Shown here: positions 1-37,822 of the stretch, piece by piece
Position numbering within the stretch: the first letter of the stretch is position 1
Layout: each line of letters opens with the position of its first letter
Origin: a virus
Virus record (IMG/VR): IMGVR_UViG_3300033142_001280
Location: 1 to 37,822 of that record
Length of the DNA stretch: 37,822 bases
Strand: one strand, 5' to 3'
The notes under the pieces: generated by a model
What the model was told of the DNA's origin: nothing
Database searches by the model: none
Seen by the model: the letters and a program-made list of their open reading frames with translations, nothing else
Translations under genes and position numbers: made by a program

Positions 1-332
1 TAGGAGACATTGTTTATACAAGTCAGGTTAATTTAAGTTTTAATATTAAAGATATGACTTGGAAATTTAAGATTACAAGTCTAAACTTAGACGGCGGTTA
101 CACAATAACAGATGAGAGTGGATATTCAGATGAAGCAAAAGATGATGAACTATATACAAGCGAAGAAGAAGCAATCGAAGCTATAAGAAAACCGTACAAT
201 AAAGCTTTGCAAGAAAGAGACAAAAGAGCTGAAGAAGAAGAAAGAATAGCAAGGGAGAAAATAGTTTTACCAATAATTGAAGAAATTAAAAAAAACAATA
301 TAACTAAAGAAGAACTTAACAAATTTCTATGA
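1..332 (+). CDS. Hypothetical protein, 3' part of a gene crossing the contig ends
   Basis: This is the C-terminal part of an unknown protein of 118 residues. The gene starts at ATG 37684, runs off the right edge and continues here, because the first and last 114 bases are identical. Reading from the internal ATG at 54 would lose the first 26 residues. The N-terminus contains YNLGDIVYTS, a pattern common at the start of small phage proteins with an SH3-like fold. The C-terminal half is a charged helix rich in Glu and Lys. The stop TGA overlaps the ATG of the next small ORF (ATGA at 329). Function unknown. Confidence 0.7.
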   Translation, partial: GDIVYTSQVNLSFNIKDMTWKFKITSLNLDGGYTITDESGYSDEAKDDELYTSEEEAIEAIRKPYNKALQERDKRAEEEERIAREKIVLPIIEEIKKNNITKEELNKFL

Positions 333-466
333 CCAATAAAAAATCAAACTGCTGTAACGCAGAAACAACACCAGAAAATATTGACCCAAAAATAATGGGT
401 AAAATGAAAAAGAAGCGTGGGAAAAATGGAATAAATGGATTGATGAAGAAGTTGAAAAACTATTGA
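329..466 (+). CDS. Small Cys-containing ORF, possibly frameshifted
   Basis: A 45-codon ORF whose ATG overlaps the previous stop (ATGA), so it is placed for translational coupling. The product begins MTNKKSNCCNAE; the adjacent cysteines resemble half of a zinc-binding knuckle. The last third reads as low-complexity Lys/Gly. In the -1 frame the same DNA encodes EAWEKWNKWIDEEVEKLL and stops at 478-480, four bases before the next gene, which looks far more like real coding sequence. One extra A in the A4 tract at 401-404 would join the two frames into a protein of about 50 residues. It is either a broken gene or a shifted one. Function unknown. Confidence 0.45.
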   Translation: MTNKKSNCCNAETTPENIDPKIMGKMKKKRGKNGINGLMKKLKNY

Positions 467-484
467 AAATAAAAAAATAACACT

Positions 485-1120
485 ATGACTAAAAACAATA
501 AAACAAAAGAAATACACGCAGAAATTGACAGGATAAGAGCTGTTAATGAGGGGATTAGTGAGGTCTTCGGATTCTCAAATATAGGAGATGAGATTTTATA
601 TCTTTGTAAAGACGGTTATAGGATTGTTGCTGAGAATACGCTAGGTGAATTTAGATTTATTAAAGGTGAGGGTTCAATTACAAGAGAAGAAATAACACCA
701 ATTTTATCCAAAGACCAAATCAAAACCCTCTTCCGTGATTTGCATAATGCGGGGTTGTTGGGGGAGAATCCAAATCAACTTCCAGACGCTATAAGAATAA
801 GAGATGAGGATGGCACTGAACATCAACTTTGGGTTGCAAACGGAACAAAGAGAGTTTGGTATGTATCTGACACTTATGAGGGCGAAATAATGGCAACAGG
901 AAACACGATTGAAGAAAGTAAAAGCTTGCTATTAGAAGAATTGAAAGATTACGACATAATCAAGAAAGAATATGCTCATCGTCAATCCCAAGCCCTAGCC
1001 CTACAAATCAAATGGTTTAACGATATAGAATCAGGAGATAAACTATTGCCTAGTTTGTGGGAGACTGATGAAGAGAAGGTTTTGAGTGAATTGTGGGAGA
1101 TTTTGAAAGGGATTAAATAA
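485..1120 (+). CDS. Hypothetical protein (211 aa)
   Basis: I do not recognise this 211-residue soluble protein. It has no membrane segment and no cysteine cluster. Residues of about 25-75 and 100-140 look like mixed alpha/beta blocks, and the C-terminal third is helical and acidic, ending SELWEILKGIK. It lies in the plus-strand run that starts near the contig junction, 8 bases before the next gene. No Shine-Dalgarno sequence precedes the ATG; the upstream bases are A-rich, as throughout this genome. The intact 211-codon frame and tight neighbour spacing support it as real. Confidence 0.75.
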   Translation: MTKNNKTKEIHAEIDRIRAVNEGISEVFGFSNIGDEILYLCKDGYRIVAENTLGEFRFIKGEGSITREEITPILSKDQIKTLFRDLHNAGLLGENPNQLPDAIRIRDEDGTEHQLWVANGTKRVWYVSDTYEGEIMATGNTIEESKSLLLEELKDYDIIKKEYAHRQSQALALQIKWFNDIESGDKLLPSLWETDEEKVLSELWEILKGIK

Positions 1121-1128
1121 ATGTTATT

Positions 1129-1365
1129 ATGACTGTAAAAAATATAAAAGTAGATGAAAAAGAAAAGATGTTGAAAGTTACTTACATTGACGGAAGTGTG
1201 ATGTATATTAGTTTTGGTGTGTTTGATGTAATTGGTAGTGTTGTAAAAAGAAAGCAATTAGCGAAACCTTTAACAGAACCATTGATGCAAGAAATGTTGA
1301 ATAATACAGAAACCAAACAAAGTATAATAAATGCAGTAAATAATAATATGAGCAATTTCCTATGA
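1129..1365 (+). CDS. Hypothetical protein (78 aa)
   Basis: A small unknown protein. The first half reads as a beta-hairpin-like block (KVTYIDGSVMYISF) and the second as an amphipathic helix ending in NNNMSNFL. It starts 8 bases after the preceding stop, which suggests co-transcription. Its TGA overlaps an ATG opening a 14-codon ORF that I do not count as a gene, because the next promoter runs through it. The reverse-strand frame over the same region is a shadow. Confidence 0.65.
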   Translation: MTVKNIKVDEKEKMLKVTYIDGSVMYISFGVFDVIGSVVKRKQLAKPLTEPLMQEMLNNTETKQSIINAVNNNMSNFL

Positions 1366-1385
1366 CCAAAATACAACGACATAAT

Positions 1386-1416
1386 TTGACAAAATTAAAA
1401 CAATAATCAATAAATA
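1386..1416 (+). promoter_or_regulatory. Sigma70-like promoter for the acidic protein gene
   Basis: TTGACA at 1386-1391 is followed by AAATTAAAAC, the spacer pattern shared by most promoters here. A degenerate AT-rich -10 (ATAAAT or TAAATA, 1410-1416) ends 3-4 bases before the ATG at 1420. Start of transcription at or next to the ATG is implied. Confidence 0.55.
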
Positions 1417-1419
1417 ATC

Positions 1420-1989
1420 ATGGCTAAAAAAACAATAGAAGAAGTTAAGCAATTGCTTCTTGACAAGAAAAACAACGGTGAAAGAATTGAAGAAAGCTTT
1501 GGCGTTACTAAGAAACCAAACACCAACAATCCAAGTCCAGACGAAACTTTTGCGGATAAGAAAACTTATATAGAAGCTGAAGAAGGTGAGTTGTTTGAAA
1601 TCCCTTTTACTTTGACCGATAACAACGAGCTACAAGCTATAATAGAAGGCAATCCAATTATAACTTTTTATAAAGAATACGCTAATCAAGGCGGTCTATT
1701 CGACGACTTTTTAAAAGAACCTGAACTTGAAGACGAGGATGAAGATGAGTTTGAACACAAAATTGAAGATTTAGAAGTTGGTGGAAGTATCGAAATAATC
1801 TTTGAAAATGTTACAGAAGAAGAAAAAACGCAAATCAAAGAATTGTATGAATTGGTCGAAAAGAAAGAGATAATTCACATAGAAGAACCTCCAAAACCGT
1901 TCAAAGAAAGAGTGTTTAAAGCGTTGGAAGGTGCAGACCTATCAGATGAAGAACTAGAAAAGGTTGAAAACTGTGGTCTATTCGACTAA
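1420..1989 (+). CDS. Acidic hypothetical protein (189 aa)
   Basis: An unknown, strongly acidic protein. The N-terminus is a short helix (TIEEVKQLLLDKKN). Residues 106-118 hold a run of Glu and Asp, and the C-terminus is helical and acidic, ending ENCGLFD. Highly acidic small phage proteins sometimes act as DNA mimics that block host DNA-binding proteins, but there is no family match to support that here. It has its own promoter directly upstream and is followed by an inverted repeat and a terminator. No membrane segments or cysteine pairs. Confidence 0.7.
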   Translation: MAKKTIEEVKQLLLDKKNNGERIEESFGVTKKPNTNNPSPDETFADKKTYIEAEEGELFEIPFTLTDNNELQAIIEGNPIITFYKEYANQGGLFDDFLKEPELEDEDEDEFEHKIEDLEVGGSIEIIFENVTEEEKTQIKELYELVEKKEIIHIEEPPKPFKERVFKALEGADLSDEELEKVENCGLFD

Positions 1990-1995
1990 CCGCTC

Positions 1996-2060
1996 GGGTA
2001 ACTGTCTTTATTTTTTTGTTTTTTAAATTATATCAATATCATCGTTGTCAACAGTTACCC
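1996..2060. repeat. 10-bp inverted repeat
   Basis: GGGTAACTGT at 1996-2005 and ACAGTTACCC at 2051-2060 are perfect inverted arms with a 45-base AT-rich spacer between them. It could be a transcript stem-loop or a protein-binding dyad. It lies between the acidic protein gene and the endolysin promoter. Confidence 0.6.
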
Positions 2061-2069
2061 AGATTTAAT

Positions 2070-2097
2070 CCCCCGTGTCCATGGGGGTTATTTTTTT
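2070..2097 (+). terminator. Rho-independent terminator
   Basis: CCCCC (2070-2074) pairs with GGGGG (2083-2087) across an 8-base loop, followed by TTATTTTTTT. It closes the plus-strand transcript of the acidic protein gene just before the endolysin promoter. Confidence 0.75.
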
Positions 2098-2105
2098 ACC
2101 TTTAT

Positions 2106-2134
2106 TTGACAAAATTGAAACAAAAATGTAAAAA
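2106..2134 (+). promoter_or_regulatory. Promoter of the endolysin gene
   Basis: TTGACA (2106-2111), 17-base spacer beginning AAATTGAAAC, then TAAAAA (2129-2134). The ATG at 2141 lies 7 bases downstream, so the mRNA is probably leaderless. Confidence 0.6.
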
Positions 2135-2140
2135 TTAGGC

Positions 2141-3388
2141 ATGACTAATCAAATAAGTGAGTTGAATGTTCCGTTTGCAGTCGGCAACGAAATTACACAA
2201 GGTTGGGGTGAGAATGTTGATTTTTATAAGCATTCGTTCAAATATGGACATAACGGCTTTGATATTATCCCGAAAGGTGGAAGATGGGCAGACTTCGAGG
2301 TTCTGGCTGTTGATGATGGTGAAATTGTTAGGGTAGCAGTAGGTGCATACGCAGGAAATTGGGTAAGCATTTGGAACAAAGAAGAAAATAGGGCGTTCAG
2401 ATATTACCACCTTGGGAAAATTTATGTAAAAGAAGGTGATACAGTAAAGAGAGGTCAGCCAATCGGATTCATGGGAAAGACAGGAAATGCTTTTGGTTAT
2501 CACCTACATTTAGGCTATTTCTTAACTAATGAACAAGGACACAGACTGAACACAAACAACGGAATGAACGGGGCTGTAGATCCGTCAGATATTCTTAGAG
2601 AGCTGAACACTCACACAATACCTATTGCTGATGAATCAAAACCAGAAGAAACACCTGATTTTTGGCTTGCAAAAAGGGTGGGTACTTTCCAAGACATACA
2701 CTTTGAGATGCAAAAAGATGGAATTGTTAAAGAAAAATGGTGGGATTATAAACACAAAATGTTTGAGCTAAACGGTGAAAATCGAATGGTACAAATCGGT
2801 GAGAAAATCTTTTTAAAAAAAAATGCAAATTATGTAAACGATGGTGGTAATGTCAAGTCAATAATACCTATTGAAGATTTGTCAAAAACATTAGAAAAAA
2901 TTGAAGAGATAGAGGAGGTCAATAGACAAATAATAGAGGGAAATTTAGAAATTACTAAAGAAAAAATAGAAGAGGTTAAGGCTTCAGACATATCACGCGA
3001 AGTCGAACTAGCCAATGTTGAGCAGATAGCTAATGAATTAGTCAATGATATAAAAGTAGCTAAAAAGGCTTATAATAAGACTTTGCCAATCTTGACGAGG
3101 TTGATGAAAGTACTTAAAAATCTATTTAAACAGATGAAAACACCTGTTGGATTGATTCGTATTACTCAAATAATATTGTATGCGATGGCAGGATTGAACT
3201 TCATCCCGCCAACTACAGCAAGTGTGTTGTCTGGTACATTAGAAGCTGTTAATCAAGTAGATATAGCCTCTGCTGTTGCTACTATAGATTACACACAAAG
3301 TGGTGTAGTTGCCAGTTTTGGGTCTGTGATTGGTGCTTTAATATTAGAACCAATCAAAAAAGCTCTAGCAAAGACTAAAAAAAAATAA
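2141..3388 (+). CDS. M23-family endolysin with hydrophobic C-terminus
   Basis: Predicted peptidoglycan endopeptidase. Residues of about 15-155 form an M23 (LytM/lysostaphin-type) zinc metallopeptidase: HNGFD supplies H37 and D41, YYHL supplies H90, and YHLHLG supplies H121 and H123. These match the zinc ligands and catalytic histidines of the family. The region from 240 to 310 is a charged coiled coil. Two hydrophobic stretches follow, at about 337-358 and 387-403, then a basic end (KKALAKTKKK). A typical phage M23 lysin lacks such a tail, so this enzyme may be membrane-tethered or virion-borne. It stands alone between a promoter and a terminator, which suggests its own timing. The start is the ATG just after the promoter. 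Confidence 0.88.
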   Translation: MTNQISELNVPFAVGNEITQGWGENVDFYKHSFKYGHNGFDIIPKGGRWADFEVLAVDDGEIVRVAVGAYAGNWVSIWNKEENRAFRYYHLGKIYVKEGDTVKRGQPIGFMGKTGNAFGYHLHLGYFLTNEQGHRLNTNNGMNGAVDPSDILRELNTHTIPIADESKPEETPDFWLAKRVGTFQDIHFEMQKDGIVKEKWWDYKHKMFELNGENRMVQIGEKIFLKKNANYVNDGGNVKSIIPIEDLSKTLEKIEEIEEVNRQIIEGNLEITKEKIEEVKASDISREVELANVEQIANELVNDIKVAKKAYNKTLPILTRLMKVLKNLFKQMKTPVGLIRITQIILYAMAGLNFIPPTTASVLSGTLEAVNQVDIASAVATIDYTQSGVVASFGSVIGALILEPIKKALAKTKKK

Positions 3389-3420
3389 TCAAGCTAGAGC
3401 ATGAGATTGTTGCGAGATTT

Positions 3421-3451
3421 AAGAGGGGTTAAGCCCCTCTTGTTTTATATT
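3421..3451 (+). terminator. Rho-independent terminator after endolysin
   Basis: AAGAGGGG (3421-3428) pairs with CCCCTCTT (3434-3441) around a 5-base loop, followed by a T-rich tract. It separates the endolysin from the convergent minus-strand gene. Confidence 0.8.
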
Positions 3452-3459
3452 TAATATAA

Positions 3460-3954
3460 TTAATAGTCAGTGTTGGCTATTGCTTGAACTCTTTGTTTAG
3501 TAAGATTAAACTCATCACCAATCTCCTGCCATGTCCAGCCTTCACTCCTGAGTTGCAGAATACGCTTTTTAGCTTCTTTTAGTTCATCCTTACTCATTGG
3601 GTTCGGGTTTGGATTTGGACGCTTGTGTTTGTCAGCGTGCTTCTTCCAACTTCCTTTATATTTCTCTGGATTGTTTTCCTTCCAGTTTTTATAGCTTTTC
3701 TCGTTACCCTCTTTGTATTTTTCAGGATTTTCCTTTGCCCATTTTTTTTGATATTCTTTGTTCTTCTCATTTCGCTTTTCTCTTAATTCAGGATCATCCT
3801 GAATTTTCTGATTTCTTTCTTGAACTTTGTCTTTGTTATCGTTGTAATAATCAAGACTTTGTTCTTTCCAACAACTTTTACATTCGTTGCGGTCATTGTA
3901 GAATTGACTGTCGTCAAGTATTCTACCACATTTTGTACATTGTTTTGTAGGCAT
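3460..3954 (-). CDS. Zinc-ribbon / helix-turn-helix DNA-binding protein
   Basis: A likely DNA-binding regulator of 164 residues. Two CxxC pairs (C6/C9 and C25/C28) form a small zinc ribbon. Residues of about 35-120 are highly charged, with a repeated NPEKYK motif, and look like an extended linker. Residues 140-159 (WTWQEIGDEFNLTKQRVQAI) match the helix-turn-helix of sigma-factor region 4. The gene has a private promoter with perfect consensus and sits at the end of the minus-strand block. A regulator that reads promoter -35 elements is an attractive guess from the region-4-like fold, but an accessory protein of a mobile endonuclease is also possible. Confidence 0.7.
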   Translation of the reverse strand: MPTKQCTKCGRILDDSQFYNDRNECKSCWKEQSLDYYNDNKDKVQERNQKIQDDPELREKRNEKNKEYQKKWAKENPEKYKEGNEKSYKNWKENNPEKYKGSWKKHADKHKRPNPNPNPMSKDELKEAKKRILQLRSEGWTWQEIGDEFNLTKQRVQAIANTDY

Positions 3955-3986
3955 ATATATAGTTTGTTTTTTAAAAAACTACACTA

Positions 3987-4015
3987 ATTATAACAAACTT
4001 TTTTGACTTTGTCAA
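3987..4015 (-). promoter_or_regulatory. Perfect-consensus promoter, minus strand
   Basis: On the minus strand, TTGACA (4015-4010), a 17-base spacer beginning AAGTCAAAAAAG, then TATAAT (3992-3987). This is the best promoter in the window. It drives the zinc/HTH gene starting at 3954. The -35 lies within a small palindrome (TTTGAC TTT GTCAAA, 4002-4016). Confidence 0.85.
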
Positions 4016-4016
4016 A

Positions 4017-4346
4017 TCACTCAACTTTTTCAAACAATTTTTTAAACTCTTGCAAGGAACGAACAAGCATATATATCCCGTCTAGCTTGTCGATTTGATT
4101 CATAACCTCTTTTTGTTTATCGCTCTGTTTACTACTTTTTTCCCTGGTTTTAATCTCACAACCAAGGTATCGACCACCTTTTAAAATAATAGAAATATCA
4201 GGCACGCCAGCCCTACCAGTTTTGAAATATCCACCGCTTTTTGTCTGAATCGCTCCAGCACCTGAACGAAAGAAAAAGCACCGTCCCTGAGCTTCAAGGA
4301 TGGTGCAGTAGTCTAGTATTTGCTTTTGTATTTCTGATTCTTTCAT
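4017..4346 (-). CDS. VRR-NUC domain nuclease
   Basis: A 109-residue stand-alone VRR-NUC protein of the PD-(D/E)xK nuclease superfamily. The pattern RSGAGAIQT ... GRAGVPDISIIL ... GCEIKT gives the catalytic residues D50, E64 and K66, followed by the usual QSDKQ helix. Such proteins are common in phage replication or recombination modules and are thought to cut branched or flap DNA. It is the last gene of the minus-strand early-type operon and lies two bases after the YopX-family gene. Its end abuts the promoter of the zinc/HTH gene. Confidence 0.88.
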   Translation of the reverse strand: MKESEIQKQILDYCTILEAQGRCFFFRSGAGAIQTKSGGYFKTGRAGVPDISIILKGGRYLGCEIKTREKSSKQSDKQKEVMNQIDKLDGIYMLVRSLQEFKKLFEKVE

Positions 4347-4348
4347 AA

Positions 4349-4708
4349 TTATGTGTAAATATTACCAATTACTTTTCTACCTCTATCATTTTCGATGTAT
4401 TCGGACAGTCTAATAGAATAATTCCAATCACCGTTTTTGAATCGAAAAACAACAAACCAGCCGTCTTTAACCCACTCTACAACTCCCCCTTTTGGGAATT
4501 TGTCACTTTGCCATATTTCTTCATCTTTGCTATCTTTCAATTCTGTTGCTTGCATGTGTTCATATCTAGTGTAAAAATCTCTATAATTATTAAACAACGA
4601 ATTTGGAAAAATTTTGGTGTCTTCAGCAGCATCAACAAGTAAAGTAAAAGGAGAGTAATGCAACATCTTTTTTTCTACTTTATCCCACGCTCTAAATCTT
4701 TTAGTCAT
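4349..4708 (-). CDS. YopX-family protein
   Basis: A phage YopX-family protein of 119 residues. The signature is RFRAWDK near the N-terminus, ATELKDSKDEEIWQSD in the middle, a VVEW block, and GRKVIGNIYT at the end. Family members are frequent in phage early regions; no biochemical function is established. I start it at the ATG at 4708 rather than at a TTG two codons upstream, because MTKRFRAWD is the usual family N-terminus. Its start lies next to the stop of the upstream gene, as expected for translational coupling. Confidence 0.85.
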   Translation of the reverse strand: MTKRFRAWDKVEKKMLHYSPFTLLVDAAEDTKIFPNSLFNNYRDFYTRYEHMQATELKDSKDEEIWQSDKFPKGGVVEWVKDGWFVVFRFKNGDWNYSIRLSEYIENDRGRKVIGNIYT

Positions 4709-4710
4709 AA

Positions 4711-4932
4711 TCAATATTCAAATATTTCAATTTCATAACGCTCAGAATCTGACCAGATATGAAGGGAAAAATCCCAGAAATATCGACCATATTCATCTTT
4801 ATCAAACCTTGGTATACAGTACTTTTTTGCTTCTTGTTTGGTGTCGAAATACATCCTGCCATACTTTACGTGAAATTTGTCTCTTGCTTCAACACTGACA
4901 GCTCTGCTTACTATTTTAATTTTGTATGTCAT
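4711..4932 (-). CDS. Hypothetical protein (73 aa)
   Basis: A small unknown protein with many aromatic residues (KYGRMYFDT, EYGRYFWDF). The central stretch, an aromatic strand followed by TKQEAKKYC, resembles the short alpha/beta proteins of phage early regions. Its start overlaps the stop of the upstream gene by four bases, so it belongs to the same operon. No assignable family. Confidence 0.65.
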   Translation of the reverse strand: MTYKIKIVSRAVSVEARDKFHVKYGRMYFDTKQEAKKYCIPRFDKDEYGRYFWDFSLHIWSDSERYEIEIFEY

Positions 4933-5120
4933 ATTTCTTCAATCTTAACAATTTCTAAATCCTCCATGGTCTCATCCTGTCTTTCAACTTCGAATATCTG
5001 ACGAGCTATTTCATTATAGTCTTGTTCAGATTCAGGCATTTTTTTTATATCCACAGCGACAATTTTTTCATGTCTTTCACCGTCTGTTTTTAGAATGGAT
5101 ATTGTTATTTTTTTAAACAT
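4929..5120 (-). CDS. Hypothetical protein (63 aa)
   Basis: A small acidic unknown protein. It opens with a beta strand (KKITISILKTDG) and has an acidic C-terminal helix. It overlaps the downstream gene by ATGA and ends its own upstream gap with a single base between it and the neighbouring stop, so it is clearly within the operon. No recognised family. Confidence 0.65.
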   Translation of the reverse strand: MFKKITISILKTDGERHEKIVAVDIKKMPESEQDYNEIARQIFEVERQDETMEDLEIVKIEEI

Positions 5121-5121
5121 A

Positions 5122-5526
5122 TTACTTTAGTTTTAATACTTTTTTACCTTGTTTACTAGAAAAAACATCAATATCAATTTTATTGTCTTTGATAATCTTT
5201 TCGGCTTCTGCGATTGTAACTGACTTTTTTTCAAAGAATAAATCTTTTAAATCTTCATCTTTGATTAAATCAATTTTGGTTGGGTCAACCGCTCTCTTAC
5301 TCGTTTCTACATAAGAAACCTTATATCCGTTGACTTCTCCATCTTCTTTGCCGTCTAGGGCTTCGATGTAGAGCCTTTCTCTTTCAGCTCTTAGCTTTTC
5401 CACTTCGACTTTATAAAACCTCTCAAACTCTAAAAAAAAGTCTTCAATGTCTTTGAGGTTGCCAGATTCCCGAACCTTGATTGATTCGCTTGTTAGCATT
5501 GCTAGTAGTTTTTCTGTGTTAGACAT
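5122..5526 (-). CDS. Hypothetical protein, helical N-terminus (134 aa)
   Basis: Residues of about 25-60 form a charged coiled coil (EFERFYKVEVEKLRAERERL). A compact block follows (GEVNGYKVSYVETSKRAVDP), then a C-terminal region ending GKKVLKLK. The layout, coiled coil followed by a turn-rich strand segment, resembles phage proteins found beside SSB and recombination genes, but I cannot name the family. It lies between two small unknown genes with gaps of 1 and 6 bases. Confidence 0.65.
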   Translation of the reverse strand: MSNTEKLLAMLTSESIKVRESGNLKDIEDFFLEFERFYKVEVEKLRAERERLYIEALDGKEDGEVNGYKVSYVETSKRAVDPTKIDLIKDEDLKDLFFEKKSVTIAEAEKIIKDNKIDIDVFSSKQGKKVLKLK

Positions 5527-5532
5527 AGATTG

Positions 5533-5742
5533 TTATTTTTTAAAATTAAAAGTTGTTTTAAACGCTTTTACGATTTCTTCACTACAAATCTGACTAGCTA
5601 TGGAAACTTTCAAAAAAGCCCCAATCATTGTTTTAGAGTAAATTTCGATTGCTTTATCTTGTTCATGTTTCTTGAACTTTTTTGAGTTCATACAAAGTCT
5701 TTTTAAAATTGTTGCTCTGTATTTATTATCTAGTTTAGACAT
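5533..5742 (-). CDS. Hypothetical protein (69 aa)
   Basis: A small basic, helical protein (KYRATILKRLCMNSKKFKKHEQDKAIE, read in two parts) with no membrane segment. It begins 12 bases after the stop of the hidden SSB tail frame. Function unknown. The ATG directly follows AT-rich sequence without a Shine-Dalgarno motif. Confidence 0.6.
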   Translation of the reverse strand: MSKLDNKYRATILKRLCMNSKKFKKHEQDKAIEIYSKTMIGAFLKVSIASQICSEEIVKAFKTTFNFKK

Positions 5743-5754
5743 ATAATTTTATTA

Positions 5755-5835
5755 TTAAAAAGGCATATCTACACCGATATTGTCAATGACATTGTCAACA
5801 TCGGGTAGAGGTTCGCTCTCACTTACTTCACTCAT
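5755..5835 (-). CDS. SSB C-terminal acidic tail in the -1 frame
   Basis: A 26-residue frame beginning MSEVSESE and ending DNIGVDMPF. Acidic tails ending D-x-P-F are the hallmark of the protein-docking tip of single-strand DNA-binding proteins. The frame overlaps the SSB stop codon (ATGA) and is in the -1 frame relative to it. A run of ten A's (5847-5838) lies just upstream, so slippage by -1, or one extra A, would produce a 217-residue SSB with this tip (5755-6407). Alternatively the tail is a coupled micro-peptide, or the A-run has an indel. Confidence 0.6.
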   Translation of the reverse strand: MSEVSESEPLPDVDNVIDNIGVDMPF

Positions 5836-6407
5836 TCTTTTTTTTTTGCTTCTTCCTCGTCGTTTGAAGATTCAAATGGGTCGTTGCCTTCTTCTAGTGC
5901 TTTTAGGTTGATTTTCGATAGTTCTTCGTCAACCTTTGCTTGCAAGGTTTTCGTTAAATCTTCTGCATCATCTGACTGAAAAAAGTACTTGGTTTCAAGT
6001 TTTTGACCTTTTTTTGTAATTTGGATGTCGAATTTTGACCAGTCAGTTTTAATTTTTCCACTTGCGATTGAAAAAAGAAAATCTTGAATTGATTTTTGTG
6101 GAATTTCCCAAATTTTCAATTCTTCATTTTCTGGATCGGTTCTATCTAGAGCGACTACAGCCCAACTTAATTTTGGAGGCTTTCCTAATTCAGGTTTAGC
6201 ACTAGGCGGAACAGTGCCATCTCCTTTATCTTCATGTACAAATTTTTTTATTTTATCTTCTGCATCTTTTAAAAACTCTGCAAAATAGGTTACTACTTCA
6301 GTTTTTGGTGTTAGAACTCTTACTAAGTAAGAACCTTCGTCAGGAAATTTCAAATATTTTGAATTTTGTGCTGGTGTTTTGTAATTTTCTTGAAATGGAT
6401 TAGCCAT
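5832..6407 (-). CDS. Phage single-strand DNA-binding protein
   Basis: Predicted ssDNA-binding protein of 191 residues in the 0 frame. Recognisable blocks are YLKFPDEGSYLVRVLTPKTE near the N-terminus, then KLSWAVVALDR, LKIWEIPQKSIQDFL and FDIQITKKGQKLETKYF. Together they match the OB-fold SSB-like proteins of many siphoviruses. The 0-frame end is an acidic stretch finishing EEEAKKKE without the usual docking tip. The tip is encoded in the overlapping -1 frame beyond an A10 run. The gene is preceded at a distance by a strong minus-strand promoter (6791-6819), with one 49-residue gene between. Confidence 0.8.
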   Translation of the reverse strand: MANPFQENYKTPAQNSKYLKFPDEGSYLVRVLTPKTEVVTYFAEFLKDAEDKIKKFVHEDKGDGTVPPSAKPELGKPPKLSWAVVALDRTDPENEELKIWEIPQKSIQDFLFSIASGKIKTDWSKFDIQITKKGQKLETKYFFQSDDAEDLTKTLQAKVDEELSKINLKALEEGNDPFESSNDEEEAKKKE

Positions 6408-6498
6408 AATAATTGTGTATAATAATTTTTAATAATTTGATTGTTTGAATTTTTGATTGTTTGCTGGGCCACTGTATTCTAACAGCTATTAACTGGAC

Positions 6499-6648
6499 TT
6501 AGAATTGTACTTGAATATTATTTACTGCTCTAACGAATATAAGAAATTCTGCACTAGATATGTTGTGTCGTTCACAGAATAATCTAACATATTCTGAATC
6601 ACTATCTTGTAACATTGCTGTTATATCGAACTCTTCGTATTCTTGCAT
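6499..6648 (-). CDS. Small hypothetical protein (49 aa)
   Basis: An ORF running from ATG 6648 to TAA 6499. The product begins MQEYEEFDITAMLQDSDSEY and ends RAVNNIQVQF. It is acidic then helical, with good amino-acid composition and no membrane segment. It is the first gene downstream of the strong promoter at 6791-6819 and lies before SSB. Function unknown. About 90 bases between its stop and the SSB start hold AT-rich sequence in which I see no gene. Confidence 0.6.
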   Translation of the reverse strand: MQEYEEFDITAMLQDSDSEYVRLFCERHNISSAEFLIFVRAVNNIQVQF

Positions 6649-6670
6649 ATTGTATATATATATTTATAAT

Positions 6671-6841
6671 TTATAATTTGGTGAAAAAAACAAAGAAGAA
6701 ACAGGCGACAATGAGATAAACTCTAACTTGCATACTTTTACCTGTTCTGTTGTTTTTTAAATTTGATAACCGTTTCCAGCTGTCTTTGAGACTATAAAGA
6801 ACTTTTTCTACTTTGTCAACTGGTAATTCAAAGAATACCAT
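6671..6841 (-). CDS. Small membrane protein (56 aa)
   Basis: An ORF from ATG 6841 to TAA 6671. Residues 1-36 are charged (LPVDKVEKVLYSLKDSWKRL) and residues of about 39-54 are a single membrane helix (VRVYLIVACFFFVFF). Its start overlaps the TAG of the preceding 45-residue membrane protein by a few bases, which is typical of a coupled pair. The promoter at 6791-6819 lies inside this coding region. Function unknown; one of several tiny membrane proteins in the minus-strand block. Confidence 0.55.
   Translation of the reverse strand: MVFFELPVDKVEKVLYSLKDSWKRLSNLKNNRTGKSMQVRVYLIVACFFFVFFTKL
6791..6819 (-). promoter_or_regulatory. Internal minus-strand promoter upstream of SSB
   Basis: TTGACA (6819-6814), a 17-base spacer beginning AAGTAGAAAAAG, then TATAGT (6796-6791). 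It lies within a small membrane-protein ORF and probably gives SSB and downstream genes an extra transcript. Confidence 0.75.
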
Positions 6842-6842
6842 T

Positions 6843-6980
6843 CTAATCAACCAAACTCAATAAAAAATCACTTATCTTCTCGTTTTGTAAAACAAAAAAC
6901 ATGACCATAACGAGTAAAATAAAATAGGCAACAAAAACTGTATTAACCTTTCCTATCTTCTTTATTATTTTTTTTATCAT
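6843..6980 (-). CDS. Small membrane protein (45 aa)
   Basis: An ORF from ATG 6980 to TAG 6843. It has a basic N-terminus (MIKKIIKKIGK), then a single membrane helix at about 13-31 (NTVFVAYFILLVMVMFFVL) and a short tail. The ATG overlaps the upstream stop (ATGA), so translation is probably coupled. The size and topology would suit a small holin-like or membrane-modifying peptide, but there is no family evidence. Confidence 0.6.
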   Translation of the reverse strand: MIKKIIKKIGKVNTVFVAYFILLVMVMFFVLQNEKISDFLLSLVD

Positions 6981-7342
6981 ATATCAAATATTATTTCTAA
7001 TTCATTTTTAAACTTTTTAATTACTTTTTTGACTTGCTTATCGTCTACGAGTGGTAGGATTAGAATTGATAACAGTACAGATTTACTTTTCATCAATTTG
7101 ATTGGTGTGAAGTGTCCTTTTCTATTTTTAGAAATATTATAAAACACATCATCTACTGTCATGTTTCCAAATTCTTGAATTATATAATCATTGATTTGGT
7201 TAATCAGTTCTTGTTTTTCATTTGTTGTTGTTCTAGCCTCTGAGGTTGCGACATCATTTTCTAGATATATTTTTATGCTATTCAGTTCTTCTATTGTGTA
7301 TTTTTTGCCTTCTATTTCAATTTGACTTGGATTCAGATTCAT
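6977..7342 (-). CDS. Hypothetical protein (121 aa)
   Basis: An unknown soluble protein. I start it at ATG 7342 (MNLNPSQIEIEGKKYT), four bases after the upstream stop. The longer frame from a TTG at 7381 would overlap the previous gene by 35 bases. The N-terminal half is Glu/Asn-rich and helical; the C-terminus is basic and helical (VDDKQVKKVIKKFKNELE). No cysteines, membrane segments or known motifs. Confidence 0.65.
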   Translation of the reverse strand: MNLNPSQIEIEGKKYTIEELNSIKIYLENDVATSEARTTTNEKQELINQINDYIIQEFGNMTVDDVFYNISKNRKGHFTPIKLMKSKSVLLSILILPLVDDKQVKKVIKKFKNELEIIFDI

Positions 7343-7346
7343 AATG

Positions 7347-7910
7347 TCAATAATCCTTGAGGATTTTCCATTGTTGGTCAAGCCAATTCCAGTATTCTAT
7401 CTTTTCTTCAAGTGTTGCATTTTTTGCCCCTTGATATCTATCACCTGTAACATCGTAATAAGCCTTTTTAGCTTTCTCGTGTGAATGGATATAATTGTTA
7501 GAAGGGTATAATTTCATCACCAATTTGGTGATTTTTGTACCAACCGTTTGTTTTCTTAATTTCTCAAATCTAGACTTTCCTAAGGAATTTTTGAAATCAG
7601 CGAATAAAGAATAAAACTCATTCTCTAAGTTGCTGATAGTGTTGCTGTTGTGTGCAACCCTAGCTTTTATATCAATTATCTTAGAATTGTTTTGTAAACT
7701 TTGAACCTGCTCTTTTAGCTTTTTATGATTATATACAAGATTATCAATAGTCTCCTTCATGACTTCAATTGGATCTACAGTCATTGACTGACTATTGAAG
7801 TCTAATTCATCTTGTTTGTCAATTTCTATCTTGAAAACGCCCTTGCTTTTGAAATCATTGAAATTGTCTTTTAGGTTGTTTACTGCTTGTTGTGTTGTTG
7901 TGTTAGACAT
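7347..7910 (-). CDS. Hypothetical coiled-coil protein (187 aa)
   Basis: An unknown protein with a central coiled coil at about residues 60-110 (NHKKLKEQVQSLQNN and following). It carries a basic region (RFEKLRKQTVGTKITKLVMK) and a Trp-rich end (EYWNWLDQQWKILKDY). That ending resembles the tail of phage ORF6C/antirepressor-type DNA-binding domains, but no N-terminal antirepressor domain is present, so I leave it unnamed. An in-frame ATG three codons upstream (7919) is the alternative start; I prefer MSNTTTQ because several neighbours begin MSNT. Confidence 0.6.
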   Translation of the reverse strand: MSNTTTQQAVNNLKDNFNDFKSKGVFKIEIDKQDELDFNSQSMTVDPIEVMKETIDNLVYNHKKLKEQVQSLQNNSKIIDIKARVAHNSNTISNLENEFYSLFADFKNSLGKSRFEKLRKQTVGTKITKLVMKLYPSNNYIHSHEKAKKAYYDVTGDRYQGAKNATLEEKIEYWNWLDQQWKILKDY

Positions 7911-8124
7911 GTGTTCCATTTTTTGTTAATTTTTTCACAGTTTCTTCATAAAGAAGAACAGCATCTTTCCTCGAATTGCACACGATACTTTTAAGCTGTT
8001 GTTGTTTTTTTTCAGAAATCATTATTGTATAATATCTTACATAGACTGTATCGCTTACAATCTCAATATTGATAACATCTTCAATCTTAACTGTTAATGA
8101 TGCTATTTTAATAAATTCAGGCAT
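7903..8124 (-). CDS. Hypothetical protein (73 aa)
   Basis: A small, mostly beta-strand protein (LTVKIEDVINIEIVSDTVYVRYYTIMI) followed by a helix. It overlaps both neighbours by a few bases, as expected in this tightly packed operon. No recognised family or catalytic motif. Confidence 0.6.
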   Translation of the reverse strand: MPEFIKIASLTVKIEDVINIEIVSDTVYVRYYTIMISEKKQQQLKSIVCNSRKDAVLLYEETVKKLTKNGTHV

Positions 8125-8293
8125 ACATCAGAGCTGATTTGATTAATAACATGCTTACGAAAAAGGTACAGAGAATTAGGATGAATACCCAATTGTCTTT
8201 TATTAGAGAAAAACTCAATTTTAATGGGTGTAAACACTCAAAAAAAAGTTCTTTAAATTTTAACAGTATTTTTTTTAATTGATTTTTAAACAT
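8117..8293 (-). CDS. Small membrane protein (58 aa)
   Basis: An ORF from ATG 8293 to TGA 8117. The N-terminal half is a basic amphipathic helix (NQLKKILLKFKELFFE). A membrane helix spans about 34-52 (NWVFILILCTFFVSMLLI). It overlaps the downstream gene by 8 bases and starts 8 bases after the upstream stop. It is the third short single-helix membrane protein in this operon. Function unknown. Confidence 0.55.
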   Translation of the reverse strand: MFKNQLKKILLKFKELFFECLHPLKLSFSLIKDNWVFILILCTFFVSMLLIKSALMYA

Positions 8294-8301
8294 AGTGTGA
8301 T

Positions 8302-8841
8302 TTATTTAAATTTTGCTTTTAAGAAAGGTTTTATAATTTCGTACCATTCGTTGATTTCTTTGCCCCACGCTTCGTTGTGAAGGTGTTGAGAGATAGAAGT
8401 TGCCGAATCTTCATATTTCTGTTTTGCTCTGCCTAGTTCTTCGCCTCTATTTCTTAGACTGTTAATCCAAAATCGTAAATCGCAAGGATTCTCGTTTTTA
8501 ACTATTTTTTTAATTGTAGTTTTTATCTTTTCTTGAATATCTGCATATTCTTGATTATATATATTATATAATGGGTCTTCTACTACTATCTTAAAAATCA
8601 CATCAAGCCACTCTTGAAGCTCTTTTTTGGTTGGAGCAATCGGATAATCATTATAATCAACATAACTGTCTAGCCCTTGAGCAATTTCTAAATTATTATC
8701 TCTTTGTTCTAATTCTTTGAGTGTGATTGTTGTCTTGTAATCTTCAATATAATCTAAAAATGTTTCACACTTCATCTCAACCCCACTCAACTCAACATAG
8801 CGAGCGAGGTCCTTTGCGTTTTCTTTGGTTAATTTTGTCAT
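8302..8841 (-). CDS. Hypothetical protein (179 aa)
   Basis: An unknown, helix-rich soluble protein. It starts MTKLTKENAKDLARYVELSG, has an acidic middle, and ends KPFLKAKFK. Residues of about 125-150 (CDLRFWINSLRNRGEELGRAKQKY) look like a helical pair. It overlaps the upstream gene by ATGA. No motif known to me. Confidence 0.65.
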   Translation of the reverse strand: MTKLTKENAKDLARYVELSGVEMKCETFLDYIEDYKTTITLKELEQRDNNLEIAQGLDSYVDYNDYPIAPTKKELQEWLDVIFKIVVEDPLYNIYNQEYADIQEKIKTTIKKIVKNENPCDLRFWINSLRNRGEELGRAKQKYEDSATSISQHLHNEAWGKEINEWYEIIKPFLKAKFK

Positions 8842-9044
8842 AATGTAATTTTTTTTACTTCATCGAAATCATCAAATCTTTGAATTAAATCAGCGAGATT
8901 TATTCTCATGCTTTTGATTGTTTTTATTAGATTTTTTCGTGTTCTACCCTCTGTTTCCTCAGCTACGCTGATAAGATTTTTATAATCTTCAATCAATCTT
9001 TGAATCGATAGAGCTAAGAGTGTATATTCTTTTGTATTAGACAT
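8838..9044 (-). CDS. Hypothetical protein (68 aa)
   Basis: A small, entirely helical unknown protein beginning MSNTKEYTLLALSIQRLIED, with heptad-like spacing that suggests a coiled coil. It overlaps the upstream gene by eight bases and the downstream gene by four. Function unknown. Confidence 0.6.
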   Translation of the reverse strand: MSNTKEYTLLALSIQRLIEDYKNLISVAEETEGRTRKNLIKTIKSMRINLADLIQRFDDFDEVKKITL

Positions 9045-9399
9045 AACACAATTTTTGATTTATTTCTTCAAGTTCTTGTTCAACCGCCAACCACTCATCA
9101 GAGTAGGTCTTGTCTTCAACGCTGTTGTGTCCTGTATCTGAATTGCTATAAGAGTTATCAATAACATTCTCAGCGTAGAAGTCATCATCGTCAAGCAATG
9201 TTTGTAATTCTTCTTGTCTTAGTTCTAGATTAGCGTCTAATATGATTAGTTTTTTACTCACCTCACTGATTGAGGTACACAGCTGATTAATAACCTCTTT
9301 ATTCTTTTTATTTTGAATCTTGTAATATTCGTCAAGTAGAGTGTCCAATTCTTTGCCTTTTGCTGTTTTGATTTTGTTTTTTAAATTTGTTATTGTCAT
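9037..9399 (-). CDS. Hypothetical coiled-coil protein (120 aa)
   Basis: An unknown protein with a long N-terminal coiled coil (TITNLKNKIKTAKGKELDTL and on to about residue 80), then an acidic stretch (LLDDDDFYAE) and a Glu-rich C-terminus. I start it at ATG 9399, because a promoter lies immediately upstream (9409-9437). The longer frame to 9480 would run back through that promoter and overlap the next gene. Confidence 0.6.
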   Translation of the reverse strand: MTITNLKNKIKTAKGKELDTLLDEYYKIQNKKNKEVINQLCTSISEVSKKLIILDANLELRQEELQTLLDDDDFYAENVIDNSYSNSDTGHNSVEDKTYSDEWLAVEQELEEINQKLCYV

Positions 9400-9408
9400 A
9401 GTAATTAG

Positions 9409-9437
9409 ACAATAGAAAACTATTTCAACTTTGTCAA
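9409..9437 (-). promoter_or_regulatory. Minus-strand promoter
   Basis: TTGACA (9437-9432), spacer beginning AAGTTGAAATAG, then TATTGT (9414-9409). The -10 ends nine bases before ATG 9399, so the leader would be at most a few bases. It overlaps the 3' end of the first operon gene. Confidence 0.65.
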
Positions 9438-9802
9438 CATCTTTCCACAGGTCTACCCGCCTTAAGCTTGTATTTATCAAAGAAATCAGGGAGACAATCT
9501 TTTATTTCATCGAAGTCTTTGGTGAAAAAATAGGAATTTTGCAGACCTTTTCTTTTTCTTGATTTTTTACGCTTAATACACAATCCAATATTTTCTTTTT
9601 CTTCTTCATTAAGACTATCAAAAATACTCTTTAATTTAGGGCGTGACGGACAGTATATGCTATTCTCATCACATAGGACCATAAATCGTTGTAGTGACCA
9701 TATTTTGTAATCATGTCTTGCTTTTATTACCCTTTTTGTGTAATATGGATAAGTTTTCCAGTCTCTTTTTTTGTATATTCTCTTGTTGTTGGTCGAAGTC
9801 AT
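9434..9802 (-). CDS. First gene of the minus-strand operon, basic protein
   Basis: An unknown, strongly basic 122-residue protein (KRIYKKRDWKTYPYYTKR at the N-terminus, KRKKSRKRKG in the middle). It ends GRPVERC. The charge suggests nucleic-acid binding. It is the promoter-proximal gene of the minus-strand operon, directly after a strong promoter, so it is probably among the first proteins made. Its ATG follows the -10 by seven bases, implying a leaderless mRNA. No family recognised. Confidence 0.65.
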   Translation of the reverse strand: MTSTNNKRIYKKRDWKTYPYYTKRVIKARHDYKIWSLQRFMVLCDENSIYCPSRPKLKSIFDSLNEEEKENIGLCIKRKKSRKRKGLQNSYFFTKDFDEIKDCLPDFFDKYKLKAGRPVERC

Positions 9803-9809
9803 TATTTTG

Positions 9810-9838
9810 ACATTACTTTACTTTTTCAACTTTGTCAA
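9810..9838 (-). promoter_or_regulatory. Main promoter of the minus-strand operon
   Basis: TTGACA (9838-9833), 17-base spacer beginning AAGTTGAAAAAG, then TAATGT (9815-9810). The first ATG (9802) follows after seven bases. Confidence 0.75.
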
Positions 9839-9924
9839 ACATTGCTTGACAATTCTTTAGAAAGTGTTTTTGCTTGAGCTAATCTAATTAGATCTTCACA
9901 AATCTATTAGACAAGAATGTGGTC
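9839..9924. promoter_or_regulatory. Divergent control region with dyads
   Basis: AT-rich sequence between divergent promoters. It contains the palindrome TCTAATTAGA (about 9883-9892) and a related TCTATTAGA shortly after, plus an unpaired TTGACA at 9846. This arrangement looks like operator sites for a regulator, inferred from symmetry only. No gene is visible. Confidence 0.35.
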
Positions 9925-9953
9925 TTGACAATTTTAATTTTCTACTTTAACTT
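9925..9953 (+). promoter_or_regulatory. Plus-strand promoter ahead of the replication gene
   Basis: TTGACA (9925-9930), 17-base spacer, then TAACTT (9948-9953). Transcription would start near 9960 and meet a strong terminator before the ATG at 10025. Confidence 0.6.
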
Positions 9954-9989
9954 ATTAAAAGTGAAGATTAAATAACTTATTACAAGTTT

Positions 9990-10018
9990 CGTCCCCGCCA
10001 CATCGGGGGCGTTTTTTT
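9990..10018 (+). terminator. Terminator/attenuator before the replication gene
   Basis: An eight-pair stem, CGTCCCCG (9990-9997) with CGGGGGCG (10004-10011), loop CCACAT, followed by seven T's. It lies between the 9925 promoter and the replication gene, so it either attenuates that gene or ends a leader RNA of about 60 bases. Confidence 0.8.
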
Positions 10019-10024
10019 ATATTT

Positions 10025-10969
10025 ATGTTACCATCACAATTTCAACGCTACACTGACGAAAGTCAGCCGTTAGTAGTAGATCCAACAGTTGCAGAGAAAA
10101 TAGGCTTAAACGAATCAATAGTAATCAGACAATTACATTTTTGGTTAAAAATAAATGAAAGAAATGAGAAAAGTGTCTATAATGATAAAGTTTGGTGCTA
10201 TAATACAGTCCAAGAATGGAAAGAAAACAACTTTAATTTTTGGTCCGAAAGTACGATAAAAAGAATATTTAGTAATCTCGAAAAATTAGGTCTAATTGAG
10301 ACCACAAAAAACCCAAAAAATAAGTGGGATAAAACAAAATGGTATAGCATAAATTACCTGGTTTATGCTGGTTTGTTCGATAAGGTCAACTTGACCCAAT
10401 CGAAAGAATCAAAATGGTCTAATGGAGAAGGTCAAAATGACCCGTTCAATAATAAAACAGAGAATACTAAAGAGAATACTAAAGAGAGTGGCACACACAA
10501 AAATTTTGAAGAAAAACTAGAAACAGATATACTCGATATTATATCCAATCCTCTCTATCCAATCTTAGAAGGAAAATACAAGGACAAAAACAGACAGACA
10601 GACATACAAGACGAGATGAAGCTAGCCCTTAATTCTTATTACGAGAAGGGCAAAAACGGCTCTAAATTCAGCTTTTTCCAGACTTGGGTTGAATTTCTTA
10701 AAACAGATTTTAAACAGAAAAATAAAACAAGTGTATACGACGGAAAAATAGAGAAACGAGATGAAGAACAGAAGAAACAAGGATTTGAACTAAACAAAAC
10801 GATAAAAGAGATAAAAGATAACAACTATTACACGATCAGAATTTACAAAAAAGAGTTTGATTCTGAAAAAGCATTGTTAGACTATATTCAAGAAGTTCTT
10901 TTCATTGTTGATAGACACAGAATTCTAGCTGTAGATTTTGACATTAATGAATATTTACAACATAAATAA
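10025..10969 (+). CDS. Phage replication initiator (winged-helix type)
   Basis: Predicted DNA replication initiator/replisome organiser. Residues 14-110 hold the well-known phage pattern: PLVVDPTVAEKIGLNESIV, then HFWLK, VWCYNTVQEWKENNFNFWSE, the winged-helix segment STIKRIFSNLEKLGLIE, and KWDKTKWYSIN. The middle (about 125-160) is a polar linker rich in Asn, Lys and Thr. The C-terminal half probably binds the host helicase or its loader. It is the only replication-initiation gene seen; no polymerase or helicase is encoded, so the phage must recruit the host replisome. Expression is likely controlled by the upstream terminator. Confidence 0.82.
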   Translation: MLPSQFQRYTDESQPLVVDPTVAEKIGLNESIVIRQLHFWLKINERNEKSVYNDKVWCYNTVQEWKENNFNFWSESTIKRIFSNLEKLGLIETTKNPKNKWDKTKWYSINYLVYAGLFDKVNLTQSKESKWSNGEGQNDPFNNKTENTKENTKESGTHKNFEEKLETDILDIISNPLYPILEGKYKDKNRQTDIQDEMKLALNSYYEKGKNGSKFSFFQTWVEFLKTDFKQKNKTSVYDGKIEKRDEEQKKQGFELNKTIKEIKDNNYYTIRIYKKEFDSEKALLDYIQEVLFIVDRHRILAVDFDINEYLQHK

Positions 10970-10972
10970 TCT

Positions 10973-11236
10973 ATGACCGAAATAATCAAAATAAACGACA
11001 AATACTACATTAGAAGAAAGCCAAATGTTTTCAATCTTCCTATATTTTCCCAACTTTCTATTCCTCGTTATTTAGATAATGGCATGGATATTTATTCCGA
11101 AACTTTTAAACATTGGTGGACAGACAGTAACACATTGAAAGGTGCTTTTTCAACATTAGAAGAAGCTGAAACAAAATGGAAGAGGTACAAAAAACAACTA
11201 GAAAAACCAAAAATAGAAGTAATCAAAACATTATAA
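10973..11236 (+). CDS. Hypothetical protein (87 aa)
   Basis: An unknown small protein that starts three bases after the replication gene stop, so it is co-transcribed. It has a beta-rich, aromatic N-terminal half (INDKYYIRRK) and a basic helical end (KWKRYKKQLEKPKIEVIKTL). The middle, GAFSTLEEAETKWKRY, resembles small phage accessory proteins, but no function can be given. Confidence 0.65.
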   Translation: MTEIIKINDKYYIRRKPNVFNLPIFSQLSIPRYLDNGMDIYSETFKHWWTDSNTLKGAFSTLEEAETKWKRYKKQLEKPKIEVIKTL

Positions 11237-11238
11237 AC

Positions 11239-11370
11239 ATGCCTAAACCCATTTCATATACTTTATTTGCAATCTTTATTGTTTTAACAACATTACAGCC
11301 AGTGAATGTAGAAAGTGATAAATTAGAGGGGTTAGGTGAAGCGAGAGAGGGTATCGAAGAGTGTAGATAA
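11239..11370 (+). CDS. Small membrane or secreted protein (43 aa)
   Basis: An ORF from ATG 11239, two bases after the previous stop. Residues 5-20 (ISYTLFAIFIVLTTLQ) form a membrane helix or signal peptide, followed by a short acidic tail ending EECR. A longer frame from ATG 11176 overlaps the upstream gene and is less likely. Function unknown. Confidence 0.55.
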   Translation: MPKPISYTLFAIFIVLTTLQPVNVESDKLEGLGEAREGIEECR

Positions 11371-11376
11371 TTAACA

Positions 11377-11405
11377 TTGACAAAACGAAAATTAAAGCTC
11401 TGAAT
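11377..11405 (+). promoter_or_regulatory. Putative promoter of a small RNA
   Basis: TTGACA (11377-11382) followed by AAACGAAAAT and a weak -10 (CTGAAT or TGAATT, 11400-11406). No gene follows for 150 bases, but a series of hairpins and a terminator do. Confidence 0.4.
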
Positions 11406-11520
11406 TCAATTCTCGGTTAATCCTTAGTCATCCGAGATGAATTGAAGAGAGTTTTCCCTAATCTTCTCTCTTCTTTTCAGCAATAAGAAGGAAGGAAGTA
11501 GGTCTCTGACCTTCTTTTTT
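11400..11520 (+). ncRNA. Candidate structured small RNA upstream of terS
   Basis: A gene-free stretch bounded by a TTGACA promoter and an intrinsic terminator. Hairpin 1: TTCAATTC+TCGG (11405-11416) pairs with CCGA+GAATTGAA (11432-11446) with a GAT bulge, 12 pairs in all. Hairpin 2: GAAGAGAG (11444-11451) pairs with CTCTCTTC (11466-11473) and competes with hairpin 1 by three bases. Terminator: AAGAAGG (11485-11491) with CCTTCTT (11510-11516), then T's. The three stems and the position directly before the terminase genes suggest a phage regulatory RNA or a packaging-related signal. The class is unknown. Confidence 0.5.
11485..11520 (+). terminator. Terminator before terS promoter
   Basis: AAGAAGG (11485-11491) pairs with CCTTCTT (11510-11516), followed by further T's. 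It separates the replication region and candidate RNA from the terminase promoter. Confidence 0.6.
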
Positions 11521-11521
11521 G

Positions 11522-11551
11522 TTGACAAAATTGAAATTGTTTGGTTATTTA
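11522..11551 (+). promoter_or_regulatory. Promoter of the packaging genes
   Basis: TTGACA (11522-11527), AAATTGAAAT at the start of the spacer, then TATTTA (11546-11551). ATG 11559 follows by seven bases, so the mRNA is probably leaderless. Confidence 0.65.
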
Positions 11552-11558
11552 TAGTTGA

Positions 11559-11978
11559 ATGGCTAAAACAAAGAATAAAGTGGGTAGACCGAAAAAATTA
11601 ACAACTGAACAAATAGAAAAGATAGTTGAAGATTTTAAAAAATACATAGTAGACAAGGTAGACCCTACGATTGTTGGCTTTACTTCTTCATACGAAATAT
11701 TGAAAGATAATAAAGGAAAAGATTTTTATGTAAACAAGGATTATATTAGTGACCATGATGAATTTTCCGAACTAAGAAAGAAAGCAATAGAGAAACAAGA
11801 GGCTTATTTAGCGTCTGGAGCAACCAAAAATGAACTCAATGCAACCATGTCAGTTTTTCGTTTGAAACAACCTCAACATGGTTACACAGATAAACAGGAA
11901 ATAGATCAAACTAATTACAATCACGAAATTCCACAAATTAATGTAAATAAAAATTATGACAAAAAAACTGATAAATAA
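11559..11978 (+). CDS. terS: Terminase small subunit
   Basis: Predicted small terminase subunit, which recognises phage DNA for packaging. The basic N-terminus contains KVGRPKKLTTEQIEKIVEDF. A central HTH-like region is followed by EAYLASGATKNELNATMSVF and LKQPQHGYTDKQEIDQ, the pattern that ends many phage terminase small subunits of this length. It is the first gene of the packaging block and lies just upstream of the large subunit. The call combines motif and position. Confidence 0.72.
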   Translation: MAKTKNKVGRPKKLTTEQIEKIVEDFKKYIVDKVDPTIVGFTSSYEILKDNKGKDFYVNKDYISDHDEFSELRKKAIEKQEAYLASGATKNELNATMSVFRLKQPQHGYTDKQEIDQTNYNHEIPQINVNKNYDKKTDK

Positions 11979-12225
11979 AGTAGTAAGAGAAATTGGAACA
12001 ATGTTAATTTGGTTTCTTTTTTTCGCTTTTATAAATAATGATTTCTTTTTATTTGATTGGAATATTTGGTCAAAAATCTTTTTTGGTTTAATCTTACTCA
12101 CGAGAATCAAGAGTTTAATTTTTCTTGTTAGGGTCAAAAAAGAAACTAAAAATTTTATTGATGAAATAATAAAAACTAAAAAAGAGTTTGAAAATGAACA
12201 TAAACCTGACAAAAAAGCAGACTAA
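11956..12225 (+). CDS. Two-helix membrane protein nested between terS and terL
   Basis: An 89-residue membrane protein that overlaps terS by 23 bases and terL by about 32 bases. Hydrophobic segments are at about 13-32 (GTMLIWFLFFAFINNDFFLF) and 39-57, separated by a short loop. A charged Lys/Glu tail follows. Two close helices with a charged C-terminus fit a class II holin-like topology, but the lysin is 10 kb away and no holin family is recognisable. Strong overlap at both ends argues for a compact, coupled gene. Confidence 0.6.
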   Translation: MTKKLINKVVREIGTMLIWFLFFAFINNDFFLFDWNIWSKIFFGLILLTRIKSLIFLVRVKKETKNFIDEIIKTKKEFENEHKPDKKAD

Positions 12226-13543
12226 GGCTTGGGATTTCTTAACTGATGATGTTACAACAGAGTTAGGCTACGGGGGAGCGGCCCGAGGTGGGAAATCTTG
12301 GCTCGGTGCTACTTTCTTTATATTTATGTGTTTAGCATATCCAAAAACTAGATGGGCAATAGGTAGACGAGAATTAAAGAATCTTAAGCGTACCACTCTT
12401 TTAACCTTCTTTAAAGCATGTGCAGAGTATGGATTGTCTAAAGATGTTCATTTCAACTATAACGAGATGAAGGGGGCTATAACCTTTAGAAATGGCAGTG
12501 AGATATATCTATTAGATCTAGCTAATCAACCGAGCGACCCACTCTACACATGGCTAGGTGGATTCGAAATTACAGGCGCTTGGGTAGATGAATCAAATGA
12601 GATTCCAGAGATTGGAATACAAATATTAAAGTCAAGATGTGGTAACTGTCTAAACGATGAATACAATCTCAAACCTCTGTTATTAGAGACTTTTAATCCT
12701 AATAAGGGTCATGTATATAAACGATATTACAAGCCATTCAAAGATGAGAAACTACCTGAATATAGACAGTTTGTCTCAGCGTTACCAACAGATAATCCTT
12801 ACATTCCACAATCCTATATTGATGAGCTAAAGAGGGCTGACAAGATAACTAGAGAAAGGTTATTATACGGTAACTTCGAGTATGATGACGACCCCGCTTG
12901 TTTATTTGAGTTTGATTCAATCCAAGACCTGTTCACCAATAAAGCAGAGAAATCAGATGAGAAGTATCTATGTGCTGATATAGCGAGATTCGGAGATGAC
13001 AAGACCGTGATTCATTACTGGGAAGGACTGAAAAGAGTTAAAGGGTGGACTCTTGCTAAGAAGTCAACGAAAGAAGTAGCAGATTTTATCAAGCAAAAAG
13101 CTGAAGAATTACAAGTTAGAAGAAGTCATATTGTAATTGATGAAGACGGAATAGGGGGCGGTGTAGTAGATCAGATTGATGGCTGTAAAGGCTTCACGAA
13201 TAACGCTCAAGCTATTCAACCTTATGATTCAAAATGGGATGATGCAAAGAAAGTCAATTATACTAATCTCAAGACACAGTGTTACTTTAGATTAGCTGAC
13301 CTAGCCAATCAGGGAAAGATTCAAATAGCTAATGCAAGCGAGGAAGAAAAGACGGAAATAGCTGAAGAACTTGAGCAGATTAAGCAAGCTGATATTGATA
13401 ACGACGGAAAGATTAAACTGATTAAAAAGGAGAAAATGAAGGAAGGGTTAGGTCGTTCACCTGACAATTCTGATACTCTTATGATGCGTATGTTTTTTGA
13501 ATTATCAGACGATGATGTGGATTGGTCAAATCTAGGATTCTAA
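12194..13543 (+). CDS. terL: Terminase large subunit
   Basis: The packaging motor ATPase and nuclease. Walker A is GGAARGGKS (residues 27-35). Walker B is AWVDE with D132 and E133. The coupling motif is TFNPN (166-170). The RNase H-like nuclease acidic residues are D262 in ADIARFGDD, D316 in VIDEDG, and a C-terminal Asp in SPDNSDTLMM. The length of 449 residues is usual for the family. I start at ATG 12194 rather than a TTG two codons earlier. The lack of a cos-type signature cannot be judged from sequence alone, so the packaging mode is open. Confidence 0.95.
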   Translation: MNINLTKKQTKAWDFLTDDVTTELGYGGAARGGKSWLGATFFIFMCLAYPKTRWAIGRRELKNLKRTTLLTFFKACAEYGLSKDVHFNYNEMKGAITFRNGSEIYLLDLANQPSDPLYTWLGGFEITGAWVDESNEIPEIGIQILKSRCGNCLNDEYNLKPLLLETFNPNKGHVYKRYYKPFKDEKLPEYRQFVSALPTDNPYIPQSYIDELKRADKITRERLLYGNFEYDDDPACLFEFDSIQDLFTNKAEKSDEKYLCADIARFGDDKTVIHYWEGLKRVKGWTLAKKSTKEVADFIKQKAEELQVRRSHIVIDEDGIGGGVVDQIDGCKGFTNNAQAIQPYDSKWDDAKKVNYTNLKTQCYFRLADLANQGKIQIANASEEEKTEIAEELEQIKQADIDNDGKIKLIKKEKMKEGLGRSPDNSDTLMMRMFFELSDDDVDWSNLGF

Positions 13544-13548
13544 TTCTC

Positions 13549-13580
13549 TTGACATGTTTCACCTTTTCAATTTCTATAAT
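13549..13580 (+). promoter_or_regulatory. Promoter of the tail-fibre cassette
   Basis: TTGACA (13549-13554) and a perfect TATAAT (13575-13580), but with a 20-base spacer. The -10 ends five bases before ATG 13586. Confidence 0.55.
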
Positions 13581-13585
13581 AAAAT

Positions 13586-14101
13586 ATGTCAAAAACTCAC
13601 ACATTCGCTACTCATCCGACAGCTGGTAACGCACAGCAGTTGGTTCCTGCTCTAGTCGGAACAGGTACAGTCGATTTAGTTGCTGGGTCTGCTACAGTAA
13701 TCGGAGTGGGTACATTTTTCAATACCAAGCATCTGGTCGGCGATAGAATCATAGTAGCAGGTGAAGAAAGAAGAATACAAAGAATTTTATCCGATACTAA
13801 ACTAGTAGTATCTATAGTTTTCCCGTCTACTTTAGCAACTCAAGCTTTTACTTATTATGTACATTCAGCAGAAACAATAAGCAATAAGATAGTTCTTTTA
13901 CAAAACGATAAAGACGCAACAAGCGACTTATATTTTGGATTCTCAAGGGCTGGTGATGGTTCAGATATAACAAAAACAACATTTACTTGGAGAATTGTTG
14001 CAGGTGATGAGATACCCTTAACAGGAGCGGATCTTGACGATCTGTACACTCTTAGCGATTCAAACGCACAAGTTTATAGATTACTTTTTACTAATACTTA
14101 A
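13586..14101 (+). CDS. Virion structural protein, tail-fibre-associated
   Basis: A beta-rich protein of 171 residues. The region of about 25-75 has the phage structural pattern GTGTVDLVAGSATVIGVGT, then VGDRIIVAGEERRIQRILSD and TKLVV. This is a small beta-barrel module seen in tail fibres and tailspikes. The second half (SDLYFGFSRAGDGSD) is also beta-rich. It is the first gene of the fibre cassette. I infer a virion role but cannot place it precisely. Confidence 0.6.
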   Translation: MSKTHTFATHPTAGNAQQLVPALVGTGTVDLVAGSATVIGVGTFFNTKHLVGDRIIVAGEERRIQRILSDTKLVVSIVFPSTLATQAFTYYVHSAETISNKIVLLQNDKDATSDLYFGFSRAGDGSDITKTTFTWRIVAGDEIPLTGADLDDLYTLSDSNAQVYRLLFTNT

Positions 14102-14104
14102 TAT

Positions 14105-14245
14105 ATGGTTGATTTTATTTTTTTCTGGTGGTTGACAACAAGAGGTATCACAGCCGCTGTAGTTACGACTGGCAATTTTGTTTTCGTAGATGGTGATAAC
14201 TTTGTTTTTGCTGACGGTGATAGTTTCGAATTTATAAACATTTAA
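14105..14245 (+). CDS. Small repeat-containing structural ORF (46 aa)
   Basis: An ORF from ATG 14105 to TAA 14243-14245. After a hydrophobic start (VDFIFFWWLTT) it repeats a short beta phrase: NFVFVDGD, NFVFADGD, SFEF. Repeats of this kind occur in phage head-fibre and tail-adhesin proteins. It lies between two virion genes with gaps of only 3 and 10 bases, which supports it as real. Function unknown. Confidence 0.55.
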   Translation: MVDFIFFWWLTTRGITAAVVTTGNFVFVDGDNFVFADGDSFEFINI

Positions 14246-14255
14246 TTAAAAAAAT

Positions 14256-14693
14256 ATGGCAGATAAAAAATTAATAACAAGAACACAAAAGGCGTCAGCA
14301 GATGCAACGGACGAAATATATGTGATTGATGCGGCGGGTACCAGCGAATGGAGGGTTCCAATTACTGGAATGAATGGTTATTTTGTTTGGAACGATATAA
14401 CTGGTGACCCAACAATGTTAAACAATAATGGGTATTTAACAAACGGAGCAGGAGAAAGACAATTAACTCTACCAGCAACATCAATATTAGGTGATGAAAT
14501 AAAAATAGCCACAGGCACATCAACTTGGAAAGTTTTACAAGCTGTAAATCAAAAAATTACAATGGGTGATGAAGTTACAACAACAGGTATAACGGGGTAT
14601 CTTCAATCGGACGGTGAAGTGACTTTGCTTTGTACACAAGCCAATCTAAATTGGAAAGTCATAGCTAATCAAGGTATTTTTACAATTAATTAG
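14256..14693 (+). CDS. Tail-fibre-like protein with shared C-terminal domain
   Basis: A 145-residue beta-rich protein. Its C-terminal 80 residues (LTLPATSILGDEIKIATG, then WKVLQAVNQKITMGDEVTTT, GITGYLQSDGEV and a final strand) closely parallel the end of the 384-residue fibre just downstream. The N-terminus (KASADATDEIYVIDAAGTSE) resembles other fibre starts. The shared domain is probably a receptor-binding or trimer-capping module. No enzyme motif is visible. Confidence 0.65.
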   Translation: MADKKLITRTQKASADATDEIYVIDAAGTSEWRVPITGMNGYFVWNDITGDPTMLNNNGYLTNGAGERQLTLPATSILGDEIKIATGTSTWKVLQAVNQKITMGDEVTTTGITGYLQSDGEVTLLCTQANLNWKVIANQGIFTIN

Positions 14694-14701
14694 CTGGACA
14701 A

Positions 14702-14729
14702 GTTTTGATTTTTTATTTTAAATCAAAAC
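14702..14729. repeat. Hairpin just upstream of a fibre gene
   Basis: GTTTTGATTT (14702-14711) and AAATCAAAAC (14720-14729) form a perfect ten-pair stem with an 8-base loop, ending three bases before ATG 14733. It could stabilise the transcript, weakly terminate it or control translation. Confidence 0.6.
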
Positions 14730-14732
14730 ACT

Positions 14733-15887
14733 ATGGCAACAGTCAAACAGAATGCAATCAACAAGACGTTAATAGCGGGGACAAAAGTAACCCTAGGCTC
14801 TGACGCAACTAATGACATCTACTACTTAAATGGAAGTGGAGAAATGGCGAGATTGGGAATTGGTACATCCTTGCAACAGCTAAGAGTGAACGCAGGAGTG
14901 ACAGCCTTAGAATGGGGTGACCAAGATGGTGGAATAACAACTCTTAACACTCTTACAGCAACAACTCAAACATTCGCAACGGGAACAACAGGAACAGACT
15001 TTGGAATCAGTAGTGCTGGTTCAACTCATACCTTTAATATTCCTGACGCTTCAGCTTCTAATAGAGGTCTTGTAACAGTAGGAGCACAGACAATTGCTGG
15101 TGCTAAGACATTTTCAGGTAATGCTGTTTTTTCTGGTGATTTAACCGTTAATGGTACTACAACATACCTTAATTCAACTAATACAGATATAACCGACAAG
15201 AATATTACAATTAATAAAGGAGGTGATGATGCAAGTTCAGAAGGTGCTGGATTACAAGTTGAAAGAACAGCAACAGACGGTAGCTTTATTTATGCTGATG
15301 CTTCAGCAACCAAATTTAAAATTGGTGCATTAGGTTCGGAAGTTGATGTCGTTGGTATTTCTTCAACTCAAACAGTAACAAACAAAACTCTAGGAACGGG
15401 GTCAGCAATAGACCTAGGTTCTGATGCAGAAGGTGATGTATATTACAGAAATTCTGGTGGAGATTTGGCAAGATTAGGAATTGGAACAAATGGTCAAGCT
15501 CTTACTACTAATTCAGGTGCTACAGCTCCAGAATGGACTGATGTTTCTGGTGGATTTACAATTGATGTTGAAACTACAACAGCTTCAGCAATAGCAGACA
15601 AGACTATTCATATTTCCAACAATGCTTCAAGAGTTACTTTCACATTACCTGCAACTTGTGCAGTTGGTTTCCAATTTAAAGTTGGAGGTCTAGGTGCTGG
15701 AGGTTGGAAAATCGCACAAAACGCTTCACAACTTATGCACTACGGTGACACTGTAACTGTGACAGGTATAACAGGACAGATTGATTCATCTAACCAATTT
15801 GATTCTGTAGAAGTTGTTTGCGTTGTTGCAGATACAACTTTCTTAGTCTTGAACGGTGTTGGTAATCCTGATATCACAATAAGTTAA
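14733..15887 (+). CDS. Tail fibre / adhesin protein
   Basis: A 384-residue fibre protein. It contains the common phage pattern GDLTVNGTTTYLNSTNTDIT, then KNITINKGGDD and GAGLQVER. It also carries an internal duplication: a block with LGSDATNDIYYLN...ARLGIGT...ALEWGD near the N-terminus (about 20-66) recurs at about 225-272 as LGSDAEGDVYYRN...ARLGIGT...APEWTD. The C-terminal 85 residues match the C-terminus of the gene before it. The role is host recognition in the virion. Assignment from patterns; receptor unknown. Confidence 0.75.
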   Translation: MATVKQNAINKTLIAGTKVTLGSDATNDIYYLNGSGEMARLGIGTSLQQLRVNAGVTALEWGDQDGGITTLNTLTATTQTFATGTTGTDFGISSAGSTHTFNIPDASASNRGLVTVGAQTIAGAKTFSGNAVFSGDLTVNGTTTYLNSTNTDITDKNITINKGGDDASSEGAGLQVERTATDGSFIYADASATKFKIGALGSEVDVVGISSTQTVTNKTLGTGSAIDLGSDAEGDVYYRNSGGDLARLGIGTNGQALTTNSGATAPEWTDVSGGFTIDVETTTASAIADKTIHISNNASRVTFTLPATCAVGFQFKVGGLGAGGWKIAQNASQLMHYGDTVTVTGITGQIDSSNQFDSVEVVCVVADTTFLVLNGVGNPDITIS

Positions 15888-15894
15888 TGCTTAT

Positions 15895-17151
15895 ATGGCG
15901 ACCAAAAAAACCAATTCAATAAACAACTCGATAGGGGAGTATACTTTCCCTGTAGTTGATGGGACTTCTGACCAAGTCCTAAAAACAAACGGAACTGGGG
16001 CATTGACTTGGGAAGATGAATCTGCTGGCTCTGCCGCAGGTTCTGATGGTCAAATTCAATATAATAATGGTGGAGCGCTTGGCGGTGATGCTGATTTGTT
16101 TTGGGATGACACGAATAAAAGGCTTGGAATTGGAACAAATACACCATCAAGAGGTTTAGATTTTGATGGTTCAGATGTGAGAACAGAAAGAGTCACAAAT
16201 GGTCTCAATATTAATTTAGGAATTTCTACTTTTGGGTCTGGTAATTTAGGTTCTGCATCAGGCAACTTTGCAATATTGCAGAATGCCTTGTTTAACAATA
16301 CAACTGGTGACAATAATTTAGCAATAGGAGAAGGAACATTGCAAAGTAATACGACTGGTAGGGACAATATTGCAATCGGTAAGAATGCTCTTAATAGCAA
16401 TACAACAAAGTTTGAAAATATAGCAATAGGTTCAAATGCTTTAATTAATAATACAAGCAACTTTCCTAATGTTGCAATTGGTTATACAACAATAGGTGGG
16501 ACTGGAACAGGCAATTTAAATACTGCGATTGGATGGAAGGCTCTTAATATTAATACTAACGGTAGTAGTAATATAGCTATTGGATATGAATGCCTTTTTA
16601 AAAATACAACAGGAGCAGCTAATGTAGCTGTTGGTAGATGTATGGCTGCAAATACAACGGGTGCAGAGAATGTTGCAATTGGTGAATCAAGTCTCAATCT
16701 GAATACAACGGGTGCTAGAAACACAGCCTTGGGTGTCAACGCATTAAAATTTGTTAATCCAACTGGAGGAGGGGAAGGAGAACAAAACATTGGAATAGGA
16801 TATGGAGCTGGAGACAACATAACAACAGGCTCTACCAATATAATTATCGGTTATAATCTAAATGCAGACAGTGCAACAGCAGACGACCAGTTAAACATCG
16901 GAGGAGTATTAAAAGGCGACCTATCAACAGGAGACATAGAAATAACAGGAGGATTAACTTTACCAGTATCAACAGTTGATGTCAGTAATCCACCAACTGA
17001 TGCAGAGCTAGACAGTGAATATGGCACACCTGCAACAGTAGGGGCTGGTTATACAAGATATATAGACGATAATGGAGCAGGAACAGCCTTTTATCAATGT
17101 GTCAGCGATGGAACGAACTGGTGGGTATTTACGGGAACTAAAGCAGTATAG
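15895..17151 (+). CDS. Tail fibre with YadA-like beta-roll repeats
   Basis: A 418-residue fibre. The N-terminus MATKKTNSINN is shared with the later fibre at 17422. A GTSDQVLKTNGTGALTW block follows. Residues of about 130-320 contain some eleven repeats of about 14-24 residues with the core N-[ILVT]-A-[IVL]-G and spacer ALxxNTTG, for example NIAIGKNALNSNTT and NVAIGESSLNLNTTG. This is the pattern of the left-handed parallel beta-roll in YadA/Hia-type trimeric adhesin heads. The C-terminus (about 355-418) is a small separate domain ending WWVFTGTKAV. It is a probable trimeric receptor-binding fibre. Confidence 0.8.
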   Translation: MATKKTNSINNSIGEYTFPVVDGTSDQVLKTNGTGALTWEDESAGSAAGSDGQIQYNNGGALGGDADLFWDDTNKRLGIGTNTPSRGLDFDGSDVRTERVTNGLNINLGISTFGSGNLGSASGNFAILQNALFNNTTGDNNLAIGEGTLQSNTTGRDNIAIGKNALNSNTTKFENIAIGSNALINNTSNFPNVAIGYTTIGGTGTGNLNTAIGWKALNINTNGSSNIAIGYECLFKNTTGAANVAVGRCMAANTTGAENVAIGESSLNLNTTGARNTALGVNALKFVNPTGGGEGEQNIGIGYGAGDNITTGSTNIIIGYNLNADSATADDQLNIGGVLKGDLSTGDIEITGGLTLPVSTVDVSNPPTDAELDSEYGTPATVGAGYTRYIDDNGAGTAFYQCVSDGTNWWVFTGTKAV

Positions 17152-17154
17152 CTT

Positions 17155-17388
17155 ATGAATGATACACAAACATACACACTAATAACACCAGACATCTTAA
17201 TAATTTTTGGGATATTAGTTTTATCTGCTGTTTTTTTCTATTCTTCTACTAGAAAATTGAAGAAGATGGTCAAAACTGGTTGTGAATGCAATGGTCAGTT
17301 TATTACCATTGACGAAAAAAGAAAATCCAAAAACTATCAATGCAATAATTGTAAAAAAATAATTAGAATTGAAAGTCTATTGTGGTGA
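17155..17388 (+). CDS. Membrane-anchored zinc-ribbon protein (77 aa)
   Basis: Residues of about 13-29 (ILIIFGILVLSAVFFYSS) are a membrane helix. They are followed by a basic stretch and two cysteine pairs, C43/C45 (GCECNG) and C62/C65 (YQCNNCK), which would form a small zinc ribbon on the inner side. It lies between two tail-fibre genes, three bases after the first. Such a protein is unlikely to be part of the virion. A host-takeover or assembly role is possible but unproven. Confidence 0.6.
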   Translation: MNDTQTYTLITPDILIIFGILVLSAVFFYSSTRKLKKMVKTGCECNGQFITIDEKRKSKNYQCNNCKKIIRIESLLW

Positions 17389-17421
17389 ATTTAGACTGGA
17401 AATCTAAATAAAAATAGTCAC

Positions 17422-18618
17422 ATGGCAACAAAAAAAACTAATGTAATCAATAACGAAACCAACAGCTTATTTGTTGAAACGAATATTGGTATAAATGAAA
17501 CTTCACCACAAGAGCTATTGCATTTAACAGCGAATAATGCAGGAATCAGACTTGAAGATGATGGCGGTGCTTATGCTAATATTTTTCAATCTGCTACTCA
17601 ATTGCAAATTAGTGCTGACCCTAATGATTTAGTTGCTAGTACGGATATAGTGTTTTTAATAGATGGTTCTGAAGTTGTTAGAATTGATGATAACGGATAT
17701 GTAGGAATAAACGACCCAACACCTGACACAGCCCTAGCAATAGTTGGAGATGACCAAACAAGTTCAACCATAACTGTAAAGAGATATAGTGACAATGCCT
17801 CACCTGCTTATCTAGATATAATGAAAGCAAGGGGAGCATCAGAAGCACCGACTGCAATAAATAATGGTGATGACATGGGTAAGATATGGTTTAGAGGTTA
17901 CATGGGTACAGGATTCGCAGCAAGAGGTGAATATTTAGTAGAAGCTACAGAAAACTGGGACGGTTCAAATCAAGGTACTAGACATGCCTTTAAAGCAACA
18001 GCCAATGGTACAACCTCAATGGTTGAAGTTTTTAGCATTGATGGAAGTGGATATGTAACATTTAACCAAGCTTACACCCTACCAAATACAGACGGTACAA
18101 TTAATCAAGTCTTAAAAACAGATGGAAGTGAAACCGTTAGCTGGGGAGAAGTGGATATATCCGAATTATCAATAACACATCTAACACCTGCAACTCAAAC
18201 TGTAACAACAGGAACTCTTTCATCTGGTACGGTAACAGATGTTCAAACATGGGGAGACGGTAACACAGTAAATATAAGTGAGGTAACAGGAACACCAGGA
18301 TTTGATGTGAGATATACCTTTACAGGTGTTGCAGATTTTAGTCATATCGGGTTATCTTCCTATTATGTTGGATCGGCAATTCATTGGAGTGAAGTTCAAA
18401 TATATGATGATGCCAACGCTACATGGAGAACTCTTTTAACAATTCCAAGTAGTTTAGGATTTGACTACAGATATACAGATTTTCCAGATCCAACAAATAT
18501 AGCTGATTATATTAATGGAAGTGATCAGGTAATAATCAGATTTTACCATCCTACAAATGGTAATGCTTCACATGATTTATATGTCGACTATGTATCAATA
18601 ACAGGTAAATCAACATAA
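17422..18618 (+). CDS. Tail fibre / adhesin protein
   Basis: A 398-residue fibre that starts MATKKTNVINN, the same N-terminus as the YadA-like fibre, so both probably attach at the same place in the virion. The block of about 20-110 (LLHLTANNAGIRLEDDGGAY, DGSEVVRIDDNGYVGI) is typical of fibre stalks. A GTINQVLKTDGSETVSWGE segment follows, then a C-terminal beta-sandwich of about 140 residues with aromatic and Asp-rich loops (HWSEVQIYDD, DLYVDYVSI). The C-terminal domain may bind host carbohydrate. Confidence 0.72.
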   Translation: MATKKTNVINNETNSLFVETNIGINETSPQELLHLTANNAGIRLEDDGGAYANIFQSATQLQISADPNDLVASTDIVFLIDGSEVVRIDDNGYVGINDPTPDTALAIVGDDQTSSTITVKRYSDNASPAYLDIMKARGASEAPTAINNGDDMGKIWFRGYMGTGFAARGEYLVEATENWDGSNQGTRHAFKATANGTTSMVEVFSIDGSGYVTFNQAYTLPNTDGTINQVLKTDGSETVSWGEVDISELSITHLTPATQTVTTGTLSSGTVTDVQTWGDGNTVNISEVTGTPGFDVRYTFTGVADFSHIGLSSYYVGSAIHWSEVQIYDDANATWRTLLTIPSSLGFDYRYTDFPDPTNIADYINGSDQVIIRFYHPTNGNASHDLYVDYVSITGKST

Positions 18619-18621
18619 TAT

Positions 18622-19062
18622 ATGTCCCATCTAATCCAAATAACAAGAAACATAGACAAAAACGGCAATTCAAAATATGCTGGGACTAAGACTTTTAGCT
18701 TTCCACAGAGTAATTCTGTCAAAATTCAAATAAGTGGATTGGATTCTAATTATGACGCTAAGACTGTTAATTTTGAAGTTTGTGCTGGTCAGGACAGCTT
18801 TCAACAATCGACGATTACAGGATCTAATATTTTAGGTGTATTCGACGGAACGGGAGGAACACAGAACACAGCTAATCTAACTCAAGTTAGTTCTGTAAGT
18901 GCAGGAGTGTCTACATTCTTTATTGCACCCAGTCAAAGTTCTGATGATAACAATTGGATTCCAGATAATTATTATACTTTTTATTTGGCTTGGGAATTAG
19001 CCGACTCGAAACAAGAAATAATCAAATTTGAAGCTTATGTTAAAAAAGGACGAGGGGTATAA
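18622..19062 (+). CDS. Structural protein, baseplate/fibre associated (146 aa)
   Basis: A beta-rich protein of 146 residues with no enzyme motif. The layout, an N-terminal strand pair (HLIQITRNIDKNG), a central glycine/threonine-rich region and a C-terminal strand block ending in KFEAYVKKGRGV, resembles receptor-binding-protein adaptor domains such as those of baseplate upper proteins. It starts three bases after the fibre stop and closes the cassette. Functional placement is inferred from context. Confidence 0.55.
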   Translation: MSHLIQITRNIDKNGNSKYAGTKTFSFPQSNSVKIQISGLDSNYDAKTVNFEVCAGQDSFQQSTITGSNILGVFDGTGGTQNTANLTQVSSVSAGVSTFFIAPSQSSDDNNWIPDNYYTFYLAWELADSKQEIIKFEAYVKKGRGV

Positions 19063-19066
19063 TTTA

Positions 19067-19101
19067 TTGACAAAAAACAAACAAACAAAGAAACCTAATA
19101 A
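19067..19101 (+). promoter_or_regulatory. Weak promoter candidate before portal
   Basis: TTGACA (19067-19072) with an A-rich spacer and TAATAA near 19096. The spacing (about 23) is too long for a standard promoter, so this is doubtful. Confidence 0.3.
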
Positions 19102-19103
19102 AT

Positions 19104-20375
19104 ATGTCATTCACTAGAGACGACTTCTTGAGCGGTCAATACGATGATAATTTCAAAATATTGTCTTTATATTCAGACAATAAATACACCAATTTAAACA
19201 CAGGCAAAGACTACGGATATTATGATAAAGTATGGCGGGGTGTACCTTTTCTTGCAACAGCTAAATCAATCTGGCTAGGTACGCTTGACGGGAACAAGAC
19301 GGAAGTAATAATCAACGAAAAAGATGACGCCAGTGACAGCACGAAAAAAGCCAATAACAGGCTTAAAAAGAAGACTAAAAAGTTCCTTTATTCTGATAAA
19401 CAATGGGCTAAAGTAGAGAGCGAAGGAATGGAAATGAAGATGAAGGAGGGTTGGTGTGCGATTCTTATTGATGAGGATGGAATGCCGTTAGTTCGTAGCA
19501 TGAGACGATATGCAGTCTATCATGACTGGGTCAATAATACGACTAAATACAGGTTGATAGTCGATGGTGCTGAGGTTGGTGAGTACTTGACTCACGGTGT
19601 AGAGATTTATGTAATGAAGGATTTTGGCTTTAGTTCTTCTATTATTCCACCCTCTCGATTAGATACTGTCTATTCATACTTAACCCTGCATAATAAAGGT
19701 TTAGAGACTAATATTTCATTTGCTGACAACGATTGGAATGGTACAACGCTGTTGAAAGTTCATGAAAGGTTTTTGACAGAAAAAGGTCTTGGTAAAGACA
19801 AAACTGGAAAAAATATTATTGAAAGAATAATGGATAATTGGAAATCAAAATTCAAAGGCACAAAAAACGCTGGTAAATTTACAGTTATTCCTGAGCTTGA
19901 TTCAGCGATAGAGTTGGGAAAGTCTAACAAAGACATGCAATATCTAGAGATGAATAAGCGAACTCTAGAGGTGCTTATCTCTGTATATAATCTAGCCCCT
20001 GCAGATTATGGACAAGGAGACGCACAAACTTGGTCTAATGTTGCAACATTCAACTATTCTCGACATGATAAGATAGGTCAGCATGAAGCACAAGCCTTTG
20101 ACGATTGTAGAAATAACTGGTTCTTGCCTTTGTTCAATATTCAAACAAATGAGAACTTCTATGTTCAATATCCTATCCCTGAAGATCCAAACGACATTGA
20201 GAAACAGAAACAAGCTAGAGAGGATTATCTCGTAGATGCACTCAGCCGAAACCAATATTTAGTTGCAACGGGAAGAGACCCAGAAGAAGAAGATTTTTAT
20301 TATTCAGAAGTTTTGCAAAAACAAAATCAAGGCTTTGGTCAAACTGTTGAAGCAGAGTTCAAAAAAAAAAACTGA
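19104..20375 (+). CDS. Portal protein
   Basis: The head portal/connector. Supporting features are the length of 423 residues and the order terL, portal, MuF, protease, capsid. Blocks typical of portals are VWRGVPFLATAKSIWLG near the N-terminus, DDWNGTTLLKVHERFL-like central segments, and the clip/wing region LEVLISVYNLAPADYGQGDA with SNVATFNYSRHD. The 0-frame ends EAEFKKKN at a run of 11 A's (20361-20371). Loss of one A or +1 slippage would continue into the MuF frame and give a 687-residue portal-MuF fusion (19104-21168). Confidence 0.85.
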   Translation: MSFTRDDFLSGQYDDNFKILSLYSDNKYTNLNTGKDYGYYDKVWRGVPFLATAKSIWLGTLDGNKTEVIINEKDDASDSTKKANNRLKKKTKKFLYSDKQWAKVESEGMEMKMKEGWCAILIDEDGMPLVRSMRRYAVYHDWVNNTTKYRLIVDGAEVGEYLTHGVEIYVMKDFGFSSSIIPPSRLDTVYSYLTLHNKGLETNISFADNDWNGTTLLKVHERFLTEKGLGKDKTGKNIIERIMDNWKSKFKGTKNAGKFTVIPELDSAIELGKSNKDMQYLEMNKRTLEVLISVYNLAPADYGQGDAQTWSNVATFNYSRHDKIGQHEAQAFDDCRNNWFLPLFNIQTNENFYVQYPIPEDPNDIEKQKQAREDYLVDALSRNQYLVATGRDPEEEDFYYSEVLQKQNQGFGQTVEAEFKKKN

Positions 20376-21168
20376 ATTTGCAAAACAAACTCTTAGTGAA
20401 AAAGCACTAAACTCAAAAAATCATAAAAAGTTTGAGAAAAAATGGATTGAGAAAATAACTAAGCAATTAAACGCATTTGTAAAGACTTTTAGTAAGTTGT
20501 CTAATGTTCCAGACCTAGACAAAATAAAACTGCCTAAAATCGAGACTTTTTACAGTTTTAAAGATTTGGAGAAAGATTTGGCGATTCAAGCCAAGCCTGG
20601 TGTTGATGTTTATAGAAAAGACCCGAGGATAAAGAATAAAAATGTTAAGAAATTCGCTGAGGATGTATTTGGTGAATATCCTGATTTTATTCAAGAAGCT
20701 ATAGAAAACAGAACTTTTTGGGTTCTTAAAGGGGCTAAAAGTGAATTAAAAGGCAATGTTGCCCTACTTCCTGACGATTGGAAAGGTTTTGAGGGTGTTG
20801 ATGAATCAACAACACAAGAAATAGTCAACATAATAGAAGCAAATTCAGAAAAAGGAGTCGATGAAATAGCTAGAATAATAAAGGAAAAAGTGCCAGAAAT
20901 AGCTAATTGGAGGGGTGAAAGGATAGCAAGGACGGAGACGACTAATGCAGTCATGGGGTCAAAAAGAGAATTATATAGGCAAGAAGTCGGAGCGGGTATG
21001 AAACATAAATGGAACACAGTAGGAGATGATAAAGTTGGAGAAGATCACAAAATGAATGATGGAAAAACAAGAAAAGATGGTGAAAGTTTTCCTTCAGGTG
21101 AGACGAGACCTGGTCAAAGACCATATTGTAGATGCGATGAGGAAGACATTATTCCAGATGATTATTGA
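20376..21168 (+). CDS. MuF-type minor head protein domain
   Basis: The head morphogenesis domain of the Mu gpF/SPP1 gp7 family. Diagnostic blocks are ERIARTETTNAVMGSKRE, then HKWNTVGDDKVGEDHKMNDG and the cysteine-containing end FPSGETRPGQRPYCRCDEED. The frame is open upstream into the portal gene, but it has no ATG or GTG start before about residue 190 of the domain. Coordinates here begin after the portal stop. The A11 run at 20361-20371 is the natural place for a frame change. It is therefore probably translated as a C-terminal extension of the portal. Confidence 0.8.
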
Positions 21169-21195
21169 CGAAATTAATAAATAAATAAAATATTA
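21165..21195 (+). promoter_or_regulatory. Weak promoter before prohead protease
   Basis: TTGACG (21165-21170), spacer AAATTAATAA..., and ATATTA (21190-21195) with spacing of 19. ATG 21203 follows by seven bases. This is consistent with the other promoters but degenerate. Confidence 0.35.
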
Positions 21196-21202
21196 AATAA
21201 AT

Positions 21203-22174
21203 ATGTCCAAAAAACTAATTACATTCAGCACACCGCAGAAGAACTTTGCTAAAAACAAACCCCTAGATTTTGTCAAAGTCGATAAGGGCTTTGAAGTCGA
21301 TATGATGATATTCTCTACTGCTAACAACAGAAACAAGGTTTATTTTCAAGTATCTGATTTGTTAAAATGGCAAGGTAAAGAAAAGTCTCTATTGTTCAAT
21401 TTTAACCATGATTTATCTCTATCTGAGGGCAAATATCTAAGTAATAAAAATGAATTTACAAAGATTTGGAGTGAAGTGAACGGTGGTGAGTTTGAAATTT
21501 GGGCAAGGTTCAGGACTACTGATAAAGAAGTAATAGCCAAAAAAGATGAAATCACACAGCCATCTATAGAATTGATGGTTGATGAAGAAACGGCTATAAT
21601 AAGCGAAAAAGGTGAATATTATGATAGTGTTGATTATCAAGGCACAGCCCTACTCCTAGGCGTTCCTGCTGGTTCAGGACAGACTAGAATAGGCGAAACA
21701 AAATCCTTCGACCTTGACAAGGAAAAAGAAAATAATCAAAAAGATAATACTATGGCTGATATTACTACAGAACAAGCAAAAGAATTTTTCGCAACCGACG
21801 AGGGTAAGAAATTCAAAGCAACTCTTCTAGCTGAAGACAAAGCAAAACAGGAAGATGACGAAAAGACAAAAGAAGCTAAAAAACAAGAGTTTGAGGCTGA
21901 TGTTAAAGCACTTTTTGTCAAATTCCAAGCAGAGGAAAAGGAGAAAGAAGAAGAGGAAAAAGGTGAAGACAAAGACGGTGAAGACAAGGGTGAGGAAGGT
22001 GAAGAAAAATCAACAGCTGAAAAGCAGGTTGACAACGCACTTGACCAATCTAAGCTTGACAAGGCTAAAAAATCTTTCAATGCTGAAGGTAAGTTTTCGA
22101 CATTTGAGAAAGTAAGCGGAGATGCTGAACAGTCTACTGATGATATTAAACTAACAAATCCTTTAAATAACTAA
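21203..22174 (+). CDS. Prohead protease with C-terminal scaffold region
   Basis: Residues of about 20-170 fit an HK97-type prohead protease: H69 in FNFNHD and S121 in TQPSIEL are the likely catalytic pair, and TALLLGVPAGSG closes the domain. From about residue 180 the sequence becomes a charged, low-complexity helix rich in Glu, Lys and Asp, typical of a scaffold that is cleaved or ejected. An internal ATG at 21752 (MADITTEQAKEFF), in frame and after an AT-rich stretch, could start a separate 140-residue scaffold protein, as in lambda C/Nu3. The capsid gene follows directly. Confidence 0.75.
   Translation: MSKKLITFSTPQKNFAKNKPLDFVKVDKGFEVDMMIFSTANNRNKVYFQVSDLLKWQGKEKSLLFNFNHDLSLSEGKYLSNKNEFTKIWSEVNGGEFEIWARFRTTDKEVIAKKDEITQPSIELMVDEETAIISEKGEYYDSVDYQGTALLLGVPAGSGQTRIGETKSFDLDKEKENNQKDNTMADITTEQAKEFFATDEGKKFKATLLAEDKAKQEDDEKTKEAKKQEFEADVKALFVKFQAEEKEKEEEEKGEDKDGEDKGEEGEEKSTAEKQVDNALDQSKLDKAKKSFNAEGKFSTFEKVSGDAEQSTDDIKLTNPLNN
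21752..22174 (+). CDS. Possible internal-start scaffold protein
   Basis: An in-frame ATG (codon 184 of the protease gene) begins MADITTEQAKEFFATDEGKK and would give a 140-residue acidic coiled-coil protein. The start sits exactly where the protease domain ends and the scaffold-like region begins. The preceding AT-rich bases resemble those before other starts here. This is an inference from the analogy with lambda Nu3, not a proven second product. Confidence 0.4.
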   Translation: MADITTEQAKEFFATDEGKKFKATLLAEDKAKQEDDEKTKEAKKQEFEADVKALFVKFQAEEKEKEEEEKGEDKDGEDKGEEGEEKSTAEKQVDNALDQSKLDKAKKSFNAEGKFSTFEKVSGDAEQSTDDIKLTNPLNN

Positions 22175-22178
22175 TTAT

Positions 22179-23501
22179 ATGGCTAAAAGAATACAAAATT
22201 ATGTCTCAATAAAGACAGCAAAATACGACTTGAAACCCCTTAGGGAGGCTTTCGAAAAAGAGTCAAAAAAGAAAGAATTTGATGTTGATGTAGTCTGGGA
22301 AACACTAGACAAAGCTTCAGCTAATGAGAATTGGAGAAATCAATTTGTTAGAACTTTCTCTATTCTACAATTTGGTAAAGTAAATCAAGAATTTATCAGC
22401 AAATTCAGAGCTTTCACAGAAGATGAAAAAGACGAAATCAAAGCACAGCATGCAAGTGTTACTTTTGACGGACAAGTAGAGACTGACTCTGTTAAGAAAT
22501 ACGCTAAAGCAATGAAAGAGGCTAGAAAAGAAACAACAACAGAGGCAAGAGTAGCCAAGTTTACTTCGTTGACTAAGAAGAAATATGACGTTGATTCTGA
22601 TGCAGTTTTGGAAACTAATGTTCTACCTTTGCTTGATGGTCTAATCGCTACATCTCCAATCTTAGAAAGAGTAAACATCATATCTGGTGTTGACTACAAG
22701 AAATTGATTGAATTTGATGTAGAAAAAGATGCTGAAACACTTACAAATACAAATGCAGGTACAGAAGCGGACGATGTAATCAGAACATCACTAACTCTTG
22801 ATACTTCAGACAAAAAGATTCAAGCTTCTACTACTATTAATGATACTGACTTAGAATCTCTAGACGCTTCTGAGTGGGCTAGATTCGTGTTTAGACTTGT
22901 TAATCGTGTTAGAGTATTGGCTGAAACTCAAATCTTATACGGTGATGGAACTTCTAACGGTTTCTTGCGTGGATTTATCAATACAGCAGGTTCTACAGAC
23001 GCGGAAAGAATTGGAGCTATTGAAGTTGATGTTTCAGGAGGCGGAGACATAATCGAAAAGATGAAATTGATGGATAAAGATTTGCCAAAAACTATCTCTT
23101 CACAAGAAGAATCTCAATACTCATTCATCGGAAACAGAAAATTGCAACAGACTTTGAAATTGGCTAAAGACGCTGATGGTAGATATTACTTCACAGACGG
23201 TCAATCATTATCTGTTAATACTTTTCCAGTTTTGAACTCTCCAAGTGTTACTACTGGTGACTTGTTGCTTGTTGCTCTTCCACAATACACAATGATAACT
23301 AGAGGCTCTGGTGTATCACTATTGAATGATGGCGGTGTAGTTGAATTGAAAGAAGGTAATATAATCTATGTTGCTAAAATGAAAGCAGACGGTTGTCCTA
23401 GAATGGCGTTCAAATACTTGAACACAGGCAGTACAACTTCAGGAGATGCTACCAATCAAGACAGAAATTATCATAGATACGCAGAAAATGCTTATAACTA
23501 A
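22179..23501 (+). CDS. Major capsid protein, HK97 fold
   Basis: The major head protein, 440 residues. The N-terminal 120 residues are helical and charged (a probable delta/scaffold domain). The rest shows the HK97-fold order: SPILERVNIISG, the E-loop-like DVEKDAETLTNTNAG segment, the spine-helix block EWARFVFRLVNRVRVLAETQ and LYGDGTSNGFLRGF, a P-domain FIGNRKLQQTLKLAKD with SVNTFPVLNSPSV, and LVALPQYTMITRGSGV. It follows the protease directly and is probably the most abundant product. Confidence 0.9.
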   Translation: MAKRIQNYVSIKTAKYDLKPLREAFEKESKKKEFDVDVVWETLDKASANENWRNQFVRTFSILQFGKVNQEFISKFRAFTEDEKDEIKAQHASVTFDGQVETDSVKKYAKAMKEARKETTTEARVAKFTSLTKKKYDVDSDAVLETNVLPLLDGLIATSPILERVNIISGVDYKKLIEFDVEKDAETLTNTNAGTEADDVIRTSLTLDTSDKKIQASTTINDTDLESLDASEWARFVFRLVNRVRVLAETQILYGDGTSNGFLRGFINTAGSTDAERIGAIEVDVSGGGDIIEKMKLMDKDLPKTISSQEESQYSFIGNRKLQQTLKLAKDADGRYYFTDGQSLSVNTFPVLNSPSVTTGDLLLVALPQYTMITRGSGVSLLNDGGVVELKEGNIIYVAKMKADGCPRMAFKYLNTGSTTSGDATNQDRNYHRYAENAYN

Positions 23502-23522
23502 ACAATCAAAATATAAATTATT

Positions 23523-23918
23523 ATGGCTAAAATCGGAACACTAACAACAACTAACGAGGAAACTCGTAACGCTTACACAGTAAGTATTCAGTCAGCTGCA
23601 CTTGATGCGGCGGCTGAAGAGACACTAGATCACAATTCAAACGGATTCAAAGAGCATTCTTGTGCTATGACTCCGACTGATTCAACAGATACCAACACCA
23701 TTCTAGCAAAATTATGGGTAAGTCAAGATGAAGGAACAAGCTATTTCTTAGCTGATTCTGACACATTCGTTACTGCGGATGACGGACTTCCACAAACATT
23801 AACATACACAGGTTATGCTTACGATATGTATTTAGAACTTGACGCAGTTGGCGGAGGTACACCTTCACTTGCTAACATAAGTTTTGTTTCTTCTGTTCGT
23901 TATACAAGTCTAACTTAA
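23523..23918 (+). CDS. Small virion protein (131 aa)
   Basis: A small beta-rich protein directly after the capsid gene. It has no hydrophobic helix and is Thr/Ser/Asp-rich (TDSTDTNTILAKLWVSQDEG). Size, composition and position suit a head decoration or stabilising protein, but nothing is diagnostic. Confidence 0.55.
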   Translation: MAKIGTLTTTNEETRNAYTVSIQSAALDAAAEETLDHNSNGFKEHSCAMTPTDSTDTNTILAKLWVSQDEGTSYFLADSDTFVTADDGLPQTLTYTGYAYDMYLELDAVGGGTPSLANISFVSSVRYTSLT

Positions 23919-23925
23919 TCACACA

Positions 23926-24120
23926 ATGCTTATGAATAATACAACTAAAGCACAATTAAGAGATATACTTGTTAATAATGATAAAGAAGAGGTAGAAACT
24001 TATATACAAAGATTCTACAAGACTCTTGACTCTAAGCAAAAGCCGATTCAACAACCCAAAAAAGTTGTCAATCAATCAATAAAGTCAAATATTATCAAGA
24101 AAGTATTGAGAAAATCTTAA
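23926..24120 (+). CDS. Hypothetical basic protein (64 aa)
   Basis: A small basic, helical protein (AQLRDILVNNDKEEVETYIQ and a Lys-rich end). It is the last gene before a terminator. A second ATG two codons later (23932) is equally possible. Function unknown. Small proteins in this position sometimes belong to the head-completion set. Confidence 0.55.
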   Translation: MLMNNTTKAQLRDILVNNDKEEVETYIQRFYKTLDSKQKPIQQPKKVVNQSIKSNIIKKVLRKS

Positions 24121-24128
24121 TCACACTT

Positions 24129-24155
24129 AACCCCTCTTTTACGAGGGGTTTTTAT
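24129..24155 (+). terminator. Rho-independent terminator after the head genes
   Basis: AACCCCTC (24129-24136) pairs with GAGGGGTT (24143-24150) over a TTTTAC loop, followed by TTTA and TTT. It is directly followed by the promoter of the tail genes. Confidence 0.85.
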
Positions 24156-24186
24156 TTGACAAAAAAAAGTATTAAACAAATATTGA
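24156..24186 (+). promoter_or_regulatory. Promoter of the connector/tail genes
   Basis: TTGACA (24156-24161), A-rich spacer, and an AT-rich -10 around 24180-24186 (ATATTG/TATTGA). ATG 24190 follows within a few bases. Confidence 0.5.
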
Positions 24187-24189
24187 AAT

Positions 24190-24834
24190 ATGGCTTGGCT
24201 AGTATACGCAGATATAAGTAGCGAATTAGAAACAGGACACGATCAAAAGCGTGTTGAAAGACAACTACGCAAGATTGAACAGATATTGAAGAATTGTAAT
24301 GTTAATTTTAACGCTCCAGCTGTTTCTACAAAGCTCTTAGAAGGAGCAAACGGAGAGAAACAGACTATCTTTGACACTAGACCGTTCAAAGATATAACAA
24401 GCGTAAAAATCAAGCAATATAGGTCAACAAGTGAAACTGTACTTGTAGAAGATGAAGACTATAAACTATCTGAACATGTGGCTTGGTCGGATGAGTTAGA
24501 CCCCACTCTGCTTTATATAAGAATTGAACTAATCAATAACTACTGTGTCAAGACTAACCCTGAATATCTTGAAGTCAACGCTACATGGGGAATTACTGTA
24601 ACAGTACCACAGGTCATCGAAGACGCTGTTGTTGATTATATTAACAAGTACGAAACTTATATGATAAACACAGGAGGCGGGGCAAATGTTGGGGCTTTGA
24701 AGAAGGCAAAGACAGGAGAAAGTGAGGTTGAATATGAGACTAATAGCAATAGTGATATAGATAGAACAGTGTCAAGCAATCCTGCTGAAGACGAGGAATT
24801 AATGTCAGTTTTAAATGATTTTTGTATATGCTAG
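24190..24834 (+). CDS. Head-tail connector (adaptor) protein
   Basis: A probable gp6-type head-tail adaptor of 214 residues. It opens with a helix-rich N-terminus (VYADISSELE), then beta segments (FDTRPFKDITSVKIKQYR, WGITVTVPQVIEDAVVDYIN) typical of connector proteins. The acidic end finishes EDEELMSVLNDFC. The call rests on order (after head genes, before neck and tail genes) and this alternating pattern. Confidence 0.6.
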   Translation: MAWLVYADISSELETGHDQKRVERQLRKIEQILKNCNVNFNAPAVSTKLLEGANGEKQTIFDTRPFKDITSVKIKQYRSTSETVLVEDEDYKLSEHVAWSDELDPTLLYIRIELINNYCVKTNPEYLEVNATWGITVTVPQVIEDAVVDYINKYETYMINTGGGANVGALKKAKTGESEVEYETNSNSDIDRTVSSNPAEDEELMSVLNDFCIC

Positions 24835-25157
24835 AAGTTCACGACTTACCCAGTTGTCAATCTGAAACTACTGTTTGGACACAGTTTCCAGATGTGGGTG
24901 CTAAAATTGTAAAAAGCGATGTAATAGTTGTGTTATTGCCTATTGAAGGTGAGTACGGTGGATTATTAGGAGATAAATGGCTTATGCAAATATCAACGAC
25001 TCATGCAACCTACTCTGTTTTGCCAAATGACCAGTTTGTTATTGGCTCTGATACATATATTGTATCTAATAAGCCCACACTCTTTAAGAACAATCCAGCC
25101 TTTGTGAATTTTTATCAATTCGAAGTTAAAGTCAAAAATGCTACAATACAACCATAA
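24828..25157 (+). CDS. Head closure / neck protein
   Basis: A 109-residue, mostly beta protein that starts inside the end of the connector gene (ATG 24828, overlapping its TAG). The pattern SVLPNDQFVIGSDTYIVSNK, a small barrel, fits the head-closure (stopper) proteins found between adaptor and tail-completion genes. A TTG two codons upstream is not preferred. Position is the main support. Confidence 0.5.
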   Translation: MLEVHDLPSCQSETTVWTQFPDVGAKIVKSDVIVVLLPIEGEYGGLLGDKWLMQISTTHATYSVLPNDQFVIGSDTYIVSNKPTLFKNNPAFVNFYQFEVKVKNATIQP

Positions 25158-25525
25158 TGATTAACGAAATAAAACTAAATCAAACTAAAGGTCTAAAAAA
25201 GCTACTTAGACAGGGAATAACAAGACCGCTCGAAAAAGCTGTTTTTAGAATTGGAACAATAGGAAGAAATGAAGCGTCTAAGAATATTAAAAACCAAAAA
25301 CTGATTGATACAGGACAACTTCGACAATCAGTTATTTTTCGACCTCTTGTAGATAGAACACAAGGTAAAATATTGGTTGGTAAAGAATATGGTATTTATC
25401 ATGAAGAAGGCACAATATACATAAAACCAAGACCATTTTTTAAACCAATGATTGAAAAGGTCGAAAAATTATCATCTGGTATAATTAAAGCAGAAATTGA
25501 CAAATATTTAAAAAAGATGACTTAA
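25157..25525 (+). CDS. HK97 gp10-like tail-completion protein
   Basis: A neck/tail-completion protein. It has the family pattern LIDTGQLRQSVIFRPL, then GKILVGKEYGIYHEEGT and RPFFKPMIEK, preceded by a helix-rich N-terminus. It overlaps the previous stop by one base, so the genes are coupled. Members join the neck to the tail tube. This is one of the more reliable calls in the neck block. Confidence 0.82.
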   Translation: MINEIKLNQTKGLKKLLRQGITRPLEKAVFRIGTIGRNEASKNIKNQKLIDTGQLRQSVIFRPLVDRTQGKILVGKEYGIYHEEGTIYIKPRPFFKPMIEKVEKLSSGIIKAEIDKYLKKMT

Positions 25526-25532
25526 TAAAATT

Positions 25533-26015
25533 ATGGCAACAGATAGAGAAGCACAGAAAGCAGAATTTAAAATAATATTAGAGACTCTTCAATATGATTC
25601 TAATGATGGAGAAGGACTAGTCAACATTAAAGTGAGTGATACTTTTATTAATGCAGCGACAAAATGGCCATATTTTTTTATTGTTGATGGAGATACAGCA
25701 AATACAATCGTTTCGACAGCTAGCAGAAATGAGGTCAAAAAATACCAAGTAAAAGCTGTATTTAAATTCAATCCTGACGAACCTTACATTCAAAGTGGAA
25801 AAGTAAACGATATAGAGGAATTAGTCAAAAATGAATTAATAAAAAGAAGCAATATACAAGAAAAAGATGGCTCAGGCAATCCGATTTGGGATGAGCTAAT
25901 TTTTGGAGTTGTGGAAACTCCATTTAAAGATTCAGGATTTATTGGTATTGACAACCAAATCTTTTTAACTTTCAATATTGAAACAAGAGTAAAAATAATC
26001 TACCAATATGTCTAA
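25533..26015 (+). CDS. Tail terminator-like protein
   Basis: A 160-residue alpha/beta protein positioned between the gp10-like protein and the tail tube, where tail terminators usually lie. It shows alternating strands (YFFIVDGDTANTIVSTASRN, KYQVKAVFKFNPDE), a central helix (IEELVKNELIKR) and a closing strand (QIFLTFNIETRVKI). The order and size fit the family; no unique motif proves it. Confidence 0.55.
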   Translation: MATDREAQKAEFKIILETLQYDSNDGEGLVNIKVSDTFINAATKWPYFFIVDGDTANTIVSTASRNEVKKYQVKAVFKFNPDEPYIQSGKVNDIEELVKNELIKRSNIQEKDGSGNPIWDELIFGVVETPFKDSGFIGIDNQIFLTFNIETRVKIIYQYV

Positions 26016-26229
26016 TAATTTACCAACTCCTGCACCTCAACAAGTCGTACCAGCTACGCCACCACAGCCTGTAGAGGTCAAAGCTAATGTTTCGACAATC
26101 AACACAAAAGCAAAGAAAAAGACTTTTGTATTTCCCAACCTTGGCAAATCTGTTCAAGCGGGAAGTCAAGAAGAGGCAAACTTAGAAATTACAAAAACTG
26201 AAGAATATAAAAACTTTATTAAAAATTAA
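26008..26229 (+). CDS. Small hypothetical protein before the tail tube
   Basis: A 73-residue protein. It has a Pro-rich N-terminus (NNLPTPAPQQVVPATPPQP) and a C-terminal phrase KTFVFPNLGKSVQAGSQEEA. That latter phrase resembles a short beta-hairpin module found in phage structural accessory proteins. It overlaps the previous gene by eight bases and ends two bases before the tail-tube gene. Function unknown. Confidence 0.55.
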   Translation: MSNNLPTPAPQQVVPATPPQPVEVKANVSTINTKAKKKTFVFPNLGKSVQAGSQEEANLEITKTEEYKNFIKN

Positions 26230-26231
26230 TT

Positions 26232-27329
26232 ATGGCTTGTACACAATCTGGATCACAACAATATTTCGGAATCGCAAAAGAAGGAACAAGAGGAACGGCT
26301 GAAGCTGTACCTGTTATCACTCTTCCTGTTGTAACCAACCCGACAACAAAGAAACACCCTGAGGAGACAAAATTATCAGTAATGTATCAGAATCGTGATA
26401 ATACTTATGATGTTCATGATGCTACTTCTAATGTCGAAGGTGAAGTTAGCTTGGCAGTTGAGAACGGTCTTCTTGACTATGTTCTAGTTCACATGTTCAA
26501 TGTGACAAGTGTACAAGAAGCAACGTCAGGAGCTTGGAAAAATACATATAAACCTTATAACACCAACACAAGCGGTGAATTATGTAATCAACCACCTACT
26601 TTTACAGCTTTTTATTCTGACAATTCAGTGGAAGCTAATTATTATGCAAACGGTTGTGTTTTTGATAATCCAAAAATTGAAGCAGGGCAAACAGAGACAA
26701 TCATAACAGTGACAGTTAAAGGTAGAACAGAAACAAAAGCAACAGGAGGAGCATTGACAGCTATCCTTGCGGCGATAAGTTACACAGAACCTAGTCAAAG
26801 ATTTTTGTGGTCTTTTCTTGTTATTAAAGATGCTTTGCCTGTAACTGGTACAATAATGGGGACAACATTAGACGCTTCTAGTAACTTCATCAATATTGAA
26901 CCGTCTGTCACTATAGCGATGGAGAATGGCTCTGATTTTGTTTATTCGACTGGTTCTGTGCCTGAAGCAATAAAAACACCTTTTGACATAAGATATAAAG
27001 GACAATTCTCTGCAACAGTAGAAACAGGAGGTAGCTATGTAATTGATTCAAGTTTGAAAGATACTTTCTCAGCATCTACAAAGATGCACTATGAATTTGA
27101 ATTCAAAACTGAAGGTGCTGAAGGTGTAGAATTAGGCACAGCGTCAGGTCTATATCCACTACTTAGAATAAGAGTGGCAGAGTGCAAGCCTGTTGTTGAT
27201 GAGAGTGACAGAAGTTTAGACAATGATGTGATGTATAGTTTCAATCTTCAAAACCTTAAAACTAGACCTGAGGACGGCTGTAGTATAGAGCTATATCATC
27301 AGTCAGAGATTGATGCTAGTTCGTTGTAA
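26232..27329 (+). CDS. Major tail tube protein
   Basis: The tail tube protein, 365 residues, beta-rich. Evidence is its position directly before the G/GT chaperone pair and tape measure, and the sequence pattern AKEGTRGTAEAV near the N-terminus with GEVSLAVENGLLDYVL and FDIRYKGQFSATVET. It is somewhat longer than a minimal tube protein, so an extra surface domain is likely. It should be among the most abundant virion proteins. Confidence 0.82.
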   Translation: MACTQSGSQQYFGIAKEGTRGTAEAVPVITLPVVTNPTTKKHPEETKLSVMYQNRDNTYDVHDATSNVEGEVSLAVENGLLDYVLVHMFNVTSVQEATSGAWKNTYKPYNTNTSGELCNQPPTFTAFYSDNSVEANYYANGCVFDNPKIEAGQTETIITVTVKGRTETKATGGALTAILAAISYTEPSQRFLWSFLVIKDALPVTGTIMGTTLDASSNFINIEPSVTIAMENGSDFVYSTGSVPEAIKTPFDIRYKGQFSATVETGGSYVIDSSLKDTFSASTKMHYEFEFKTEGAEGVELGTASGLYPLLRIRVAECKPVVDESDRSLDNDVMYSFNLQNLKTRPEDGCSIELYHQSEIDASSL

Positions 27330-27330
27330 T

Positions 27331-27360
27331 TTGACATAATTGAAACAATATATTTATATA
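27331..27360 (+). promoter_or_regulatory. Promoter of the tail chaperone genes
   Basis: TTGACA (27331-27336), AATTGAAAC in the spacer, then TATATA (27355-27360). ATG 27368 lies seven bases later. Confidence 0.65.
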
Positions 27361-27367
27361 AACGCAT

Positions 27368-27763
27368 ATGTCAGATAATAAAGAGGTTAAACAAGTATTA
27401 GGTCTAATTTTTAAAGCCTCACCACCTTTAAAACACAAAGACAAGAAGGTTCTGGACAAATTAGTAGCTAAGTCTTTTAGTCAAAAAGAAGGTCAAGAGG
27501 TTGAAAAAAAAGAAGGTAACATCATGGATAAAATCAACTATAAAGAAATACCTGATATCTTAGATGTTCAACTAGATGCTAAAGCAGAGCTTAACGAAGC
27601 CTTGATAAAACTTCACTGGAACACTCCTAAATACTGGGAAACAGCAGGACAACAAGACAATTACTGGTCTAAGAACAACATAGATGAGCTAGATTCTAGT
27701 GACTATGATTCATTCTTTAAACCAGTTCAAGAAATAAATCTTTTAAAATTAAAAAAAAATTAA
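27368..27763 (+). CDS. Tail assembly chaperone G
   Basis: The short product of the tail assembly chaperone pair, 131 residues. It is charged and helical and lies between tail tube and tape measure, as in lambda. It ends KLKKN at a run of nine A's (27751-27759). The 0-frame codons there present the classical slippery heptamer A AAA AAA. A -1 shift continues into the next frame and makes a 217-residue GT protein (27368-28020). Confidence 0.78.
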   Translation: MSDNKEVKQVLGLIFKASPPLKHKDKKVLDKLVAKSFSQKEGQEVEKKEGNIMDKINYKEIPDILDVQLDAKAELNEALIKLHWNTPKYWETAGQQDNYWSKNNIDELDSSDYDSFFKPVQEINLLKLKKN

Positions 27764-28020
27764 GCCAAAACGCTAAAAACTGGATTCAAAACAGTCTAGC
27801 AGGTGATTTATTCAAACAGTCAGCACAGAAAGCATTGGAAAAGATGACACAGGCTGAATATGATGATGTCAGTGATATTATTTTGACATTAGATAATTTG
27901 ACCTATACAGAATTACAAGAGATGGATTGGCAAGATGTGTCTTTTATCAAAGAAGTCAAAGGAGCTATTGACAAAGGTAATTCAATTAGGCAGGCTCAAA
28001 TGGATAAAAAGTCGAAATAA
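27764..28020 (+). CDS. Tail assembly chaperone T (GT frameshift extension)
   Basis: The -1 frame open from the slippery site to TAA 28018-28020. It starts KKKLSQNAKNWIQNSLAGD just after the shift and ends AQMDKKSK. An internal ATG at 27841 exists, but the frame is clearly open all the way back to the A-run, and the G-to-GT arrangement immediately before the tape measure is the well-known one for siphovirus tails. The T part is thought to recruit the tape measure and tube protein. Confidence 0.78.
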
Positions 28021-28031
28021 TAATCAATGAC

Positions 28032-30122
28032 ATGTCGGAATCAGAGTTGCAACTAATAATTAATGCTAGAGATAACGCTAGTAAGGTTTTGAGCAAAGTA
28101 GGCGGCAGTATTAAAAAAGTTGGCAGTCTAATAACAAAAACTTTAGCTGTTGGTATTACAGCAGCGGCAACAGCTATGGCAGGTTTTGTGGCAAGTGTTG
28201 GTAGTCTTGCTTTTGCGTCACAAAAAGGCTTGGGCCAATTTCAAGCACAGCTTGGAGCAAGCAAAGAAGAAGCAAAAGAACTTGGCAGAATAGCTGATGT
28301 TGTATTTGCTAATAATTTTGGTGAGAATTTAGGTGATGTCAATCAAGCGTTGATAACAACAAGACAACAGTTGAAAGGTATCGGAGATGATGACTTAGTA
28401 GCAGTAACAGAGGGGGCTTTTGCTCTTAGAGATGCTTTTGGTGTGGATATAGCAGAATCAACTAACGCTGTAAAAGCATTGATGGAAGATTTTGGTTTGG
28501 CGGGTGAAGAAGCTCTTGACTTCATAACAGCAGGTTTTCAATCTGGTTTAAATTCAAGTGATGATTTTCTTGATTCTATTACAGAATATTCCACACAATT
28601 CAAGGAGGGTGGTGCAACAGCTGGTCAATTCTTTTCAACTCTTGAAACTGGTCTAGCAACTGGAATGTTAGGAACAGACAAAGCAGGAGATTTGTTTAAA
28701 GAATTTGTTGTTAGAATACAAGACGGTTCTGATTTAACAGCAGATAGTCTTGAAATGATAGGATTAAGCGGTGAAAAAATATTATCACAATTAGCAGACG
28801 GAACTATAGAGCCAATTGACGCTTTTCAAATGGTGCAAAAAGCTTTAAGAAATGTTGATAATGAAGCTGAGCAAATGCAAGCAGGTGTTGGCTTATTAGG
28901 AACTCAATTTGAAGATTTGGGTGCGAGTGCTGTATTAGCAATAAATACACAAGAAAAAGGGCTTGGTGATTTGATTGGTACAACGGAAAATTTAAATGCT
29001 CAATATCAGGATTTAGGTTCGACAATATCAGGATTATGGAGAAAAGCACAAGTAGCGGCTAAGCCGTTCATTGAAGGTGTTTTGGTAAGATTAACAGAAT
29101 GGTTTGAAAACAATGAGGAAACAATAACAAATTTTGTTAATAACTCTCTTGTTTTCCTTTCTGATGCTTTTAGTTATTTCGTAGAAAACATTTGGCCGCA
29201 CGTTCAAACAGCTTTTACTTGGCTTGTAGATTTCCTTCAAGTTGCTGCACCAATCGTCCTAGACTTTGTACAAACAGCGTGGAACGCTCTGAACACAGCC
29301 TTTAATTACTTTATTAATGAAGTCTGGCCACTCCTAAAACCAGCGTTTGAGAATCTAATAATCACTATTCAAAATCTGTTCAACACAGTCGTCAAACTGT
29401 GGAACTTCCTAGCCCCTGTCTTGATTCCATTGCTAAAGACTCTAGCTGCGGTGATTGGTATAATCGTAGTAGTAGCAGTCAACGCTCTTGCCCTAGCTTT
29501 TAGAGTGTTAAGTGAAATAATTCAAGCCGCAGTCAATCTTATTGTTGGAGCTTGGAATTTGTTGAGAGGAACTTGGGATTTTGTTGTTGGCTCTATAAAC
29601 GCAGGAATTGCTAGATTAATAGGTTTCTTCACAACTTTAGGTGATGCTTTTAGCACTTTATCTGGTGCAGCAGCACAAAAAGCAGAGGCAATAACGGGAT
29701 TCTTTGCAAAAATGGGTGATGGAATTAAAGAAGCGTTCAGGTCGTCTCTTAACTTTGCTATTAGTTTGATGAATAAGGCTGTTAATAGCTTTAATAAGGT
29801 AATTGAAACAGCCAATAAAGTGCCTGGTGTTGATATTCCTACAATTCCAAATGTTCCTAGTCTGAATGTCGGAACTCCACTTGTTAAACAAGACGGTCTA
29901 GCAATGATTCACAAAGGTGAAGCTGTTGTACCCGCCTCTGTTAATCCTGCAAACACAGGACGAACAGCACAAATCGGTCAGTCAATGGGAGGAGGTGGCA
30001 CAGTCAACCTGAATTTCAATGTGACAGGTATGACAAGCAAGCGACAGACAAGACAGATGATAGACAATATCAAAGACGAGTTACTATTAGTATTAGGAAA
30101 AAACGGAATTAAACCAGCTTAA
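28032..30122 (+). CDS. Tail tape measure protein
   Basis: Tape measure protein of 696 residues. The N-terminus is a typical start (LQLIINARDNASKVLSKVGG), followed by an alternating hydrophobic/polar helical body and several membrane-like stretches at about 450-500. Near the C-terminus the segment MIHKGEAVVPASVN is the common end-piece of this family. At about 0.15 nm per residue this predicts a tail of roughly 100 nm. No peptidoglycan-hydrolase motif is visible inside it. Confidence 0.9.
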   Translation: MSESELQLIINARDNASKVLSKVGGSIKKVGSLITKTLAVGITAAATAMAGFVASVGSLAFASQKGLGQFQAQLGASKEEAKELGRIADVVFANNFGENLGDVNQALITTRQQLKGIGDDDLVAVTEGAFALRDAFGVDIAESTNAVKALMEDFGLAGEEALDFITAGFQSGLNSSDDFLDSITEYSTQFKEGGATAGQFFSTLETGLATGMLGTDKAGDLFKEFVVRIQDGSDLTADSLEMIGLSGEKILSQLADGTIEPIDAFQMVQKALRNVDNEAEQMQAGVGLLGTQFEDLGASAVLAINTQEKGLGDLIGTTENLNAQYQDLGSTISGLWRKAQVAAKPFIEGVLVRLTEWFENNEETITNFVNNSLVFLSDAFSYFVENIWPHVQTAFTWLVDFLQVAAPIVLDFVQTAWNALNTAFNYFINEVWPLLKPAFENLIITIQNLFNTVVKLWNFLAPVLIPLLKTLAAVIGIIVVVAVNALALAFRVLSEIIQAAVNLIVGAWNLLRGTWDFVVGSINAGIARLIGFFTTLGDAFSTLSGAAAQKAEAITGFFAKMGDGIKEAFRSSLNFAISLMNKAVNSFNKVIETANKVPGVDIPTIPNVPSLNVGTPLVKQDGLAMIHKGEAVVPASVNPANTGRTAQIGQSMGGGGTVNLNFNVTGMTSKRQTRQMIDNIKDELLLVLGKNGIKPA

Positions 30123-30124
30123 TT

Positions 30125-30502
30125 ATGCCTATATTTACACCACTAACAATAGACAACGAGGCTTTCTCACCACCCACAGAGATTAGTCAGGAGGATACAA
30201 GTAGTGACTTTGTTGAGCTAATCACAATGGATAACGGCTCTACAAGAGGTTACAAATCTGTGAATGGTTTAAAATTTACTTACACAATGACATGGGAATG
30301 GATGCCATACGCTGAATGGAAAAACCTCTTTAATTACATAAATGCGGGCTTTTATCATGTTGGTCATGTTTCTACACACTACAACATCGACAATAATTAT
30401 TGGATAAAAATTGGAGAAAAAAGCTTTGATTTTAGTGGTGGAAGAGGTGGCGTAACTATCACAATAACGCAACAAGAAGAGCCTAACTATGATGATTTGT
30501 AA
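30125..30502 (+). CDS. Distal tail-associated protein (125 aa)
   Basis: A 125-residue protein directly after the tape measure. Beta-rich, with aromatic segments (TYTMTWEWMPYAEWKNLF). A conserved-looking end (DFSGGRGGVTITITQQEE) resembles small tail-tip proteins that sit between tape measure and hub. The position suggests a tail-tip component; no unique motif. Confidence 0.55.
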   Translation: MPIFTPLTIDNEAFSPPTEISQEDTSSDFVELITMDNGSTRGYKSVNGLKFTYTMTWEWMPYAEWKNLFNYINAGFYHVGHVSTHYNIDNNYWIKIGEKSFDFSGGRGGVTITITQQEEPNYDDL

Positions 30503-30504
30503 CT

Positions 30505-32556
30505 ATGTCAGATATAACTAACTTTCTAGATAACTTTGTAAACGCTAAACCAAAAATAGAGGTTGATTTGGGTAGTGGTTATGTTGATTATACTGATAGT
30601 TTACAAGGCGGTTTTAGCTGGCTGGAGCAATTGACAGAGAATAACTACGGTTATGTAGAGACCATTTTTGATTGTGATCTGAAAATTGAAAACCCTGATG
30701 CTCAGTTTCAAGAAGTTGGCAATCCAGTTCGTGTCAGTCTAGTAGTTAGTGATGATGCCTTTTTGACTTCTTATGCTCACATTGTATTTGAGGGGCAAAG
30801 CAGTGATAGAACAATCAACAACTTTGATGAGGTTCAAATCAAGGCAAAGGGGTTGTTTGACAAGTATCTTTTAACAAAACTGACAAATGAGATAAAACAA
30901 GACGAGATTGACACTGTAGCAGATGAAGTGATAACACAAGCTTTTGATGGTTCAGGTTATACTGTAACTGTACCAACTGATAATGAAGATGTTATTTTTA
31001 GACAAAATATAGGAACATTTCAAAACAATTTCCAGCCTATTCTAGATTCTTTCTTTGGAATACTAAGAAAAAAAGGAACTGATATTGAATTAATCAAAAC
31101 AAAAACTATCATGGACGGGACTTACACACCTGTTGAGACCTTTGACAGAAGTGAGGTAACAAAATTCATGACTGGTAGATTGAATCAGAATCAATATTTC
31201 AACCAAGTCAAAGTCGTTGGAAATGAAGTTGTCAGGATTCCTGATGTTTCTACTTCTGCTAATGTTTCTGCTTTACATTTTGATAGAAGTAATGAGAACG
31301 CTGCCTATTTCTTAGTTCCAGGCAATATGCCCGCCGCTCTTAGAATTGTAGGAGATTGGACTTATGAAGGATGGCTTAATCCAGACTTTGATGGTGTGAG
31401 TTGGACGGATAAAGTTCTAGTCGAATGTGACGGCGTTACTAATAGAAGACTTTACGCTGTTTTCCATCTTATAGATGGAAAGCTAAGAGTTAGACACACA
31501 GACGGAACGACAACCACACAATTAACAACAACTAACTCTTTTCTTGTCGATGATGTTTGGACACATATTGCAGTCACTAGAGATGCAACAGCTAAAAAAT
31601 ATAAATTTTATAAAAGCGGTTCGTTCGTAGAAGAAATTAGTTACACAGTCAATCCAACAATCGGAGCAAATGACCAACAACTTGTGCTGGCTGGATTAGC
31701 TCCTTATGTCGGAGCTACTGATGACACATATTTTGAAGGTGAGATGGACGAGGTGAGAATTTGGGATGTTGAAAGAAACGCAACAGAGATATTATCCTTC
31801 TACCAAACGAGGTTGCCCGCCTCTGCTACACCCGTTGCAAGTTGGAGGATGGATGACAATTTAGGTCAGACTGTAACCGACTCAGAAAACTCTTATGATT
31901 TATATTTGTCTTCACCCAATCCAGCGACTTGGGTAACTTCTGGAATACCATCAATCTTTTTAGAAACATTATTTTTTGATAGTACGAGTTTATCAAATAA
32001 CGCTCTCAAACCTAGCGGTGTAACTTTTTACACGGTTGGATTTGGTAACAATATTTTAGCTAGTTCTGTGAACTCTGTCACCTATGTTGTGAGGGAAGAA
32101 AACAACGACACAAGTACAGATAGAACTGTTGATGTTGACCTCTTAGAATCTGTAGTCAACGAGGATGGAAAAGTAACATTGAAGCTAGATAATACAAGTA
32201 GTGATTTATTGTATTTGCGAGAATTGACTATAGACGGAACAGGTATAAAAATCTTAGCTAACATAGAAGAAATTGAAGAATTACCAGCTCTTGCAACTGA
32301 CGAACAATTAAAAGAAATCAAGGTCGAATCTTACGCAATTCAAAACGAAACAATGGTCGGAAATACTGTCGATAGAATTAAAGAAATGGATAACAATTTA
32401 ATCAAGTTTGAAGCAATAGGAAAACCCAACCTGACGGCTGGGGATGTAATCACTGTAACTGATAGAACTGCTACTGAAGATTACTTGTTATTAGAACTCG
32501 ATAATGAATGGGATATAAGTTGGCTGTGTACTTATACAGCTATGAGAATTGACTAG
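30505..32556 (+). CDS. Tail hub protein with inserted LamG-like domain
   Basis: A 683-residue tail-tip protein. The N-terminal 240 residues and the C-terminal 100 residues look like a hub of the gp27/gp44 type (VGNPVRVSLVVSDD early; GKPNLTAGDVITVTDR late). Between them, residues of about 255-440 form a concanavalin/LamG-type jelly roll: ALHFDRS, WTYEGWLNPDFDG, DDVWTHIAVTRDATAKK, LAGLAPYVGATDD and EMDEVRIWDVERNATEI. This is a probable carbohydrate-binding insertion. The last stop overlaps the convergent minus-strand gene by four bases. Confidence 0.72.
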   Translation: MSDITNFLDNFVNAKPKIEVDLGSGYVDYTDSLQGGFSWLEQLTENNYGYVETIFDCDLKIENPDAQFQEVGNPVRVSLVVSDDAFLTSYAHIVFEGQSSDRTINNFDEVQIKAKGLFDKYLLTKLTNEIKQDEIDTVADEVITQAFDGSGYTVTVPTDNEDVIFRQNIGTFQNNFQPILDSFFGILRKKGTDIELIKTKTIMDGTYTPVETFDRSEVTKFMTGRLNQNQYFNQVKVVGNEVVRIPDVSTSANVSALHFDRSNENAAYFLVPGNMPAALRIVGDWTYEGWLNPDFDGVSWTDKVLVECDGVTNRRLYAVFHLIDGKLRVRHTDGTTTTQLTTTNSFLVDDVWTHIAVTRDATAKKYKFYKSGSFVEEISYTVNPTIGANDQQLVLAGLAPYVGATDDTYFEGEMDEVRIWDVERNATEILSFYQTRLPASATPVASWRMDDNLGQTVTDSENSYDLYLSSPNPATWVTSGIPSIFLETLFFDSTSLSNNALKPSGVTFYTVGFGNNILASSVNSVTYVVREENNDTSTDRTVDVDLLESVVNEDGKVTLKLDNTSSDLLYLRELTIDGTGIKILANIEEIEELPALATDEQLKEIKVESYAIQNETMVGNTVDRIKEMDNNLIKFEAIGKPNLTAGDVITVTDRTATEDYLLLELDNEWDISWLCTYTAMRID

Positions 32557-32912
32557 ATTAAGCTTTCTCTTCTCAATGCTTGTTGAACATTGTAATAGTT
32601 CTCCAATTTAGCCTTTTGTTTGTCGTTCAATTCTGTTTCTTCCTGTTCGACTTCTACTGGCTCACTTGCCTCAACATTGATTATATTAGTCTTTCTTTTC
32701 TTGATGATTGGGTCGTTTGTAGTTCTGTGCATACCTGCTGATATTAGAATTAGACAGCCTGCTAATAGAATCAAGTAAGCGGTCAAATCATATACTGCTA
32801 TGATATATATTAGAGCTAGTAGAATGATTGGCAAGATAATCTTGTTATCAACTCTGATTACTCTATGTATCCCCTGCTCGTATTTGTTTATTTTTGTTGT
32901 TATTCTGAACAT
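32553..32912 (-). CDS. Two-helix membrane protein (119 aa)
   Basis: A membrane protein with two hydrophobic helices at about 24-40 and 43-60 (KIILPIILLALIYIIAV, TAYLILLAGCLILISAG) and an acidic, charged C-terminal tail of 55 residues. The topology suits a holin of the two-helix type or a phage membrane factor; no family is recognisable. It is convergent with the tail hub gene. It is the last gene of a small minus-strand operon driven from 33309-33337. Confidence 0.55.
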   Translation of the reverse strand: MFRITTKINKYEQGIHRVIRVDNKIILPIILLALIYIIAVYDLTAYLILLAGCLILISAGMHRTTNDPIIKKRKTNIINVEASEPVEVEQEETELNDKQKAKLENYYNVQQALRRESLI

Positions 32913-32940
32913 ATTTATTTATTTTGTGTTTTTGTAATTC

Positions 32941-32990
32941 TATCCCTCCCCTGCTTTGCTTACCCCACCCCCCCCACCCCTCCAAGGGGG
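32941..32990 (-). repeat. G-rich tract with quadruplex potential
   Basis: On the minus strand this reads GGGG, T, eight G's, T, GGGG, then TAAGCAAAGCA, GGGG, A, GGG. It contains at least four runs of four or more G's. It is very unusual in a genome of about one third GC. It lies between the 47-residue ORF and the two-helix membrane protein gene. Confidence 0.7.
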
Positions 32991-32992
32991 TA

Positions 32993-33136
32993 TTAAAGGA
33001 AGAAAGTAGGTGGAAGACTAAGAGTAGGGGTAGTGTATAGTGTGAAGTCCTCATACATGTCCTCTAACATGTCTCTTAGTGCGTCCCTCTCTGCTCTAAC
33101 TCTATCTAGTTGTTTTTTGTATTTATTTGTAGTCAT
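32993..33136 (-). CDS. Small charged ORF (47 aa)
   Basis: An ORF from ATG 33136 to TAA 32993. The product begins MTTNKYKKQLDRVRAERDAL, a short coiled coil, and ends in a Pro/Thr-rich tail. It follows the 43-residue membrane ORF with a 10-base gap. Function unknown. A small membrane protein followed by a coiled-coil ORF can indicate a spanin pair, but the features are not decisive. Confidence 0.45.
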   Translation of the reverse strand: MTTNKYKKQLDRVRAERDALRDMLEDMYEDFTLYTTPTLSLPPTFFL

Positions 33137-33146
33137 ATATTGGTTT

Positions 33147-33278
33147 TTATTTGCTTGTGTTTACTTCGCTTATTGCTGAAATTTGTGGTGTGTTTTGTGT
33201 ACTGTCTTGAATCAATCTCACATTGAACAAGGTTAATAGAATTAACGCTATAGTAACTATTTTGTATATATTTGTCAT
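33147..33278 (-). CDS. Small membrane/secreted ORF (43 aa)
   Basis: An ORF from ATG 33278 to TAA 33147. The N-terminal segment of about 6-18 (KIVTIALILLTLF) is a membrane helix or signal peptide; the rest is polar. It is the first gene downstream of the promoter at 33309-33337. Function unknown. Confidence 0.5.
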   Translation of the reverse strand: MTNIYKIVTIALILLTLFNVRLIQDSTQNTPQISAISEVNTSK

Positions 33279-33308
33279 AATTTTTGTATTTATTTTTATG
33301 ATAATATA

Positions 33309-33337
33309 AGTATACTAAACTATTTCGATTTGTGCAA
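33309..33337 (-). promoter_or_regulatory. Minus-strand promoter
   Basis: TTGCAC (33337-33332), spacer beginning AAATCGAAATAG, 17 bases, then TATACT (33314-33309). It follows the shared spacer pattern and is divergent from the plus-strand promoter at 33354. Confidence 0.65.
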
Positions 33338-33353
33338 GTGATTTTTTCTAATG

Positions 33354-33381
33354 TTGACAAATTACAAATAAAATCTAATAA
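33354..33381 (+). promoter_or_regulatory. Plus-strand promoter
   Basis: TTGACA (33354-33359), A-rich spacer of 16, then TAATAA (33376-33381). ATG 33391 follows nine bases later. Confidence 0.55.
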
Positions 33382-33390
33382 AAAAGGTCT

Positions 33391-33624
33391 ATGTCATATT
33401 TTTTACCAGACGAATTAAAAGCAGGGATAATTGTAAGTTTAGAGGCTCAACTGCCACAAGATGTTTTGAATAATTTAAAAACAAAAGAGGCTCAAATAGA
33501 AGCTATAACCCTAGAAGCTGAAGCATTGGAAAATCAGTTGGCTAGCAACCCTATTTATCAACATATTCAAGAGTTGAAAGAACTAGAAGAAGCGTTGGAA
33601 GAACCAGAGCCAGAAATTGGTTAA
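33391..33624 (+). CDS. Hypothetical coiled-coil protein (77 aa)
   Basis: A small acidic, helical protein (NNLKTKEAQIEAITLEAEAL and following) with strong coiled-coil character, ending in Glu-Pro repeats. It has its own promoter and stands alone between two minus-strand blocks. Function unknown. Confidence 0.6.
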   Translation: MSYFLPDELKAGIIVSLEAQLPQDVLNNLKTKEAQIEAITLEAEALENQLASNPIYQHIQELKELEEALEEPEPEIG

Positions 33625-33641
33625 TCACTTCTAATTTTGTT

Positions 33642-33670
33642 AATAGAAAACCACCCCTGTTGAGGGGTGG
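33642..33670 (-). terminator. Minus-strand terminator
   Basis: CCACCCC (33651-33657) and GGGGTGG (33664-33670) form a seven-pair stem. Read on the minus strand it is followed by TTTTC, so it probably ends the Pmp3/YqaE transcript. It is less convincing in the plus direction. Confidence 0.6.
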
Positions 33671-33690
33671 AAAACATTGATCAAGATTGT

Positions 33691-33900
33691 TTATTGGTTG
33701 TTTGGATTATTACCCTTTATAGCGTTCAATTGTTCCTTGTGTCGCTTCTTGTTAGTCGCTTGACCGATAACAATGAAAGCGTGGATAATTCCAGGAATTA
33801 TGAAGAGCATCCAAAGACCGAAATTAATCACGGCTGAGATTGGTTTGCCCTTCAATAGAACTGCTAGTGGAGGTAAGAATATAGCTAATAGATATATCAT
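33691..33900 (-). CDS. Pmp3/YqaE-family membrane protein
   Basis: A 69-residue protein of the Pmp3/YqaE family. The signature is YLLAIFLPPLAVLLKGKP near the start, then NFGLWMLFIIPGIIHAFIVI. Two membrane helices result. Members occur in bacteria, fungi and plants and affect membrane potential under stress; phage copies are unusual. I start at ATG 33900; a TTG farther upstream would add 28 non-family residues. The terminator at 33642 ends it. Confidence 0.8.
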   Translation of the reverse strand: MIYLLAIFLPPLAVLLKGKPISAVINFGLWMLFIIPGIIHAFIVIGQATNKKRHKEQLNAIKGNNPNNQ

Positions 33901-33989
33901 ATTACTAGATTTAATTGACAATTTTTGGATTTTGCATCTGAATCCTAACAGTCGATTTCTTTGTGTTTTATTTTGCCTTGCCAAAGGCT

Positions 33990-34166
33990 TTACAATTTTG
34001 GTAGCTTGTCAGGCGGTTTCTTTTTGTAACCGTCTTTTTGCTTTTTTAAATATATAAAATTATTTATAAATGACAATTTGTTTATAACTTCTGTTGAGAA
34101 GTTTGTCAAAATTATTATAAAAAATAATAAACAAAAGACGAGAAATAATGTTAGTAGGTCGAGCAT
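33990..34166 (-). CDS. Small membrane protein (58 aa)
   Basis: An ORF starting at ATG 34166 (MLDLLTLFLVFCLLFFIIIL). It has one strong membrane helix at about 2-22, then a basic tail (KKQKDGYKKKPPDKLPKL). The longer frame from 34208 runs into the previous gene and is less likely. It adds to a set of short membrane proteins in the minus-strand blocks. Function unknown. Confidence 0.55.
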   Translation of the reverse strand: MLDLLTLFLVFCLLFFIIILTNFSTEVINKLSFINNFIYLKKQKDGYKKKPPDKLPKL

Positions 34167-34179
34167 TGTGTTTGGTTTG

Positions 34180-34566
34180 TTATTCTTTATCATTCTCCAA
34201 CTCCTCAATCAACAAAACCTTAAAAACCTCAAAACCAGTTTTGTCACCAACTTTTTCCATTGTTGCTAGGGTTAGATTTTCGTATGAGAGGAAGGCTCGG
34301 GCTTTGGTTTTTGAATTAACCTCACTAATTTGTATACCATTTGCGAATACTTTTGTATTCTCTTCTTTTTCTACTTCACCACCCAAAATACAAGGCACAT
34401 CACCATCTTTGACTGGTTTACCTTCTTTTGTGTGGGTTAGGAGCCAAAGAATGATATTGAAAAGTAAAGAGCCGTCTAATACTTCATGAGACAAGTCTTT
34501 GTATTCGTCTGGCAAATACGGTTGTAAGAGTTTTACTAGTTTTTCTGTTGTGTTTGTTTTAAACAT
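34180..34566 (-). CDS. Hypothetical protein (128 aa)
   Basis: An unknown protein. I start it at ATG 34566 (MFKTNTTEKLVKLLQPYLPD). The longer frame from 34653 would run into the structured RNA region. It has a helical N-terminus and a beta-rich middle (GKPVKDGDVPCILGGEVE, TKARAFLSYENLTLATMEK). No motif recognised. Its upstream region is the non-coding structured block at 34586-34985. Confidence 0.6.
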   Translation of the reverse strand: MFKTNTTEKLVKLLQPYLPDEYKDLSHEVLDGSLLFNIILWLLTHTKEGKPVKDGDVPCILGGEVEKEENTKVFANGIQISEVNSKTKARAFLSYENLTLATMEKVGDKTGFEVFKVLLIEELENDKE

Positions 34567-34585
34567 AATAATATAAATAATTTGG

Positions 34586-34985
34586 TAACCCAACCTATCC
34601 TTTGGGGATTTCGGGGTTATGGTTTTGGACTGGGCAGGATTGATTACCTGCAAAATTGATTTAGATTCAATCTAGTATGCCGTTTATAGAACCGTTTTTT
34701 ACAAGGTGGACATAACCCTTATCGTTTGCACAAGCATACTTATTCCCTTTGCACGCATCTACTCTATAAATTTGAATTAGTGTCTAATTCCACCACCAGT
34801 CCACAATGTAAAGGGGAGGGCAAGGATTTGCACCTTTGCAAGATACTTAACTCTGTGAGTCCGTCTCATTGAAGAGATTAGCTCCCATGCACTGCTCACA
34901 ACCATTGTGATGGGCGTTCAAGTTACATCACCTCCCACAATAATCGGACTTACACCCTGCAAAAGCAAGGATGCCGAGGGGGTTA
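34586..34985 (-). ncRNA. Large structured non-coding region, tRNA/tmRNA-like at one end
   Basis: No gene fits these 400 bases. On the minus strand they contain many complementary segments. (a) TCGG...CCGA enclosing CATCCTTGC/GCAGGGTG with a TTTT loop (34977-34944 region). (b) GGGAG/CTCCC bounding a 73-base cloverleaf-like unit (34885-34813). (c) A tRNA-like end: GGACTGG (34802-34796) pairs with CCAGTCC (34633-34627), and the arm GCAGG/CCTGC is directly adjacent (34651-34634) with an 8-base loop. (d) A pseudoknot: GGTGGA with TCCACC, crossed by AGTATGC with GCATACT. GCAAACGAT near 34729 resembles a tmRNA resume site. The tRNA-like unit (177 bases) is short for tmRNA. Class unassigned; ROOL- or GOLLD-type RNAs are other options. 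Confidence 0.5.
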
Positions 34986-35399
34986 GGTTTTTTCTTTTCT
35001 TCTTACTACTTCTTCTACTTCACATTCAATCAACAAAAATTTACTATCTAATATATTCTCATAGTTTTCTTCTCTAAGAATATAACAATGATCATTATCA
35101 AGACCACCACCTTCGTGATCTCCATAATAATAATATGATAGATAATAATATTTACCATTTAAAGAATATAAATATTCATCAGTAGAGCATTTATAACCTG
35201 TATTTGGATATGTGCAAACAAATTCTATCTTTCCAAGAGTAGTATTAAACATTTCTGGAAATTCAATCTCTTCATAATCGAGTGTTACAACATAAAAACT
35301 CTTATCGTTGATAAAAGAATTGTCTATCTCACCCATTCCAAAATTTAACTCTATACCCTTTTCTACTATTTTTGCTTTTATAATTTTTTCTTTAGTCAT
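34983..35399 (-). CDS. Hypothetical protein (138 aa)
   Basis: An unknown protein starting at ATG 35399 (MTKEKIIKAKIVEKG). It has an aromatic, Tyr-rich middle (LNGKYYYLSYYYYGD) and an acidic C-terminus ending VRRKEKT. I do not use the longer frame to 35528 because the promoter at 35410-35438 lies there. No family recognised. The gene has its own strong promoter and ends where the structured RNA region begins. Confidence 0.6.
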   Translation of the reverse strand: MTKEKIIKAKIVEKGIELNFGMGEIDNSFINDKSFYVVTLDYEEIEFPEMFNTTLGKIEFVCTYPNTGYKCSTDEYLYSLNGKYYYLSYYYYGDHEGGGLDNDHCYILREENYENILDSKFLLIECEVEEVVRRKEKT

Positions 35400-35409
35400 A
35401 TCACCAAAA

Positions 35410-35438
35410 ATTTTAACAAACAAAAAACAATCTGTCAA
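35410..35438 (-). promoter_or_regulatory. Minus-strand promoter
   Basis: TTGACA (35438-35433), 17-base spacer, then TAAAAT (35415-35410). It is divergent from the plus-strand promoter at 35522 and drives the 138-residue gene. Confidence 0.75.
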
Positions 35439-35521
35439 GTAATAAAAAAAACCAAACCAAACAAACCTAGCAACAAAGAGGGTTAAGCCGTGTTGATTGG
35501 TTCTGTCATTTGTTTGGTTAC

Positions 35522-35550
35522 TTGACAAGAATTGGATTTTGTTTTAGGAT
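35522..35550 (+). promoter_or_regulatory. Promoter of the right-end unknown operon
   Basis: TTGACA (35522-35527), 17-base spacer, then TAGGAT (35545-35550). ATG 35561 follows after ten bases. Confidence 0.65.
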
Positions 35551-35560
35551 TTTGGGTATT

Positions 35561-36349
35561 ATGACTACAAAAACAAATTTATTATCAACAATCGTTAAAC
35601 CAGTTGGTCAATTTAGGAAAAATGAAATCTGTAATCAAAATGCTGACAAAATTGCAGATATGTATGAAAAATCTGGATTTGGAACAGCATCAAAATTAGC
35701 AAAAGTTGCAAAACTAGATTACAAATATTTTACACCTGACATGATGAATGGTTTTTTGAACAGATTGTCTATCTATAAAGATTATGGGCAATGGGATTTT
35801 GAAAATAGGGAAATAAAATATGATACAAAAAACGAATTTACTGGATATAAAAGAAAAAATGATTTTGATAAAAACATTGAAGAATTAGAGAATAGATTGG
35901 TTAAAAGCGAAATGGGAAGGAAACAATGGGGAAATTTCAACTATGAAAGTTCAGGTCCTCTTGAAGATGAATTATCTATTTACAAAGAAGCTCAAAAGAA
36001 AGAAAATCTATTGATGTACAAGGCTGTACACACAGGCGAAAACAAAGTTGTTGATGTTATTATAACAGAAGATAAAATAGAGGATTTTCATGAGGTGCCA
36101 CCCCTTGGTGTCTTGAATGCTGTTGTGGAAGCACAAGAACAAAATGTTTTTGATGAAATTACTGTAATAGATGTTGAAAAATCTGAACCAAGAAATTACA
36201 AATCAGATGAAGAATTACTTAGAGACCCTATTGTTTGTGGAAAAATAAAAGGAAAGCCAGATATGTATTTTGTTATCGCATATTGGGACGAAAATGTAGA
36301 GGTCGATAATATTTTAAATCAACACCCTAAAGCTGAATTACATGACTAA
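35561..36349 (+). CDS. Hypothetical protein (262 aa)
   Basis: An unknown protein, the largest in the right-end operon. I start at ATG 35561, just after the promoter, instead of upstream in-frame codons that run through it. The N-terminal part is basic and helical (DKIADMYEKSGFGTASKLAK, then YKYFTPDMMNGFLNRLSIYK), the middle is acidic, and a beta block near the end (PDMYFVIAYWDENVEVDN) closes it. No recognised family. It overlaps the next gene by eight bases. Confidence 0.65.
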   Translation: MTTKTNLLSTIVKPVGQFRKNEICNQNADKIADMYEKSGFGTASKLAKVAKLDYKYFTPDMMNGFLNRLSIYKDYGQWDFENREIKYDTKNEFTGYKRKNDFDKNIEELENRLVKSEMGRKQWGNFNYESSGPLEDELSIYKEAQKKENLLMYKAVHTGENKVVDVIITEDKIEDFHEVPPLGVLNAVVEAQEQNVFDEITVIDVEKSEPRNYKSDEELLRDPIVCGKIKGKPDMYFVIAYWDENVEVDNILNQHPKAELHD

Positions 36350-36623
36350 ACTAATAATAAACATACCAACCAAGCCAACCGATACTATCATATCTATAAA
36401 GGCTGATAAAGAATCTATAGATAATTGGATTGAAAACAATCAGTACAAATTCAAAGGTGTAACTATTGAAAAAGATAATGATACTATTAGCTTATATTTT
36501 GACAACTTTGAACAATCTTTCAAATCTTTTTGGGTTTCAACTGTTGAAAGTATAGAACAAAGAGCTATGCCTTTTTCGGAAGGTGAGAAAGCATTAAAAA
36601 ATTCAATTAATAATCATGACTAA
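36342..36623 (+). CDS. Hypothetical protein (93 aa)
   Basis: A small unknown alpha/beta protein (LIINIPTKPTDTIISIKADK, then LYFDNFEQSFKSFWVSTVES). It overlaps both neighbours by a few bases, so translation is probably coupled. No motif recognised. Confidence 0.6.
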   Translation: MTKLIINIPTKPTDTIISIKADKESIDNWIENNQYKFKGVTIEKDNDTISLYFDNFEQSFKSFWVSTVESIEQRAMPFSEGEKALKNSINNHD

Positions 36624-36843
36624 AACACCCAAAAAACAAAGAGTAGTAAACTCAGCCTCATCGGTACACTCGATGACGAAAATTGGAATCCCCAAGCGAA
36701 CAGCTGAAAGGTTGTCTATTAGAGAGGCTGTGTTCATTATTCAGTTCTTAGCTAGAATTGGCTTTGAGTTTTTAAAAGAAAATCAAGAAGCTCTTGATGA
36801 TGGGGATTCTGAGAAGGTTAAGCAGTTGTTGAAATTGAAATAA
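36616..36843 (+). CDS. Hypothetical protein (75 aa)
   Basis: A small basic, helical protein (KRTAERLSIREAVFIIQFLA) with a helix-turn-helix-like spacing but no clear DNA-binding pattern. It overlaps the previous gene by eight bases. Function unknown. Confidence 0.6.
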   Translation: MTKTPKKQRVVNSASSVHSMTKIGIPKRTAERLSIREAVFIIQFLARIGFEFLKENQEALDDGDSEKVKQLLKLK

Positions 36844-36851
36844 TTATATTT

Positions 36852-37088
36852 ATGTCTAAAGAAATAAAACCAAAATTCAAAATAGGAGATATTGTAGATT
36901 ACATTGTAGTGTCTGAATTAGATATAGACACCTTGACAAACACAGTCAAAGAAAATCTCAAACTAGGCTATCAGCCGATTGGAGGAGCTTTCGCAACCTC
37001 AGTTGAGAGTTCTTTTGGTACTAACAAAGTTTGGCACCAAACCATGATTTTAGAAAAGAATTGGTTTAGAAAAATATTTAAAATATAA
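36852..37088 (+). CDS. DUF1737-like protein (78 aa)
   Basis: A small protein. The core DYIVVSELDIDTLTNTVKEN...LGYQPIGGAFATSVES...VWHQTMI matches the DUF1737 pattern (variable N-terminus, a helix, G-[WY]-x-P-x-G-G, then the closing QxM block). Its N-terminus (KFKIGDIVDY) also resembles that of the junction-crossing gene. No function is established for this family. Confidence 0.65.
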   Translation: MSKEIKPKFKIGDIVDYIVVSELDIDTLTNTVKENLKLGYQPIGGAFATSVESSFGTNKVWHQTMILEKNWFRKIFKI

Positions 37089-37103
37089 TAAAAGAATGGT
37101 AAA

Positions 37104-37241
37104 ATGAAACACCTAACAATCATCCTTATCTGGTTCATAATAATCTATTTTGCATATGAGCCAGTTCGTGACATAATCAACGAAATAGAAAGGAAACACG
37201 CTGTGATGAGTAGTGTTTTGGAGAAGTTGAAGGAGTTTTAG
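37104..37241 (+). CDS. Small membrane protein (45 aa)
   Basis: An ORF from ATG 37104 to TAG 37239-37241. Residues 4-18 (LTIILIWFIIIYFAY) form a membrane helix, and the rest is a charged helix (NEIERKHAVMSSVLEKLKEF). The topology matches a small inner-spanin-like or lysis-accessory protein, and it lies next to the LysM gene, but this is only suggestive. Confidence 0.55.
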   Translation: MKHLTIILIWFIIIYFAYEPVRDIINEIERKHAVMSSVLEKLKEF

Positions 37242-37242
37242 A

Positions 37243-37271
37243 TTGACAAAAACGAACTAAAGCAAGACAAA
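37243..37271 (+). promoter_or_regulatory. Weak promoter before the LysM gene
   Basis: TTGACA (37243-37248) with an A-rich spacer and no clear -10. It lies just after the stop of the small membrane ORF. Confidence 0.3.
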
Positions 37272-37277
37272 AACTAG

Positions 37278-37643
37278 GTGTACAGACCGAAAAAAAGAAA
37301 AACAGATGAGAAAACAATATGGCAAATAACGGGTGTGATCGGTTTATCCATCGCTTTTATTGTTAGTTTTAACTTTGCAGAATTCGACCAGTTTGGTGAT
37401 ATTAAACAACAAACAAATCTTGTTCATAGATGGAGAGAATTGAAACCAGGGGAATTATTACCCCTTGTTTCTGTCGTTGATGATTCTATCACCCCAACAA
37501 ATAAAAAGCTCTATACGGTCAAAGCAGGTGATACATTGTTTGGTATTGCTATAGAATTAGGTGTTGATATGTTAGAATTGGCTGATTTTAATAATTTGTT
37601 TCCACCTTATAATCTTGATGTTGGTGAGGATTTGGAGTATTGA
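37278..37643 (+). CDS. Membrane-anchored LysM protein
   Basis: A 121-residue protein beginning with GTG at 37278. It has a basic N-terminus (YRPKKRKTDEK), a membrane helix at about 15-31 (IWQITGVIGLSIAFIVSF), a linker, and one LysM domain at 79-121 (YTVKAGDTLFGIAIELG, MLELADFNNL). LysM binds peptidoglycan, so the protein would be anchored in the cell membrane with its LysM domain outside. It may act in lysis or in blocking superinfection. The GTG start is less certain than the domain call. Confidence 0.75.
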   Translation: MYRPKKRKTDEKTIWQITGVIGLSIAFIVSFNFAEFDQFGDIKQQTNLVHRWRELKPGELLPLVSVVDDSITPTNKKLYTVKAGDTLFGIAIELGVDMLELADFNNLFPPYNLDVGEDLEY

Positions 37644-37644
37644 T

Positions 37645-37673
37645 TTGACAAAGTTAAAAAAGTTTGTTAGGGT
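37645..37673 (+). promoter_or_regulatory. Promoter of the junction-crossing gene
   Basis: TTGACA (37645-37650), spacer beginning AAGTTAAAAAAG, then a weak TAGGGT (37668-37673). ATG 37684 follows after ten bases. Confidence 0.5.
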
Positions 37674-37683
37674 TATTGGTGAT

Positions 37684-37822
37684 ATGACTATAAAACACAA
37701 ATACAATTTAGGAGACATTGTTTATACAAGTCAGGTTAATTTAAGTTTTAATATTAAAGATATGACTTGGAAATTTAAGATTACAAGTCTAAACTTAGAC
37801 GGCGGTTACACAATAACAGATG
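37684..37822 (+). CDS. Hypothetical protein, 5' part of the junction-crossing gene
   Basis: The N-terminal part (MTIKHKYNLGDIVYTSQVN and on) of the 118-residue unknown protein whose C-terminus is at 1-332. The frame is open across the repeat and joins without a shift. The YNLGDIVYT phrase resembles FKIGDIVDYI in the DUF1737-like protein of this window. Confidence 0.75.
   Translation, partial: MTIKHKYNLGDIVYTSQVNLSFNIKDMTWKFKITSLNLDGGYTITD
37709..37822 (+). repeat. Terminal direct repeat (114 bp)
   Basis: Bases 37709-37822 are identical to 1-114. This is what a circularly permuted or circular genome shows after linear assembly with an overlap. The base before the repeat at 37708 (t) has no counterpart at the left edge, so the exact overlap is 114. 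Confidence 0.95.

Follow-up and report, generated by a model that had tools for sequence, protein, structure and literature searches.

The window analysed here is a 37,822-base IMG/VR virus record, whose terminase, portal, MuF, capsid and tape measure genes identify it as a tailed phage. On its minus strand lies an SSB gene whose 0 frame ends in GCA AAA AAA AAA GAA TGA, with the stop codon (5834-5832) directly after a run of ten A's (Table 1). Beyond the run, the -1 frame reads KKKRMSEVSESEPLPDVDNVIDNIGVDMPF before its stop, and the SSB read with a -1 shift, or equivalently with an A11 run, would end in EEEAKKKRMSEVSESEPLPDVDNVIDNIGVDMPF (stop at 5757-5755). The claim of an earlier note on this DNA that the SSB tip lies off frame behind a ten-A run was thus confirmed from the sequence. 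Readthrough of the 0-frame TGA was ruled out, as a TAA follows two codons further in the same frame.

Table 1. Positions of the SSB locus features and of the other frame transitions at long A runs in the window
Feature	Position	Strand	Basis
SSB gene, 0-frame product of 191 aa ending EEEAKKKE	6407-5832	minus	T5 D11 / phrog_1607 family
A10 run on the sense strand (T10 on the plus strand), slippery; a -1 shift or one extra transcript A joins the tail	5847-5838	minus	sequence
ATGA overlap, tail-frame ATG (5835-5833) on the 0-frame TGA	5832-5835	minus	sequence
Acidic tail (R)MSEVSESEPLPDVDNVIDNIGVDMPF with DMPF tip, putative docking	5755-5837	minus	relatives' in-frame tails, codon usage, gene packing
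Strong RNA hairpin within the tail-coding stretch, with its start about 27 nt downstream of the A run	5767-5810	minus	folding z-scores
Portal and MuF ORFs, one-base split at A11 (20361-20371)	19104-21168
-1 frame transition resembling a tail-chaperone site, at A9 (27751-27759) immediately upstream of the tape measure gene	27368-28020

The closest named phage by terminase is Flavobacterium phage 11b, accompanied by other Bacteroidota phages, and Shine-Dalgarno-like motifs were found at none of the 59 gene starts, compared with 6% of random positions; the leaders preceding these starts are A-rich and free of such motifs. The terminase affinity and the missing motifs together make a bacteroidote host probable. 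The early genes of the window are almost entirely absent from its 80 terminase relatives, and a portal-based search gave no close relatives of the phage.

The SSB and its out-of-frame tail

The SSB ORF matched the phrog_1607 profile (E=7e-4, and 1.8e-5 in a second search) and aligned pairwise with gp377 of phage G (27% over 141 columns, E=2e-6), which links it to T5 D11, SPO1 gp32.4 and the SSBs of Flavobacterium and Cellulophaga phages. An AlphaFold model built with 18 relatives (pLDDT 79.7) was matched by Foldseek among viral models to D11 of Vibrio phage phi 3 and to annotated SSBs (E<=1e-3), and had no significant match to any solved structure in the PDB. Judging by these profile and model matches, the protein is a D11/gp32-like phage SSB of the T5 D11 / phrog_1607 family, with predicted ssDNA binding. 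The Pfam family of bacterial SSBs, PF00436, was not matched, which rules out a canonical bacterial-type SSB; the earlier naming of the gene as an SSB therefore holds, whereas its likening to the bacterial type does not.

Single-sequence searches for relatives of the SSB in viral contigs, genome contigs and phages returned nothing usable, and neither did searches by the exact tip or by neighbouring genes. Five relatives come from bacterial genome contigs (L161, L162, L164, L165 and L166, in Patescibacteria, cyanobacterial, Desulfobacteraceae and Rhodospirillales records); these are possibly prophages or phage contigs, and some of them carry long C-terminal extensions.

About 20 distinct SSB relatives were compared, all of them continuous through the junction and none with an A run there, which is the outcome that the earlier note had set down beforehand as refuting its proposal. 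In about half, the protein ends with a tip that is in frame (DLPF, KLPF, DPPF, DIPF, NIPF, DVPF or AIPF) and several have none, the tip being absent altogether from L148, L151, L156 and L161. The fused tail of the window SSB would extend 39 residues past the conserved DPF with a net acidity of +8; in the relatives compared, the tails reach up to 50 residues and a net acidity of up to +8. The tails vary too much in sequence for a convincing alignment, so what they have in common is position, length, charge and tip.

Several features of the window itself point in the same direction. Codon usage of the tail scores +8.4 bits in the -1 frame versus -30 and -44 in the other two frames, and this frame has no internal stop and keeps the PF tip. 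The next gene begins 89 nt from the 0-frame end and 12 nt from the end of the tail, in an operon so tightly packed that its gaps are mostly -47 to +8 nt. Off-frame stretches of 18-42 codons ending in a [DE]x0-2[ILVM]PF tip occur at just 6.6e-4 of window positions, which argues against a chance occurrence. Since its length and acidity resemble those of the relatives' tails and it fills the 89-nt gap in a packed operon, the out-of-frame tail is almost certainly the ordinary C-terminus of the SSB gene. Assignment of the tip to this gene, as originally proposed, is thus upheld by the relatives' in-frame tails, codon usage and gene packing.

An IMG/VR-wide pattern search (A7+, RRATGA and a tip within 38-68 nt) revealed no second off-frame SSB tip; its seven matches are in-frame proteins with a K run and tip or unrelated genes. 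Two IMG/VR contigs, L124 and L128, encode an apparently unrelated small phage protein with an in-frame A11 directly before an acidic tail ending TTEELPF.

Long A/T runs elsewhere in the window

Only two A/T runs in the window reach at least 10 bases, the A10 of the SSB gene and an A11 in the portal/MuF region, and both are located at one-base frame breaks. The portal ORF ends in VEAEFKKKN and is followed by the MuF ORF, for which TTG is the only start candidate, with no ATG or GTG nearby. In most of the terminase relatives in which both genes were identified, portal and MuF form a single ORF, whereas they are separate in 11b, phi10:1, phi18:1, L036 and L049; as a frame break comparable to that of the SSB gene, this case is therefore suggestive but not conclusive. 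Portal/MuF frame breaks were also observed in two other contigs, L047 (position 8697, at an A9, where a TTG start is possible) and L018 (around position 3700, at a T run).

The 16 window runs of 8-9 A/T include no unexplained frame break. The sole run of this length at a frame transition is the A9 preceding the tape measure gene, a place where -1 frameshifts of tail chaperones are found. A similar transition at an A9 precedes the tape measure gene of the isolate phage phi18:1, so that slippage at A9 is probably in use by such phages. The steep rise of breaks at runs of at least 10 A's is compatible both with miscounting and with transcriptional slippage. The presence of the second such run at a frame break points to a general homopolymer effect.

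Candidate explanations for the frame break

We tentatively favour, at a little short of an even chance (a judgement rather than a computed value), a real A10 run with leaky slippage rescue, that is, a tolerated frame break rather than a purpose-built control of ratio. An ordinary acidic tail with a DMPF tip would have been put one base off frame by a change in the length of the poly-A run, which this reading takes to be truly A10 in the phage DNA. Transcriptional slippage at the run in the phage's host, leaving an extra A in some of the mRNAs, would bring the tail back into frame in part of the SSB made, possibly helped by a degree of -1 ribosomal slippage; tailed and tail-less SSB would then coexist, and the tailed form may dock partner proteins. 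In bacteria, slippage at A9 and longer runs is established (PMC1088944, PMC6260861), and selection against slippage appears at runs of nine A's in many species (PMC1088944); ten A's are long enough to slip, as had been supposed. Slippage genes are recognized by at least nine A's at a frame break together with continuous homologues, and the SSB gene shows both. The leaky break is supported by the coding character of the tail, by its likeness to the tails of relatives and by the probable use of slippage at A9 in such phages, and the window runs of 8-9 A/T that keep frame argue against a generally error-prone assembly. On the other side, the A run is missing from every SSB relative, the A11 run likewise splits an ORF that is single in many relatives, as a miscount would, and, given the four tipless relatives, SSB without a tail might be enough by itself.

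Some assemblies are known to miscount homopolymers. It is quite possible, although again in our uncomputed judgement below an even chance, that such a miscount in the metagenome assembly conceals an A11 run and a continuous gene for an ordinary tailed SSB. This would agree with the continuity of all SSB relatives and with the location of both runs of at least 10 at one-base breaks, whereas runs of 8-9 are not so located, save for the tail-chaperone-like A9. However, the behaviour of the 16 runs of 8-9 A/T indicates that the sequencing was not generally homopolymer-poor, the A11 before the PF tail is identical in L124 and L128, suggesting that such runs can be assembled reproducibly, and portal and MuF may be genuinely separate genes here, as they are in 11b, phi10:1 and phi18:1. 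The two causes, real runs with slippage and assembly miscounts, fit about equally well. A mixture of tailed and tail-less SSB is plausible under both, because slippage would be expected at a run of A10 and of A11 alike. It should be noted that frame breaks at runs of at least 10 A's in AT-rich phage contigs are not to be taken as gene ends without reads.

The earlier note had envisaged a programmed recoding site yielding SSB with and without the tip at a fixed ratio, which we consider distinctly unlikely. The site does offer a perfect slippery heptamer, A AAA AAA, in the SSB frame, an AGGA upstream of the run and an unusually strong downstream hairpin, with z-scores of -3.4 and -4.2 for stretches containing the whole hairpin and a rank of 17 among the 3776 windows of the genome; its identification as a terminator was rejected, as it is absent from the terminator-like sites listed. 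In -1 frameshifting, however, the stimulatory structure usually lies 5-9 nt downstream, and no structure was found at this distance from the A10, the hairpin being about 27 nt away. The AGGA seems unlikely to act in a phage with no Shine-Dalgarno use at its 59 starts, the slip site is conserved in none of the SSB homologues found, and the second run of at least 10 A's also sits at a break. The fixed-ratio device is therefore not supported, and no report of a recoded SSB was found in the papers covered. The broader proposal that slippage at the A10 sets a tip-plus/tip-minus ratio important for replication and recombination, with the portal/MuF A11 acting likewise, is improbable.

Very improbable is a real deletion that leaves only a tail-less SSB and a decaying remnant of its tail: the naturally tail-less relatives are in line with it, but the tail has remained free of stops, with gene-like codon usage and an intact PF tip, and the A10 run would be expected to slip anyway. 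Scarcely credible is a free-standing 26-aa peptide that would start at the ATG over the SSB stop and compete for docking. The ATGA overlap and an A-rich leader would suit it in a phage with A-rich, Shine-Dalgarno-free leaders, but in the relatives the tail is in frame on the same protein, and none of them showed a gene for a free tip.

Comparison with known slippage genes and SSBs

If the leaky frame break is real, a replication hub protein would have a slippage-dependent docking tail in a free phage rather than in an endosymbiont, allowing a direct test of whether mixed tailed and tail-less SSB subunits are tolerated or useful. By analogy, such a tail would be a further case of the poly-A frame breaks known from tssM and from dnaX/dnaG. 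For example, tssM1 of Citrobacter rodentium has an A11 upstream of an early stop, with about 20% slippage rescue and both forms needed (PMC4256274). As in the phage gene, a long A run is followed by a stop, and slippage adding extra A's restores a C-terminal part that is in frame in homologues. The two length variants shown there are predicted for the phage SSB, whereas transcripts with A10-A15, the two proteins and a requirement for their ratio have been shown only for tssM1 (PMC4256274), where the part lost is a domain and not a short putative docking tail.

In Blochmannia vafer, whose genome was sequenced with Illumina, eight genes carry poly-A/T frameshifts, dnaX and dnaG among them (PMC3017870). 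The dnaX and dnaG genes of Blochmannia and Buchnera resemble the SSB gene: in an AT-rich genome, a replication gene that is otherwise intact has one indel within a long A/T tract. These bacteria are endosymbionts whereas the window is a phage, and rescue is inferred in B. vafer as well (PMC3017870).

Among the SSBs, T5 D11, SPO1 gp32.4 and phage G gp377 belong to the same family as the window protein by profile, pairwise and structural comparison, but the members examined have neither an A run nor an out-of-frame tail, and the T5-like members end in ASDLD or SELD whereas the window tail ends in PF. The homologous SSBs of the Bacteroidota phages Flavobacterium FPSV-S1 and pippi8-1 and Cellulophaga phi18:1 and phi17:1 carry the tip (DLPF, KLPF or DPPF) in frame, unlike the window. 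In the SSB of phage HK620, the NDYPPF tip is also in frame, and these last six residues recruit Sak4 (PMC5928155); docking was shown there experimentally, whereas the window SSB is likened to it by its tip and its docking is putative.
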